From assembly GCA_003566635.1 (NCBI GenBank), contig PXCK01000109.1, positions 1 to 43,715 on the forward strand: a stretch of 43,715 bases of DNA, written 5' to 3'. A program made the translations under genes and the position numbers. Under the pieces are notes generated by a model. It saw only the letters and a program-made list of their open reading frames with translations, made no database searches and had not been told where the DNA came from. The stretch comes from Balneolia bacterium (GTDB lineage: Bacteria; Bacteroidota; Rhodothermia; Balneolales; Cyclonatronaceae). Shown piece by piece: positions 1 through 43,715 of the stretch. Position 1 is the first letter of the stretch, and every line of letters starts with the position of its first letter.

Positions 1-475
1 TACTTGTAATATAGTTCTATCGGGCAAATATAGCCTTTAATGAATTTGCAAGCAATATTTTTATCAAACAAATTTTAGGTGAAGCCTCGAAAGTTGTTGT
101 TACACTTGCATCTGTAGCTAAATTCCTAAAAATTGAGATTATGATATCCTCGACCCGATTTCTATGTTTACATATGTTCTTAATATACAACTATTCAAGT
201 TTCAATGTGTGTTATTTTAATATTAAAACACCTGTTTAAAACATACAATATGTACTTAATTATATTGAATATATCATCCAAATATCGGTTTTGTATTATT
301 TCTAAGTAATTGTTTTACACCGACAGCGAGCTTGTTTTTCGGGTATTTTTATGAGTTCTTTTCATGCGTTACTTAAACTAAATTTGCACTTATATAAAAA
401 CCGTTATTATTTAATCTAAGTCTATATGCTTTCTGCTAAAATAATTTTCCTAAATATGGACTAATGATGCGTAAA
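1..475. other. Gene-free AT-rich stretch
   Basis: I see no credible coding frame on either strand. The sequence is AT-rich and has no recognisable RNA gene or clear mobile-element end. It leads into the first copy of the 85-bp hairpin repeat. Confidence 0.5.
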
Positions 476-560
476 GTTGAATGCTTGTTGTAACAGGGAT
501 TCAATGACAGAGGCAAAAATTGACTAGAATACAAAAGCAGGCTATAAACCTGCTTTTGTA
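476..560. repeat. 85-bp direct repeat, copy 1, ending in 12-bp hairpin
   Basis: This 85-bp segment matches 900-984 at 81 of 85 positions. Its last 31 bases form a perfect hairpin: TACAAAAGCAGG at 530-541, a 7-nt loop, and CCTGCTTTTGTA at 549-560. No gene ends beside this copy, so it is probably a duplicated relic of the terminator region that now follows dps. A second, more diverged repeat is shared between about 581-666 and 805-891. Confidence 0.8.
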
Positions 561-580
561 TGAGATCCTCTTAATAACAC

Positions 581-891
581 CTAATTGACACCACACTGGA
601 TGATTAAGTTATTGATTTTAATGAACAAAAATTATTAACAGCAAAAAAGAGTAGAAGTCAAATAAAAGAACATTTCTTTGACTTTTAACACAGTACCTCT
701 CCCAAAATTTGCACGATATATATAGATACAACTTTGTGGGAGAGGGAGTTTGAATCGAAGTAAGACAAAAAACAAAGGTCAAATAATCCACACAAGTTTA
801 GCAACCGATTAGCACCATATTGGATATCTAAGCTATTGATTTTTAATAATCAGAAATTATTCAAAGAAAAATGTGTTGGAGTCAGGAATAA
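581..891. repeat. Diverged repeat pair and inverted repeat between the 85-bp copies
   Basis: About 581-666 and 805-891 are recognisably related, sharing the TATTGATTTT and AAATTATT blocks, at visibly lower identity than the 85-bp repeat. Between them CTCTCCCA (697-704) pairs with TGGGAGAG (737-744). With the flanking 85-bp copies the order is A, B, B', A', which suggests an old segmental duplication. No gene is visible here. Confidence 0.5.
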
Positions 892-899
892 TACCTAAC

Positions 900-984
900 G
901 TTGAATGCATGTTGTAACAGGGATTCATTAACAGAGGCAAAAATTGACTAAAATACAAAAGCAGGCTATAAACCTGCTTTTGTA
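900..984 (-). terminator. 85-bp repeat copy 2; probable dps terminator
   Basis: The hairpin TACAAAAGCAGG (954-965), loop of 7, CCTGCTTTTGTA (973-984) lies 40 bp past the dps stop. Read on the minus strand, the stem ends in TTTTGTATTTT, giving a U-rich tail typical of an intrinsic terminator. The whole 85-bp block is a direct repeat of 476-560. Confidence 0.65.
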
Positions 985-1023
985 CCTTAGAAAAGGATTT
1001 CATCTGATATTTTTGATAAATGG

Positions 1024-1500
1024 CTACCCTAAGGTACTTCTTAGCATCCAAGCAACTTTGGAATGTACGTGTAAACGCTGGGTTAATAAATCCAAAGAAG
1101 CTTCATCACCGGCGTTTTCACAAGCGGGCAGTGCCTCCCTCGCTGTTTGCAGTACTTGTTCGTTAGCCTTGGTTAAATTTGCTATCATATCCATAGCTTC
1201 GGGAATTCCCTCTTCTTCTTTAATATTGCTTAGCTTGGCATATTCGGCAAAGGTGCCCGGGGCAAAGAAACCGATTGCACGAATTCTTTCGGCAATTACA
1301 TCTACAGCTTCGGCTAGCTCAGTATATTGCTCTTCAAACATTTCATGGAAGGAATGAAAATAAGGTCCGGTTACATTCCAATGGTAATTATGGGTTTTTA
1401 AATATAGCATGTAGGTATCGGCTAATAATTTTGATAGTCCCTCTGCTATTTCTTTTCGGTCTTTTTCTTCGATTCCAATTTGGATTTCAATAGTACTCAT
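1024..1500 (-). CDS. dps: Dps family DNA-binding/ferritin-like protein
   Basis: Dps proteins form 12-subunit cages that oxidise and store iron using hydrogen peroxide and often bind DNA in starved or stressed cells; they act in the cytoplasm. The 158-residue length is typical. The ferroxidase pattern is visible with family spacing: H40 (in NYHWNV), H52 (in HSFHEMFEEQY), E56 where many homologues have Asp, D67 and E71. There is no lysine-rich N-terminal DNA-binding tail, so ferritin activity may dominate. The gene is monocistronic, with an intrinsic-terminator-like hairpin 40 bp downstream and an AT-rich inverted repeat about 30 bp upstream. The start is the only ATG giving a normal N-terminus; no Shine-Dalgarno is visible. 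Confidence 0.93.
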   Translation of the reverse strand: MSTIEIQIGIEEKDRKEIAEGLSKLLADTYMLYLKTHNYHWNVTGPYFHSFHEMFEEQYTELAEAVDVIAERIRAIGFFAPGTFAEYAKLSNIKEEEGIPEAMDMIANLTKANEQVLQTAREALPACENAGDEASLDLLTQRLHVHSKVAWMLRSTLG

Positions 1501-1530
1501 AATAATATCTATTTAGGTTTAACGATTTAT

Positions 1531-1549
1531 GTTATATAAAAGATATAAC
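1531..1549. promoter_or_regulatory. Inverted repeat upstream of dps (candidate operator)
   Basis: GTTATAT and ATATAAC are separated by AAAAG, centred 40 bp upstream of the dps start. Dps genes in many bacteria are controlled by PerR/Fur or OxyR proteins, and PerR boxes are AT-rich palindromes of similar size, but this is not a consensus match. A role as operator is inference. Confidence 0.35.
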
Positions 1550-1709
1550 GTTTAAAGTTGGAAAACCGTTTTATCCGCTATTAATCCCCAATAAACCTTA
1601 GAGCAAGCCAATGATTTCACTTCCGGGGGATTACTTCGCTCGAATTAATATGGGGTTATGATATTAGGTCATGCCTACGGCTTTTGGGGTTTTGGCGGCG
1701 ACCCTTCTG

Positions 1710-1737
1710 CTAGCCACGGGTTAAAACCCATGGCTAG
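1710..1737. repeat. REP-like hairpin
   Basis: CTAGCCACGGG, loop TTAAAA, CCCATGGCTAG forms an 11-bp stem with one G-T/A-C type mismatch. The short stem, GC-rich core and lack of a following T-run suggest a REP-like intergenic repeat and not a terminator. Confidence 0.5.
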
Positions 1738-1790
1738 CTAAATACCCGTATTTTGGCGTTGTAAGTGTTTATAATTTGTTAATATATAAA

Positions 1791-1839
1791 ATCCCCCTTT
1801 GTAAGGGGGCAGAGAGGGGCGAAGCTAATCGAGGGGGAT
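1791..1839. repeat. Polypyrimidine/polypurine hairpin repeat
   Basis: CCCCCTT (1793-1799), loop TGT, AAGGGGG (1803-1809) forms a perfect 7-bp stem. ATCCCCC at 1791-1797 can alternatively pair with GGGGGAT at 1834-1839. No coding frame crosses it. Confidence 0.5.
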
Positions 1840-2130
1840 GGTGCTAGAAGTTTTGAAGCTCCTGTAGTCGTAGAATTGTTATGAGTTTGTTGTAGGCTTC
1901 CTTACCCCGTATTGAAAAATGGAGTCTAAAATACTTTTGGGTAGTTGAGTCTTTAATTCTACTTAATATTCTTTTCTCAAACACGAGGTTTATGTTCATT
2001 TTCTTTGCTTACCCAAAGAAAACGAACCAAAAGAAAGGGTACACGAATTAACGTATTTTTTGCCTGCGGCAAAAACCGGGGATTTTTAACCAAAATCCCC
2101 TATACAAATTCGTGGTATCTGAATTAGTGA

Positions 2131-2161
2131 AACCTGACAGGTTTCGTAAACCTGTCAGGTT
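2131..2161. repeat. Perfect 14-bp hairpin repeat
   Basis: AACCTGACAGGTTT (2131-2144), loop CGT, AAACCTGTCAGGTT (2148-2161), followed by more T residues on the plus strand. It could end transcripts on the plus strand, but no plus-strand gene precedes it. The kinase gene on the minus strand stops about 270 bp away. I read it as one of the dispersed hairpins. Confidence 0.6.
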
Positions 2162-2433
2162 TTTCGGTTGTAAGTCGTTCCAACGAGATTCTTCCGCCAT
2201 GCTTGTTAGTGGCAAATAATAAACCAATTGGAGTACACAAGTCTTTATTGCGATTCTGGCGTCTGAAAGACAATGGTATGGGTGGTTTGGGTAATATACC
2301 CCGATGCCTAAATTATCTTGCACCCATTTCTGAGTGGGAAGATTCGGGATAACGTTGTAGGGTGTTAAGATAAAGATGGTGGTTCCTTTGCTTTTGCAAG
2401 CCACGTGGTTTTTGGTAATAGCTGGCTATTTCG

Positions 2434-5400
2434 CTAACCCAAGACGTTTTCAATGGTCGTTTTTATTTCTTCTTGAGTAAATGGTTTGTTAAGAAAAGCA
2501 TCCATTCCTAAGCGAGTAGCTTTTTCTTCATCTTCCTGCGTTACATTTGCAGTTATTGCAATAATGGGCGTTTTTAAGTCATTTGCAGCATCAAGCTTGC
2601 GAATTTTTTTTGTGGCTTCATAACCGTCACAAACAGGCATTCTTAAATCCATTAAAATTAAATCAGGCTTGTACTTTATATATAGATCAATTGCTTCTTG
2701 ACCGTTTTGAGCTTCAATAATTGCAGAGCCGGGATAAAATTTGTTAATTAAAGCTTTGAGAAGTGTCATGTTCAAGACCATATCTTCAGCAATTAAAAAT
2801 GTATAATTTTTAATATTGTCTTGCTTTGGCATATCCGACTCCAAAATATCCCTGTGTTCACCTGAGGTATCAATCTCTCCCAACAATTTGTACAAATTAC
2901 TTAGCAGCACCGGTTTGGGTACAATACCGGCAACATCATTCCAAATATTTGAATCTATACGTACAGGATAATCAACAATTATAATTTTCTCTTTATCAAC
3001 CAGGTTATTTAACATATTTAGATTTCTTACATCAAGCATCACAAAATCTCCGGGTTTTAACAACCTTGGTATAGTCTCCCTTTCAGCTTGGTGCGATGTA
3101 ACGACTTTAATACCGGTTCTGACAAGCCATTTTGCGATATAATCTGTGAGCAATTCCGATTCTGTGTATAAATACACGTTTTTGATATTTCGAATCGTAG
3201 GGATTTCAAATGGTACATCATTCGGAACTTCAACGGGTAATTTAAGCCAAAATATACTCCCGTTTCCTTCAATACTCTCAAACCCAATACTAGCGCCAAG
3301 ATTCCTGGCAATTTTTTGTGATATAGCCAGACCTAGTCCTGTACCCAATCGTCTGTTTGCTGATGTTGTTTCTGCTTGCATAAATGGTTGAAAGAGCGAC
3401 TCTTTAAGGTGGTCTGGAATACCTATACCTGTATCTTTGATCTCAAAAATAATTTCTATATCCCTTTGTTCCAACAACTCACTCTTCACGTTGAGTTCTA
3501 TGTGCCCCTCGTTAGTGTATTTAATTGCATTATCTAAGATATTAATAAGTATTTGTTTTAGGAGAATACCGTCAGTTACAAATTCGCAGGGCATATCAAG
3601 CTGGGGCTCAATAATCAGCTCAAGATTTTTTTCGATTAATTTATTTTGAAAAAGGACTGACAGCTCGCTAAATAAATCTTTTATTTCTATGGTGGAGAGG
3701 AGCAGGTTTACTGTTCCGGCTTCTAGTCGTGAAAAATCCAGGATATTATTTGCAAAAGAAAGCAGTGTCGCAGTTGCCGATTGGATATTCTCGTTAAATT
3801 TTTTCTGCTGATTGGAAAGGTTTGACTGATGTAAAAGATCGCTATAGCCAAGAATACTGTTGAGTGGCGTTCGTATTTCATGGCTCATATTACTTAAAAA
3901 AGCTCCTTTAACCTTGTTTGCTCGCTCGGCTTCGTTTTTAGCTTGTATTAAACTCTGTTCCAATCTGGCTCTTTTCCGCACGTTCATTACCATTTCAGCA
4001 AAAACTTTAAGGATATTTAATTCAGATTCTGAAAACTTTTTGTACTGTTTACATGAATCAAATCCAATACAACCTATGCACGTATTTCCATCCATTACAG
4101 GAATAGCAACCAAGCTTATAATACCTTGACTATGTAACACGTTCCTCATTTCAAGGTTCGAAAGGCTATTTACCTCTTCGATTATTACAACTTCCCCATT
4201 TTTGTGCTTTTCCTTCCAAAATGACCACGTATCTATTGGTACATTCTGTAAATTATTTATTTCAGGAGATATTCCATCTGCACACCATTCATAACTGTTA
4301 GTAGCTGTAGCATTGACCCAATCATAATCAAAAATGTATACACGGTCGGCTTTAACAAAAAGACCTATTTTTTCCAGAGCTTTGTTAATACCGGTATCAA
4401 GCTCGTTAGGTTTTAAGTTTATAAACTCCAAAACAATCTCAGTGAGTACGCTTTCAAGCTTGTATAGCTTATTAAGTTCCAATTCTGTATTCTTACGTTC
4501 TGTTATATCCTGAAATATTCCATAAAATCTGAAACATTTGCCATTTTCAAATACCGTATTCGCCTTTGTCCGCACCCATTTTTCATTTCCTTTGGCTGTT
4601 ACAATTTGAAGTTCAAGATCGTAGGGCTCTCCATATTTTAAGGCTCTATGAGCAGCTTGCTGTATTATTTTTCTACTTTCTCCCTCTTTATAGTAATTAA
4701 TTCCATCTGTTACAGATCTTTCTAATGGACCGACTTCTTCATGGATGTCTGCTGTAATTTGAGTCCAATACACTCTACCGGTTTCAACATCAACTTCCCA
4801 GCCACCCACTTTTGCCAGTCCCGCAGACTGCTCTAAAAATTCTTTCGTTTTTTCGAGTTCTTTCTTTGTTTGCACCAAACTGGTTATATCCCTAACGATT
4901 GAAACAATTGCGTCTTCTTTGGAGAATAAAATTCGTGCTTCATACCAATTTTCCCCGCCTCCAACTTTTAAAGGGTAAACAAAAATGGTATCGGTTTCGG
5001 TAGATAATGTTTTTTGAAGATTTTCCAGAACCATTTTTGCAAGATTATCAGGCAAAACTTCTGTTACATGCTTTCCTACTATTTCAATTTTGGGCTTAAA
5101 TAAATCTGCTGGATTTGGAGCATGTACATACCTGTAATATCCATTTTTATCCATTATAAAGAATAAATCCGGAAAAGCAGCTAACATCATATTGAATGCT
5201 TTTTGGCTACTTTGACTCTTCTCCTCGTGGACCTTCCTAATAGTTATATCATACCCCAGAGATTGAATTATAGGATTATGGTTAGGCTCGGAAATTAACC
5301 TATGTGTCCATTCAAGCCATAGCCTATCGCCACTTCTTGATTTCGCTTGATATTCACTTGGCCCTGAGAAGCCATTTAGAATAGCTTTTTCGATGTCAGC

Positions 5401-5910
5401 CTGAACTTTTTGAACCTCAGAAACTTCAATCAGGTCTGTTATTTTCAATCCAATAATTTCGTCTTTGGTTTTACCAAAAAAGGTAGCATAGGATTTATTA
5501 GCATAAATAATGGTCATATCCGGCCGGCACCTGCAAACCATTTCATTTTGGGTATCAAGAATATCCGAAAGGTTCACCAAGGCGTCACGTTCGGTTACAT
5601 GAAGTTGAAATAATCTTAAGGGTTCGTTTTGATCGTTACGAACTTCACTTTGATAAACCCTGTAGTAGCTATTAGGCTGGACATAAATTTGTTTGACATC
5701 ATTAGAATTCACATCACCTGTTGTGATATTTAGCGGAGAATTTGAAACCTCACAAATTTTTTCAAGCAGGTTGATATTATTCTTGTTACAAACTGCCTTT
5801 AGCTTGTCAAAATCATCATTTTTATCTAAAACCTCCTTTTTATCATTTAAAAGAACATAAGGGCTTACTAAATGCTTTTTTACCTGTTCCCAATTTTTGT
5901 CCGTTCTCAT
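2434..5910 (-). CDS. Hybrid sensor histidine kinase/response regulator (PAS-PAS-PAS-GAF-HisKA-HATPase-REC)
   Basis: This 1158-residue cytoplasmic kinase should autophosphorylate on His and pass phosphate to its own receiver. Reading in order: an N-terminal PAS-like region (about 1-110), three PAS domains (about 110-230, 235-355 and 360-475, two ending in the usual DITxRK-type motif), a GAF domain (about 485-645), then HisKA with MSHEIRTPL and phospho-acceptor H677. A HATPase follows (DNAIKYT, DTGIGIP, GTGLGLAI), then a degenerate receiver-like segment (about 920-1015) and a canonical REC domain with phospho-acceptor D1088 in LILMDLRMP. No membrane segment is visible, so the signal is sensed inside the cell. 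It starts 7 bp after the CHAT gene stops, implying co-transcription. No separate DNA-binding response regulator lies nearby, so the output partner is unknown. Confidence 0.92.
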   Translation of the reverse strand: MRTDKNWEQVKKHLVSPYVLLNDKKEVLDKNDDFDKLKAVCNKNNINLLEKICEVSNSPLNITTGDVNSNDVKQIYVQPNSYYRVYQSEVRNDQNEPLRLFQLHVTERDALVNLSDILDTQNEMVCRCRPDMTIIYANKSYATFFGKTKDEIIGLKITDLIEVSEVQKVQADIEKAILNGFSGPSEYQAKSRSGDRLWLEWTHRLISEPNHNPIIQSLGYDITIRKVHEEKSQSSQKAFNMMLAAFPDLFFIMDKNGYYRYVHAPNPADLFKPKIEIVGKHVTEVLPDNLAKMVLENLQKTLSTETDTIFVYPLKVGGGENWYEARILFSKEDAIVSIVRDITSLVQTKKELEKTKEFLEQSAGLAKVGGWEVDVETGRVYWTQITADIHEEVGPLERSVTDGINYYKEGESRKIIQQAAHRALKYGEPYDLELQIVTAKGNEKWVRTKANTVFENGKCFRFYGIFQDITERKNTELELNKLYKLESVLTEIVLEFINLKPNELDTGINKALEKIGLFVKADRVYIFDYDWVNATATNSYEWCADGISPEINNLQNVPIDTWSFWKEKHKNGEVVIIEEVNSLSNLEMRNVLHSQGIISLVAIPVMDGNTCIGCIGFDSCKQYKKFSESELNILKVFAEMVMNVRKRARLEQSLIQAKNEAERANKVKGAFLSNMSHEIRTPLNSILGYSDLLHQSNLSNQQKKFNENIQSATATLLSFANNILDFSRLEAGTVNLLLSTIEIKDLFSELSVLFQNKLIEKNLELIIEPQLDMPCEFVTDGILLKQILINILDNAIKYTNEGHIELNVKSELLEQRDIEIIFEIKDTGIGIPDHLKESLFQPFMQAETTSANRRLGTGLGLAISQKIARNLGASIGFESIEGNGSIFWLKLPVEVPNDVPFEIPTIRNIKNVYLYTESELLTDYIAKWLVRTGIKVVTSHQAERETIPRLLKPGDFVMLDVRNLNMLNNLVDKEKIIIVDYPVRIDSNIWNDVAGIVPKPVLLSNLYKLLGEIDTSGEHRDILESDMPKQDNIKNYTFLIAEDMVLNMTLLKALINKFYPGSAIIEAQNGQEAIDLYIKYKPDLILMDLRMPVCDGYEATKKIRKLDAANDLKTPIIAITANVTQEDEEKATRLGMDAFLNKPFTQEEIKTTIENVLG

Positions 5911-5917
5911 GGCTTAT

Positions 5918-8563
5918 TTAAATTCCGGTAATTACAAAAGGTGCCCAATGTACCGGGTGTTCAAAACCGGGTTGATTTTTGACATTGAGTCTTGCATTGC
6001 GCATAAGGTATGCATAGTTATTTTGTGATGTACTTGTGCCTATAGTTAAACCGGAATAAAATTCACGCATAACCATAGCTGCGCTTCTATCGAAAATACT
6101 CCACAAACTAACACCAACATTTCGTGCACCGGCGTATAAAAATGCTCTTTGAAGTCCCATCACACCCTCACCAGAGACTAATTTCCCAACACCTGTATTG
6201 CAAGCGCTTAGCATCACAAGTTCGCTATTTAACCGCAAATCATACATTTCTGTAAATCGTAGATAACCATCGTCATTTTCTTCATAAGAAAACAAAAGTC
6301 CGCTTAAATCAGGGATTACATCATTTATTGCGCCATGTGTTCCAAAGTGTAGATATCTGTATTGAGTAAGGTCTGCATTAAACACATGCGATTTTGAAGC
6401 ATCAGTACCGGAAATAACATCTGCATAACTCCCAAATTGTTCAGCAATAAACTGACCCTCTAAAACAGTAAATGGTAATGGGCGAACTCCATCTCTAAAT
6501 ATGGCAACAAAATCATTCGTTTTACCGAACGTTGGGTTCACAATGGCTTTAATTCGGGATGAACCTGATACAGGTCGGTTATACAGTAATTCTTTAACAG
6601 AGAGCGAGGGTGTATAACGGACTGTAATGGAATTAATTAAGTAATCATCATCAATTCGTAATAGATCAAGTGGGAGATAATTCAAAGGGCCGTCATTAAT
6701 CACAAGTAAATTTGAATAATCGTTTATTGGAAGATCGCCTAACAGCAGTTTTGATAACTCGTCTATTAGACCGTTTACTTCATCAATCGGTCTTACTTGT
6801 GTTATTTTAGCCCTAACCTCAGTTACATAATCTGCGAGCTTGCTGCTTGATGCATTAATTGGGTGAAAATAAAAGCCATTACGTGTTGTAAGCAAAGCAA
6901 ACGAATACTCCTCTGAAACACCAAATTCCAGAATAGCATCATTTCTACCAAGTTCTTGCTGAAACTGTCTGATTGAGGCGATAGGTAACTCCAAATTTGC
7001 AGTAAGACCCGGATTTTTGCTGTAGAATTCATCCGTTAGCACATTTAAACGAGTAAGAATTTCAGCTCTATCATTTAACAGATCATTACCTGCCTGGAGC
7101 CCCAACTCTAAAATCTTTCGGTCAATTTCCGCTAATTCAGCTCTAATCTCCTGAATAGCTTTTAAGTCATCACTTAAACCCTCCTGAAATTGTACAGGCA
7201 CATTACTAAGAATCAAGTCATCCCGAAAAGATCTGGCTCGTGCCATCTCGAGTATATCAGAAGCCTGTGAGTAATTGCCATCTTTAGCATATTCATATGA
7301 TAACATAACGAAAAATGGATGGTATAAGGTAAAAAAGCCAGATGTAACAGATTCGGAAAAACCAGTGTCCATCCGTTCTCTTTCAGTAGCAAGAACAGCC
7401 AACTCACTTACATTAAATGCTTCGTCTCTGTCAAGTTTAAATAAATTTCTGGCTCTTGACCAATAATTTACCGGTTGATGAACATCTACGGGGTTTAAAT
7501 CAAGATTTTCAAAAATCAGATTAAAATACTCTTCAGCATCATTGTATTTACCGGCTCTATGAAGTACATCACCTTTATTCCGTAAATAAACGACATTATT
7601 ATAAGAAATTTCTAAGTCTTCAAGATGTTCACCGGCAATTTCAATATACTCAAGCGCTACGTCGTGTTCTCCTATGGATGAATAAAAGTTACTAATTGTA
7701 GAATACCTGTTCCACCTAACCCTGCTTTCCATTCTTTCCAGATAAGGCAAATACTTTTGGTAATACTTCTGTGTATTATCAATATCTCCAAGCCCTTGGT
7801 AGGCAGTGGCTATATTAAAATAGGAGTCTGCCTTATGAGGCAGAGAACCAATTTCTTCGGCAGCTGCCAAAGATGTATAAAAGCTCGTTAAAGCCTGATC
7901 GTACAGACCTATTTGTTCAGAAATGCGTCCTCTTAAATTGGAAATAGAAATATAAAGTACGTCTTTGCTTTGGTTGTCGTATAGTTCAATTGCTTTTGCA
8001 ACATGATACAGAGCTCGGCTAAACTGCAATTGCTGACTGTAGAGCTGGGAAATTGTTATATGATTTATTGCAATAGGCACGTTACTGTCGTCCAGTTTTT
8101 CATTAAAAAAAATACTTTCAGTCAGATAGTCAATTGCACGGTCATATTCTCCTGTAACTCTAAATAAATTTCCTAAGTTGTTGTATACAGCACCCAATGA
8201 TTCATAGTTATCTTCTTCAAGAATGGTAAATGTCTTTCTGTAGTAATACTCTGCTCGTTCAAACTGACTAAGGCCAAGGTAGGAATGACCTGAGAGAAGG
8301 TAGCCCCATTCCAGTACATCCGGTTCATTATAGCGTTCCCCAAAGGAACGTATTACCGGTAAAATTTCAAGGGCTTGACTGAATTCACTTGCTCTTCGGT
8401 GAAGTATTGCGTCTTGAATGAGGGACTGGATAATTTCAAGGCTATCGGGACTTGAAACAAAAAAGATATTTTTATCATATCCCTCAGCATTACTACTAGC
8501 CTTGCTTAATGATGCAATTGGTAGTAACAGCAGCAATAATATTCCACTTAGTACACTTTTCAT
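5918..8563 (-). CDS. Exported TPR-CHAT (caspase-like) protein
   Basis: This 881-residue protein has an apparent signal peptide (about 1-24: MKSV, then a Leu-rich core), a long array of tetratricopeptide repeats (about 70-400), a helical linker and a C-terminal CHAT domain (about 560-881). CHAT is a caspase/separase-clan peptidase fold often attached to TPRs. The catalytic dyad is intact: H743 in HFGTHG and C788 in LSACNTG. It is probably an active cysteine peptidase, or a sensor using that fold, located in the periplasm or on the envelope. The target is unknown. It is the first gene of a pair with the hybrid kinase, 7 bp apart, so a shared signalling role is plausible but inferred. An AT-rich 180-bp gap with a terminator separates it from the upstream TonB receptor. 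Confidence 0.9.
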   Translation of the reverse strand: MKSVLSGILLLLLLPIASLSKASSNAEGYDKNIFFVSSPDSLEIIQSLIQDAILHRRASEFSQALEILPVIRSFGERYNEPDVLEWGYLLSGHSYLGLSQFERAEYYYRKTFTILEEDNYESLGAVYNNLGNLFRVTGEYDRAIDYLTESIFFNEKLDDSNVPIAINHITISQLYSQQLQFSRALYHVAKAIELYDNQSKDVLYISISNLRGRISEQIGLYDQALTSFYTSLAAAEEIGSLPHKADSYFNIATAYQGLGDIDNTQKYYQKYLPYLERMESRVRWNRYSTISNFYSSIGEHDVALEYIEIAGEHLEDLEISYNNVVYLRNKGDVLHRAGKYNDAEEYFNLIFENLDLNPVDVHQPVNYWSRARNLFKLDRDEAFNVSELAVLATERERMDTGFSESVTSGFFTLYHPFFVMLSYEYAKDGNYSQASDILEMARARSFRDDLILSNVPVQFQEGLSDDLKAIQEIRAELAEIDRKILELGLQAGNDLLNDRAEILTRLNVLTDEFYSKNPGLTANLELPIASIRQFQQELGRNDAILEFGVSEEYSFALLTTRNGFYFHPINASSSKLADYVTEVRAKITQVRPIDEVNGLIDELSKLLLGDLPINDYSNLLVINDGPLNYLPLDLLRIDDDYLINSITVRYTPSLSVKELLYNRPVSGSSRIKAIVNPTFGKTNDFVAIFRDGVRPLPFTVLEGQFIAEQFGSYADVISGTDASKSHVFNADLTQYRYLHFGTHGAINDVIPDLSGLLFSYEENDDGYLRFTEMYDLRLNSELVMLSACNTGVGKLVSGEGVMGLQRAFLYAGARNVGVSLWSIFDRSAAMVMREFYSGLTIGTSTSQNNYAYLMRNARLNVKNQPGFEHPVHWAPFVITGI

Positions 8564-8674
8564 TTATTAAAAAGAAAATTTTAATTCCTTCCCCAAAAAC
8601 CTTGTGACGATACTTATATAGAGTTACAATATACAAGTTAGATTTATTTTATCAAGAATGAAATCAGGTATATA

Positions 8675-8712
8675 TAACAAAAAAGAGCCGAAATTATCCA
8701 ATCCGACTCTTT
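8675..8712 (-). terminator. Intrinsic terminator after the TonB receptor
   Basis: On the minus strand AAAGAGTCGG pairs, with one G-T, with CGGCTCTTT across an AT-rich loop of about 12 nt, followed by a T-run. It lies about 30 bp past the receptor stop and separates that transcript from the CHAT-kinase pair. Confidence 0.7.
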
Positions 8713-8743
8713 ACTACTACTAAAGTAGGGGTATGTTTGAAGA

Positions 8744-11137
8744 TTAAAATTTCCAGTCGATTCCCGCACTTATAAATCTTGGCAGACCAACACGAATACC
8801 TTGTGGTCTTCGGGATACTATGTACCGTTCATCCAACAAGTTTTTCACAGATAATGAAACAACTGCATTATCTACGACGGGCAGATTATAAGTAGCTCGG
8901 GCATCTATCACAAAGTGAGCTTCTATTGGGCCTTGGCGCCCGTTTAAGCTTCCTGTTTCTAAGTTTAGCGCATCCCCGAATTGTTTGCCAATATATGTGC
9001 CGGTAAGCGATAATCCGAAATCAAATGGTGTTTGCACAGCCACTGTTGTTGACAATAAAAGTTCCGGAGCATAAGGCACAGTATTTCCTTTAACATTAAT
9101 GGATTCTCCCTGATGGCTTACAAAGCGGTCTTCACTAAACTCTGCATTTACATAGGTGGCATTTGCACGAATATCAATCCCATAAGTGGTTTGCAACATA
9201 CGCTGTAAGTTTAAACTGAAACTGGCTTCAACACCTGAGTGCCTTGTAGCACCTCCATTAGTCAGGCTTGCTCCCGGCCTTCCGGCGCCTCCTGCTGCTT
9301 CGGATACAGGAATTATCTGATTAGAAAAATCAAGGAAAAAGCCGGTTAGTTCAAAGTTGAAACCATTCGAGATACGCGCTCTTGTACCAATCTCATAATT
9401 CCAGCTTTTTTCTGCATCAAGTTCCTCACTAATCCCTTCCGCACTAATTGCATCTTTTACCCGTGGAGGGCCGTATCCTCTGTGTATACCCCCATAAAAA
9501 GCTATCCCATCATTTAGTAAATAGTTGAAGCCTATGCCCGGTAGTAGTTCAATCGATTCATCTGTATTTTTGATATTAACATTTACGTTAGAAAGTCTCC
9601 TTATATCCCGGGTATATTCAAAATATTCCAGTCTTATGCCCGGTGTAACCGATAGCTTATCTGTAAAATTAAACGCATTTTGAACAAATTTGCTAAACGC
9701 ATGGCCTGTTCTAATTTCATCGTCTCTTAGTAAACCGGATTGCGGACTTAAAATATCACCATTAATGCGCTGTTCGAACGCTCTTTCATACAAATATCTA
9801 AAACCTGTATCTAATTCATTGTACACTTTCCCAATTTTGTAGTTTACCGATAACCTTGGCTCAATACCGGCAACTTCAAATTGTCTGTTTCGGTTACCGG
9901 TTTGGTCTCTAAAGAAAATCGCTCCTCCCGGAATATCAGGGTTTCCTACAATTCGAATGTATTCTCTGTCGGGATTGAAAACATTATCAAAGTCTTGTCT
10001 CGACCAATTCCTTGTGGTTGTGTACCCAAAAGCTGTAGTTGATAGGGTAATATTATCATTTACAAAGTAATTATGGGTTACACTACCGGAATACCTTCTA
10101 ACATTCAGTAGATCGTCGGGTGAAAGGTGTACAAAATCAAAACCACCTGCATCGTACATTGCTTGTGTTAAACCAACATAAGTAGAATTTGATGTTTCAT
10201 CGTAAAGACCAAGTTTTACGCCAATAACTGACCTGTCGGTTGCTACAAGCTTGAACTTACCGGTTAAATCGTTGACTGTATAATCCAGCAAACCTATTCC
10301 TTCACCCTGTTTTCTAAGGTAGTTTACCTTAAAACCGGTATTGCCAATGGTGTTACCATAGCCCACCTGACCAGTAAAAAATCCGGATTCACCACCACGA
10401 AACTGTAGTGTTGCTGTTGGAACAGGAGGCGGGTCTGCTGTAATGTAATTTATTACTCCACCAAAAGTTTGGGGCCCGAACAAAATTGACCCACTACCTT
10501 TAACCAACTCTACCCCTGCCATTCTATCCATAGCCGGGGTGTAGTACATTTCCGGCTCTCCGTATGGAGCCAATGCTATTGGGATTCCATCTTCGAGCAT
10601 TAGAACTGAGCGACTCTTACTCGGATCCAACCCTCTGATTCCAATATTTGCACGTAAACCGATCCCTTCCTCTTCAACAGCATGCACACCCGGAATTTGA
10701 CGAAATACCTCATGTCCGCTAATTGCTGATACCTGCATAATTTGCTGTTGTGTTACCACTGAAGCAGAACCGGGTACTCGATCTAACCTTTGTGCCCTGC
10801 TTCCAATCAGCTCAATTTGGGGCATATCAAAAGAAGGCAGCAATCTCACATTCAATTCTTTGCTTTCGCCAGCACTAATTGATACTGATATTTTTTGTGA
10901 TTGATAACCGACATACGAGAAAATCAATGTATAATCCCCCGATCGTAGGTTCGTTAAGCGATATCTTCCATCAAGATCAGTTGCTGTACCTGTAGTTGTA
11001 GATTCAATAATGATATTAGCTCCGATCAGAGGCTCTCCATTTGAGCCTGTAACGCCCCCCATTATCGTCGCCTGTTGGGCAGATATAGTTGGAATAGCTA
11101 TAAAAAGAAAAAATAAATAGTAACCGATTTTAAGCAT
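8744..11137 (-). CDS. TonB-dependent outer-membrane receptor, FecA-like
   Basis: TonB receptors import large substrates, often ferric chelates or haem, across the outer membrane using TonB-ExbBD energy. From the ATG at 11137 the protein has 797 residues. A clean signal peptide (MLKIGYYLFFLF to AQQ) is followed by a carboxypeptidase-regulatory-like beta domain (GEPLIGANI, DLDGRY, SYVGYQ). Then comes a plug domain with the pattern NIGIRGLDPSKSR and VELVKGSGSILFG, as in ferric-dicitrate FecA receptors, and a long barrel ending in aromatic F. An upstream in-frame ATG at 11209 would add 24 residues before the signal peptide and is unlikely. It is divergent from a haem-pathway oxidase, which fits iron or haem traffic, though the ligand cannot be read from sequence. 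Confidence 0.9.
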   Translation of the reverse strand: MLKIGYYLFFLFIAIPTISAQQATIMGGVTGSNGEPLIGANIIIESTTTGTATDLDGRYRLTNLRSGDYTLIFSYVGYQSQKISVSISAGESKELNVRLLPSFDMPQIELIGSRAQRLDRVPGSASVVTQQQIMQVSAISGHEVFRQIPGVHAVEEEGIGLRANIGIRGLDPSKSRSVLMLEDGIPIALAPYGEPEMYYTPAMDRMAGVELVKGSGSILFGPQTFGGVINYITADPPPVPTATLQFRGGESGFFTGQVGYGNTIGNTGFKVNYLRKQGEGIGLLDYTVNDLTGKFKLVATDRSVIGVKLGLYDETSNSTYVGLTQAMYDAGGFDFVHLSPDDLLNVRRYSGSVTHNYFVNDNITLSTTAFGYTTTRNWSRQDFDNVFNPDREYIRIVGNPDIPGGAIFFRDQTGNRNRQFEVAGIEPRLSVNYKIGKVYNELDTGFRYLYERAFEQRINGDILSPQSGLLRDDEIRTGHAFSKFVQNAFNFTDKLSVTPGIRLEYFEYTRDIRRLSNVNVNIKNTDESIELLPGIGFNYLLNDGIAFYGGIHRGYGPPRVKDAISAEGISEELDAEKSWNYEIGTRARISNGFNFELTGFFLDFSNQIIPVSEAAGGAGRPGASLTNGGATRHSGVEASFSLNLQRMLQTTYGIDIRANATYVNAEFSEDRFVSHQGESINVKGNTVPYAPELLLSTTVAVQTPFDFGLSLTGTYIGKQFGDALNLETGSLNGRQGPIEAHFVIDARATYNLPVVDNAVVSLSVKNLLDERYIVSRRPQGIRVGLPRFISAGIDWKF

Positions 11138-11181
11138 TTGAATTATTTCAACAAGGTTAATAATGACTTTTATTTTGAACG

Positions 11182-11245
11182 AATCTAAATTACAAGCCAA
11201 TACACCCAAAAGTCAACCTTATTTTTATTTAATCTAAATTAAATA
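11182..11245. promoter_or_regulatory. Palindrome and repeated AATCTAAATT between receptor and oxidase genes
   Basis: TATTTAAT-CTAA-ATTAAATA at 11226-11245 is a perfect 8-bp inverted repeat in the divergent promoter region. The 10-mer AATCTAAATT occurs inside it (11231-11240) and again at 11182-11191, closer to the receptor start. A metal-responsive repressor site would suit the neighbours, but no known consensus is matched. Confidence 0.35.
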
Positions 11246-11340
11246 CAACTCGCTTGTACAGCTTGACTTACAGTTAGTCACATTTGTATTTATTCAAATT
11301 TTTATAGCCTTTTACCGAGTATTTGGCGATTATATGCCTT

Positions 11341-12705
11341 ATGAAAAAGGTTAAAACACTTATTATTGGTGCCGGCGTAACCGGCTTATCTCTGGCTTTT
11401 TACCTAAAAAAAGCAAATACTGACTTTATACTGATTGAAAAGTCTAATTCGCCGGGGGGCGCTTTAAACACGATTCATAAAGATGGGTGGATATTGGAAT
11501 CAGGGCCCAACACCATCTTATTGACCAATACCTTTTTTACCGAAATTGTACAGGAAGTTGGTCTGGAACAGAGACTATTGAAAGCTAATCCCGCTGCAAA
11601 AAAACGGTTTATTATAAAAAATAAGCAGCCCGTTAAGTTACCTTCATCCCCTTTGGCATTTTTCAATTCAAGGCTCTTTGGGGTTAAAACTAAGCTGGGA
11701 CTATTAAAAGAGCCTTTTGTTAGTAAATCCGCTTTAGAGGATGAAGATTTGGCATCTTTTGTTATTCGTAGGTTAGGTAAAGAATTCCTGGATTATGCTA
11801 TAAATCCATTTGTAGCCGGGGTATATGCCGGAAAGCCGGAGCTACTGTCGGTTCGTTACGGATTTCCAAAATTATACCAAATAGAGCAAAAGCATGGTTC
11901 ACTTATACTTGGAGCATTGAAAGGTCCGGGTAAAGACCGCGACCCGAATGATATCCCCCGAACCAAAGCACCAATGGTTACATTCGAAGGTGGCAACAGT
12001 GAATTTGCTAATACTGTTATGTCTTTTTTGGGTGATGAACACGCTAAATTGAATTCAGGAATACAAACTGTTACTAAAGTTTCTGACGGATATGAAATTG
12101 TTTTGGAAAACGGTGACACAATCCATTGCCAAAACCTTGTTTTAACAACGCCGGTAGGAGCTTTGGGTAAAATAAAATGGAATGGTTTGGCGGGTGATGC
12201 TTTGCCCAAAGAGTTGATGGAAATCACGTATCCTCCTGTAAGCGTAGTCCACCTCGGATACAAAAGAGAACAAGTGAATCACCCGCTTGACGGTTTTGGC
12301 ACGCTTGTGCCTGAAGTGGAGCAAATGAATATTTTGGGTGTATTATTCAACAGTAGTCTTTTCCCGAATCGCACACCTGACCCCGACAAAGTACTGCTTA
12401 CAGTTTTCACTGGTGGAATGCGAAATCCCGAAATCACCGAAAAAAGTAATGCAGACTTAATTCAGGTTGCTCATCAGGATGTTTCTAAATTACTAGGAAT
12501 AAATGGTGAACCAATACTAAGTCATGTCACAAAATGGCCGGCGGCAATCCCTCAATATCAAACAGGATATGGGACTGTATATCAATCTATTGAGCGTTTT
12601 GAAGGAGCTAATAAGGGTCTACACTTACTCGGCAACTATAGAAACGGTATCTCAGTGGGTGATTGTGTAAAAAATGCAGCCTTGTTTGCGCAGCATTTTC
12701 TTTAA
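11341..12705 (+). CDS. hemG: Protoporphyrinogen/coproporphyrinogen oxidase (HemY/CgoX type)
   Basis: This FAD-dependent oxidase acts late in haem synthesis, oxidising protoporphyrinogen IX or, in the coproporphyrin-dependent route, coproporphyrinogen III. From the ATG at 11341 the protein has 454 residues, a normal length. The N-terminal Rossmann motif GAGVTG is at 10-15, followed by the FAD ribose-binding acidic end IEKS and the family segment GGALNTIHKDGWILESGPNT. The C-terminus holds the second FAD contact region (LHLLGNYRNGISVGDCVKNA). An ATG at 11323 would add six residues ahead of the Rossmann strand and is less likely. It is the fused-type enzyme, unrelated to flavodoxin-like E. coli HemG; the symbol follows the family name. 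It stops 6 bp from the convergent metallophosphoesterase gene. Confidence 0.88.
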   Translation: MKKVKTLIIGAGVTGLSLAFYLKKANTDFILIEKSNSPGGALNTIHKDGWILESGPNTILLTNTFFTEIVQEVGLEQRLLKANPAAKKRFIIKNKQPVKLPSSPLAFFNSRLFGVKTKLGLLKEPFVSKSALEDEDLASFVIRRLGKEFLDYAINPFVAGVYAGKPELLSVRYGFPKLYQIEQKHGSLILGALKGPGKDRDPNDIPRTKAPMVTFEGGNSEFANTVMSFLGDEHAKLNSGIQTVTKVSDGYEIVLENGDTIHCQNLVLTTPVGALGKIKWNGLAGDALPKELMEITYPPVSVVHLGYKREQVNHPLDGFGTLVPEVEQMNILGVLFNSSLFPNRTPDPDKVLLTVFTGGMRNPEITEKSNADLIQVAHQDVSKLLGINGEPILSHVTKWPAAIPQYQTGYGTVYQSIERFEGANKGLHLLGNYRNGISVGDCVKNAALFAQHFL

Positions 12706-12711
12706 CACTAG

Positions 12712-13977
12712 TTACGCATTTCGTACGGTTTTGCCTGCTTTATCGGGATTTGAGGTGAGTGTTAGCAAAGTAATTTCGGGACGTACAAGCCGAATGGGAG
12801 CGCCAACCAAGCCCACGCCAACATTTACATACAATTGTGATTCACCCTGTTGATAATGCCCTCTGGAGTATTTATGAAACCAATCTATGGGATAAAGCTC
12901 AATGCCGGGTAAATCAATAGCAATTTGTCCGCCATGTGTGTGACCGGCAAGGGTTAGATGAATATCTTTTTCACCGGCTAAATCAAATAAATGAGGCCTG
13001 TGACTCATGAGAATCTTGAAGCTTTCGGGGTTTAATCCCTTAAAAGCCTTATCAGGATTGGCAAAATTCATGGCTCCGGTACCTGCGTCGTCAATCCCAA
13101 TGAGATTTACCGGGGCACCGTCAATGTTTAATTCAACATTGCTGTTTTGGAGCATATTCATACGCGTATCGGCAAAAGCGCCTACAACGGCATCAATATC
13201 AGCATAATGATCATGGTTACCCGGACTACCGAAAATACCATAGGTTGGTTTTAAAGCGCTAATAGCTTCGCGTATATTCGGTATTTCTGACACATGTGTA
13301 TCTACATGGTCACCCGTAATGCAAACCAAATCAGGATTTTGTGCATTTATGATTTCAAATATTTCAATTATTTGATTCTTAGACATGAAAATACCCGAGT
13401 GGATATCACTAATATGAGCAATCTTTAACCCCTCCAGTTCTGAGGGAAGCTTAGTGTATAGCAATGTTTGGTCGGTGATTACATAATTCCTGTGCGTTGC
13501 CACAGCAAAGCCCGTGTTGATGACTAAAGGCGCTCCAAAAGCTAGGGTTCCGGCATTTTTAATAAACTTTCTTCTCGACAAATCAACTGTTTCAGATTTA
13601 GTTGAGGAAGGTTTTGGGGTTCTATGTTCTTTCTTGTCGACTTTTGCTCTAACGAAACGTACAACCACATAAGGAGCCGCTACCAAAAATTGCAGAAATA
13701 TGGTGGCAAAAAAAATACCTCCGGGCTTAATAAGTAACCACTGTATCGCTTCATAGCTATGCAGGTTTGTGAAGCTTACTACAAACCTTGAATAAAACAG
13801 GATGTTTCCTATAACCAAGAACCAAAAAGCTGCTTTCAGATAGCTTTCTGAGTCTTTTGAGTTTACAGCCCAATTAGCCATCCACAGTCTGAATGCACGG
13901 TAAACTACCCACTGCATTGTCAGAAAAACAGATGATAAGGTTATAAAAAAGAAGAGAAAGAGTAAAAGTGCGTTCAT
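12712..13977 (-). CDS. Membrane-anchored calcineurin-like metallophosphoesterase
   Basis: Three or four N-terminal membrane helices (about 2-110) precede a metallophosphoesterase domain of the YkuE/YaeI type. All metal motifs are present: D191 and H193 in HISDIH, D223 in TGDHVD, N254-H255 in GNHDH, and the C-terminal GHTHGGQ. Such proteins hydrolyse phosphodiesters or phosphomonoesters; YaeI-type members have been linked to lipid or UDP-sugar substrates, but the substrate here is unknown. A twin-arginine-like sequence SRRKFIK (134-140) followed by a hydrophobic stretch lies between the helices and the catalytic domain. It suggests the domain is outside the cytoplasm, an unusual layout. The gene is 100 bp downstream of metK, beyond a terminator. 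Confidence 0.88.
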   Translation of the reverse strand: MNALLLFLFFFITLSSVFLTMQWVVYRAFRLWMANWAVNSKDSESYLKAAFWFLVIGNILFYSRFVVSFTNLHSYEAIQWLLIKPGGIFFATIFLQFLVAAPYVVVRFVRAKVDKKEHRTPKPSSTKSETVDLSRRKFIKNAGTLAFGAPLVINTGFAVATHRNYVITDQTLLYTKLPSELEGLKIAHISDIHSGIFMSKNQIIEIFEIINAQNPDLVCITGDHVDTHVSEIPNIREAISALKPTYGIFGSPGNHDHYADIDAVVGAFADTRMNMLQNSNVELNIDGAPVNLIGIDDAGTGAMNFANPDKAFKGLNPESFKILMSHRPHLFDLAGEKDIHLTLAGHTHGGQIAIDLPGIELYPIDWFHKYSRGHYQQGESQLYVNVGVGLVGAPIRLVRPEITLLTLTSNPDKAGKTVRNA

Positions 13978-14001
13978 GGTTGTCTGCGAATTGATATTAA
14001 A

Positions 14002-14054
14002 AAGCCCAACGGATAAATAAACGTTTAAATCAACGCTTACATTCCGTTGGGCTT
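14002..14054 (-). terminator. Intrinsic terminator of metK
   Basis: AAGCCCAACGGA (14002-14013) pairs perfectly over 12 bp with TCCGTTGGGCTT (14043-14054). On the minus strand the stem is followed by a run of T, just past the metK stop. On the plus strand it is also followed by ATAATTTTTT, so it may work both ways. Confidence 0.8.
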
Positions 14055-14077
14055 ATAATTTTTTGGTAGACAGCGCC

Positions 14078-15220
14078 TTATAGTGCGTTACTTATCTTAT
14101 CAACATAATCGAGTTTTTCCCAAGTAAACTCATCACGACCAAAATGACCATAAGCAGCAGTGTTTCTAAATACAGGCTTGGTAAGGTCGAATCTTTTAAT
14201 TATTCCACCCGGAGTACAGTCAAATACTTTTTTGACGGCATCAGCCAACTTTAAATCATCAACTTTACCGGTATTGTATGTATTTACTGATACGGAAACA
14301 GGTTCGGTAACACCAATAGCGTAGGCTAACTGCACAAGGCATTTGTCAGCAAGCTGAGCTGCTACGATATTTTTGGCAATATGACGGGCTGCATATGCAG
14401 CACTACGATCAACCTTAGTTGCATCTTTACCCGAGAATGCGCCACCGCCGTGGGCGCCGTGACCACCGTAAGTATCAACAATAATTTTTCTGCCTGTCAA
14501 ACCTGTATCACCGTGTGGACCACCAATTACAAAGCGTCCGGTTGGATTAATGTGGTAAATCGTGTTGGCATCTAAAAGATTGGCTGGAATCACCCTCGGG
14601 ATAAGGTGTTCCTTTACATCTACGTGAATTTGCTCAAGTGTTGCCTCTTCATCGTGCTGCGTACTCAAAACGATTGTATCAACACGAAATGGTTTGCCAT
14701 TTTCATCAAGTTCAACAGTAACCTGACTCTTACTGTCCGGTGCAAGATATGGCATAATGGTAGAGTTCTTACGAATATTTGCCAATTCCCGTACCAAGTC
14801 ATGAGACAACTGAATACTTAAAGGCATGAAGTTATCTGTCTCTGTACAAGCGTATCCAAACATCATTCCCTGATCGCCCGCGCCAATTGAATCGGACTTA
14901 TCTACACCTTGATTTATATCCGGGCTTTGTTGATGGATGGAAACCATAACACCGCAAGACTCAGAATCAAACCGGTATGTATCTTTCGTGTAACCGATTT
15001 CCTTAATGGTTTTTCTAACCGTTTCCTGAATGTCAACATAAGCTGAAGTTTTTACTTCACCCGAGATTACAGCCAGACCGGTAGTAACAAGTGTCTCAAC
15101 TGCAACACGCGAATTGGGATCTTGCTTAAGCATTTCATCCAAAATGGAATCTGAAATTTGGTCGGCGATTTTATCGGGGTGCCCCTCGGAAACGGATTCT
15201 GATGTAAATAGTCTTTTCAT
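14078..15220 (-). CDS. metK: S-adenosylmethionine synthase
   Basis: MetK condenses methionine and ATP to S-adenosylmethionine, the main methyl donor, in the cytoplasm as a tetramer. The 380-residue length is standard. Signature segments are intact: the ATP-binding start [15 protein letters not shown] (8-22), the methionine loop region [12 protein letters not shown], and the glycine-rich GGGAFSGKD with the following [16 protein letters not shown]. The first ATG is used. The upstream leader is about 100 bp, AT-rich, and has no visible SAM riboswitch. The gene has its own terminator, so it appears to be a single-gene unit. Confidence 0.97.
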
Positions 15221-15391
15221 GTATACTTATAAATGGAAGGGAGTAAAAATTTTCAAAGACTCGAAATATACTATTTTTACAATTAAATTTCTTTACCAAA
15301 ACGATATCAACCAATTGCTCTAATTAATTCGTTTTTTCTAAAAATTTGTAGCTATTTTGCACGACAAATTACGACTGAAGATCTCGCTTCT

Positions 15392-15676
15392 ATGCTAAAT
15401 ACAATTCTAATTTTTCTTGGTCTTTTTACAACAATAGTTGTTGGGTTAATGATAGTTGGTTTGGTCGTTAGACTATTCAGCCCTTCGAAAATTAAGCGAA
15501 CCAACAAATGTTCCAGTGAACATACTTTCTGTTATTTGACAAGAGCAAAGAAAAACAAGGCAGAACAAGTTTTAAACTTTTTTCTTGCAATTAGGATATA
15601 TCAATGTATGTACTGCAAAAAGAAATACGTGAGAGTTGCTCCTTTATTTAAAAAGAAAAAAAGCCGTACGTCTTAA
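15392..15676 (+). CDS. Small single-helix membrane protein with cysteine pairs
   Basis: I do not recognise this 94-residue frame. It has one strong N-terminal membrane helix (about 5-27), a basic linker, then cysteines spaced CxnC ... CxxC (KCSSEHTFC and QCMYC) with a lysine-rich tail, like a small zinc-ribbon module on the cytoplasmic side. Codon use is plausible and nothing opposes it on the other strand. Its stop codon TAA (15674-15676) lies inside the terminal TTAA of a mobile element, so the native C-terminus may have been cut or altered by the insertion. Confidence 0.55.
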   Translation: MLNTILIFLGLFTTIVVGLMIVGLVVRLFSPSKIKRTNKCSSEHTFCYLTRAKKNKAEQVLNFFLAIRIYQCMYCKKKYVRVAPLFKKKKSRTS

Positions 15677-15906
15677 CCCGAATTATTCACGAAAGCATGA
15701 AATTTAAATCTTATACTATTAAAAATATTGTATTTAGAAAAATACCACACTCACTCAAATTTGGGTGTCGTTAGCATGCTACAAAATTTCCATGCTAGCT
15801 GCGTTGAAGTTGAAAAATTCATGCTCAGGGTACTAAAGTACCTTCCGCTGATTTTCCACCTTCGCCTTGCTACCAAGAAAATTTTTTGGTGAATAATCCG
15901 GGTTAA
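15673..15906 (+). mobile_element. MITE-like element, copy 1
   Basis: This 234-bp copy runs from TTAACCCGAATTATTCAC to GTGAATAATCCGGGTTAA: 18-bp terminal inverted repeats differing at one base. It sits between two convergent genes, 8 bp from the ruvB stop. Internal features shared with the other copies are an AT-rich left part, a near palindrome around CACTCAAATTTGGGTG and a long right-hand hairpin. This copy has lost one base in the hairpin loop region compared with the others. There is no room for a transposase. Confidence 0.88.
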
Positions 15907-15913
15907 TTCAATA

Positions 15914-16927
15914 CTAACCAAATAACCCGCCTTCCGAACCCGGTAATTTCACTCCTAAATACTCAAAAGCCTTAGCCGTAGCCACCCTGCCTTTTGGCGT
16001 TCGCTGAATGAATCCTTCCTGAATTAAAAAGGGTTCGTAAACTTCTTCGAGAGTACCCTTCTCTTCGTTTACTGCAACTGCAAGTGTTCCGAGACCTACC
16101 GGTTTACCTTTGTATTGAGCAGTAAGTACATTCAGGATTCGAATATCCATTTCATCCAGTCCGTTTCTATCAACTTCAAGGGCATTAAGAGCTTTATCTG
16201 CTACCAAGTTTGTAATTTCGACTTCACCATCAACTTCAGCAAAATCCCGGGTACGACGTACTAAGCGATTAACAATTCTTGGGGTACCTCTACTTCTGCG
16301 TGCAATCTCATAGGAACCCTTATCAGATATACCAATATCCAAAATACCGGCTGTTCTTTGTGCTATAAGTTGAAGTAATTCTACTTCATAATAGTCCAAC
16401 CGTAAATCAATGCCGAACCTTGCCCTTAAAGGTGCCGTTAATAGGCCTTTTCTAGTTGTGGCACCGATAAGCGTAAAACGTTTAAGATCAATTTGCACAC
16501 TGCGGGCATTAGGACCGGAATCAATTAAAATATCAATTTTGTAATCTTCCATAGCCGAGTAGAGATATTCTTCGACAACGGGATTTAAGCGATGAATCTC
16601 ATCAATAAATAACACATCTCCTTCGCTTAAGTTGGTGAGCAATCCCGCAAGGTCACCGGGCTTTTCCAATACCGGTCCGGTTGTTGGCCTGAAGCTGACT
16701 CCCATTTCATTTGCAATGATAGAAGCAAGCGTTGTTTTACCTAAGCCCGGCGGACCCGACAGTAAAACGTGGTCGAGGGATTCGCCACGCATCTTAGCCG
16801 CCTTTATAAAAACAGAGAGGTTATCCAGAATTTTTTGTTGACCGATAAATTCTTGCAGTCGAAGTGGCCTCAGACTTTTCTCAAAGGCATTTTCTTTTAA
16901 ATCGGCATTTAGCAAGGGGTTTGACAC
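15914..16927 (-). CDS. ruvB: Holliday junction branch-migration ATPase RuvB
   Basis: RuvB is the hexameric AAA+ motor that, with RuvA, drives branch migration of Holliday junctions before RuvC cleavage. The 337-residue length is normal. Walker A is GPPGLGKT at 58-65, Walker [10 protein letters not shown] with D109-E110, and sensor/arginine-finger segments [21 protein letters not shown] follow. A C-terminal winged helix ends the protein ([18 protein letters not shown]). Neither ruvA nor ruvC is adjacent, as is common outside Proteobacteria. It is downstream of the sigma/anti-sigma-like pair with a 77-bp gap. Confidence 0.97.
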
Positions 16928-17004
16928 TATTATTGGGAGGTTTTGTTTTCTTTCTTAAAGTTAGATAAGATAACGCATCAACCCAAACCGTTTAAGAAAA
17001 AACT

Positions 17005-17868
17005 TTAGGGGTCAATTTCATAAGGAGAAATATCTTCAAACCCGGCACCATAAATATAGGAATCCAATATCCTTAACTGGCGAAAAGCTTCACGCTTAAA
17101 TGGTCCTTCAAAGCCATATGCCATGTGGAATGAATCCCGTGCATCTTCAATTTCTCCCAAAATCAATAAAGCATTGGCTCTGTACCACCAAGCTTTCTGA
17201 ATACGCAAGTCATCGTCAGATTTTTCTGCCAATTCAAGAAGTAATTCAGCAGACTCCTCATACATTCGAAGATTATAATAAAGAATACCTGCATTCATAT
17301 AAGCAATTTCAGTTCTGGGGTCGTCGGGATTTTCTCTAATAATCTCGAGATAGGACTCAAGGGCTAATTCTTTATCATTTTGAAAGGCTAGCATAAGTGC
17401 CATATCAAGGGAACCGGTAAGTTCATCGTCAGCAATAATTTCATCACTACGAAGAGCAGCAAGGGATTCCATTTCAAAAATATCTATCGCTTGTATGTAA
17501 GTAAGGCTATCTTGAAAAACGAGAATATTAGGGTCTTGCGGACTTATAACTCTAAGTTGGTTTATACCTATAACTAACGTTAGAACTGCTGCTGCTGCTA
17601 AAGCCCATTTAGTATAACTGCCAATGTAGCTAACCTTTGCTTCATTAGCCTGCTCTTTTGAGCCCTCTAAATCTACTTTTGAATACTGTACTTCTGACAG
17701 TTTGTTTTTTAAGGTTGCCGTAAAAACCAATTGATCATAAAAAGACGGGTTATCGAATAACCAAGCCCAAAAAGCTTCTTTTTCTTCTTTGGAAATATTT
17801 TTAGAAAGAAAATGATCAATTTTCTTTTGGGCTTCTATTTCTTTGTTTGATTTATTTGATGCTGCCAT
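17005..17868 (-). CDS. Single-pass membrane TPR protein, probable anti-sigma factor
   Basis: This 287-residue protein has an N-terminal cytoplasmic part (about 1-85), one membrane helix (about 86-103) and an exported C-terminal part with three or more TPR-like helix pairs (about 150-265). The layout, and its position 172 bp downstream of an ECF sigma gene on the same strand, match anti-sigma regulators. The N-terminal segment has a short FLSKNISKEEKEAFWAWL helix, similar to the FecR/anti-sigma N-terminus, but no zinc HxxxCxxC motif. The TPR domain outside the cytoplasm would then be the sensor. This role is inferred from context. Confidence 0.7.
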   Translation of the reverse strand: MAASNKSNKEIEAQKKIDHFLSKNISKEEKEAFWAWLFDNPSFYDQLVFTATLKNKLSEVQYSKVDLEGSKEQANEAKVSYIGSYTKWALAAAAVLTLVIGINQLRVISPQDPNILVFQDSLTYIQAIDIFEMESLAALRSDEIIADDELTGSLDMALMLAFQNDKELALESYLEIIRENPDDPRTEIAYMNAGILYYNLRMYEESAELLLELAEKSDDDLRIQKAWWYRANALLILGEIEDARDSFHMAYGFEGPFKREAFRQLRILDSYIYGAGFEDISPYEIDP

Positions 17869-18040
17869 ATTTTTTAGCTAGGGTGATTTACGAATCTCAA
17901 TAAATGGCAGATTTGACTCTTTAACTTTACGGATTTTACTAACACTTTATATAACTTTATGATAAAAATTGCCATTTTTGATCAGTAATCAAGTACTTGT
18001 AACCTATTAATCACTTCAAACTCATTTCCTTACAAAAAAA

Positions 18041-18577
18041 TTATAATTTTTTTCGCACACATTCCTGCAGTTGTTTTTGGATACGGTGTCGTCTCACCCA
18101 AACGTTACTTTCGGATATATCAAACTTAGTGCCAATATCAGCAGCTCGGGCATCCGGGTTATTCAAAATGTAAGACATAAACCTTCTGTGGATTTCTTCT
18201 AACTTTTCCAGACAGAAATCTAAAATCTTTTTAAGCTCTTGATTTATAAAAATATCATAAGGGTCTTTTTGTTTGCTATCGAAGTCGGTTTGCTCAGTTT
18301 TCACCTCTTTTGTAGTTGCCCGGTATGTTTTTAGAAAATAGTTTTTTAAAATCTGTCTTGCGTAACCTCCTGCATTCTCCGGAATATCTTCCCTAACCTG
18401 AGCAACTTCCATCATTTTTAGTATGGTGTCTTGTGCACAATCCTCAGCATCCTGTTCACTTGCACTAAATGTAAACCTTAAATAAGATACCATAACTTTT
18501 AAAACCACAGGAGTTAGTCTGTTGATCTCTTTTTCATCTTTTTCGTAAATAGCCTTAAATAGTAAATCAAATTCCAT
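18041..18577 (-). CDS. ECF-type RNA polymerase sigma factor
   Basis: A 178-residue sigma-70-family protein with region 2 (about 20-85; QDAEDCAQDTILKMMEV as the region 2.2/2.3 core) and region 4 (about 120-175; helix-turn-helix AADIGTKFDISESNVWVRRHRIQKQL). The linker is short and there is no region 1 or 3, as expected for ECF factors. The downstream membrane TPR protein is its likely regulator. A TATATTTG motif, resembling the Bacteroidota minus-7 box TAnnTTTG, lies upstream near 18680, but no clear minus-33 TTTG accompanies it. Target promoters are unknown. Confidence 0.88.
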   Translation of the reverse strand: MEFDLLFKAIYEKDEKEINRLTPVVLKVMVSYLRFTFSASEQDAEDCAQDTILKMMEVAQVREDIPENAGGYARQILKNYFLKTYRATTKEVKTEQTDFDSKQKDPYDIFINQELKKILDFCLEKLEEIHRRFMSYILNNPDARAADIGTKFDISESNVWVRRHRIQKQLQECVRKKL

Positions 18578-18722
18578 CGTCCCTAGAGTTAAATTTTTTG
18601 CCCTTATGGATTTTGGATTATAAAGAAAAAAAATGAATAATATATCGTAGAAATAATCTCTGCTATGATTTTATATCAAATATAGTCAAGCAAAAGAAAG
18701 AAATTGAAGGACTCGAAATGGT

Positions 18723-20084
18723 TTACTTTCCGATACAAAAACGGCTAAAAATCGAGTCGAGCAGATCCTCGGTTGTAATCTCTCCGGTTATGGTTCCTAG
18801 TTCATGAAGTGCCGCTCTCAGGTCTATAGATAAGAAATCGCCCGTAATACCGTCGTCCAGTGCTTTTAGCGCGGCATCTATATGCTCTTTGGTTTTTACA
18901 AGTGCATCTCTATGCCGACTGGATGTAATAATAAGTCCGGATGTGTCAATTTCTTTAGAGCCCAAAACCGTATTTTTCATACGCTGCTTAAGATCTGTTA
19001 TCCCTTCTTCCAACTTAGCAGAAATGAGCAAATCATAGTGATTATTGTCTATTGATTTATCAAAAGCGAGGTCTTTTTTTGTGCCAATTATCAATACAGG
19101 TTTTTCGGGATGATTATTCTTAAAGCTTTCTGCTAGTTTTCTCTCATCGGTTGTATTGAGGGTCAAGTCAATCAAAAAAATTACAAGATCGGCTTCGAGT
19201 AGTGCTTTCTCCGATCTGCGAACTCCCTCTGCTTCAATTTGGTCATCCGTAATCCGTATGCCTGCTGTATCAGTCAGAGTAAATAAAAGACCATCATAAC
19301 TCCAGTCGGCATCAATCACATCACGGGTAGTTCCGGCTATTTCCGACACTATGGCGCGCTCGCGTCCCATAAGGGTGTTCATAAGGGTTGATTTACCCGC
19401 ATTTGGTGCTCCGGCAAAAACCGTTTTCACCCCGTGTTTAACCAACCTCCCGGTTTCGTAGGTTTCCAATAAGCGATTAATTTCAATAACCAACTCATTC
19501 AGGAGTTTTCTTAGCTGGTCACGGCTAGCAAACTCAACATCCTCTTCTATAAAATCGAGTTCGAGTTCAACCAAAGCGGTGGCATCAATTATTTGCTGAC
19601 GAAATTGTTTGATGTGTGACCCTAACTTTCCATCAAGTTGCTGGCGGGAAGATTCCGTTGCTTTCCTGCTTTTTGCATGGATGAGGTCGGCTACCGCTTC
19701 TGCCTGAGATAAATCCAGTTTACCATTTAAAAAAGCCCGCATCGTAAACTCACCCGGTTCGGCAGGCTTAGCACCGGCAGAGAGTACAGCCTCGAGAACC
19801 AATTGGTTGTTTAACACACCACCGTGACATGAAATCTCGACGGTGTCCTCGCCTGTGTAAGAGTTTGGATTTTTAAATAGGGAAATAAGTACATCGTCAA
19901 TAACCCTACCATTATGTTCAATCTTGCCATAATGAATGGTGTGTGATGCTGCATCCTGAATATTTTTACCCTTAAAAATTTTTCCGGTTATAGAGAATGC
20001 GTCTTTACCGGAAACACGAATAACGGCAATTCCACCTTCTCCGGGCGGGGTTGCGACAGCAGCTATAGAATGGTTTGAAATCAT
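18723..20084 (-). CDS. mnmE: tRNA uridine-5-carboxymethylaminomethyl modification GTPase MnmE
   Basis: MnmE, with MnmG, installs the cmnm5 group on U34 of certain tRNAs. The 453-residue protein has an N-terminal tetrahydrofolate-binding domain (about 1-118), helical domains, and an inserted G domain with G1 GAPNAGKS (225-232), G2 GTTRD and G3 DTAG (272-275). The C-terminal catalytic FCIGK has its conserved cysteine at 450. The second G-domain motif is GTKKDL in place of the more usual NKxD, a common variation. It appears to be a single-gene unit; mnmG is not in this window. Confidence 0.96.
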   Translation of the reverse strand: MISNHSIAAVATPPGEGGIAVIRVSGKDAFSITGKIFKGKNIQDAASHTIHYGKIEHNGRVIDDVLISLFKNPNSYTGEDTVEISCHGGVLNNQLVLEAVLSAGAKPAEPGEFTMRAFLNGKLDLSQAEAVADLIHAKSRKATESSRQQLDGKLGSHIKQFRQQIIDATALVELELDFIEEDVEFASRDQLRKLLNELVIEINRLLETYETGRLVKHGVKTVFAGAPNAGKSTLMNTLMGRERAIVSEIAGTTRDVIDADWSYDGLLFTLTDTAGIRITDDQIEAEGVRRSEKALLEADLVIFLIDLTLNTTDERKLAESFKNNHPEKPVLIIGTKKDLAFDKSIDNNHYDLLISAKLEEGITDLKQRMKNTVLGSKEIDTSGLIITSSRHRDALVKTKEHIDAALKALDDGITGDFLSIDLRAALHELGTITGEITTEDLLDSIFSRFCIGK

Positions 20085-20268
20085 AAATAGGTTTAACTTT
20101 CAGACATTTCTTTTAAAATACCACCTTTATTATAACTAATTATAAATCTCAATTAATTTAAGCCTATCTCCCTTTGCTCTCTTAACCTTAAAATTTACCC
20201 ACTTGTATCACATAACATGGCTTGTTATTTTGATTTCATTTTAATCACCTAAATCACATGCCTGTTTT

Positions 20269-21642
20269 ATGAAGTTTCAAATGCCGCATACGCTCACGCT
20301 TTTATTCTTTTTAATGGTTGCAGCTTTGGTGGCAACATGGATCATTCCACAAGGGCAATTTGCAACTGAAGTGGTTGATGGCCGAACAGTAGTTGTTCCC
20401 GGCACTTTTCAGGTGGTTGAAGATGCCGACCGATTAGGTCCTATAGAGCTTTTTACTGCAATCCCGCGTTCATTTGCTGCTGCTCAGGATATCATTTTCT
20501 TCCTGTTCATCATTGGTGGGGTAATGGCGGTTATTCGTAAAACAGGCGCTATTGATGCTCTTTTAGGCCGGTTACTTGAACGGTTTAACGAGAAACCTGC
20601 TACCCTCATTTTTATCGTAATCTTTGTATTTGCTCTGGCATCCAGTGCGGTTGGGGCTTCTGCAGAATACATTCCGTTTGTACTCATTTTGGTTGCTCTT
20701 TGTCGCTCCTTGAAAATGGATACCATGACAGCCGTTGGAATTATTATTGCCGGATATGGTATTGGGTATGGTGCCGCGGCTTTTAATCAATATACTGTTG
20801 TGGTTGCTCAAGGTGTTGCCGGGCTGCCAACCTATTCGGGAATGGAGGTTCGATTAGCAATTATGGTACCATTTGTTCTTATTGGAGCACATCATGTATG
20901 GAGCTATGCTAGAGGCGTACAGCTTGACCCATCCCGCAGTTTAATGGTTGGCGTTGAATCGCATGTGCAGGGGTCAGCTGAAAAAACGTATCCTGCTCTA
21001 ACAATGACACATCGCCTCATTTTAGTTGCTTTCATCCTCACACTTGGTATTGCTGTATATGGTATTCGTTATCAGGGTTGGTATCTCATTGAGCTTGGTG
21101 CCGCTTTTGTAATTCTGGGAATCGTTGCTGCAGCCATCGGACGAATTGGCCCCAGCTTAATGGCTAAAGAATTTGTAATTGGTGCACGAGAACTAACCGA
21201 GACAGCCTTACTGGTTGGTGTAGCACGTGGTATTGCGCTAATTATGGAAGATGGACAAATCCTGCACTCCATTGTCCATGCGTTATCCGTTCCGCTTTCA
21301 ATGGTTGGAGCCGAGCTGGCAGCAGTCGGAATGATGATTATGCAAACCATTTTAAATCTTTTTGTACCATCAGGTAGTGGACAGGCTTTCGTAACCATGC
21401 CGTTAATGGCACCACTTAGTGATCTCTTAGGTATTTCACGACAAATAGCCGTACAGGCTTTTCTCTTTGGTGATGGCTTTGCCAATATGCTTGTACCAAC
21501 AAATGCCGTATTGATGGGTATCCTTGGTATGGCTGGCGTACCTTACGACCGTTGGTTCCGCTTTTGTATGCCGCTTTTATTAAAACTCCTCGCTTTTGCC
21601 GCCGTCTGTATGGTGTTTATGGTTTGGCTTGGCTTTTCCTGA
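20269..21642 (+). CDS. YfcC/DcuC-family membrane carrier
   Basis: A 457-residue integral membrane protein with about 12 hydrophobic segments, of the YfcC branch of the DcuC/ArcD-like superfamily (MPHTLTLLF start, TWIIPQGQF early loop, VPSGSGQAFVTMPLMAPLSDL near the C-terminus). Family members are thought to move dicarboxylates, amino acids or peptides across the inner membrane, but the substrate cannot be read here. It is followed 34 bp later by a sodium symporter and then a propeller lipoprotein, suggesting one transport operon. Confidence 0.85.
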   Translation: MKFQMPHTLTLLFFLMVAALVATWIIPQGQFATEVVDGRTVVVPGTFQVVEDADRLGPIELFTAIPRSFAAAQDIIFFLFIIGGVMAVIRKTGAIDALLGRLLERFNEKPATLIFIVIFVFALASSAVGASAEYIPFVLILVALCRSLKMDTMTAVGIIIAGYGIGYGAAAFNQYTVVVAQGVAGLPTYSGMEVRLAIMVPFVLIGAHHVWSYARGVQLDPSRSLMVGVESHVQGSAEKTYPALTMTHRLILVAFILTLGIAVYGIRYQGWYLIELGAAFVILGIVAAAIGRIGPSLMAKEFVIGARELTETALLVGVARGIALIMEDGQILHSIVHALSVPLSMVGAELAAVGMMIMQTILNLFVPSGSGQAFVTMPLMAPLSDLLGISRQIAVQAFLFGDGFANMLVPTNAVLMGILGMAGVPYDRWFRFCMPLLLKLLAFAAVCMVFMVWLGFS

Positions 21643-21676
21643 TTTACACATTCATCATAATCCCAATTAAGTAAAA

Positions 21677-23173
21677 ATGTCCATTTTTTTCTGGGTTGTT
21701 ATCGGATATCTGATACTTTTGATGACCATTTCGGTTATTAAAAGTCGTGCCATTAAAAATCAGGATGATTTTATGGTGGCCGGCCGAAAAGTCCCAACAT
21801 ACAAATTAGTGGGCACGCTTCTCTGTACGTGGCTCGGCTCAGGCACGCTGCTGGCAGGAGCCGGATTTGCCGCACGAGTTGGAATTTCTGAACTTTGGCT
21901 GGCAGCAGGTGCATGGATTGGTATCATCATAGTATTTTTTCTGGCAGCTAAAGTTCGCAGAATAGCCCAATATACCGTCCCCGATATCCTTGAATTGCGT
22001 TACAACAAATGGGCACGAATATTAGGAACCCTCGTAATAGTAATAGCATACGTTACCATAGTGGGGTATCAATTCAGGGGTGGCGGCATGGTGTTAAATC
22101 TGGTTGCTGGAATACCGGAGTGGCAGGGCGTTTTGCTAACTGCTGCCTTCATCATTACTTTTACGGCATTTGCCGGAATGCTTTCCATTGTTTCGGTTGA
22201 TATTATTAACGGCGCCGTTATTACCGTTGCTGTATTGGTGGCACTCCCTCTTGTTTTCTTTAATCTGGGTGGATTTGAGTACGCCACAACCCAACTCGAC
22301 CCTCAGTTATTTAGCGTAACGGGTGGTCACGATTGGATTTGGATTATGGGCGTTTTCTTCCCGACGTTTCTTTTGCTTATGGGCGAGTCGAATATGTATC
22401 AAAAGTTTTACTCCGCCAAGAGTGAAAAATCTGCAAAAACCGCAGTAGTTTGGTGGGTGATTGGTACCATTATTATTGAAACCGCCATAGCCACGCTCGC
22501 TATCTTTGCATTCAGTCACTTCAACTCCCTCAGTCCTGATAGCATCTCGTTTCTGTCAGAAGAAAACAGTGAACGCATCATCTTACATACGGCACGCTAC
22601 GCAGTAGAGGTTGGAGTTCCTCTAATTGGAGGGTTATTCCTGATTTGCGCCGGCGTTGCAATTATTACATCTACCGGTAATAGCTTTTTGCTAACGCCAT
22701 CAACCAACTTAACGCGTGATATTTACCAGCGATTTATCAATCCCCAGGCTGATGAAAAACGTATTGTGTTTTTCCAAAGGATGATGGTTGTGGTGTTAGG
22801 CTGTGTTGCATGGTTGCTGCTTACCCAATTCCGCACCATACTTGACATGGCATTTACTGCCTACACTATGATTGGAGCCGGACTTACTCCCGCGCTTCTA
22901 GCTGCTTTTTTATGGAAACGGGTAACCACAGCCGGCGGGGTTGCATCCATTGCAACGGGTATGTCGGTTACATTGCTCATTACCGTTTTGAATCGTGTTT
23001 TGGCTGAACCGGTTATAAGTACGGAATATATCGTATTACCGTCAGCCGGAGCTTCCATCCTTGTTTTAATTGTAGTTTCTCTCTTGACCCAACCTGATCC
23101 AAAAGAAAAGTGGTCGAAGTTCTACGAAGAGGATGAAGTATCCTTAGATGACATCATAAACGAAGACAACTAA
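21677..23173 (+). CDS. Sodium:solute symporter family (SSS) protein
   Basis: A 498-residue protein with about 13 membrane segments. The N-terminal signature (DDFMVAGRKVPTYKL, LLCTWLGSGTLLAGAG) is that of the LeuT-fold sodium:solute symporter family. These carriers use the sodium gradient to import sugars, amino acids, vitamins or organic acids; the substrate here is unknown. A marine or saline lifestyle would fit. Its stop overlaps the start of the next gene (TAATG), implying translational coupling. Confidence 0.88.
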   Translation: MSIFFWVVIGYLILLMTISVIKSRAIKNQDDFMVAGRKVPTYKLVGTLLCTWLGSGTLLAGAGFAARVGISELWLAAGAWIGIIIVFFLAAKVRRIAQYTVPDILELRYNKWARILGTLVIVIAYVTIVGYQFRGGGMVLNLVAGIPEWQGVLLTAAFIITFTAFAGMLSIVSVDIINGAVITVAVLVALPLVFFNLGGFEYATTQLDPQLFSVTGGHDWIWIMGVFFPTFLLLMGESNMYQKFYSAKSEKSAKTAVVWWVIGTIIIETAIATLAIFAFSHFNSLSPDSISFLSEENSERIILHTARYAVEVGVPLIGGLFLICAGVAIITSTGNSFLLTPSTNLTRDIYQRFINPQADEKRIVFFQRMMVVVLGCVAWLLLTQFRTILDMAFTAYTMIGAGLTPALLAAFLWKRVTTAGGVASIATGMSVTLLITVLNRVLAEPVISTEYIVLPSAGASILVLIVVSLLTQPDPKEKWSKFYEEDEVSLDDIINEDN

Positions 23174-24336
23174 TGCTATTCAGATACTCTTTTTTTTGCA
23201 TTTTATTATGTTCGATAATTTTGACCGCCTGTTTACCTGAACCTGTTGAAATATCGGGTGATTTTCCTGGAGTGGGCGCAGAAATTGAAGATGTGGTGTC
23301 TCTGGATTCAAGTACTCCGACCACTTTTGAAGGCTCTGTTATTTTGAAACTCTCTGACGATGATTTACCGGTCTTCTTTGGCAGAATCAACCAAATTGAA
23401 GTTCTGGAAGATGGCAGCTTTATAGCTTTCGATACCGCTCAGGTTCACATTTTGCTTTTTGACAAAGAGGGCAATTTTGTTGAATTTTTTGGTGATGAAG
23501 GTGAAGGTCCCGGTAGTTTTTCAAGGGAGGCTGTCATTAAAGTTTATGACGGAAATATTTATGTATTCGACCGATTGGGATATAAGATTGATGTATTTAC
23601 CCATCAGAATGGAAGCTGGACATACACCAAAACCTATACCCTCGAAAATATTGATGGAGACCGACCGGATACGCTTATAGATGTGAATTCAGAGTTTTTC
23701 AGCATTCGGTACCGTCATAACCGTACTAGGCAAGGGAAGACATTTTCCGTTTCCCATTTGGTACAGATTTCAAAACAAAGCCCAGAGGATGTTCAAACCT
23801 GGCTGGTAGAATATCCGCCCATTAATTTGTTTTTTGAAGATCTTGGCGGGTTTTGGGCATCCTATCCCGGTCCGTTTACACCTTTGCCGGTCGTTGGGGT
23901 TACATCAAACAGTGATATCATAAGCGCCAGAACCGACCTATTTCGGTTTTTACGTTCGGATTCAAACGGTAATCCCGTTAACGTCACCGAGAAAATTGTC
24001 GAGCCGCTTCCACTAACACCAGAACAAAAGCAAAACGTGAGCGGATTTGCCGACAGGATTATGGATTTGGTACAGGAAAACATGCCCGATTTTCGTCCGC
24101 CGGTAATCAACCGAATTTTCCCTGATAATGAAAACAACTTATGGGCCGGCTACATAAATGAAAACGAAAGCTATCAGGAGTGGTTATTAATCAACGAACA
24201 TGGGGGTTCCGAGAAATCAATCCGTTTTGATTTAGACGTTCAGATTTTGAATTATAAAAATGGATTATTTTACGGGCTTATCGAAAATCAAGAGGGTGTG
24301 ATGGTTCCGGTTGTAATTGGAATGAGTGAGAGCTAA
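23173..24336 (+). CDS. Six-bladed beta-propeller lipoprotein
   Basis: This 387-residue exported protein has a lipoprotein signal peptide (lipobox LTAC near residue 18-21) and repeating beta-propeller blades of the NHL/6-bladed type seen in Bacteroidota (QIEVLEDGSFIAFD, HILLFDKEGNFVEFFGDEGEGPGSF, KVYDGNIYVFDRLGYKIDVF). Such propellers bind ligands or act as surface scaffolds; no catalytic function is evident. It overlaps the symporter stop by one base and is likely co-translated with it, perhaps a binding partner for the same substrate. Confidence 0.8.
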   Translation: MLFRYSFFCILLCSIILTACLPEPVEISGDFPGVGAEIEDVVSLDSSTPTTFEGSVILKLSDDDLPVFFGRINQIEVLEDGSFIAFDTAQVHILLFDKEGNFVEFFGDEGEGPGSFSREAVIKVYDGNIYVFDRLGYKIDVFTHQNGSWTYTKTYTLENIDGDRPDTLIDVNSEFFSIRYRHNRTRQGKTFSVSHLVQISKQSPEDVQTWLVEYPPINLFFEDLGGFWASYPGPFTPLPVVGVTSNSDIISARTDLFRFLRSDSNGNPVNVTEKIVEPLPLTPEQKQNVSGFADRIMDLVQENMPDFRPPVINRIFPDNENNLWAGYINENESYQEWLLINEHGGSEKSIRFDLDVQILNYKNGLFYGLIENQEGVMVPVVIGMSES

Positions 24337-24344
24337 GGTGCTTT

Positions 24345-24803
24345 TCATTTAAAAAGCCGGATATCGAAACGGAAATCCTTAGACTCAACTATTTTTATAT
24401 CACGAATATTGGCATGATTTGGGTTAATTAAATAATTAAATTCTCCATCTACTGTTGCTGATGGTACTTTAAGGACTAAAAATTTATTGGTTTTTATAAA
24501 ATCGTCACCTATGGCTTGAGTGGCAGAACTATAAGTTATTGAATTCCACCCATTGGGTAAATCATGAGTTGGAATCTCCTGAATATCAACTGAATCGGGA
24601 ATTTCAATACTCAAAATTTTATAGTCTACAGGTAAATAACCGAAAGGAATATGAACTGCCACTTCAACCATGCATAATGCTCTTGTTTGTGAGGTGTACA
24701 CAACCGGAACCCCTTTACTATTCCATCTCCCCCCGGCTAAACGTGCTCCCTGACCTGATAAATCGTTTTCATATTTACCTTTACAAATACGATAAACAAT
24801 CAT
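24345..24803 (-). CDS. RES-domain toxin of a RES-Xre toxin-antitoxin pair
   Basis: RES toxins degrade cellular NAD+, by hydrolysis or phosphorolysis. This 152-residue protein has the family pattern: YRICKGKYENDLSGQGARLAGGRW near the start with R21 and R26, Y36 in VVYTS, E47 in CMVEVAVH, and the C-terminal PSATVDGEFNYLINPNH with S115, N123 and H130. The length is normal and the key residues appear intact, so it is probably active. Its ATG overlaps the antitoxin stop by 4 bp (ATGA), the usual coupling, which helps keep antitoxin in excess. Confidence 0.92.
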   Translation of the reverse strand: MIVYRICKGKYENDLSGQGARLAGGRWNSKGVPVVYTSQTRALCMVEVAVHIPFGYLPVDYKILSIEIPDSVDIQEIPTHDLPNGWNSITYSSATQAIGDDFIKTNKFLVLKVPSATVDGEFNYLINPNHANIRDIKIVESKDFRFDIRLFK

Positions 24804-25228
24804 GCGAGTACGCCATGTTCAATTCTCAGTAGTTCATCTTTTATTAACTCAACTCCAAATCTACTATCTAAAAGCTCAACAGGTTTAATTCCACCAAGTG
24901 CAGTATTGGGGCTGTTAATCCATGCGAAAAAGTTTTCAGGTTTACCAAATACTTCAACCCCCTTATCTAATAAGAGCACAATTTCAACAACTTTCTCGGT
25001 TTGGGTAAGGTTAAACGTCTTTTTTTCTTTTTGGTAACGCTGTATAGTACGCTCGGACAAATTCAAGAAAGTTGACCATTCCTCTAGATTGAAGGGTGTT
25101 TTTTCAACCAATTTTTTGAACGCCGCATAGGTAATTCCCTTCCGGGATAACTCTACAAGTTCCAATAGATTTAAATCTTTGTTTTGTTTGTCTGTAAGGA
25201 GGATATCCAAACTTGCTGAAGTTGACAT
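24800..25228 (-). CDS. Xre/MbcA/ParS-type antitoxin (DUF2384)
   Basis: From the ATG at 25228 the antitoxin has 142 residues; a longer frame from 25282 would start inside the operator region and is unlikely. It has an Xre-like helix-turn-helix (LEEWSTFLNLSERTIQRYQ) and a C-terminal toxin-binding domain (FGKPENFFAWINSPNTALGG, KPVELLDSRFGVELIKDELLRIEHG). It should bind and neutralise the RES toxin and repress its own promoter. A perfect 11-bp inverted repeat covering the candidate -35 lies about 50 bp upstream. The gene is 112 bp downstream of a Nudix gene on the same strand. Confidence 0.92.
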   Translation of the reverse strand: MSTSASLDILLTDKQNKDLNLLELVELSRKGITYAAFKKLVEKTPFNLEEWSTFLNLSERTIQRYQKEKKTFNLTQTEKVVEIVLLLDKGVEVFGKPENFFAWINSPNTALGGIKPVELLDSRFGVELIKDELLRIEHGVLA

Positions 25229-25258
25229 TGTAATTCTATTTAGTGGGTATTTCTTATT

Positions 25259-25307
25259 ATAATAAACGCAATAAGGCGACATTTGTCAAGATTTTTTTGA
25301 CAAATGT
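25259..25307 (-). promoter_or_regulatory. Toxin-antitoxin promoter with 11-bp operator palindrome
   Basis: ACATTTGTCAA (25279-25289), a 7-nt spacer and TTGACAAATGT (25297-25307) form a perfect inverted repeat. On the minus strand the proximal arm contains TTGACA (25284-25289), with TTTATT 17 nt downstream (25261-25266) or TATTAT 19 nt downstream (25259-25264) as the -10. An Xre antitoxin binding here would block the -35, as expected for autoregulation. Confidence 0.65.
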
Positions 25308-25340
25308 TAATTTTGTATTTTTGTTTTTAGCACAAATAAA

Positions 25341-25934
25341 TCACATCGAAACCTCAAACGGTTCATGTTTCCGCCACCAGCGCTCGGCTCTCAGCACGGT
25401 TATAATCGTTTTTGAATCGGTAATATCCCCTGATTCTATCATTTCGAGCACTGTTTTAAATGGGAATCTATGGCGGGTAAGAAACTCATCATCATCGGGG
25501 TTTTGATCTTGTTCTTTGATATTCCACCCTATAAACAAATGGATGATTTCATCGGAATATCCCACACATGGATGAAATGAGCCAATCTGCTCAAGGTTTT
25601 TACAGGTTAGTCCGGCCTCTTCCTGTAACTCCCGCTTTGCTGTTTGTAGGGGCGTTTCATTGGGGTCCAATTTACCGGCCGGTACTTCAAGGAATACATC
25701 CCCAACCGGATACCGGTACTGACCCACGAGCATTACATCTCCGTTGGCAAATACCGGCAATACAACAGATGCACCCGGATGTTTGATATACTCTCTTCCT
25801 GATGTTTTTCCGTTTGGAAGTTCTACCTCATCTTTCCAAACCTTTAATAAAGCACCATCAAATACTTGTTTTGTCGAAATATTGATTTCTGCATTCCTCT
25901 CAGAAATGGAACGCCATTCTTTATCTTGCTGCAT
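25341..25934 (-). CDS. Nudix hydrolase, ADP-ribose pyrophosphatase-like
   Basis: A 197-residue Nudix protein. The 23-residue Nudix box is complete at 87-109: G87, E93, R101-E102, E105-E106 and G108. The preceding QYRYPVGDVFLEVPAG is typical of ADP-ribose pyrophosphatases (NudF group), which split ADP-ribose into AMP and ribose 5-phosphate. The substrate is inferred from family resemblance. It lies immediately upstream of the NAD-degrading RES toxin module on the same strand, which may be coincidence or functional. A MITE-like element sits 51 bp upstream of its start. Confidence 0.88.
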   Translation of the reverse strand: MQQDKEWRSISERNAEINISTKQVFDGALLKVWKDEVELPNGKTSGREYIKHPGASVVLPVFANGDVMLVGQYRYPVGDVFLEVPAGKLDPNETPLQTAKRELQEEAGLTCKNLEQIGSFHPCVGYSDEIIHLFIGWNIKEQDQNPDDDEFLTRHRFPFKTVLEMIESGDITDSKTIITVLRAERWWRKHEPFEVSM

Positions 25935-25985
25935 TGTGGAACCTTCTAAAAGTTAAATAGTTACACCGTTAGTTCTTCAATAATA

Positions 25986-26220
25986 TTATCCCGGATTATT
26001 CACCAAAAAATTTTCTTGGTAGCAAGGCGAAGGTGGAAAATCAGCGGAAGGGTACCTTAGTACCCTGAGCATGAATTTTTCAACTTCAACGAAGCTAACA
26101 TGGAAATTTTGCAGCATTCTAACCACACCCAAATTTGAGTGCGTGTAGTATTTTTCTATATACAATATTTTTAATAGCATAAGATTTAAATTTTATACTT
26201 TCGTGAATAATTCGGGTTAA
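25986..26220 (-). mobile_element. MITE-like element, copy 2
   Basis: A 235-bp copy in the opposite orientation to copy 1, bounded by TTATCCCGGATTATTCAC and GTGAATAATTCGGGTTAA-type ends. Its left end has one change in the TTAA. It lies in the divergent promoter region between the Nudix and DUF3047 genes, so it may influence either promoter. An internal frame (25986-26180, minus) is part of the element. Confidence 0.88.
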
Positions 26221-26272
26221 TCCGATTTGCACTCAACTCCGTATTTGCAAATAAGATATATCAGTTATCAAA

Positions 26273-26286
26273 TTAATCTGAATTAA
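26273..26286. promoter_or_regulatory. TTAATCTGAATTAA palindrome upstream of DUF3047 gene
   Basis: This 14-mer differs by one base from TTAATCTAAATTAA at 11229-11242, in the receptor/oxidase promoter region. It is 47 bp upstream of the DUF3047 start. A shared regulator is possible, but AT-rich palindromes arise easily. Confidence 0.25.
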
Positions 26287-26333
26287 CAAATTACGATATC
26301 TAATTGGCAATTAGTATTTGAGAAAGCCCTATT

Positions 26334-27068
26334 ATGAAAATCACATTCTTGTCACAATCAATTCTTACTACCTTCATCCTGCTACTATCTGTAATAGATG
26401 TTGGTATTTTTAGCACCAAAAATACAGGTGAAGAAATTAGCGGGTGGAAAGAAATGAACTTTAGAGGTATTACACCAACGGAGTACAAACTGTACGATTA
26501 TGATGGAAAAACGGTCGTTAAAGCAATTAGCAATAATTCATCATCTGGGCTAATTAAAGAAGTGGAAATTGATTTGAAGGAGTTCCCCATCCTCAACTGG
26601 GAGTGGAAGGTAACAGGAATTTTTGAGGATGGCGATGTTTTTAAAAAATCGGGTGATGATTATCCTGCCCGAATTTATCTCGTATTTGATTATGATATAA
26701 AAAATTTAAGCCGGGGTAAAAGAAATCAAATCCGTTTACTTAGAACTTTCTATGGACAGGTTCCCACCAGAGCTATCAACTATATTTATGAAAGTCGGGC
26801 CGAAGTTGGGACTATAGTTGAAAATCCCTATACCGATTTGGTAACGATGGTTGTTGTGGATAGCGGCACCGATAGCCTGAATGAATGGCAATCATACAGC
26901 CGAAATGTTTATGAAGATTATCTGGAAATATTTGGGGAAGAACCACCAAAAGTTATAGGTGTAGCCATAATGACCGACAGCGATGATACAGGCGAATCTA
27001 CAACAACCTATTTTGGTGATATCTATTTCGAAGAATCAAATTCCGAGAGTTTATCTGCGGAGAATTGA
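26334..27068 (+). CDS. DUF3047 family exported protein
   Basis: A 244-residue protein with an N-terminal hydrophobic signal sequence (about 1-25). The body matches the DUF3047 pattern: LNWEWKV, DDYPARIYLVF, a tyrosine-rich NYIYESRAEVGT segment, SYSRNVYEDYLEIFGEEPPKVIGVAIMTDSD (split here as SRNVYEDYLEIFGEEPP and AIMTDSDDTGEST), and a final YFGDIYFE strand. The fold resembles carbohydrate-binding jelly rolls, but no function is established. It stands alone, flanked by MITE-like copies on both sides. Confidence 0.82.
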   Translation: MKITFLSQSILTTFILLLSVIDVGIFSTKNTGEEISGWKEMNFRGITPTEYKLYDYDGKTVVKAISNNSSSGLIKEVEIDLKEFPILNWEWKVTGIFEDGDVFKKSGDDYPARIYLVFDYDIKNLSRGKRNQIRLLRTFYGQVPTRAINYIYESRAEVGTIVENPYTDLVTMVVVDSGTDSLNEWQSYSRNVYEDYLEIFGEEPPKVIGVAIMTDSDDTGESTTTYFGDIYFEESNSESLSAEN

Positions 27069-27373
27069 AATTAGATTGAGGAGTTCGTTTTGAATCTTGG
27101 TTGATTGGTTTAGGGGTTTTGGACGACGGACGGCAGACAACGGACGGCTGACGACAAACGAAAATCTCATTAACAATGAAGTATGACTGAAGAATCTCAT
27201 TGAAACTATTTAAAACATAGAACCCTTGGAGGGCTCAAAGCCCTTCAAGGGTTTGCAGAAAGTTAATTCATGGGGGTGTTTCATGGGAATCGCTTTGCAC
27301 GATGCGCAGCATTTTGACTGCACCAAAATTTGATTTAATGAGGCATTTGCTTATTACCAAAGTATGAAATGGC
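27069..27373. other. Gene-free stretch with short repeats and hairpin
   Basis: A 14-bp tandem repeat (ACGGACGGCAGACA at 27126-27139, ACGGACGGCTGACG at 27140-27153) is followed by a hairpin: AACCCTTGGAGGGC (27221-27234), loop TCAAA, GCCCTTCAAGGGTT (27240-27253), 14 bp with one G-T. A fragment near 27283 (TGGGAATCGCTTTGC) resembles the insert inside MITE copy 4. No gene is visible. Confidence 0.6.
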
Positions 27374-27609
27374 TTAACCCGGATTATTCACCAAAAAATT
27401 TTCTTGGTAGCAAGGCGAAGGTGGAAAATCAGCGGAAGGGTACTTTAGTACCCTGAGCATGACTTTTTCACCTTCAACGAAGCTAGCATGGAAATTTTGC
27501 AGCATTTTAACCACACCCAAATTTGAGTGAGTGCGGTATTTTTTCTAAATGTAATATTTTCAATATTATAAGATTTTATTTTTATCTTTTCGTGAATAAT
27601 TCGGGTTAA
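27374..27609 (-). mobile_element. MITE-like element, copy 3
   Basis: A 236-bp copy from TTAACCCGGATTATTCAC to GTGAATAATTCGGGTTAA, between convergent genes. It is the cleanest of the minus-oriented copies, with both 18-bp ends intact and the internal GTACTTTAGTAC hairpin tip preserved. Confidence 0.9.
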
Positions 27610-27620
27610 TCTTTAATTTA

Positions 27621-27647
27621 CATACCTTCGTAAATAGTTCGGACTAA
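27621..27647 (-). mobile_element. Relic end of a MITE-like element
   Basis: ATACCTTCGTAAATAGTTCGGACTAA differs by a few bases from the outer end ATACTTTCGTGAATAATTCGGGTTAA of the family. Only this end survives, directly beside copy 3. The stop codon (TAG, 27644-27646) of the CPBP gene lies inside it. Confidence 0.65.
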
Positions 27648-28510
27648 GAACTTTTCTCTCTTAACGACATGACCATCCATCCACTAAGTGCAGCCATAGC
27701 CAATAAACCTACAACACCAGCCTCGGGACCGAATTCTGCTCCTGTCCACCAGCTTGCACCGGTTAAATCGGTCTGGATGATAGACTCCCTAAAAAACGTC
27801 CCACTCACCGGCATTCCGTAAATTCCGCCCATACAAAAGTTCCATGATGCATGCAGGCCTACAGGAATTGCCAAAGACCTTTTAAAGTAAACGGGAAGTG
27901 ACAGCATCACTCCTGCAAGCATAATGTTGAAGGTAGAAATAAAACTAGCTCCAGGATTACCTGCATGAAGCAATCCAAAAATTACAGACGTGATTCCAAT
28001 ACCCGATATCAGTGCTTTGCGCTCGTCAAAATTCGGGAATGTAAAACCTTGTTTTATGTTGTAGAGCAGGTAGCCCCGCATCCAAACTTCTTCATAAAAC
28101 CCAACGACAAGCATCAATCCAAGATAACCAAAAAATGGAATCAGAAACCCGTTTGGCAGGGCACGCTCCCAACCAAATCCCTCAAATTGAATTGAACCGG
28201 TTAAAGCTAATACACCAACAATCCCGGAAATAGCCAGAAACCCGGCAAGAAATCCTTTCATACACTCAATAAACCAATGTTGATTTAAATTCAGCCCATA
28301 TGAGCGGACATCTCGTTTATCAAGCAACCAAGTGGCTACTGCAATACTAATCAAAACAGCAGCAGCCATAACGTACGTACTGCCTACAAGTTCTGTTGGT
28401 ATCACCAATGATAAAATGATAACAAGCACAAAAGCCATCATTGTTTGGAATAAGATTCTCCAACCCGCCCGAAACCTTTTGTCTTCAGGATTTAAAAACA
28501 CCCATTTCAT
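27644..28510 (-). CDS. CPBP family intramembrane metalloprotease (CAAX prenyl protease 2-like)
   Basis: A 288-residue membrane protein with about eight hydrophobic segments and the ABI/CPBP motifs: E140-E141 and R145 in YEEVWMRG, H182 in FGLLHAG, and H220 with N224 in GLHASWNF. Bacterial members are intramembrane glutamic-type proteases, some tied to bacteriocin immunity or protein maturation; the substrate is unknown. It starts 1 bp after the GNAT gene stops, so the two form an operon. Its stop lies inside a mobile-element relic, so the last residues may be acquired sequence. Confidence 0.88.
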   Translation of the reverse strand: MKWVFLNPEDKRFRAGWRILFQTMMAFVLVIILSLVIPTELVGSTYVMAAAVLISIAVATWLLDKRDVRSYGLNLNQHWFIECMKGFLAGFLAISGIVGVLALTGSIQFEGFGWERALPNGFLIPFFGYLGLMLVVGFYEEVWMRGYLLYNIKQGFTFPNFDERKALISGIGITSVIFGLLHAGNPGASFISTFNIMLAGVMLSLPVYFKRSLAIPVGLHASWNFCMGGIYGMPVSGTFFRESIIQTDLTGASWWTGAEFGPEAGVVGLLAMAALSGWMVMSLREKSS

Positions 28511-28511
28511 A

Positions 28512-28949
28512 TCATTTTAGGTTTAAGTACATATCAACATGGGGAATTCCGGCATCATCATAAACATCCCCCTTTACCTTAAAACCGTGTTTACCATAAA
28601 ATGGTACTGCATGGGTTTGAGCGCTCAGCCAAACTTCCGTCATTCCTTTTTGATGAGCAATGTGCAATAGTTTTTTAATGATGGCTGAGCCAAATCCAAA
28701 CGACCTGTACGCTTTTAATACTGCCATCCTACCTATCCAACCGTTTGGTTTAAGCCGACCGGTAGCAACAGGAACACCATCAGCTGTAGATATCAGAACG
28801 TGTGTACTCACCTCATCAAAAGTATCAATTTCTTCCTCAATAGGTACCTTTTGCTCATCTACAAAAACGGGAATACGAACAGATAACAGCTTGTCTCTTT
28901 GATTCCAGTCGGTTACATCAAGCCAAAAAAATGTAGATTTCCCCATCAA
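28512..28949 (-). CDS. GNAT family N-acetyltransferase
   Basis: A 145-residue acetyltransferase. The N-terminal RIPVFVDEQKVPIEEEID is characteristic of the YjcF/ElaA-like group, and the acetyl-CoA-binding loop is RMAVLKAYRSFGFGSAIIKKL. The C-terminal beta strand/helix (AVPFYGKHGFKVKGDVYDDAGIPHVDMYL) completes the fold. The substrate, a small molecule or protein amine, cannot be inferred. It is first in a two-gene unit with the CPBP protease; a MITE-like copy sits immediately upstream of its start. Confidence 0.9.
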   Translation of the reverse strand: MMGKSTFFWLDVTDWNQRDKLLSVRIPVFVDEQKVPIEEEIDTFDEVSTHVLISTADGVPVATGRLKPNGWIGRMAVLKAYRSFGFGSAIIKKLLHIAHQKGMTEVWLSAQTHAVPFYGKHGFKVKGDVYDDAGIPHVDMYLNLK

Positions 28950-28961
28950 AAGCTGTCCTTT

Positions 28962-29250
28962 TTAACCCGGATTATTCACAAAAAAAATTTCGTGGTAGCA
29001 AGGCGAAGGTGGAAAATCTGCGGAAGGGTACCTTACTACCCTAAGCATGACTTTTTCATCTTCAACGCAGCTAGCATAGATTTCACTTCGTGGGAATCGC
29101 TTCGCTCGGGGCACTGCGTGGGAATCACTTCGCTCGGAGTGTAGCATATTATCCACACCCAAATTTGAGTAAGTGTTGTGTTTGTCTATATATTATAATT
29201 TCAATAGTATAAGATTTAAACTTCATACTTTCGTTAATAGTTCGGGTTAA
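28962..29250 (-). mobile_element. MITE-like element, copy 4, with nested insert
   Basis: A 289-bp copy with both termini (TTAACCCGGATTATTCAC and an outer TTCGGGTTAA). It is longer because about 55 bp is inserted or substituted internally around 29081-29150. That segment carries GTGGGAATCGCTTCGCTCGG (29090-29109) and its near copy GTGGGAATCACTTCGCTCGG (29118-29137). The TTAA end supplies the stop codon of the upstream PAQR gene. Confidence 0.85.
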
Positions 29251-29891
29251 GCTGTTGGTAAAAAACGGTAGATAGCCCAAAAGTGGCAAAAACTTCCTGC
29301 CATTACAAAAATGTGCCAAATTTCATGAAAACCAAACCAGTTCGGCACGGGGTTGGGTTTTTGCATTCCATATACAACGGCTCCTAAAGTGTATGCTACC
29401 CCTCCGGTCACAACCCACCAAAGTGCTGTAACCGACAGTGCCTGCACAAGGCTCGGTACAATTAAAACGCCCAACCAGCCCATTCCAAGATATAAAGCAA
29501 CTGACACCCAACGTGGGGCATTCAACCAAAAAAGTTTAAACAAAACCCCAAAACCGGCAACGCACCAAATTAGGATAAGCATAAGGTTACCCTCCATCAT
29601 AAGGTAAGCAAAAGGCGTAAATGTACCTGCAATGAAAAGATAGATCATAATGTGATCGAATTTTCGAAGGATAGCCGTGCCTTTTTCATTTAAATCCAAT
29701 AAATGATATAGGCTGCTTGCGAAATACATCAGTACCATAGTTGTACCAAATATTGAAAATGCGGCAATTTCGGATGATGTATTTCCGGCGCGGATTAAAA
29801 AAATGAGCCCAACCAAAGCCAAAAGGAATCCAAGAAAGTGTGTAAGACAGCTAATAGGATCTTTTATCCAACTGATGTATTTACCCATCAC
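29247..29891 (-). CDS. trhA: PAQR/hemolysin III family membrane protein
   Basis: A 214-residue seven-helix protein with the PAQR zinc-site motifs: ASSLYHL with the first conserved His, RKFDHIMIYLFIAGT with the acidic/His pair, and C-terminal HEIWHIFVMAGSFCHF. Bacterial members (TrhA, YqfA) are implicated in membrane homeostasis; the name hemolysin III is historical. The start overlaps the PorD gene stop by 4 bp (ATGA), so the two are coupled. The stop TAA (29247-29249) falls in the terminal TTAA of a MITE-like element. Confidence 0.9.
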   Translation of the reverse strand: MMGKYISWIKDPISCLTHFLGFLLALVGLIFLIRAGNTSSEIAAFSIFGTTMVLMYFASSLYHLLDLNEKGTAILRKFDHIMIYLFIAGTFTPFAYLMMEGNLMLILIWCVAGFGVLFKLFWLNAPRWVSVALYLGMGWLGVLIVPSLVQALSVTALWWVVTGGVAYTLGAVVYGMQKPNPVPNWFGFHEIWHIFVMAGSFCHFWAIYRFLPTA

Positions 29892-30796
29892 TGCAGCTTC
29901 TCAAACTCGCTTAAATAGCTACTGTCCAAATCTGCAAGCAAGTTAAATGCTTCCAGTCTTTTACCGGTATCAGCTTCAAGAAACGCAGCGGTAAATTCAC
30001 GATGTTTGGTACTAAAAAGAATATCAAATAAAAAACGCTCGGTCGTTTGTCGTTTGGCATCTTGTAAAGTCTCGAGAGCTTCAAAAATATTTTGGCGCGC
30101 CCTGTCGCTATTAATCGTAAATAAATCCAACCCGTGTCTGTGGTAGCGATAATTAAATTTTCTTAAAGGCTCATAACCTGAATTTGTCAACTGCGTAATC
30201 AAATGATAACGTGTGCGTCTTGCTCCGGAACCCGTCCATGCTGAACCTGCACCGCTTGATTGGGCTACATTTACCACATTTTGGGCTCGTTGCAGATATC
30301 GGGTGCCGCCAAGTTCAGAAAAGCTATCATAATCGTACGCCAAAGCAACATTTACATAAAAGTCAATAAGAGAGGCGATGTCATCATACTGAAACTCATC
30401 ATACACTAAGTTTCGACTTCTGGTGAAATTAAATCGCCAGTTTGAGTCCTGGGTACGAAAGAGCGGAGTTCTAACAACTGTGTTGAAAATAGGTCGGAAG
30501 GATTGAACAACAACATTAGCATCGAAATTTGCGCTACCGTCAACTTCCAGCAAGGTTATACTGAACTGGATTTCAATACGCTCTTCTTCACGAAAAGTAT
30601 CATCTGTCCATTCATGTTCATTAATGTATCGCTCAATGAGAGGGCGTAGTTCATTCAGATAATCATACTCCGTTGTACTGATCTGCCCAAAATTTACATC
30701 TACACGAGCAACTACATCCTGAGAATAAGCCGCTTTAACCCCCGAAAGGATAAAAATAATTGAAAGTAAAAGTGTTAGCGGTTTTAAAAATATCAC
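29888..30796 (-). CDS. porD: Type IX secretion system PorD-like protein (DUF4835)
   Basis: A 302-residue exported protein related to PorD/DUF4835, an accessory protein of the type IX secretion system. Recognisable parts are the early VDVNFGQISTTE strand, the YINEHEWTDDTFREEERIE segment, SFRPIFNTVVRTPLF, and the middle SLIDFYVNVALAYDYDSFSELGGTRYLQRAQNVVNVAQ. The start is set at GTG 30796, giving a signal peptide VIFLKPLTLLLS to AYSQ. An ATG at 30859 would add 21 residues and overlap the divergent gene at 30824. It overlaps trhA downstream. Confidence 0.85.
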   Translation of the reverse strand: MIFLKPLTLLLSIIFILSGVKAAYSQDVVARVDVNFGQISTTEYDYLNELRPLIERYINEHEWTDDTFREEERIEIQFSITLLEVDGSANFDANVVVQSFRPIFNTVVRTPLFRTQDSNWRFNFTRSRNLVYDEFQYDDIASLIDFYVNVALAYDYDSFSELGGTRYLQRAQNVVNVAQSSGAGSAWTGSGARRTRYHLITQLTNSGYEPLRKFNYRYHRHGLDLFTINSDRARQNIFEALETLQDAKRQTTERFLFDILFSTKHREFTAAFLEADTGKRLEAFNLLADLDSSYLSEFEKLQ

Positions 30797-30823
30797 TTGG
30801 AGTATTATTTTATAAAAAAGTAA

Positions 30824-31666
30824 ATGAAAGGTACTAAAAATATGGAAACGATTCGACACCTTGAAAAGTATATGCTATCGGCTCTTGTCTTAATAATATG
30901 TTTTGGTATGAGTTCGAAAAGTAGTGCACAAGTAGTTCTTGGTGCTAAAGAAACGGCAATGGGCCAATCATTTACGGCTATGCCCGGTTCGCCCTGGAGT
31001 GTTTTTGGGAATCCTGCCATGATGCCTCAAAATACACGTGCAGTATCATTTTATGGGATCAGGTATTATCAAATGAATGAATTAACCGATATGGCAGCAG
31101 TTGGGGTTTATGACTTAAATTTTGGTGTTGTTGGCCTGGGTGTTCATTCGTACGGTTTTGATTTGTACAGAGAAAGCCGGTTCCGTACAGCCTTTGCTTA
31201 TGAATATGAAGGAATTACAGCAGCAGCAGCCATTAACTATACCCAAATCTCTATTCAAAATTATGGTAATGCCGGTACCGTTGTATTCGATTTAGGAATC
31301 GCCTATAACATTATTGATGACCTGTACTTTGGCGCTCGTGCAACCAATATCAGCCAAAGCAAAATCGGGCAAGCTGCTGAAGAGTTACCTCGTGAGCTTT
31401 CAATTGGATTATCTTATCAGTTGTCTGACCATGCACTATTTGTAAATGATGTAGTTAAAGATACACGCTTCCCACTATCATATCGTGCCGGACTCGAGGT
31501 TAGGGTGATTGATAACCTTCACCTTCGTGGCGGGCTTACAACCGAGCCGCTAACTTACTCCTTCGGAATGGGGTTTTCTCAAAATGCATGGGGATTTAAT
31601 ATCGTTGCACAACAACATTTTGAATTGGGCTGGAATCCCGGTCTCGATATTAGGGTAAATTTCTAA
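30824..31666 (+). CDS. PorV/PorQ-like outer-membrane beta-barrel protein
   Basis: A 280-residue exported barrel with signal peptide ending SKSSAQ. The mature start GAKETAMGQSFTAMPGSPWSVFGNPAMM resembles PorV/PorQ-like and FadL-like Bacteroidota barrels, and the rest is alternating beta strands ending in an aromatic residue (DIRVNF). In type IX secretion, PorV-type proteins shuttle cargo; PorQ-type and general surface barrels are alternatives. A second ATG at 30842 is equally possible. It is 4 bp upstream of the helix-hairpin-helix barrel gene, so they are co-transcribed, and divergent from porD. Confidence 0.75.
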   Translation: MKGTKNMETIRHLEKYMLSALVLIICFGMSSKSSAQVVLGAKETAMGQSFTAMPGSPWSVFGNPAMMPQNTRAVSFYGIRYYQMNELTDMAAVGVYDLNFGVVGLGVHSYGFDLYRESRFRTAFAYEYEGITAAAAINYTQISIQNYGNAGTVVFDLGIAYNIIDDLYFGARATNISQSKIGQAAEELPRELSIGLSYQLSDHALFVNDVVKDTRFPLSYRAGLEVRVIDNLHLRGGLTTEPLTYSFGMGFSQNAWGFNIVAQQHFELGWNPGLDIRVNF

Positions 31667-31670
31667 GCTT

Positions 31671-33737
31671 ATGAAAGTCACTTCTTTCATACTATTTGGT
31701 TTCATCTTGTTTGGGTTGATGCATAACGATGTTATGGCCCAAGCCGAACCTGACACAAGCCGTACCGTAGAGCAGGATATTGAGCGTTTACTTGAAGATT
31801 TCGATCCCGACGATCCGGATATTGATCCCGAATTGCTAACTGCCCTCTTGATTGAACTTGCCCGCAACCCCATTAATATTAACCGGGCAGGTATTGGCGA
31901 CCTTTTACTTGTACCCGGTGTGAATTCTCGACTGGCACAAAATATACTCGAATATAGACGTACCAAACCTTTTGAAAGTGTAGATGAACTTGTAGAAGTA
32001 TCAGGAATTGGACCGGCAACTTTAGAACGAATGCGCCCTTATATTACCGTTGGCCGAACAGGAGAATTAACCCGGCTGCTGCTCACAAGTCCGGGGTTTT
32101 GGCTTGAAGGTGGTCGGTTTGAAGCTTTCAGCCGTATGCAAACCGTAATTCAAGAGCAGGTTGGTTATACCGAGCCTGAGTTCGAGGGGCAAACACGCTA
32201 TGCCGGTAATTCCTTGCGGTATTATCAACGTTTCAACTATTCTACCCGTCGCCTATCGTTAAACCTTACCCAACTTAAAGACCCTGGTGAGTCACTTACA
32301 GGACCCACCGATTTTGACTTCAATTCCTGGCATATTGGCATTCAAAATGTAGGATATTTAGACCGACTTGTAGTGGGTGATTATGGAATTTGGGCCGGAC
32401 AAGGACTTGTTTTATGGACGGGTCTGGCATTTGGGAAAGGTTCGGATGTTATTCGCGGGCCAAACCGACGAGAGCGAGGGTTAAGACCCTATCAGTCAAG
32501 TGAGGAAACCCGGTTTATGCGAGGTGTTGCAGCTACAGTCGGGCGGGATTTACAGGTTACGGCTTTTTATTCCAACCGTCCGCTTAGTGCTACAGTTGTG
32601 CAGGGCGATACCATTCGCTTTCCCAGTTCAACGGGCTTTCACCGAACACCTACCGAACTGGCACGCCGTTTTAACACCAACCTCGAAATGTACGGAGGTC
32701 GCATTCGCTATGCTTCCGACCGTTTTATTGTAGGTGCTACAGGCTACATTGCCGAATACGATAAATATATTTTGCCGGCATCGGGCATTAGTAATTTGTA
32801 TGATTTTGAGGGCACAACAGCCTCGGCTTTTGGGGTTGATTATCGTTTATTTTTGGAAACTTTATCACTTTATGGCGAAGCTGCCCGAAGCCGAAATGGC
32901 GGAATGGGTATGGTTTCGGGACTTGAATACCCTATTGATCCTAATACGACCATAAATATTACCTATCGAAATTTTGCCAGAGATTTTCAATCGTTATATG
33001 GTCAGGGTTTTGGGGAATCATCAGGTTTGCCACGAAACGAAGAAGGCTTGTATGTTGGATTGGAACATCGTTTGACAGACCGTATTTCCTTAAGCGGCTA
33101 TTTTGACCGTTTCTCATTTCCTTCTCCACGCTTCGGAACGCGCCAGTCTACCCAAGGATACGATTGGCTGGCTATGGGCGAGGTTCGATTTAACCGACAG
33201 ATGAATGCCTTCATAATGGCGAGAAGTAAAACCAGAGGTAACGATTTTAATTTAAGAGATGAATTTGGAAGAGAAATTACCGTATTGGGCGAGGATATTC
33301 GCACGTCTATTCGTTCTCAATTCGAATATCAGATATCACCCCGATTGCGTTCACGTACGCGTGTTGAATGGGCAAGAGCCCGCGACAGAAATGCCGACAC
33401 TGAATACGGAGTGATGATGTTTCAGGATATCCGTTGGGCTGCCCGGGATAACCTGCAAATCGATATGAGGCTTGCAATGTTTGAAACAGATGGGTTTTCA
33501 TCCAGAATTTTCTCCTTCGAAAACGATTTGCTCTATGTATTTTCTATTGCAGCACTAGCCGGTCAAGGACAACGCGGTTACATCTTGATACGCTACACAC
33601 CAACTTCATTTATGGATATTTGGCTCAAGTATGCAGCTACCGTTTATGAAGACCGTCAAGTAGTTGGAAGCGGTTTAGACCAATCCTTTGGGAATGTTCG
33701 GAGCCAAATTGGCGCCCAGGTTCGGTTGCGGTTTTAA
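31671..33737 (+). CDS. Helix-hairpin-helix domain outer-membrane barrel protein
   Basis: A 688-residue exported protein with signal peptide (about 1-23), an acidic linker, two ComEA-like helix-hairpin-helix motifs (about 60-125: NRAGIGDLLLVPGVNSRLAQNILEYR and DELVEVSGIGPATLERMRPYI, each a few residues shorter than the full motif), and a long beta-rich barrel ending in aromatic F (QVRLRF). Bacteroidota often carry such fusions, but I know of no assigned role. The HhH could bind DNA outside the cell, as ComEA does in uptake; this is speculative. It follows the PorV-like gene by 4 bp. Its TAA stop shares bases with the convergent lipoprotein stop (TTAA at 33734-33737). Confidence 0.8.
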   Translation: MKVTSFILFGFILFGLMHNDVMAQAEPDTSRTVEQDIERLLEDFDPDDPDIDPELLTALLIELARNPININRAGIGDLLLVPGVNSRLAQNILEYRRTKPFESVDELVEVSGIGPATLERMRPYITVGRTGELTRLLLTSPGFWLEGGRFEAFSRMQTVIQEQVGYTEPEFEGQTRYAGNSLRYYQRFNYSTRRLSLNLTQLKDPGESLTGPTDFDFNSWHIGIQNVGYLDRLVVGDYGIWAGQGLVLWTGLAFGKGSDVIRGPNRRERGLRPYQSSEETRFMRGVAATVGRDLQVTAFYSNRPLSATVVQGDTIRFPSSTGFHRTPTELARRFNTNLEMYGGRIRYASDRFIVGATGYIAEYDKYILPASGISNLYDFEGTTASAFGVDYRLFLETLSLYGEAARSRNGGMGMVSGLEYPIDPNTTINITYRNFARDFQSLYGQGFGESSGLPRNEEGLYVGLEHRLTDRISLSGYFDRFSFPSPRFGTRQSTQGYDWLAMGEVRFNRQMNAFIMARSKTRGNDFNLRDEFGREITVLGEDIRTSIRSQFEYQISPRLRSRTRVEWARARDRNADTEYGVMMFQDIRWAARDNLQIDMRLAMFETDGFSSRIFSFENDLLYVFSIAALAGQGQRGYILIRYTPTSFMDIWLKYAATVYEDRQVVGSGLDQSFGNVRSQIGAQVRLRF

Positions 33738-34537
33738 TCAGTAGGTAGCTCGTAAACAAAAAGTCGGTTAATTCGGTCATTAACCAGGTAAAGTCGCTCA
33801 TTTTCAATGTCAACCGCAATACCTTCAAACTTATCGAGTGGTAGCGGATAAGTTCTAAGTGGGTTGATGTCTAAATCCGTTACCACAATTTTCTTGGAAT
33901 CATCACTCACAAACCAAAGTTCACCGGTTTGATGAACAAAAAACAAGCCGGCTAAATCACCCATAAAATAGGGTGCCTCAAGATTAACCTCTACCGACCG
34001 AACGACATTAAACTCGGTATCAAACTCTATAAACTTACGTGGATTTTTTTCATTCAACACATAAACGTGATTATTTAAAGGGTTCCAGGCAATTCCCTCT
34101 AACCCATCATTTGGGTTGTTAGACTCTACCGGCACATTTATGCGTTGGAGTTCAATTCCCTCAGTAGTTAATTGAATAATTTGGCGAAGGCGCTCTTCGG
34201 CTACCCAAAGTGTGCCGTCGTTAGGGTTCATGGTAATTCCTTCTAAATCGTCCCCGGCATAGTTAGTGAGTACATCCAAAATTTGGCCGGTAAATGAAAT
34301 AGCATACACATGCTGACCGGGGTCGTCACTTACTGTCCATAAAAAATCACCACTCATATCTATTGTTAATCCGGAAGGGTCGTTAATCTGGAGCTGGTAA
34401 TCGGCAATTAAAACCAGTTCAGTCGGTTCGTCATCATCAATTGGTAGACTTTTTGTCATTTCCGCGCAGGAAGTTAAATATAAAGATAGTATCAGAATGC
34501 AAACTTGGAGTCGAAAATGCGAAATAGGTAAATTCAT
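33734..34537 (-). CDS. SdiA-regulated domain lipoprotein (beta-propeller)
   Basis: A 267-residue exported lipoprotein (lipobox LTSC near residue 22-24) of the SdiA-regulated/YjiK-like type. The propeller blades have repeated motifs such as DPSGLTIDMSGDFLWTVSDD, DLEGITMNPNDGTLWVAEE, DGLEGIAWNPLNNHVYVLNE and KFEGIAVDIENERLYLVND, each a blade with a short variable insert. Function is unknown; it may bind surface ligands. It ends tail to tail with the helix-hairpin-helix gene, sharing four bases of stop codon. Confidence 0.85.
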   Translation of the reverse strand: MNLPISHFRLQVCILILSLYLTSCAEMTKSLPIDDDEPTELVLIADYQLQINDPSGLTIDMSGDFLWTVSDDPGQHVYAISFTGQILDVLTNYAGDDLEGITMNPNDGTLWVAEERLRQIIQLTTEGIELQRINVPVESNNPNDGLEGIAWNPLNNHVYVLNEKNPRKFIEFDTEFNVVRSVEVNLEAPYFMGDLAGLFFVHQTGELWFVSDDSKKIVVTDLDINPLRTYPLPLDKFEGIAVDIENERLYLVNDRINRLFVYELPTD

Positions 34538-35537
34538 TAATCAAATATAAGCGTGAATCTTTAGCAAATTACGAATTATTAAATTACGAATACTTTGGGT
34601 CAACTCGTTGATAAATGTAAGTATTGGAACTGCTTTTCTGGGAGGTTTTTATTTTAGGGTGCTGGAATGTTTTTCTTTGTACAATTATAAATCTTTTCAC
34701 TTGATTAATCAGCACTCAATTATAGCTATTACTTTACCTCAATGAGGTTAATTTAAATCCGATTAACTACACAAATTATTCTTCAGTTTTATCTATCTCC
34801 TGCATACTGTTCTGATTGAGTTTATTTCACTTTGGGAAAATTAATCTGCGGCAATCTGTGAGAATCTGCTTAATCCGTGGTTAATTCCAAAGGGGGGTTT
34901 TGAGCTAAATATTTATTTCATATATAAAAACACTAAATGATGGTTTTATAGAACATGCAGTATTCTAATAGTCGGCTGCTCCGCGGTATATACTTAACCC
35001 GAATTATTCACGGGAGGATGAAATTTACATCTTATACTATTATAAATATTGTATTTAGAAAAATACTAAACTCACTCAAATTTGGGTGTGGTTAACATGC
35101 TGCAAAATTTCCATGCTAGCTGCGTTGAAGGTGAAAAAGTCATGCTCAGGGTACTTAGGTACCCTTCCGCTGATTTTTCACCTTCGCCTTGCTAACAAGA
35201 AAATTTCTTGGTGAATAATCCGGGTTAAGATACTATTAACTTGCAGTGTAACATTTTTAGAGAGTAATGAATTGCCTGTATGTCTCATTCCAATAAATAC
35301 AGAAAAACGGCAAGATGAAGGAATTCACTAATTGAATGTTTCCAAAAAAGTTTTTTCTGCTAGCACCTCAAAATAAAAACCTCCCCTTTTCTCCTTATCT
35401 CCATGGTAAAATTTAAATGGTAAAATTTAAAATGAAGTATTATTCATGATAAAAATTCAGAATTGGCTATATTGTTTTCCGATCGAAAACAAAAATTGTT
35501 ACGAACGATATTCCGCTCGATAACTTTATACCCTAAT
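34538..35537. other. Gene-free intergenic region with tandem repeats and MITE
   Basis: This divergent gap holds a degenerate 10-bp tandem repeat (AATCTGCGGC, AATCTGTGAG, AATCTGCTTA, ATCCGTGG at about 34843-34881), MITE copy 5 (34994-35228) and two perfect copies of ATGGTAAAATTTAA (35403-35416 and 35417-35430) ahead of the permease gene. No gene is visible. Promoters of the flanking genes must lie here. Confidence 0.6.
34994..35228 (+). mobile_element. MITE-like element, copy 5
   Basis: A 235-bp copy from TTAACCCGAATTATTCAC to GTGAATAATCCGGGTTAA. The internal structure is clearest here: GAAGGTGAAAAA (35127-35138) pairs with TTTTTCACCTTC (35174-35185), enclosing AGGGTAC (35148-35154), loop TTAG, GTACCCT (35159-35165). 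It lies in the divergent gap between the SdiA-type lipoprotein and the permease. Confidence 0.9.
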
Positions 35538-37769
35538 ATGGCAGAAAAACTAACATTAGAGAGAGAACTTGGGCTAACCTCCATCATTGCTATAAGTATG
35601 GGTGCCATGATTGGGAGTGGAATTTTTATCCTCCCCGGTATTGCAATGGCAGAAACCGGACCTTCTGTAATTTATGCCTTCATTATTGCAGGATTACTGG
35701 TATTCCCGGCTGCTATTAGCATAGCTGAACTTGGCACAGCAATGCCCGAAGCAGGTGGTGATTATATTTTTATCGAGAGAGGCCTTGGTTCAGCTGCGGG
35801 TACGATTGCAGGATTAGGCACCTGGCTTATGTTAATGTTTAAAGGCGCTTTAGCCCTGGTAGGCGGAATGTTCTACCTGGAAGCTTTATTTATTCTACCA
35901 AGTGTAGAATCTGTAGCAATTGTACTGGGTACCATTTTAATTCTTATAAATATTTTTGGGGTAAAGCAAACCGGTGGGTTACAGGTTGTAATGGTTATTG
36001 TAATGGTTATAATTTTATCATTATTTGTACTTGTTAGCCTATCTAAAGTAGAGTATCACAGATTTACCCCAATGTTTACCGGTGGGTTTGGTGGTGTAAT
36101 GACTGCCACACTAATGGTATTAATCTCGTATGGGGGAGTTACGAAAGTTGCAGCAGTTGCAGAAGAAATTCGAAACCCTGAAAGAAACCTCCCATTGGGG
36201 TTGATGCTCTCATTATTTGTTACTACGGGACTTTATGCGTTAATCGTTTTTGTATTGGTGGGGATTATTGATGGTCCGGAGTTAGCCGGCTCTAACATGC
36301 CAATGGTAGATGGAATAGAACCCTCATTTGGGATTTTAGGAGTTATATTTATAGTTGTAGCAGCTATGCTGGCTCTCGTCAGTACAGCTAATGCAGGAAT
36401 ATTAACAGCCTCTCGCTACCCGTTTGCATTAAGTCGCGACAAGTTAATTCCGGCCTTTTTTGCCAATATTAGTAAAAGATATAATACCCCGATAACAGCG
36501 ATATTGGTAACCGGTGTGGCCATGCTGTTGATCATCCTTATGCTACCTGTAGAGGAAATTGCCAAAACTGCCGGTTCATTCCAAATAGTAGTTTATATAC
36601 TCGTTAATGTTGCCTTAATAGCATTTAGGGTAAGAAAACCTAATTGGTACAAACCAAAATTTAAGTCTCCGGCATATCCTGTAATTCAAATTTTTGGCGT
36701 TTTATCAGGACTGGTATTACTTTCTCAAATGGATACACTACCACTTATTGGTGGTGTGGGGATTTTTGTTATCGGTACACTTTGGTACCTCTTTTATGGT
36801 CGTAAATATGTAGAACCGGAACGAACAAGTGTAATTAGTGAAGCTATTACAACGAGCATACAACAGCCCGAATCAGAAGATATGCCTTATCGTATTATTG
36901 TACCCATTGCAAATCCTGCCAGCCAACAAAGTATGTTAAGGATTGTTTCTTCAATTGCTTCAACCAGACCCAACGCTGAGGTAACCTGCGTAAATGTTAT
37001 TGAAGTACCTGATCAAACATCATTGGCGCAGGAACTAGAGTTTAACCAGGAAGCAGTAGTTCGTCAGGAAAACCTTTTTAACACGATTCGTGAAGTTTCA
37101 GAGAGTATCGACTTTAATTTAAAGACCAAGGCCGTGGTAGGTCGAAGTGTGAGTAATATAATCCTGAATTTAGCTGATACATTGCAGGCTGATGAAATTA
37201 TCCTTGGTTGGAAAGGAAGTAAAAAAGAAAAACATATACTTGGATCAAATATCGATCCGATTGTGTACAACGCATCATGTAAAGTATCATTGATAAAGGC
37301 ATCACACAACGAGATTGGAAATATAGTTGTATTCGTTGGTACAGGCCCCTACGCTATAACTGCTGTTCAAAGAGCAGCTGAGCTTTTAGATAATGAGAAG
37401 AATGCTTCACTTACCCTGGTAAATGTACAGCAGCGTAAATCTGAATTGAGTGAAAAGGAACAAAAGCGTAAAGGAAAGCAAATTATTCGCCAGGTTGTTG
37501 ACGATGCAATGATACCCAAAACAAGTTTTAATACCCGGGTTATTGTTGCCGACAATACTAAGAAAATGCTGATGAAAGTAGCCGAAGAGTACGATACCGT
37601 TCTAATTGGTTCTTCTCGTTCCTCATCGCTCGAAAGGGTTCTTTTTGGTACCATACCCGAAGATTTGGGTCGTAAATCTAAAGGCAATGTTATAATTGTT
37701 AGAGGACGGGGACAAAACTTTAGGACTGGGCTATACCTATTTAAACGAATTTTTAAATTGAACGAATGA
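35538..37769 (+). CDS. APC amino-acid permease fused to two universal-stress domains
   Basis: From the ATG at 35538 the protein has 743 residues. About 12 membrane helices form an APC-superfamily permease (ISMGAMIGSGIFILPG near the start, then VAEEIRNPERNLPLG, the usual mid-protein signature). Two tandem USP domains follow (about residues 455-600 and 605-735: YRIIVPIANPASQQS, IILGWKGSKKEKHILGSN, VLIGSSRSSSLERVLFGTIP). Such fusions are amino-acid transporters whose cytosolic USP domains probably bind ATP or AMP and regulate flux. Substrate is unknown. A frame from 35463 would add 25 atypical residues. Its stop overlaps the HD-hydrolase start by 4 bp (ATGA), so the genes are coupled. Confidence 0.88.
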   Translation: MAEKLTLERELGLTSIIAISMGAMIGSGIFILPGIAMAETGPSVIYAFIIAGLLVFPAAISIAELGTAMPEAGGDYIFIERGLGSAAGTIAGLGTWLMLMFKGALALVGGMFYLEALFILPSVESVAIVLGTILILINIFGVKQTGGLQVVMVIVMVIILSLFVLVSLSKVEYHRFTPMFTGGFGGVMTATLMVLISYGGVTKVAAVAEEIRNPERNLPLGLMLSLFVTTGLYALIVFVLVGIIDGPELAGSNMPMVDGIEPSFGILGVIFIVVAAMLALVSTANAGILTASRYPFALSRDKLIPAFFANISKRYNTPITAILVTGVAMLLIILMLPVEEIAKTAGSFQIVVYILVNVALIAFRVRKPNWYKPKFKSPAYPVIQIFGVLSGLVLLSQMDTLPLIGGVGIFVIGTLWYLFYGRKYVEPERTSVISEAITTSIQQPESEDMPYRIIVPIANPASQQSMLRIVSSIASTRPNAEVTCVNVIEVPDQTSLAQELEFNQEAVVRQENLFNTIREVSESIDFNLKTKAVVGRSVSNIILNLADTLQADEIILGWKGSKKEKHILGSNIDPIVYNASCKVSLIKASHNEIGNIVVFVGTGPYAITAVQRAAELLDNEKNASLTLVNVQQRKSELSEKEQKRKGKQIIRQVVDDAMIPKTSFNTRVIVADNTKKMLMKVAEEYDTVLIGSSRSSSLERVLFGTIPEDLGRKSKGNVIIVRGRGQNFRTGLYLFKRIFKLNE

Positions 37770-38308
37770 CACGAGAAGAAGCTAAAACACTTTTACATGA
37801 ATGGATTGAATCTGATGCCTTACGCCATCATTGCGAAATGGTAGCTACAGCCATTGAAGCCTATGCAAAACACTTAAACAAAAGTGAAGAAGAAACCCAA
37901 AAATGGTGGTTGGCAGGATTGTTACATGATTTAGACTGGGAAAAAGAACCGGATGCTCACCCAAATTATGCGCTTGAACATGTTTTCCCGAAAACAGATT
38001 TACCGGATGATGTAACGAATGCTATTCGTGCCCATGCTCCCGGCCGAACAGGTAAACATCCTGAAACAGAAATCGAACGATATCTTTTTGCTTGTGATGA
38101 AATTTCTGGTTTTATGCATGCTGTATCGCTTATGCGACCTGATGGCTTTAAAGGAATGAGCGCTAAATCAGTCAATAAAAAGCTTAAAGATAAACGATTT
38201 GCAGCTAATGTAAGCAGGGATGATATTCGCGAAGGAGCCGGTTTAATTCAAAAAGAGTTAAACGACCATATCACTTTTTTAGCCCGTGTTTTTGAAGAAC
38301 ACTATTAA
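37766..38308 (+). CDS. HD-domain phosphohydrolase
   Basis: A 180-residue HD-superfamily protein. The metal site is visible: H21/H22 near the start, H54-D55 in GLLHDLDW, a central RAHAPG and D in LFACDEISG. HDIG-type domains hydrolyse nucleotides or phosphomonoesters; the substrate is unknown. It overlaps the permease-USP gene by 4 bp, so a nucleotide-linked function alongside the ATP/AMP-binding USP domains is possible but inferred. Confidence 0.85.
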   Translation: MTREEAKTLLHEWIESDALRHHCEMVATAIEAYAKHLNKSEEETQKWWLAGLLHDLDWEKEPDAHPNYALEHVFPKTDLPDDVTNAIRAHAPGRTGKHPETEIERYLFACDEISGFMHAVSLMRPDGFKGMSAKSVNKKLKDKRFAANVSRDDIREGAGLIQKELNDHITFLARVFEEHY

Positions 38309-38335
38309 ATACTGATAGCTTAACGTTTATTTAAA

Positions 38336-38929
38336 GTGAAAAACAGACTCCTTTTTCTCTTTTCAATGATGGTTTTTTGGGGCTGTGCAACCCCGGACCA
38401 AAACCATTCAATTAGCACAACAGGCGCAGTTGTTTTTGACAGGTATATACCCGATTCGCACCTAACTACAACTTTTGTGAAAGGTGGGTCTGAACAACCG
38501 GATTTTGCACATCTTCGCTTAGAATTTATCAACCTTCCTGACAGTCTTGAAGGTGAATCGTTTACATTACTTGGAGGCGGTCTTAATCGAACAGGATTTC
38601 ATGGGATAAATGCAACAGCTTTTGAAGGCTTGGGATATCATTTTGCGGTTTTGCCCGGAGAGGAAAGTTCAAACCCGGTACGGGATGAAGCCTACAAACG
38701 GGATTTTGTTCGGATGGTTAATGACGGCACACTTAAGTTTGATGTGTTTTATCATCCTACCGACATAAACGAGTGGGGTGAACGCTATTTTCCCGGTACT
38801 GAGCTTGCGCTAACCATGATGATTACCGGAACAACCAATCGTGTACTCCATGCCCAAAATAATGAGTTTAACTGGGCAATAGCGGGCATCGGTACCGGAA
38901 ATTCCGGCATCATTTCAATAGATTTCTAA
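38336..38929 (+). CDS. Exported lipoprotein of unknown function
   Basis: A 197-residue protein starting at GTG 38336 with a lipoprotein signal (lipobox FWGC at about 14-17, followed by ATPDQNH). The body is beta-rich with no motif I recognise. It is 27 bp downstream of the HD gene and may be in the same transcript. No shorter start gives a better signal peptide. Confidence 0.6.
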   Translation: MKNRLLFLFSMMVFWGCATPDQNHSISTTGAVVFDRYIPDSHLTTTFVKGGSEQPDFAHLRLEFINLPDSLEGESFTLLGGGLNRTGFHGINATAFEGLGYHFAVLPGEESSNPVRDEAYKRDFVRMVNDGTLKFDVFYHPTDINEWGERYFPGTELALTMMITGTTNRVLHAQNNEFNWAIAGIGTGNSGIISIDF

Positions 38930-38950
38930 GCCACAGAAAATTAAACCGTT

Positions 38951-40201
38951 TTATTTGATTAGGGTCATTTTCCTGCTTTGAACAAATTCCCCGGCTTGGA
39001 TTCTATAAATGTACACTCCACTTGAAAGATTTCCGGCATCAAACATAGCCGAATGACGACCACTTGATTGAACTTCATCAACAACCACAGCTATACGTTG
39101 TCCCATAATGTTGTAAACCTCTAACCTGACTCTGGCTGACTCAGGCAAAGAATACTCTATTATTGTTGTAGGGTTGAACGGGTTTGGGTAGTTACCATGG
39201 AGTACAAAATCAGTTGGGAAATAATCATCTTCTGTTGAACTTGCACCCTGAGTAGTAAATGTCCACGTCCGGCTCCATGTTTGCCACTCACCTTCAACCG
39301 AACTTCGTACGCGCCAGTAGTAGGTTTCTCCCTCTTCAAGCTCGGTGGCTAAAACTACAGGGTCATTTTCGGAGTACACATTATTTTCTATCATTTCTTC
39401 GAAATCAAAATCGGTAGAAAGTTGGAATTGATAGCTTTCAGAATCTTCTATTTCCCTCCAGAAAAATTCGGGCGTAATGGAAATATCGTCGGCATGGTTG
39501 ATGGGATATTGAAGTATTACCCGGGTTCCCGGAACAAGGTTTTCCGCGATATTGATTAATAATTGGCGAACTTCCTCAGTCCAAATGTTTCTTCCATTAT
39601 AATGACCGCCCATATTCCAGTGGATAATATTCCCATTGCCATATTCTCCAAGAACCAATGCGTCATTACTTCTGGAGCCTTTAATCAGAGTTTGGGCATT
39701 TAATGTAAGGTTTTCATCCATATTTGTAACGCTGAACGACCAGTTTTCCGGCACGGTAAAGGTTTCGGGTAATCCTTCAGTAATCGGGTGGTGGGTGTGG
39801 ATAGTGTATTCCTCTTCACCCCTACTCCAAGACCCGCCATAGCTTACCGGAATAATACTGTTTAGGGTTTGATTTGTGGCACCCGACCATGAAATCCACT
39901 CTGTTGAAAGCATAGACCCACCGTTAAAAATAAAATTTCTGATATTATCCTGACCGACTTGAGGTACTGAGCCTGTCCAGCTTACACCATTCAGTAAAAT
40001 TACAAGGCTGTATTCAGATAAATCCTGATCGGTAAATTGTCTGAAGACTGGCCCTACTTCTACAAACATACCGGCATCGAAAAGTATGGTCGCAATACTG
40101 TCCTGCGTGCCATTATCATGTATGATATAAATTTCCTGCGCTTTAAGGGATGCTAACGGTATTGTTATTGCAAGAATAAGCAAAGAAACTATTGTTTTCA
40201 T
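38951..40201 (-). CDS. T9SS-exported protein with GATase-like, FN3-like and C-terminal sorting domains
   Basis: A 416-residue secreted protein: signal peptide (1-21), a class-I-glutaminase-like or ThuA-like domain (about 22-225; YIIHDNGTQDS, SLVILLNGVSWTG, HHPITEGLPETF, GNGNIIHWNMGGHY), a fibronectin-like beta domain (about 230-320; TYYWRVRSS), and a type A T9SS sorting domain in the last 80 residues (NYPNPFNPTTIIEYSLP, VYNIMGQRI, GVYIYRIQAGEFVQSRKMTLIK split across the tail). The sorting domain means export through the type IX system whose porD is nearby. No catalytic residues are clear. It converges on the lipoprotein at 38336. Confidence 0.85.
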   Translation of the reverse strand: MKTIVSLLILAITIPLASLKAQEIYIIHDNGTQDSIATILFDAGMFVEVGPVFRQFTDQDLSEYSLVILLNGVSWTGSVPQVGQDNIRNFIFNGGSMLSTEWISWSGATNQTLNSIIPVSYGGSWSRGEEEYTIHTHHPITEGLPETFTVPENWSFSVTNMDENLTLNAQTLIKGSRSNDALVLGEYGNGNIIHWNMGGHYNGRNIWTEEVRQLLINIAENLVPGTRVILQYPINHADDISITPEFFWREIEDSESYQFQLSTDFDFEEMIENNVYSENDPVVLATELEEGETYYWRVRSSVEGEWQTWSRTWTFTTQGASSTEDDYFPTDFVLHGNYPNPFNPTTIIEYSLPESARVRLEVYNIMGQRIAVVVDEVQSSGRHSAMFDAGNLSSGVYIYRIQAGEFVQSRKMTLIK

Positions 40202-40307
40202 ATCTATAACCCCACTTGTTTTGTTATGATGATGTATCTATTAATATACGATTCAAGCGGATTCGATTACTATCAAAAGACAAGAATATTTATTTGGCGG
40301 AAAAACA

Positions 40308-40358
40308 ACATTTTAAATGTAAAATATACTTGACATTTATATAAGCTTACTTTACTTT
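40308..40358 (+). promoter_or_regulatory. Candidate promoter and operator of the membrane protein/XRE pair
   Basis: TTGACA (40330-40335), a 17-nt spacer and TACTTT (40353-40358) resemble a sigma-70 promoter. ACATTTTAAATGT (40308-40320) is a near palindrome, and a third ACATTT half-site overlaps the -35 (40333-40338). The downstream Xre protein could bind these repeats for autoregulation. Confidence 0.45.
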
Positions 40359-40393
40359 ACCTAAAACCTTTTTCACTACCTAACTATATAATT

Positions 40394-40861
40394 ATGAAAA
40401 TTTATCTATTCCCGAATAAATATAAAATCTATGGTTGGATAATGTTTATACCATCTTTGATTCTTGTGATAACAATGTTTTTCGTGGATATTAACCCGAA
40501 TTTCCTTGACCTTAAAGTTTTTGCTTTGGCTTACAAACCAATCTTTGGACCGACAGAGTATTTCTCCTTTATAGAAAAGAATATTACCATTGATATTGTT
40601 CTTTTACTACTAATTGTTGGGGGGCTTTTAGTTTGTTTTTCTAAAGAAAAAATAGAAGATGAATATATTAGCTCACTACGCTTGGAATCCCTACTCCTGG
40701 CTGTTTATATTAATTATGCTGTATTAATTATATCTATAGTATTGATACATGAGATTTCTTTTCTTTATGTATTAGGTGCAAATATGGTTACAATTTTGAT
40801 AATCTTCATCATTCGGTTTGAATGGGTTAAGCAAAAAATACATCGGGCGGGAGCAGCATGA
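40394..40861 (+). CDS. Four-helix membrane protein of unknown function
   Basis: A 155-residue protein with four clear membrane segments (about 14-31, 67-83, 97-120 and 123-141) and short charged loops. I do not recognise a family. It overlaps the next gene by 4 bp (ATGA), the Xre regulator. Small membrane protein-Xre pairs exist in several phyla and may be stress or membrane-sensing modules. Confidence 0.65.
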   Translation: MKIYLFPNKYKIYGWIMFIPSLILVITMFFVDINPNFLDLKVFALAYKPIFGPTEYFSFIEKNITIDIVLLLLIVGGLLVCFSKEKIEDEYISSLRLESLLLAVYINYAVLIISIVLIHEISFLYVLGANMVTILIIFIIRFEWVKQKIHRAGAA

Positions 40862-41064
40862 AAAATACCCTAAAAGTTAAAAGAGCCATGCACGATTTAA
40901 CACAAGCAGATTTGGCCACTAAGATTGGAGTTAGTCGACAAACTATTCATGCTGTTGAATCCGGCAAGTATGTACCCTCTCTTAGTTTAGCTTTGAAAAT
41001 GGCAGCTATTTTTGATTGTAAGATTGAGAATATTTTTGAGTTAGAAGATGAGGATTGGGAGTAA
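40858..41064 (+). CDS. Small Xre-family transcriptional regulator
   Basis: A 68-residue helix-turn-helix protein, almost entirely one Xre domain: LTQADLATKIGVSRQTIHAVESGKYVPS is the helix-turn-helix with its conserved ESGKYxPS wing. Such single-domain regulators (YozG-like) often repress their own operon and the preceding membrane gene. The overlap with that gene and the ACATTT repeats upstream of the pair fit. It lacks any C-terminal sensor domain. Confidence 0.9.
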   Translation: MKNTLKVKRAMHDLTQADLATKIGVSRQTIHAVESGKYVPSLSLALKMAAIFDCKIENIFELEDEDWE

Positions 41065-41105
41065 GGGTGCAGGCAGAATAACATTTTAAGTGCCCGATTT
41101 TTTAG

Positions 41106-41552
41106 TTAAGGGTCATTGGTTAATTTTTCGAGTTTTGATTCATTATTGAATACCAATTCAAAAACAAACCGATGTTCTCCTTCAGCTGTAAATGGTTGGC
41201 TAATACCGCCAGCATTTCCGTAAGTGGCATCGATTAAATTTACAATGGATTGGTAACTAATGTTTGCAATATGTACTTCACACGGAATAGTTAGTTGAGT
41301 AACGAGCCTTACCCAATTACCGGAATCATGTAACCTCTCAAGATTACTATGTAATGTTTCTCCATAAATCAGAATTTTTTCAGAGGTAGGGTCTACTATT
41401 TGAGCTTTTATTGAACCCTGATCTGTAAGTAGCTGAGAATCATGCTCAATCGTAATGTTAACTTTATCGCCGGAGTTGAATATCCTGCATCCTGCAACCA
41501 ATAATAAAATGCTCACAAATGCGGCAACTAATAATATTGGCTTTTTTATCAT
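41106..41552 (-). CDS. Putative lipoprotein of unknown function
   Basis: From the ATG at 41552 the protein has 149 residues with a lipoprotein signal (lipobox VAGC). A longer frame from 41630 would add 26 cysteine-rich residues before the signal peptide and is not credible. The mature part looks beta-rich; no motif is recognised. It converges on the Xre gene and stands alone. Confidence 0.6.
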   Translation of the reverse strand: MIKKPILLVAAFVSILLLVAGCRIFNSGDKVNITIEHDSQLLTDQGSIKAQIVDPTSEKILIYGETLHSNLERLHDSGNWVRLVTQLTIPCEVHIANISYQSIVNLIDATYGNAGGISQPFTAEGEHRFVFELVFNNESKLEKLTNDP

Positions 41553-41650
41553 TTTTTTGAAAAAGTAAAGATTTTGGCAGTTTTGAATTCCACAGTTTAG
41601 TTCACAAATAAATTCTTCCAACAATGACAAGTTCTTAGATAAAAATGGAA

Positions 41651-41688
41651 GTTGCTAACAAAAAAATCTTGGAGAATATCCCGGTTAG
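41651..41688 (+). mobile_element. Relic right end of a MITE-like element
   Basis: TTGCTAACAAAAAAATCTTGG followed by AGAATATCCCGGTTAG mirrors the right end of copy 5 (TTGCTAACAAG, CTTGG, ATAATCCGGGTTAA) with several substitutions and gaps. No left end is visible upstream. Identity is modest, so the call is tentative. Confidence 0.55.
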
Positions 41689-41860
41689 GTCAGCAAGCTC
41701 ATTAGGTTAATAATTGGGGCTGAAGCTTACTAATTAATGAATCAAATAAAATTTATTCAAGTTAAGGCAATCCACTTTAAGTGAGACTTCGTATTGGTAA
41801 GTAACATATTAACGCAAACTATTAAGTTTGTAACATTAACCTAAAAAACGAAGTTGAACA

Positions 41861-42862
41861 ATGATCTATTCGAATCAATTAATAAAATATTCATTAATAC
41901 TTTTTGCAGTGATGTCAATGGGCATCTTTACAGCTTGTGATAGCTCAACAAGTGCAATGCAAGACCTTGATGAAAGAACAGTACAATACGCATTTAATGA
42001 AGGCCAGCTATTGGGAAGTGTTGATACCGCTTACCGCGGAGAGCATAATCGCGACCTTACTGCCAATGTTCTTATCGAAGAACTGGATAATGGCAATGCA
42101 TTAGTAACAGTTACGCTCATGAACACAATATCCGGTGTTACCTACCCTGTTCATGCGCATGATGCAGCAGACCCTGCTACAACGCCAAACGGAACACCGT
42201 ATGATGAATCGCCAAATCACAACATCTTTGCCGGTGGTATAGAAGGTAATGGTGGTACAGCTATGGCATCAAATGAAACATCCGTTCCATATCAAGAACT
42301 GATTAATACATACGAAGGATTTTTTGTGGTGCATGACCCAACACAGGATATTAGCACAACTGATCTGACGACTTACCTTGTTCTGGGTTTATTCGGACAA
42401 AGCCTGGAGGCAGGTGCTCCTGAACTACGTTCTGAAACCTTTATGTACGACTTTAACGAAGGGCAACTTCTGGACAATCCAGCTACTGCTTATGAAGGTC
42501 CACATGCGAGAAATCTAACTGCCTCTGTGTTAATTGAAGAACGATTTAATGGCCTTGCTACAATAACTGTTACTCTAAATAACACCGTTAATGGCGAATC
42601 TTACCCTGTACACTCTCATGATGCAGCAGACCCTTCTACTACGCCAAACGGTACTCCATACAACGAAACACCAAATCATGACTTTGCAGGTGTAGTTCAA
42701 GGCAATGGTGGATCTGCAACCTTTAGTACAGATACGATGGAACTTCGCTATTTACAGCTTCTGAATGAATACGAAGGCTTCTTTGTAGTACATGACCCAC
42801 TTCAGGCAATCAGTACTACCGACCTCACAACCTATCTTATTTTGGGTCTAACTGCCAGATAA
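41861..42862 (+). CDS. Internally duplicated lipoprotein with conserved His motifs
   Basis: A 333-residue lipoprotein (lipobox FTAC, lipidated C26) made of two tandem 138-residue domains, residues 43-180 and 196-333. Both share FNEGQLL, NxTAxVLIEE, YPVHxHDAADPxTTPNGTPY, ETPNH/ESPNH, EGFFVVHDP and STTDLTTYLxLGL. The repeated HxHD, PNH and VVHDP histidines suggest metal binding, reminiscent of Cu/Zn superoxide dismutase or CHRD-like folds, but the match is not close. The gene is monocistronic with a strong terminator. The two copies are similar enough to suggest a fairly recent duplication or ongoing homogenisation. Confidence 0.8.
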   Translation: MIYSNQLIKYSLILFAVMSMGIFTACDSSTSAMQDLDERTVQYAFNEGQLLGSVDTAYRGEHNRDLTANVLIEELDNGNALVTVTLMNTISGVTYPVHAHDAADPATTPNGTPYDESPNHNIFAGGIEGNGGTAMASNETSVPYQELINTYEGFFVVHDPTQDISTTDLTTYLVLGLFGQSLEAGAPELRSETFMYDFNEGQLLDNPATAYEGPHARNLTASVLIEERFNGLATITVTLNNTVNGESYPVHSHDAADPSTTPNGTPYNETPNHDFAGVVQGNGGSATFSTDTMELRYLQLLNEYEGFFVVHDPLQAISTTDLTTYLILGLTAR

Positions 42863-42891
42863 ACAACATAGATAGACTTTGAATCGTCAGA

Positions 42892-42922
42892 AAGGTCGAA
42901 AACTCAGTTTTCGGCCTTTTTT
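42892..42922 (+). terminator. Intrinsic terminator of the duplicated lipoprotein gene
   Basis: AAGGTCGAAAAC (42892-42903), loop TCA, GTTTTCGGCCTT (42907-42918) forms a 12-bp stem with one G-T, followed by TTTTTT. It lies 30 bp past the stop codon. Confidence 0.9.
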
Positions 42923-43399
42923 GATTACACAATACATACAATGGAGAATGCAAAAATGAGTAGCGTTTTTCAGGTGTCTAAACCGACTCAAGGCTTTGGA
43001 ATTAGAGGGTAAGGGTGCGTCGGTCGAAGTAGGTATTAAGTACGAAAGTTTACAGACTGGTGTTGGTGATGTCTGATCGGGACAATGAACGTGTCAACAA
43101 CTTAAACATCCACACCATATGAACGAGAATTTTTCAATGACCGCTTCACGAAGTTGGAGCCACACATAATCGGAGCTATCCGAAATTTAATGTTGCGTCT
43201 CTATATAACTTGTCCGCCAACCGGGGGGTGTTTGATGCGCTCACCCGAAGCGCCAGCCGGAAAATCAGAAGAACGTTCACGCGGAACTACTACTCAACAT
43301 CATGCATAAAGAAGCACTAAAACAACCACTAAAAAGTACTTGTAAAAAATTCGTGTTGCCTATTGACTTTGGAGGCCATATATATGTTATATGGCGTAC
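42923..43399. other. Gene-free region of different composition; possible gene relic
   Basis: This stretch looks richer in G and C than its surroundings. A plus-strand frame from about 43111 to 43309 (TSTPYEREFFNDRFTKLEP, then IRNLMLRLYITCPPTGG) has no start or domain I recognise and may be a decayed coding fragment or non-coding. GCCATAT (43375-43381) and ATATGGC (43389-43395) form an inverted repeat 5 bp past the final gene's stop. It may mark an insertion junction. Confidence 0.45.
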
Positions 43400-43715
43400 T
43401 TAATAAATTACATTCTCAAGTTCCTGTTTAAACTCATTTTCGTTTCCGTAATTATAAAATGGAACAGCAGTTATGAGATAAGTATCCGTATGAATTTCTA
43501 CTGTCTTTTTCTTTTCTCTGATTTCCTTCAAAAACTCTTCCTTCCACTTATCATGAGATAGCAGATGGGCACCTTTTGGTTCAATGAATACCTGGAATGT
43601 CAACTCATCACCATCTCTTTGTTTGCAAAACAGTAAAAAGTCTGGTTCAAAAGCTCGGCCCTGTTTGTCGTAGATTTTCAATTCCCGCTCATTACGAATC
43701 AGGTAGATATTCTCA
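43400..43715 (-). CDS. C-terminal fragment of type III restriction (Res)-like nuclease/helicase
   Basis: The frame is open to the window edge; the residues before KIYD read ENIYLIRNEREL with no stop, so the gene starts outside and at least 105 residues are seen. The segment ends a PD-(D/E)xK nuclease-like domain: FEPDFLLFC (Pro-Asp) followed by FIEPKGAHLL (Glu-x-Lys), as at the C-terminus of type III restriction endonuclease Res subunits and related DEAD-helicase/nuclease proteins. It would cut DNA in complex with a Mod methyltransferase. Mod should lie upstream, outside the window. The possible annotation start TTG at 43681 is an artefact of the edge. Confidence 0.75.
   Translation of the reverse strand, partial: ENIYLIRNERELKIYDKQGRAFEPDFLLFCKQRDGDELTFQVFIEPKGAHLLSHDKWKEEFLKEIREKKKTVEIHTDTYLITAVPFYNYGNENEFKQELENVIY

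What the first reader, a model, noticed from the sequence alone, without database searches (positions are those of the whole stretch)
2434..8563. Exported caspase-like TPR-CHAT protein paired with a soluble hybrid histidine kinase
The CHAT protein has a signal peptide and intact His743/Cys788 dyad; the PAS/GAF hybrid kinase starts 7 bp after it stops and has no membrane segment. CHAT proteases are known for cell-death and defence roles inside cells; an exported version coupled to a cytosolic two-component protein is unusual. The two could form a signalling pair, though the topology gap (outside/inside) needs a missing link. The ECF sigma/TPR-membrane pair at 17.0-18.6 kb is another TPR-based envelope signalling unit in the same neighbourhood.
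Basis: partly seen in the sequence, partly recalled or inferred. Interest (0 to 1): 0.55.

Follow-up and report, generated by a model that had tools for sequence, protein, structure and literature searches.

The report
Exported CHAT protease with anti-sigma partner
This bacterium makes a caspase-like protease that it ships out of the cytoplasm; relatives keep the same kind of protease beside a membrane-spanning anti-sigma factor, which suggests a previously unrecognised way of carrying an envelope signal to the genes, while the neighbouring histidine kinase looks like a chance neighbour.

Summary
In detail: an 881-aa TPR-CHAT protein with an export-type N-terminus and intact His743/Cys788 ends 7 bp before a soluble hybrid kinase begins. 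The proposed pair does not hold: of 59 CHAT genes mapped, two have a kinase ORF within 1 kb. Exported CHATs recur beside such pairs: ASIG in 21 of 22 loci of the second Balneolales CHAT clade, and beside 19 of 38 CHAT ORFs in other Bacteroidota loci. In ASIG's periplasmic linker one Arg followed by a small residue is almost invariant (69 of 71 by pattern). The CHAT model superposes on Csx29, on separase and on DdvA, an anti-sigma factor that itself carries a CHAT domain. Best reading: a periplasmic caspase-type protease cuts a TPR anti-sigma factor at that Arg and frees an ECF sigma factor. Cleavage is inferred. The window's own pairing (8.4 kb apart) is weaker than the family's: related drafts hold the clade-A ECF/ASIG pair with no CHAT detected.

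The parts
5918..8563 (-). exported TPR-CHAT protease, 881 aa (groups with ftsY-linked CHATs of its family)
8498..8563 (-). signal-peptide-like N-terminus, residues 1-22; a cleavage site after A22 is my estimate
   Evidence: sequence
7283..8323 (-). TPR solenoid, about residues 81-427
5924..6727 (-). CHAT domain, residues 613-880
6335..6337 (-). catalytic His743 codon
6200..6202 (-). catalytic Cys788 codon
17005..17868 (-). ASIG: TPR-bearing transmembrane anti-sigma-like protein, 287 aa; likeliest partner/substrate
17674..17847 (-). ASIG N-terminal three-helix domain, residues 8-65, predicted cytosolic
17554..17619 (-). ASIG transmembrane helix, residues 84-105
17425..17553 (-). ASIG low-confidence linker, residues 106-148, predicted periplasmic
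17449..17451 (-). ASIG Arg140, nearly invariant; proposed P1 residue (L-A-A-L-R-S)
17050..17424 (-). ASIG TPR domain, residues 149-273
18041..18577 (-). ECF-type sigma factor, 178 aa (clade A)
14078..16927 (-). metK and ruvB, synteny anchors next to ECF-ASIG
2434..5910 (-). soluble hybrid histidine kinase; not conserved beside CHAT

Best explanation
The CHAT protein is a caspase-like protease with an intact dyad that works on the periplasmic side. It belongs to a Bacteroidota-wide set of exported TPR-CHAT proteases whose partner is a transmembrane anti-sigma factor: a cytosolic helical domain that holds an ECF sigma factor, one membrane helix, a flexible periplasmic linker with a lone Arg followed by a small residue, and a TPR domain. 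When an envelope cue, probably sensed by the TPRs, brings the two together or activates the protease, the CHAT domain cuts the linker after the Arg. The membrane stub is then removed by later proteases and the ECF sigma factor is freed. In this window the partner is most likely the ECF/ASIG pair at 17.0-18.6 kb. Shown by computation: export-type N-terminus, intact dyad, fold, gene linkage in the family, co-occurrence, correlated divergence, conserved Arg. Inferred: cleavage, its site, the cue, the later steps, and the pairing in this particular genome. The hybrid kinase is a lineage-specific neighbour.
For: (1) Clade-B CHATs of Balneolales, 22 loci: 20 picked by protein length, plus L058 and L059, which supplied the ASIG queries. 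ASIG within 1 kb in 21 of 22; a divergent ECF gene in 17 of the 17 whose ECF side is not cut by a contig end (16 by script, L070 by reading its frames). (2) PF12770 in 61 of 118 Bacteroidota genomes; in 40 loci that I picked from that list, 38 CHAT ORFs were recognised, 19 with ASIG within 5 kb, 18 of those also with ECF. Named examples: Bizionia algoritergicola, Marixanthomonas spongiae, Spongiivirga citrea, Agaribacillus aureus, and a Calditrichaeota MAG. (3) ASIG hits with E <= 1e-20 occur in 13 of 32 CHAT-positive genomes against 1 of 56 without PF12770. The model held rows from 7 of those 13; without these 7 it is 6 of 25 against 1 of 56 (Fisher 0.003). Of the 15 hits not in the model, 9 lie within 5 kb of a CHAT. 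(4) R[SGANDT] within 45 residues after the ASIG membrane helix: 69 of 71 (linker shuffles: mean 43.7, maximum 55 in 2000), and 18 of 18 in loci not used to build the model, 17 of these at the aligned site. Arg140 is one of four columns of 90% or more in A3, at 24% mean identity. Two anti-sigmas whose outer domain does not look like TPRs keep it (L195, L197). (5) CHAT and ASIG distances correlate over 32 triads (r 0.52, 0 of 5000 permutations; 17 same-genome paralogue pairs r 0.79). (6) Fold: Csx29 Z 30.4 (rmsd 9.6, 525 aligned), separase 25.2 (3.6, 311), DdvA 24.9 (7.9, 575); a profile of nine anchored CHATs finds DdvA by sequence (E 2.6e-7) with His and Cys in place. (7) H/C dyad 81 of 81. 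(8) The window's ECF and ASIG fall in clade A.
Against: No cleavage data. In the window CHAT and ASIG are 8.4 kb apart, with other genes between. Of 30 other Balneolales loci with a CHAT outside clade B, 13 have ECF/ASIG within 8 kb, all 13 in one family (f4), so that proximity may be inherited synteny; in the window's family it is 27 kb (G007) or on other contigs. The CHAT of L097, the one directly beside ECF-ASIG, falls in another ftsY-linked subgroup than the window's. Four Balneolales drafts (G023, G040, G042, G045; 67-88% complete) have ASIG (E <= 1e-28) and ECF (E <= 1e-57) but no PF12770 match, and the ASIG of G045 (L308) keeps the Arg: either CHAT was missed in incomplete drafts or this pair can work without it. 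The window's CHAT lacks the C-terminal anchor. 87 of 124 CHATs of 700 aa or more outside Balneolales have no ASIG nearby. Nine of ten ASIGs with no CHAT in their locus have the Arg. At the aligned site L217, L297 and L379 have Lys. Part of the Mantel correlation will be species phylogeny.
Confidence: 0.55

Rival explanations
1. The window's CHAT is a periplasmic protease for some other task (its orthologues follow pgsA-ftsY); only clade-B and other anchored CHATs serve anti-sigma factors, and the ECF/ASIG pair in the window is unrelated to it.
For: pgsA-ftsY-CHAT order in the window's family without ECF/ASIG nearby (L041-L045); no C-terminal anchor; only 13 of 30 such loci have ECF/ASIG within 8 kb; four drafts have ASIG and ECF without PF12770.
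Against: CHAT-ECF-ASIG directly adjacent in L097, though its CHAT is of another subgroup; the clade-A and clade-B ECFs are each other's nearest paralogues in these genomes (next matches drop from about 1e-30 to 1e-14), and clade B is tightly CHAT-linked; A-type ASIGs carry the same linker Arg.
Confidence: 0.27
2. CHAT and hybrid kinase form a signalling pair in this lineage.
For: 7-bp gap on the same strand suggests co-transcription; L098 has a kinase fragment 71 bp upstream of a CHAT.
Against: 2 of 59 CHAT genes; no kinase beside the CHATs of L041-L046 in its own family; opposite compartments.
Confidence: 0.07
3. CHAT binds the anti-sigma TPR domain as a sensor or adaptor without cutting it; the linker Arg is structural.
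For: No cleavage data; the Arg mostly lies 15-30 residues after the membrane helix.
Against: The catalytic dyad is kept in 81 of 81; the Arg persists with an outer domain that does not look like TPRs (L195, L197); the linker is predicted with low confidence, as flexible stretches are.
Confidence: 0.08
4. Exported CHAT is a defence or cell-death effector.
For: Recalled roles of CHAT/caspase-like effectors.
Against: PADLOC gives only weak TPR and chance hits; conserved gene order beside pgsA-ftsY; matches in 131 of 146 relatives.
Confidence: 0.03

Closest known systems
Csx29/TPR-CHAT - Csx30 - CASP-sigma (type III-E CRISPR, Craspase)
   Same: TPR-CHAT protease, sigma-factor inhibitor as substrate, ECF-like sigma factor; closest solved fold. 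PMC10028731: abstract and passages seen.
   Different: RNA-guided by Cas7-11; Csx30 is not described as a membrane protein in the passages seen, and no Csx30 residue was essential for cutting. Here the protease looks exported and the linker Arg is conserved.
DdvA transmembrane anti-sigma factor (8rot, 8rw5; Myxococcus xanthus, organism recalled)
   Same: Titled an anti-sigma factor, named a CHAT domain-containing protein; matches the window CHAT by fold and a profile of nine anchored CHATs by sequence, His and Cys aligned.
   Different: One polypeptide of 991 aa; here anti-sigma and TPR-CHAT are separate genes. I saw PDB titles, molecule name and one HMM alignment, not the structure paper.
DegS-RseA-RpoE (recalled; named in a passage of PMC10028731)
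   Same: Protease of the envelope side, transmembrane anti-sigma factor, ECF sigma factor.
   Different: DegS is a serine protease with a PDZ domain (recalled); here a caspase-like Cys protease with TPRs.
ECF54 group
   Same: CHAT-domain proteins in ECF gene context; proteolytic control proposed (PMC8999054, passage seen).
   Different: Described there as acting without an anti-sigma factor; here a membrane anti-sigma factor is present and carries the candidate site.
Separase (C50)
   Same: Fold (Z 25.2); P1 Arg (PMC4357240, table passage seen).
   Different: Eukaryotic; cuts cohesin (recalled).

Membership tests
CHAT peptidases (PF12770) | CHAT domain above cut-off | tested here: met
   172.5 bits against a cut-off of 24
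CHAT peptidases (PF12770) | His/Cys dyad | tested here: met
   H743, C788
Membrane anti-sigma / exported protease systems (RseA-DegS type) | one-pass membrane protein with N-terminal domain and outer domain, encoded beside an ECF gene | tested here: met
   2 of 18 family members match zf-HC2, not the window's
Membrane anti-sigma / exported protease systems (RseA-DegS type) | exported protease gene linked to the pair | tested here: inconclusive
   clade B 21 of 22; window 8.4 kb apart
Membrane anti-sigma / exported protease systems (RseA-DegS type) | anti-sigma binds the ECF factor and is cut by that protease | not testable with these tools
   needs biochemistry
Craspase (Csx29) | partner Cas7-11 and crRNA | not tested
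   genome not searched for Cas7-11
Craspase (Csx29) | works in the cytosol (recalled) | tested here: inconclusive
   export-type N-terminus by hydropathy and model, no predictor run
ECF54 systems | no anti-sigma factor | tested here: not met
   ASIG beside the ECF gene
CHAT-kinase signalling pair | conserved adjacency | tested here: not met
   2 of 59 CHAT genes
Anti-phage defence | match to a known defence model | tested here: not met
   PADLOC, weak TPR and chance hits only

The most novel reading that the evidence does not exclude
A phylum-wide envelope-signalling system in which a secreted caspase-type protease acts as the first protease on a TPR-bearing transmembrane anti-sigma factor, cutting after one conserved Arg in its periplasmic linker; Csx29-Csx30 and the DdvA fusion would be an RNA-guided and a one-piece version of the same logic.
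Probability: 0.5. Interest if true: 0.85.

Novelty: new variant of a known kind. Interest (0 to 1): 0.7.

Why it matters
It would give exported bacterial CHAT proteins a concrete job, name their substrate and cut site, and add a caspase-type enzyme to the proteases that open ECF sigma pathways. It also suggests that the CRISPR-linked Csx29-Csx30-sigma system shares its protease/anti-sigma/sigma logic with a widespread envelope system. Cultured flavobacteria carry compact triads, so the idea can be tested directly.

Tried and rejected
Kinase pair: searched the kinase's sensory part in 59 relatives; PAS/GAF hits are widespread. Defence: PADLOC, rejected. The ASIG fold search returned TPR, designed and chaperone structures at the top, so its N-terminal domain was not identified by fold. 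phmmer with one divergent CHAT found nothing in PDB. My regular expressions for the dyad missed many true motifs; those two columns are discarded and replaced by the alignment count. The first gene caller hid one ECF gene (L070), found by reading its frames. Literature: ten searches listed no paper that I recognised as describing an exported CHAT protease acting on an anti-sigma factor in Bacteroidota; I saw listings and passages only, the library holds open-licence papers, and the main ECF classification paper is not held.

Rows and biases: L078 is the clade-B locus without ASIG (7-kb contig). L051 and L052 (cut CHATs), L086 and L224-L228 (no CHAT ORF recognised) are not in the counts. L194 has a weak ASIG hit (4e-4) not counted. 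Two of 73 ASIGs (L085, L294) had no membrane helix in the called ORF and were set aside. L217 is among the 69 of 71 only through an Arg inside its outer domain; L379 is among the 18 of 18 only through another Arg. The expanded ASIG/ECF models include sequences from those same loci, so those counts are partly circular; with the Balneolales-only models fewer were seen. A3 contains 12 rows taken beside CHATs of 7 of the CHAT-positive genomes, which inflates the raw comparison; I give the count without them. 'Without PF12770' for most of the 56 is inferred from their absence in the positive list, whose negatives are not all printed. L290-L309 were fetched because of ASIG or ECF hits (some as orphans), so totals are not unbiased samples. 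L201 and L203 are near-identical; one was dropped.

Full report
What is there. The genome is an unnamed 2.85-Mb draft (87% complete) with two CHAT matches, the window's and one on contig C101. The signal-peptide-like start is present in nearly all Balneolales relatives and in 0 of 72 cytosolic control proteins. The predicted structure (mean pLDDT 85.9) is a TPR solenoid joined to a caspase-like CHAT region, with low confidence right after the N-terminal helix.

The kinase is not a conserved partner. Relatives of the TPR-CHAT protein (E <= 0.001) occur in 131 of 146 related genomes. In the first set of mapped loci, 59 CHAT genes, a histidine-kinase ORF lies within 1 kb of two: the window's, and L098, where it is upstream and cut by the contig end. 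In the window's family the related CHATs of L041-L045 follow pgsA-ftsY and have no kinase beside them. The window's CHAT groups with these (100/99).

What does travel with exported CHATs. One CHAT clade of Balneolales (clade B, 100/99) has, in most members, a signal-like start and a C-terminal membrane helix. It sits between a divergent ECF sigma gene and a convergent gene that I call ASIG. I picked 20 such loci by protein length from the list; L058 and L059 came in with the first set. ASIG is within 1 kb in 21 of 22. An ECF gene is present in the 17 whose ECF side is not cut by a contig end. In nine clade-B loci outside the largest family (f4), including the window's own genome, a receiver-only response regulator lies 4-70 bp from ASIG; it was not found there in f4. 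The remaining CHATs, mostly ftsY-linked, include the window's; they form at least two groups whose mutual position is weakly supported. Of 30 such loci besides the window, 13 have the ECF/ASIG pair within 8 kb, all in f4; it is directly adjacent in L097, whose CHAT is in a different group from the window's. In trees of ECF and of ASIG, copies beside clade-B CHATs separate from the others with 100/99, and the window's copies fall with the others (clade A). In 59 relatives, ASIG matches at E <= 1e-20 occur in 55 and ECF matches at E <= 1e-20 in 56.

Results against a tight link for clade A. Four Balneolales drafts (G023, G040, G042, G045; 67-88% complete) have ASIG and ECF but no PF12770 match, and the ASIG of G045 keeps the linker Arg (L308). 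They may lack CHAT only because they are incomplete, but the clade-A pair may also work without it.

Beyond the order. PF12770 is found in 61 of 118 Bacteroidota genomes. From that list I fetched 40 loci outside Balneolales; 38 CHAT ORFs were recognised; 19 have ASIG within 5 kb and 18 of these also ECF. A separate scan of named genomes gave 79 loci; 18 hold an ASIG, 13 of them outside Balneolales, including cultured Bizionia, Marixanthomonas, Spongiivirga and Agaribacillus, and a Calditrichaeota MAG; the cyanobacterial CHAT loci have no ASIG. Outside Balneolales a C-terminal membrane helix is found in 32 of 37 ASIG-linked CHATs against 15 of 87 others (Fisher 3e-13). ASIG matches with E <= 1e-20 occur in 13 of 32 CHAT-positive genomes against 1 of 56 without PF12770; leaving out the 7 genomes that supplied rows to the model, 6 of 25 against 1 of 56 (Fisher 0.003). 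Of the 15 such hits that are not model rows, 9 lie within 5 kb of a CHAT and 6 do not. CHAT and ASIG distances correlate across 32 triads (r 0.52, 0 of 5000 permutations; part of this will be species phylogeny) and across 17 same-genome paralogue pairs (r 0.79, not tested for significance).

ASIG looks like an anti-sigma factor. It is encoded beside an ECF gene, has one membrane helix about 85 residues in and an N-terminal three-helix domain, and two of 18 family members (not the window's) match the zinc-finger family PF13490, which I recall as an anti-sigma domain. Its outer part is a TPR domain. The stretch between is predicted with low confidence, consistent with a flexible linker, and contains Arg140 in the window protein.

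The linker Arg. In alignment A3 (22 sequences, mean identity 24%) four columns reach 90%, and one is this Arg. Of 71 ASIGs with a membrane helix, 69 have R followed by S, G, A, N, D or T within 45 residues after the helix; shuffled linkers give a mean of 43.7 and never more than 55 in 2000 trials. One of the 69 (L217) has Lys at the aligned site and qualifies through another Arg. The two exceptions are L297 (Lys) and L296, from the one non-Balneolales genome that has ASIG without PF12770. In the 18 ASIGs of the named loci, examined after the motif had been defined, all 18 fit the pattern and 17 at the aligned site (L379 has Lys there). L195 and L197 have, by eye, a different outer domain but keep F-R-S. 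Clan CD proteases most often prefer a basic P1 residue; separase, metacaspase and gingipain R take Arg (PMC4357240, passages). This makes the Arg a good candidate cut site; it does not prove it.

Fold and precedent. The CHAT model aligns best to Csx29/TPR-CHAT (Z 30.4, rmsd 9.6, 525 aligned), then separase (25.2, 3.6, 311) and DdvA, titled a transmembrane anti-sigma factor (24.9, 7.9, 575). A profile of nine anchored CHATs (six of clade B) finds DdvA as its top PDB match (E 2.6e-7) with His and Cys aligned. So anti-sigma and TPR-CHAT appear in one protein elsewhere. Csx29 cuts Csx30, an inhibitor of an ECF-like sigma factor (PMC10028731, abstract and passages). A review notes CHAT proteins near ECF54 genes and proposes proteolytic control without an anti-sigma factor (PMC8999054, passage). 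The idea that CHAT proteases open ECF pathways is therefore not new in itself; an exported one paired with a membrane anti-sigma factor carrying a conserved Arg was not described in anything I found in the ten searches named under Tried and rejected, in an open-licence library.

Mechanism and certainty. For anchored CHATs the functional link of exported CHAT, ASIG and ECF is, in my judgement, about 0.85 likely; cutting at the Arg about 0.6; that the window's CHAT acts on the window's ASIG about 0.45. The weak point is the window's own kind of CHAT: no anchor, looser linkage, drafts with the pair but without a CHAT, and a position next to ftsY in its relatives that could reflect another job.

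Noticed in passing
L059:6543-7115 and eight other clade-B loci (L058, L068, L070, L076, L302-L305): A receiver-only response regulator lies 4-70 bp from the clade-B anti-sigma gene in families f1, f3 and f5 but was not found there in f4: a possible two-component input to the same module.
   Followed up: partly
L323, L327, L329, L339, L350, L363: CHAT genes of Chloracidobacterium, Calditrichaceae, Acidobacteria, Lysobacterales and Thermoanaerobaculia MAGs have an ECF match within 1 kb but no ASIG match: perhaps the ECF54-like arrangement.
   Followed up: no
L205, L206, L209, L214: CHATs of other Rhodothermia with extra hydrophobic segments and no ECF/ASIG match nearby; in L205, L206 and L214 a neighbour begins with a RecF-like sequence (by eye).
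   Followed up: no
window:2130-2162: Perfect 15-bp inverted repeat (AAACCTGACAGGTTT-CGT-AAACCTGTCAGGTTT) followed by more T, about 270 bp beyond the kinase gene's end; terminator-like on the + strand.
   Followed up: no
L195:9068-9778(-), L197:1597-2319(+): Anti-sigma-like proteins with a non-TPR, possibly Ig-like outer domain (by eye) beside a CHAT; they keep the F-R-S linker site.
   Followed up: partly
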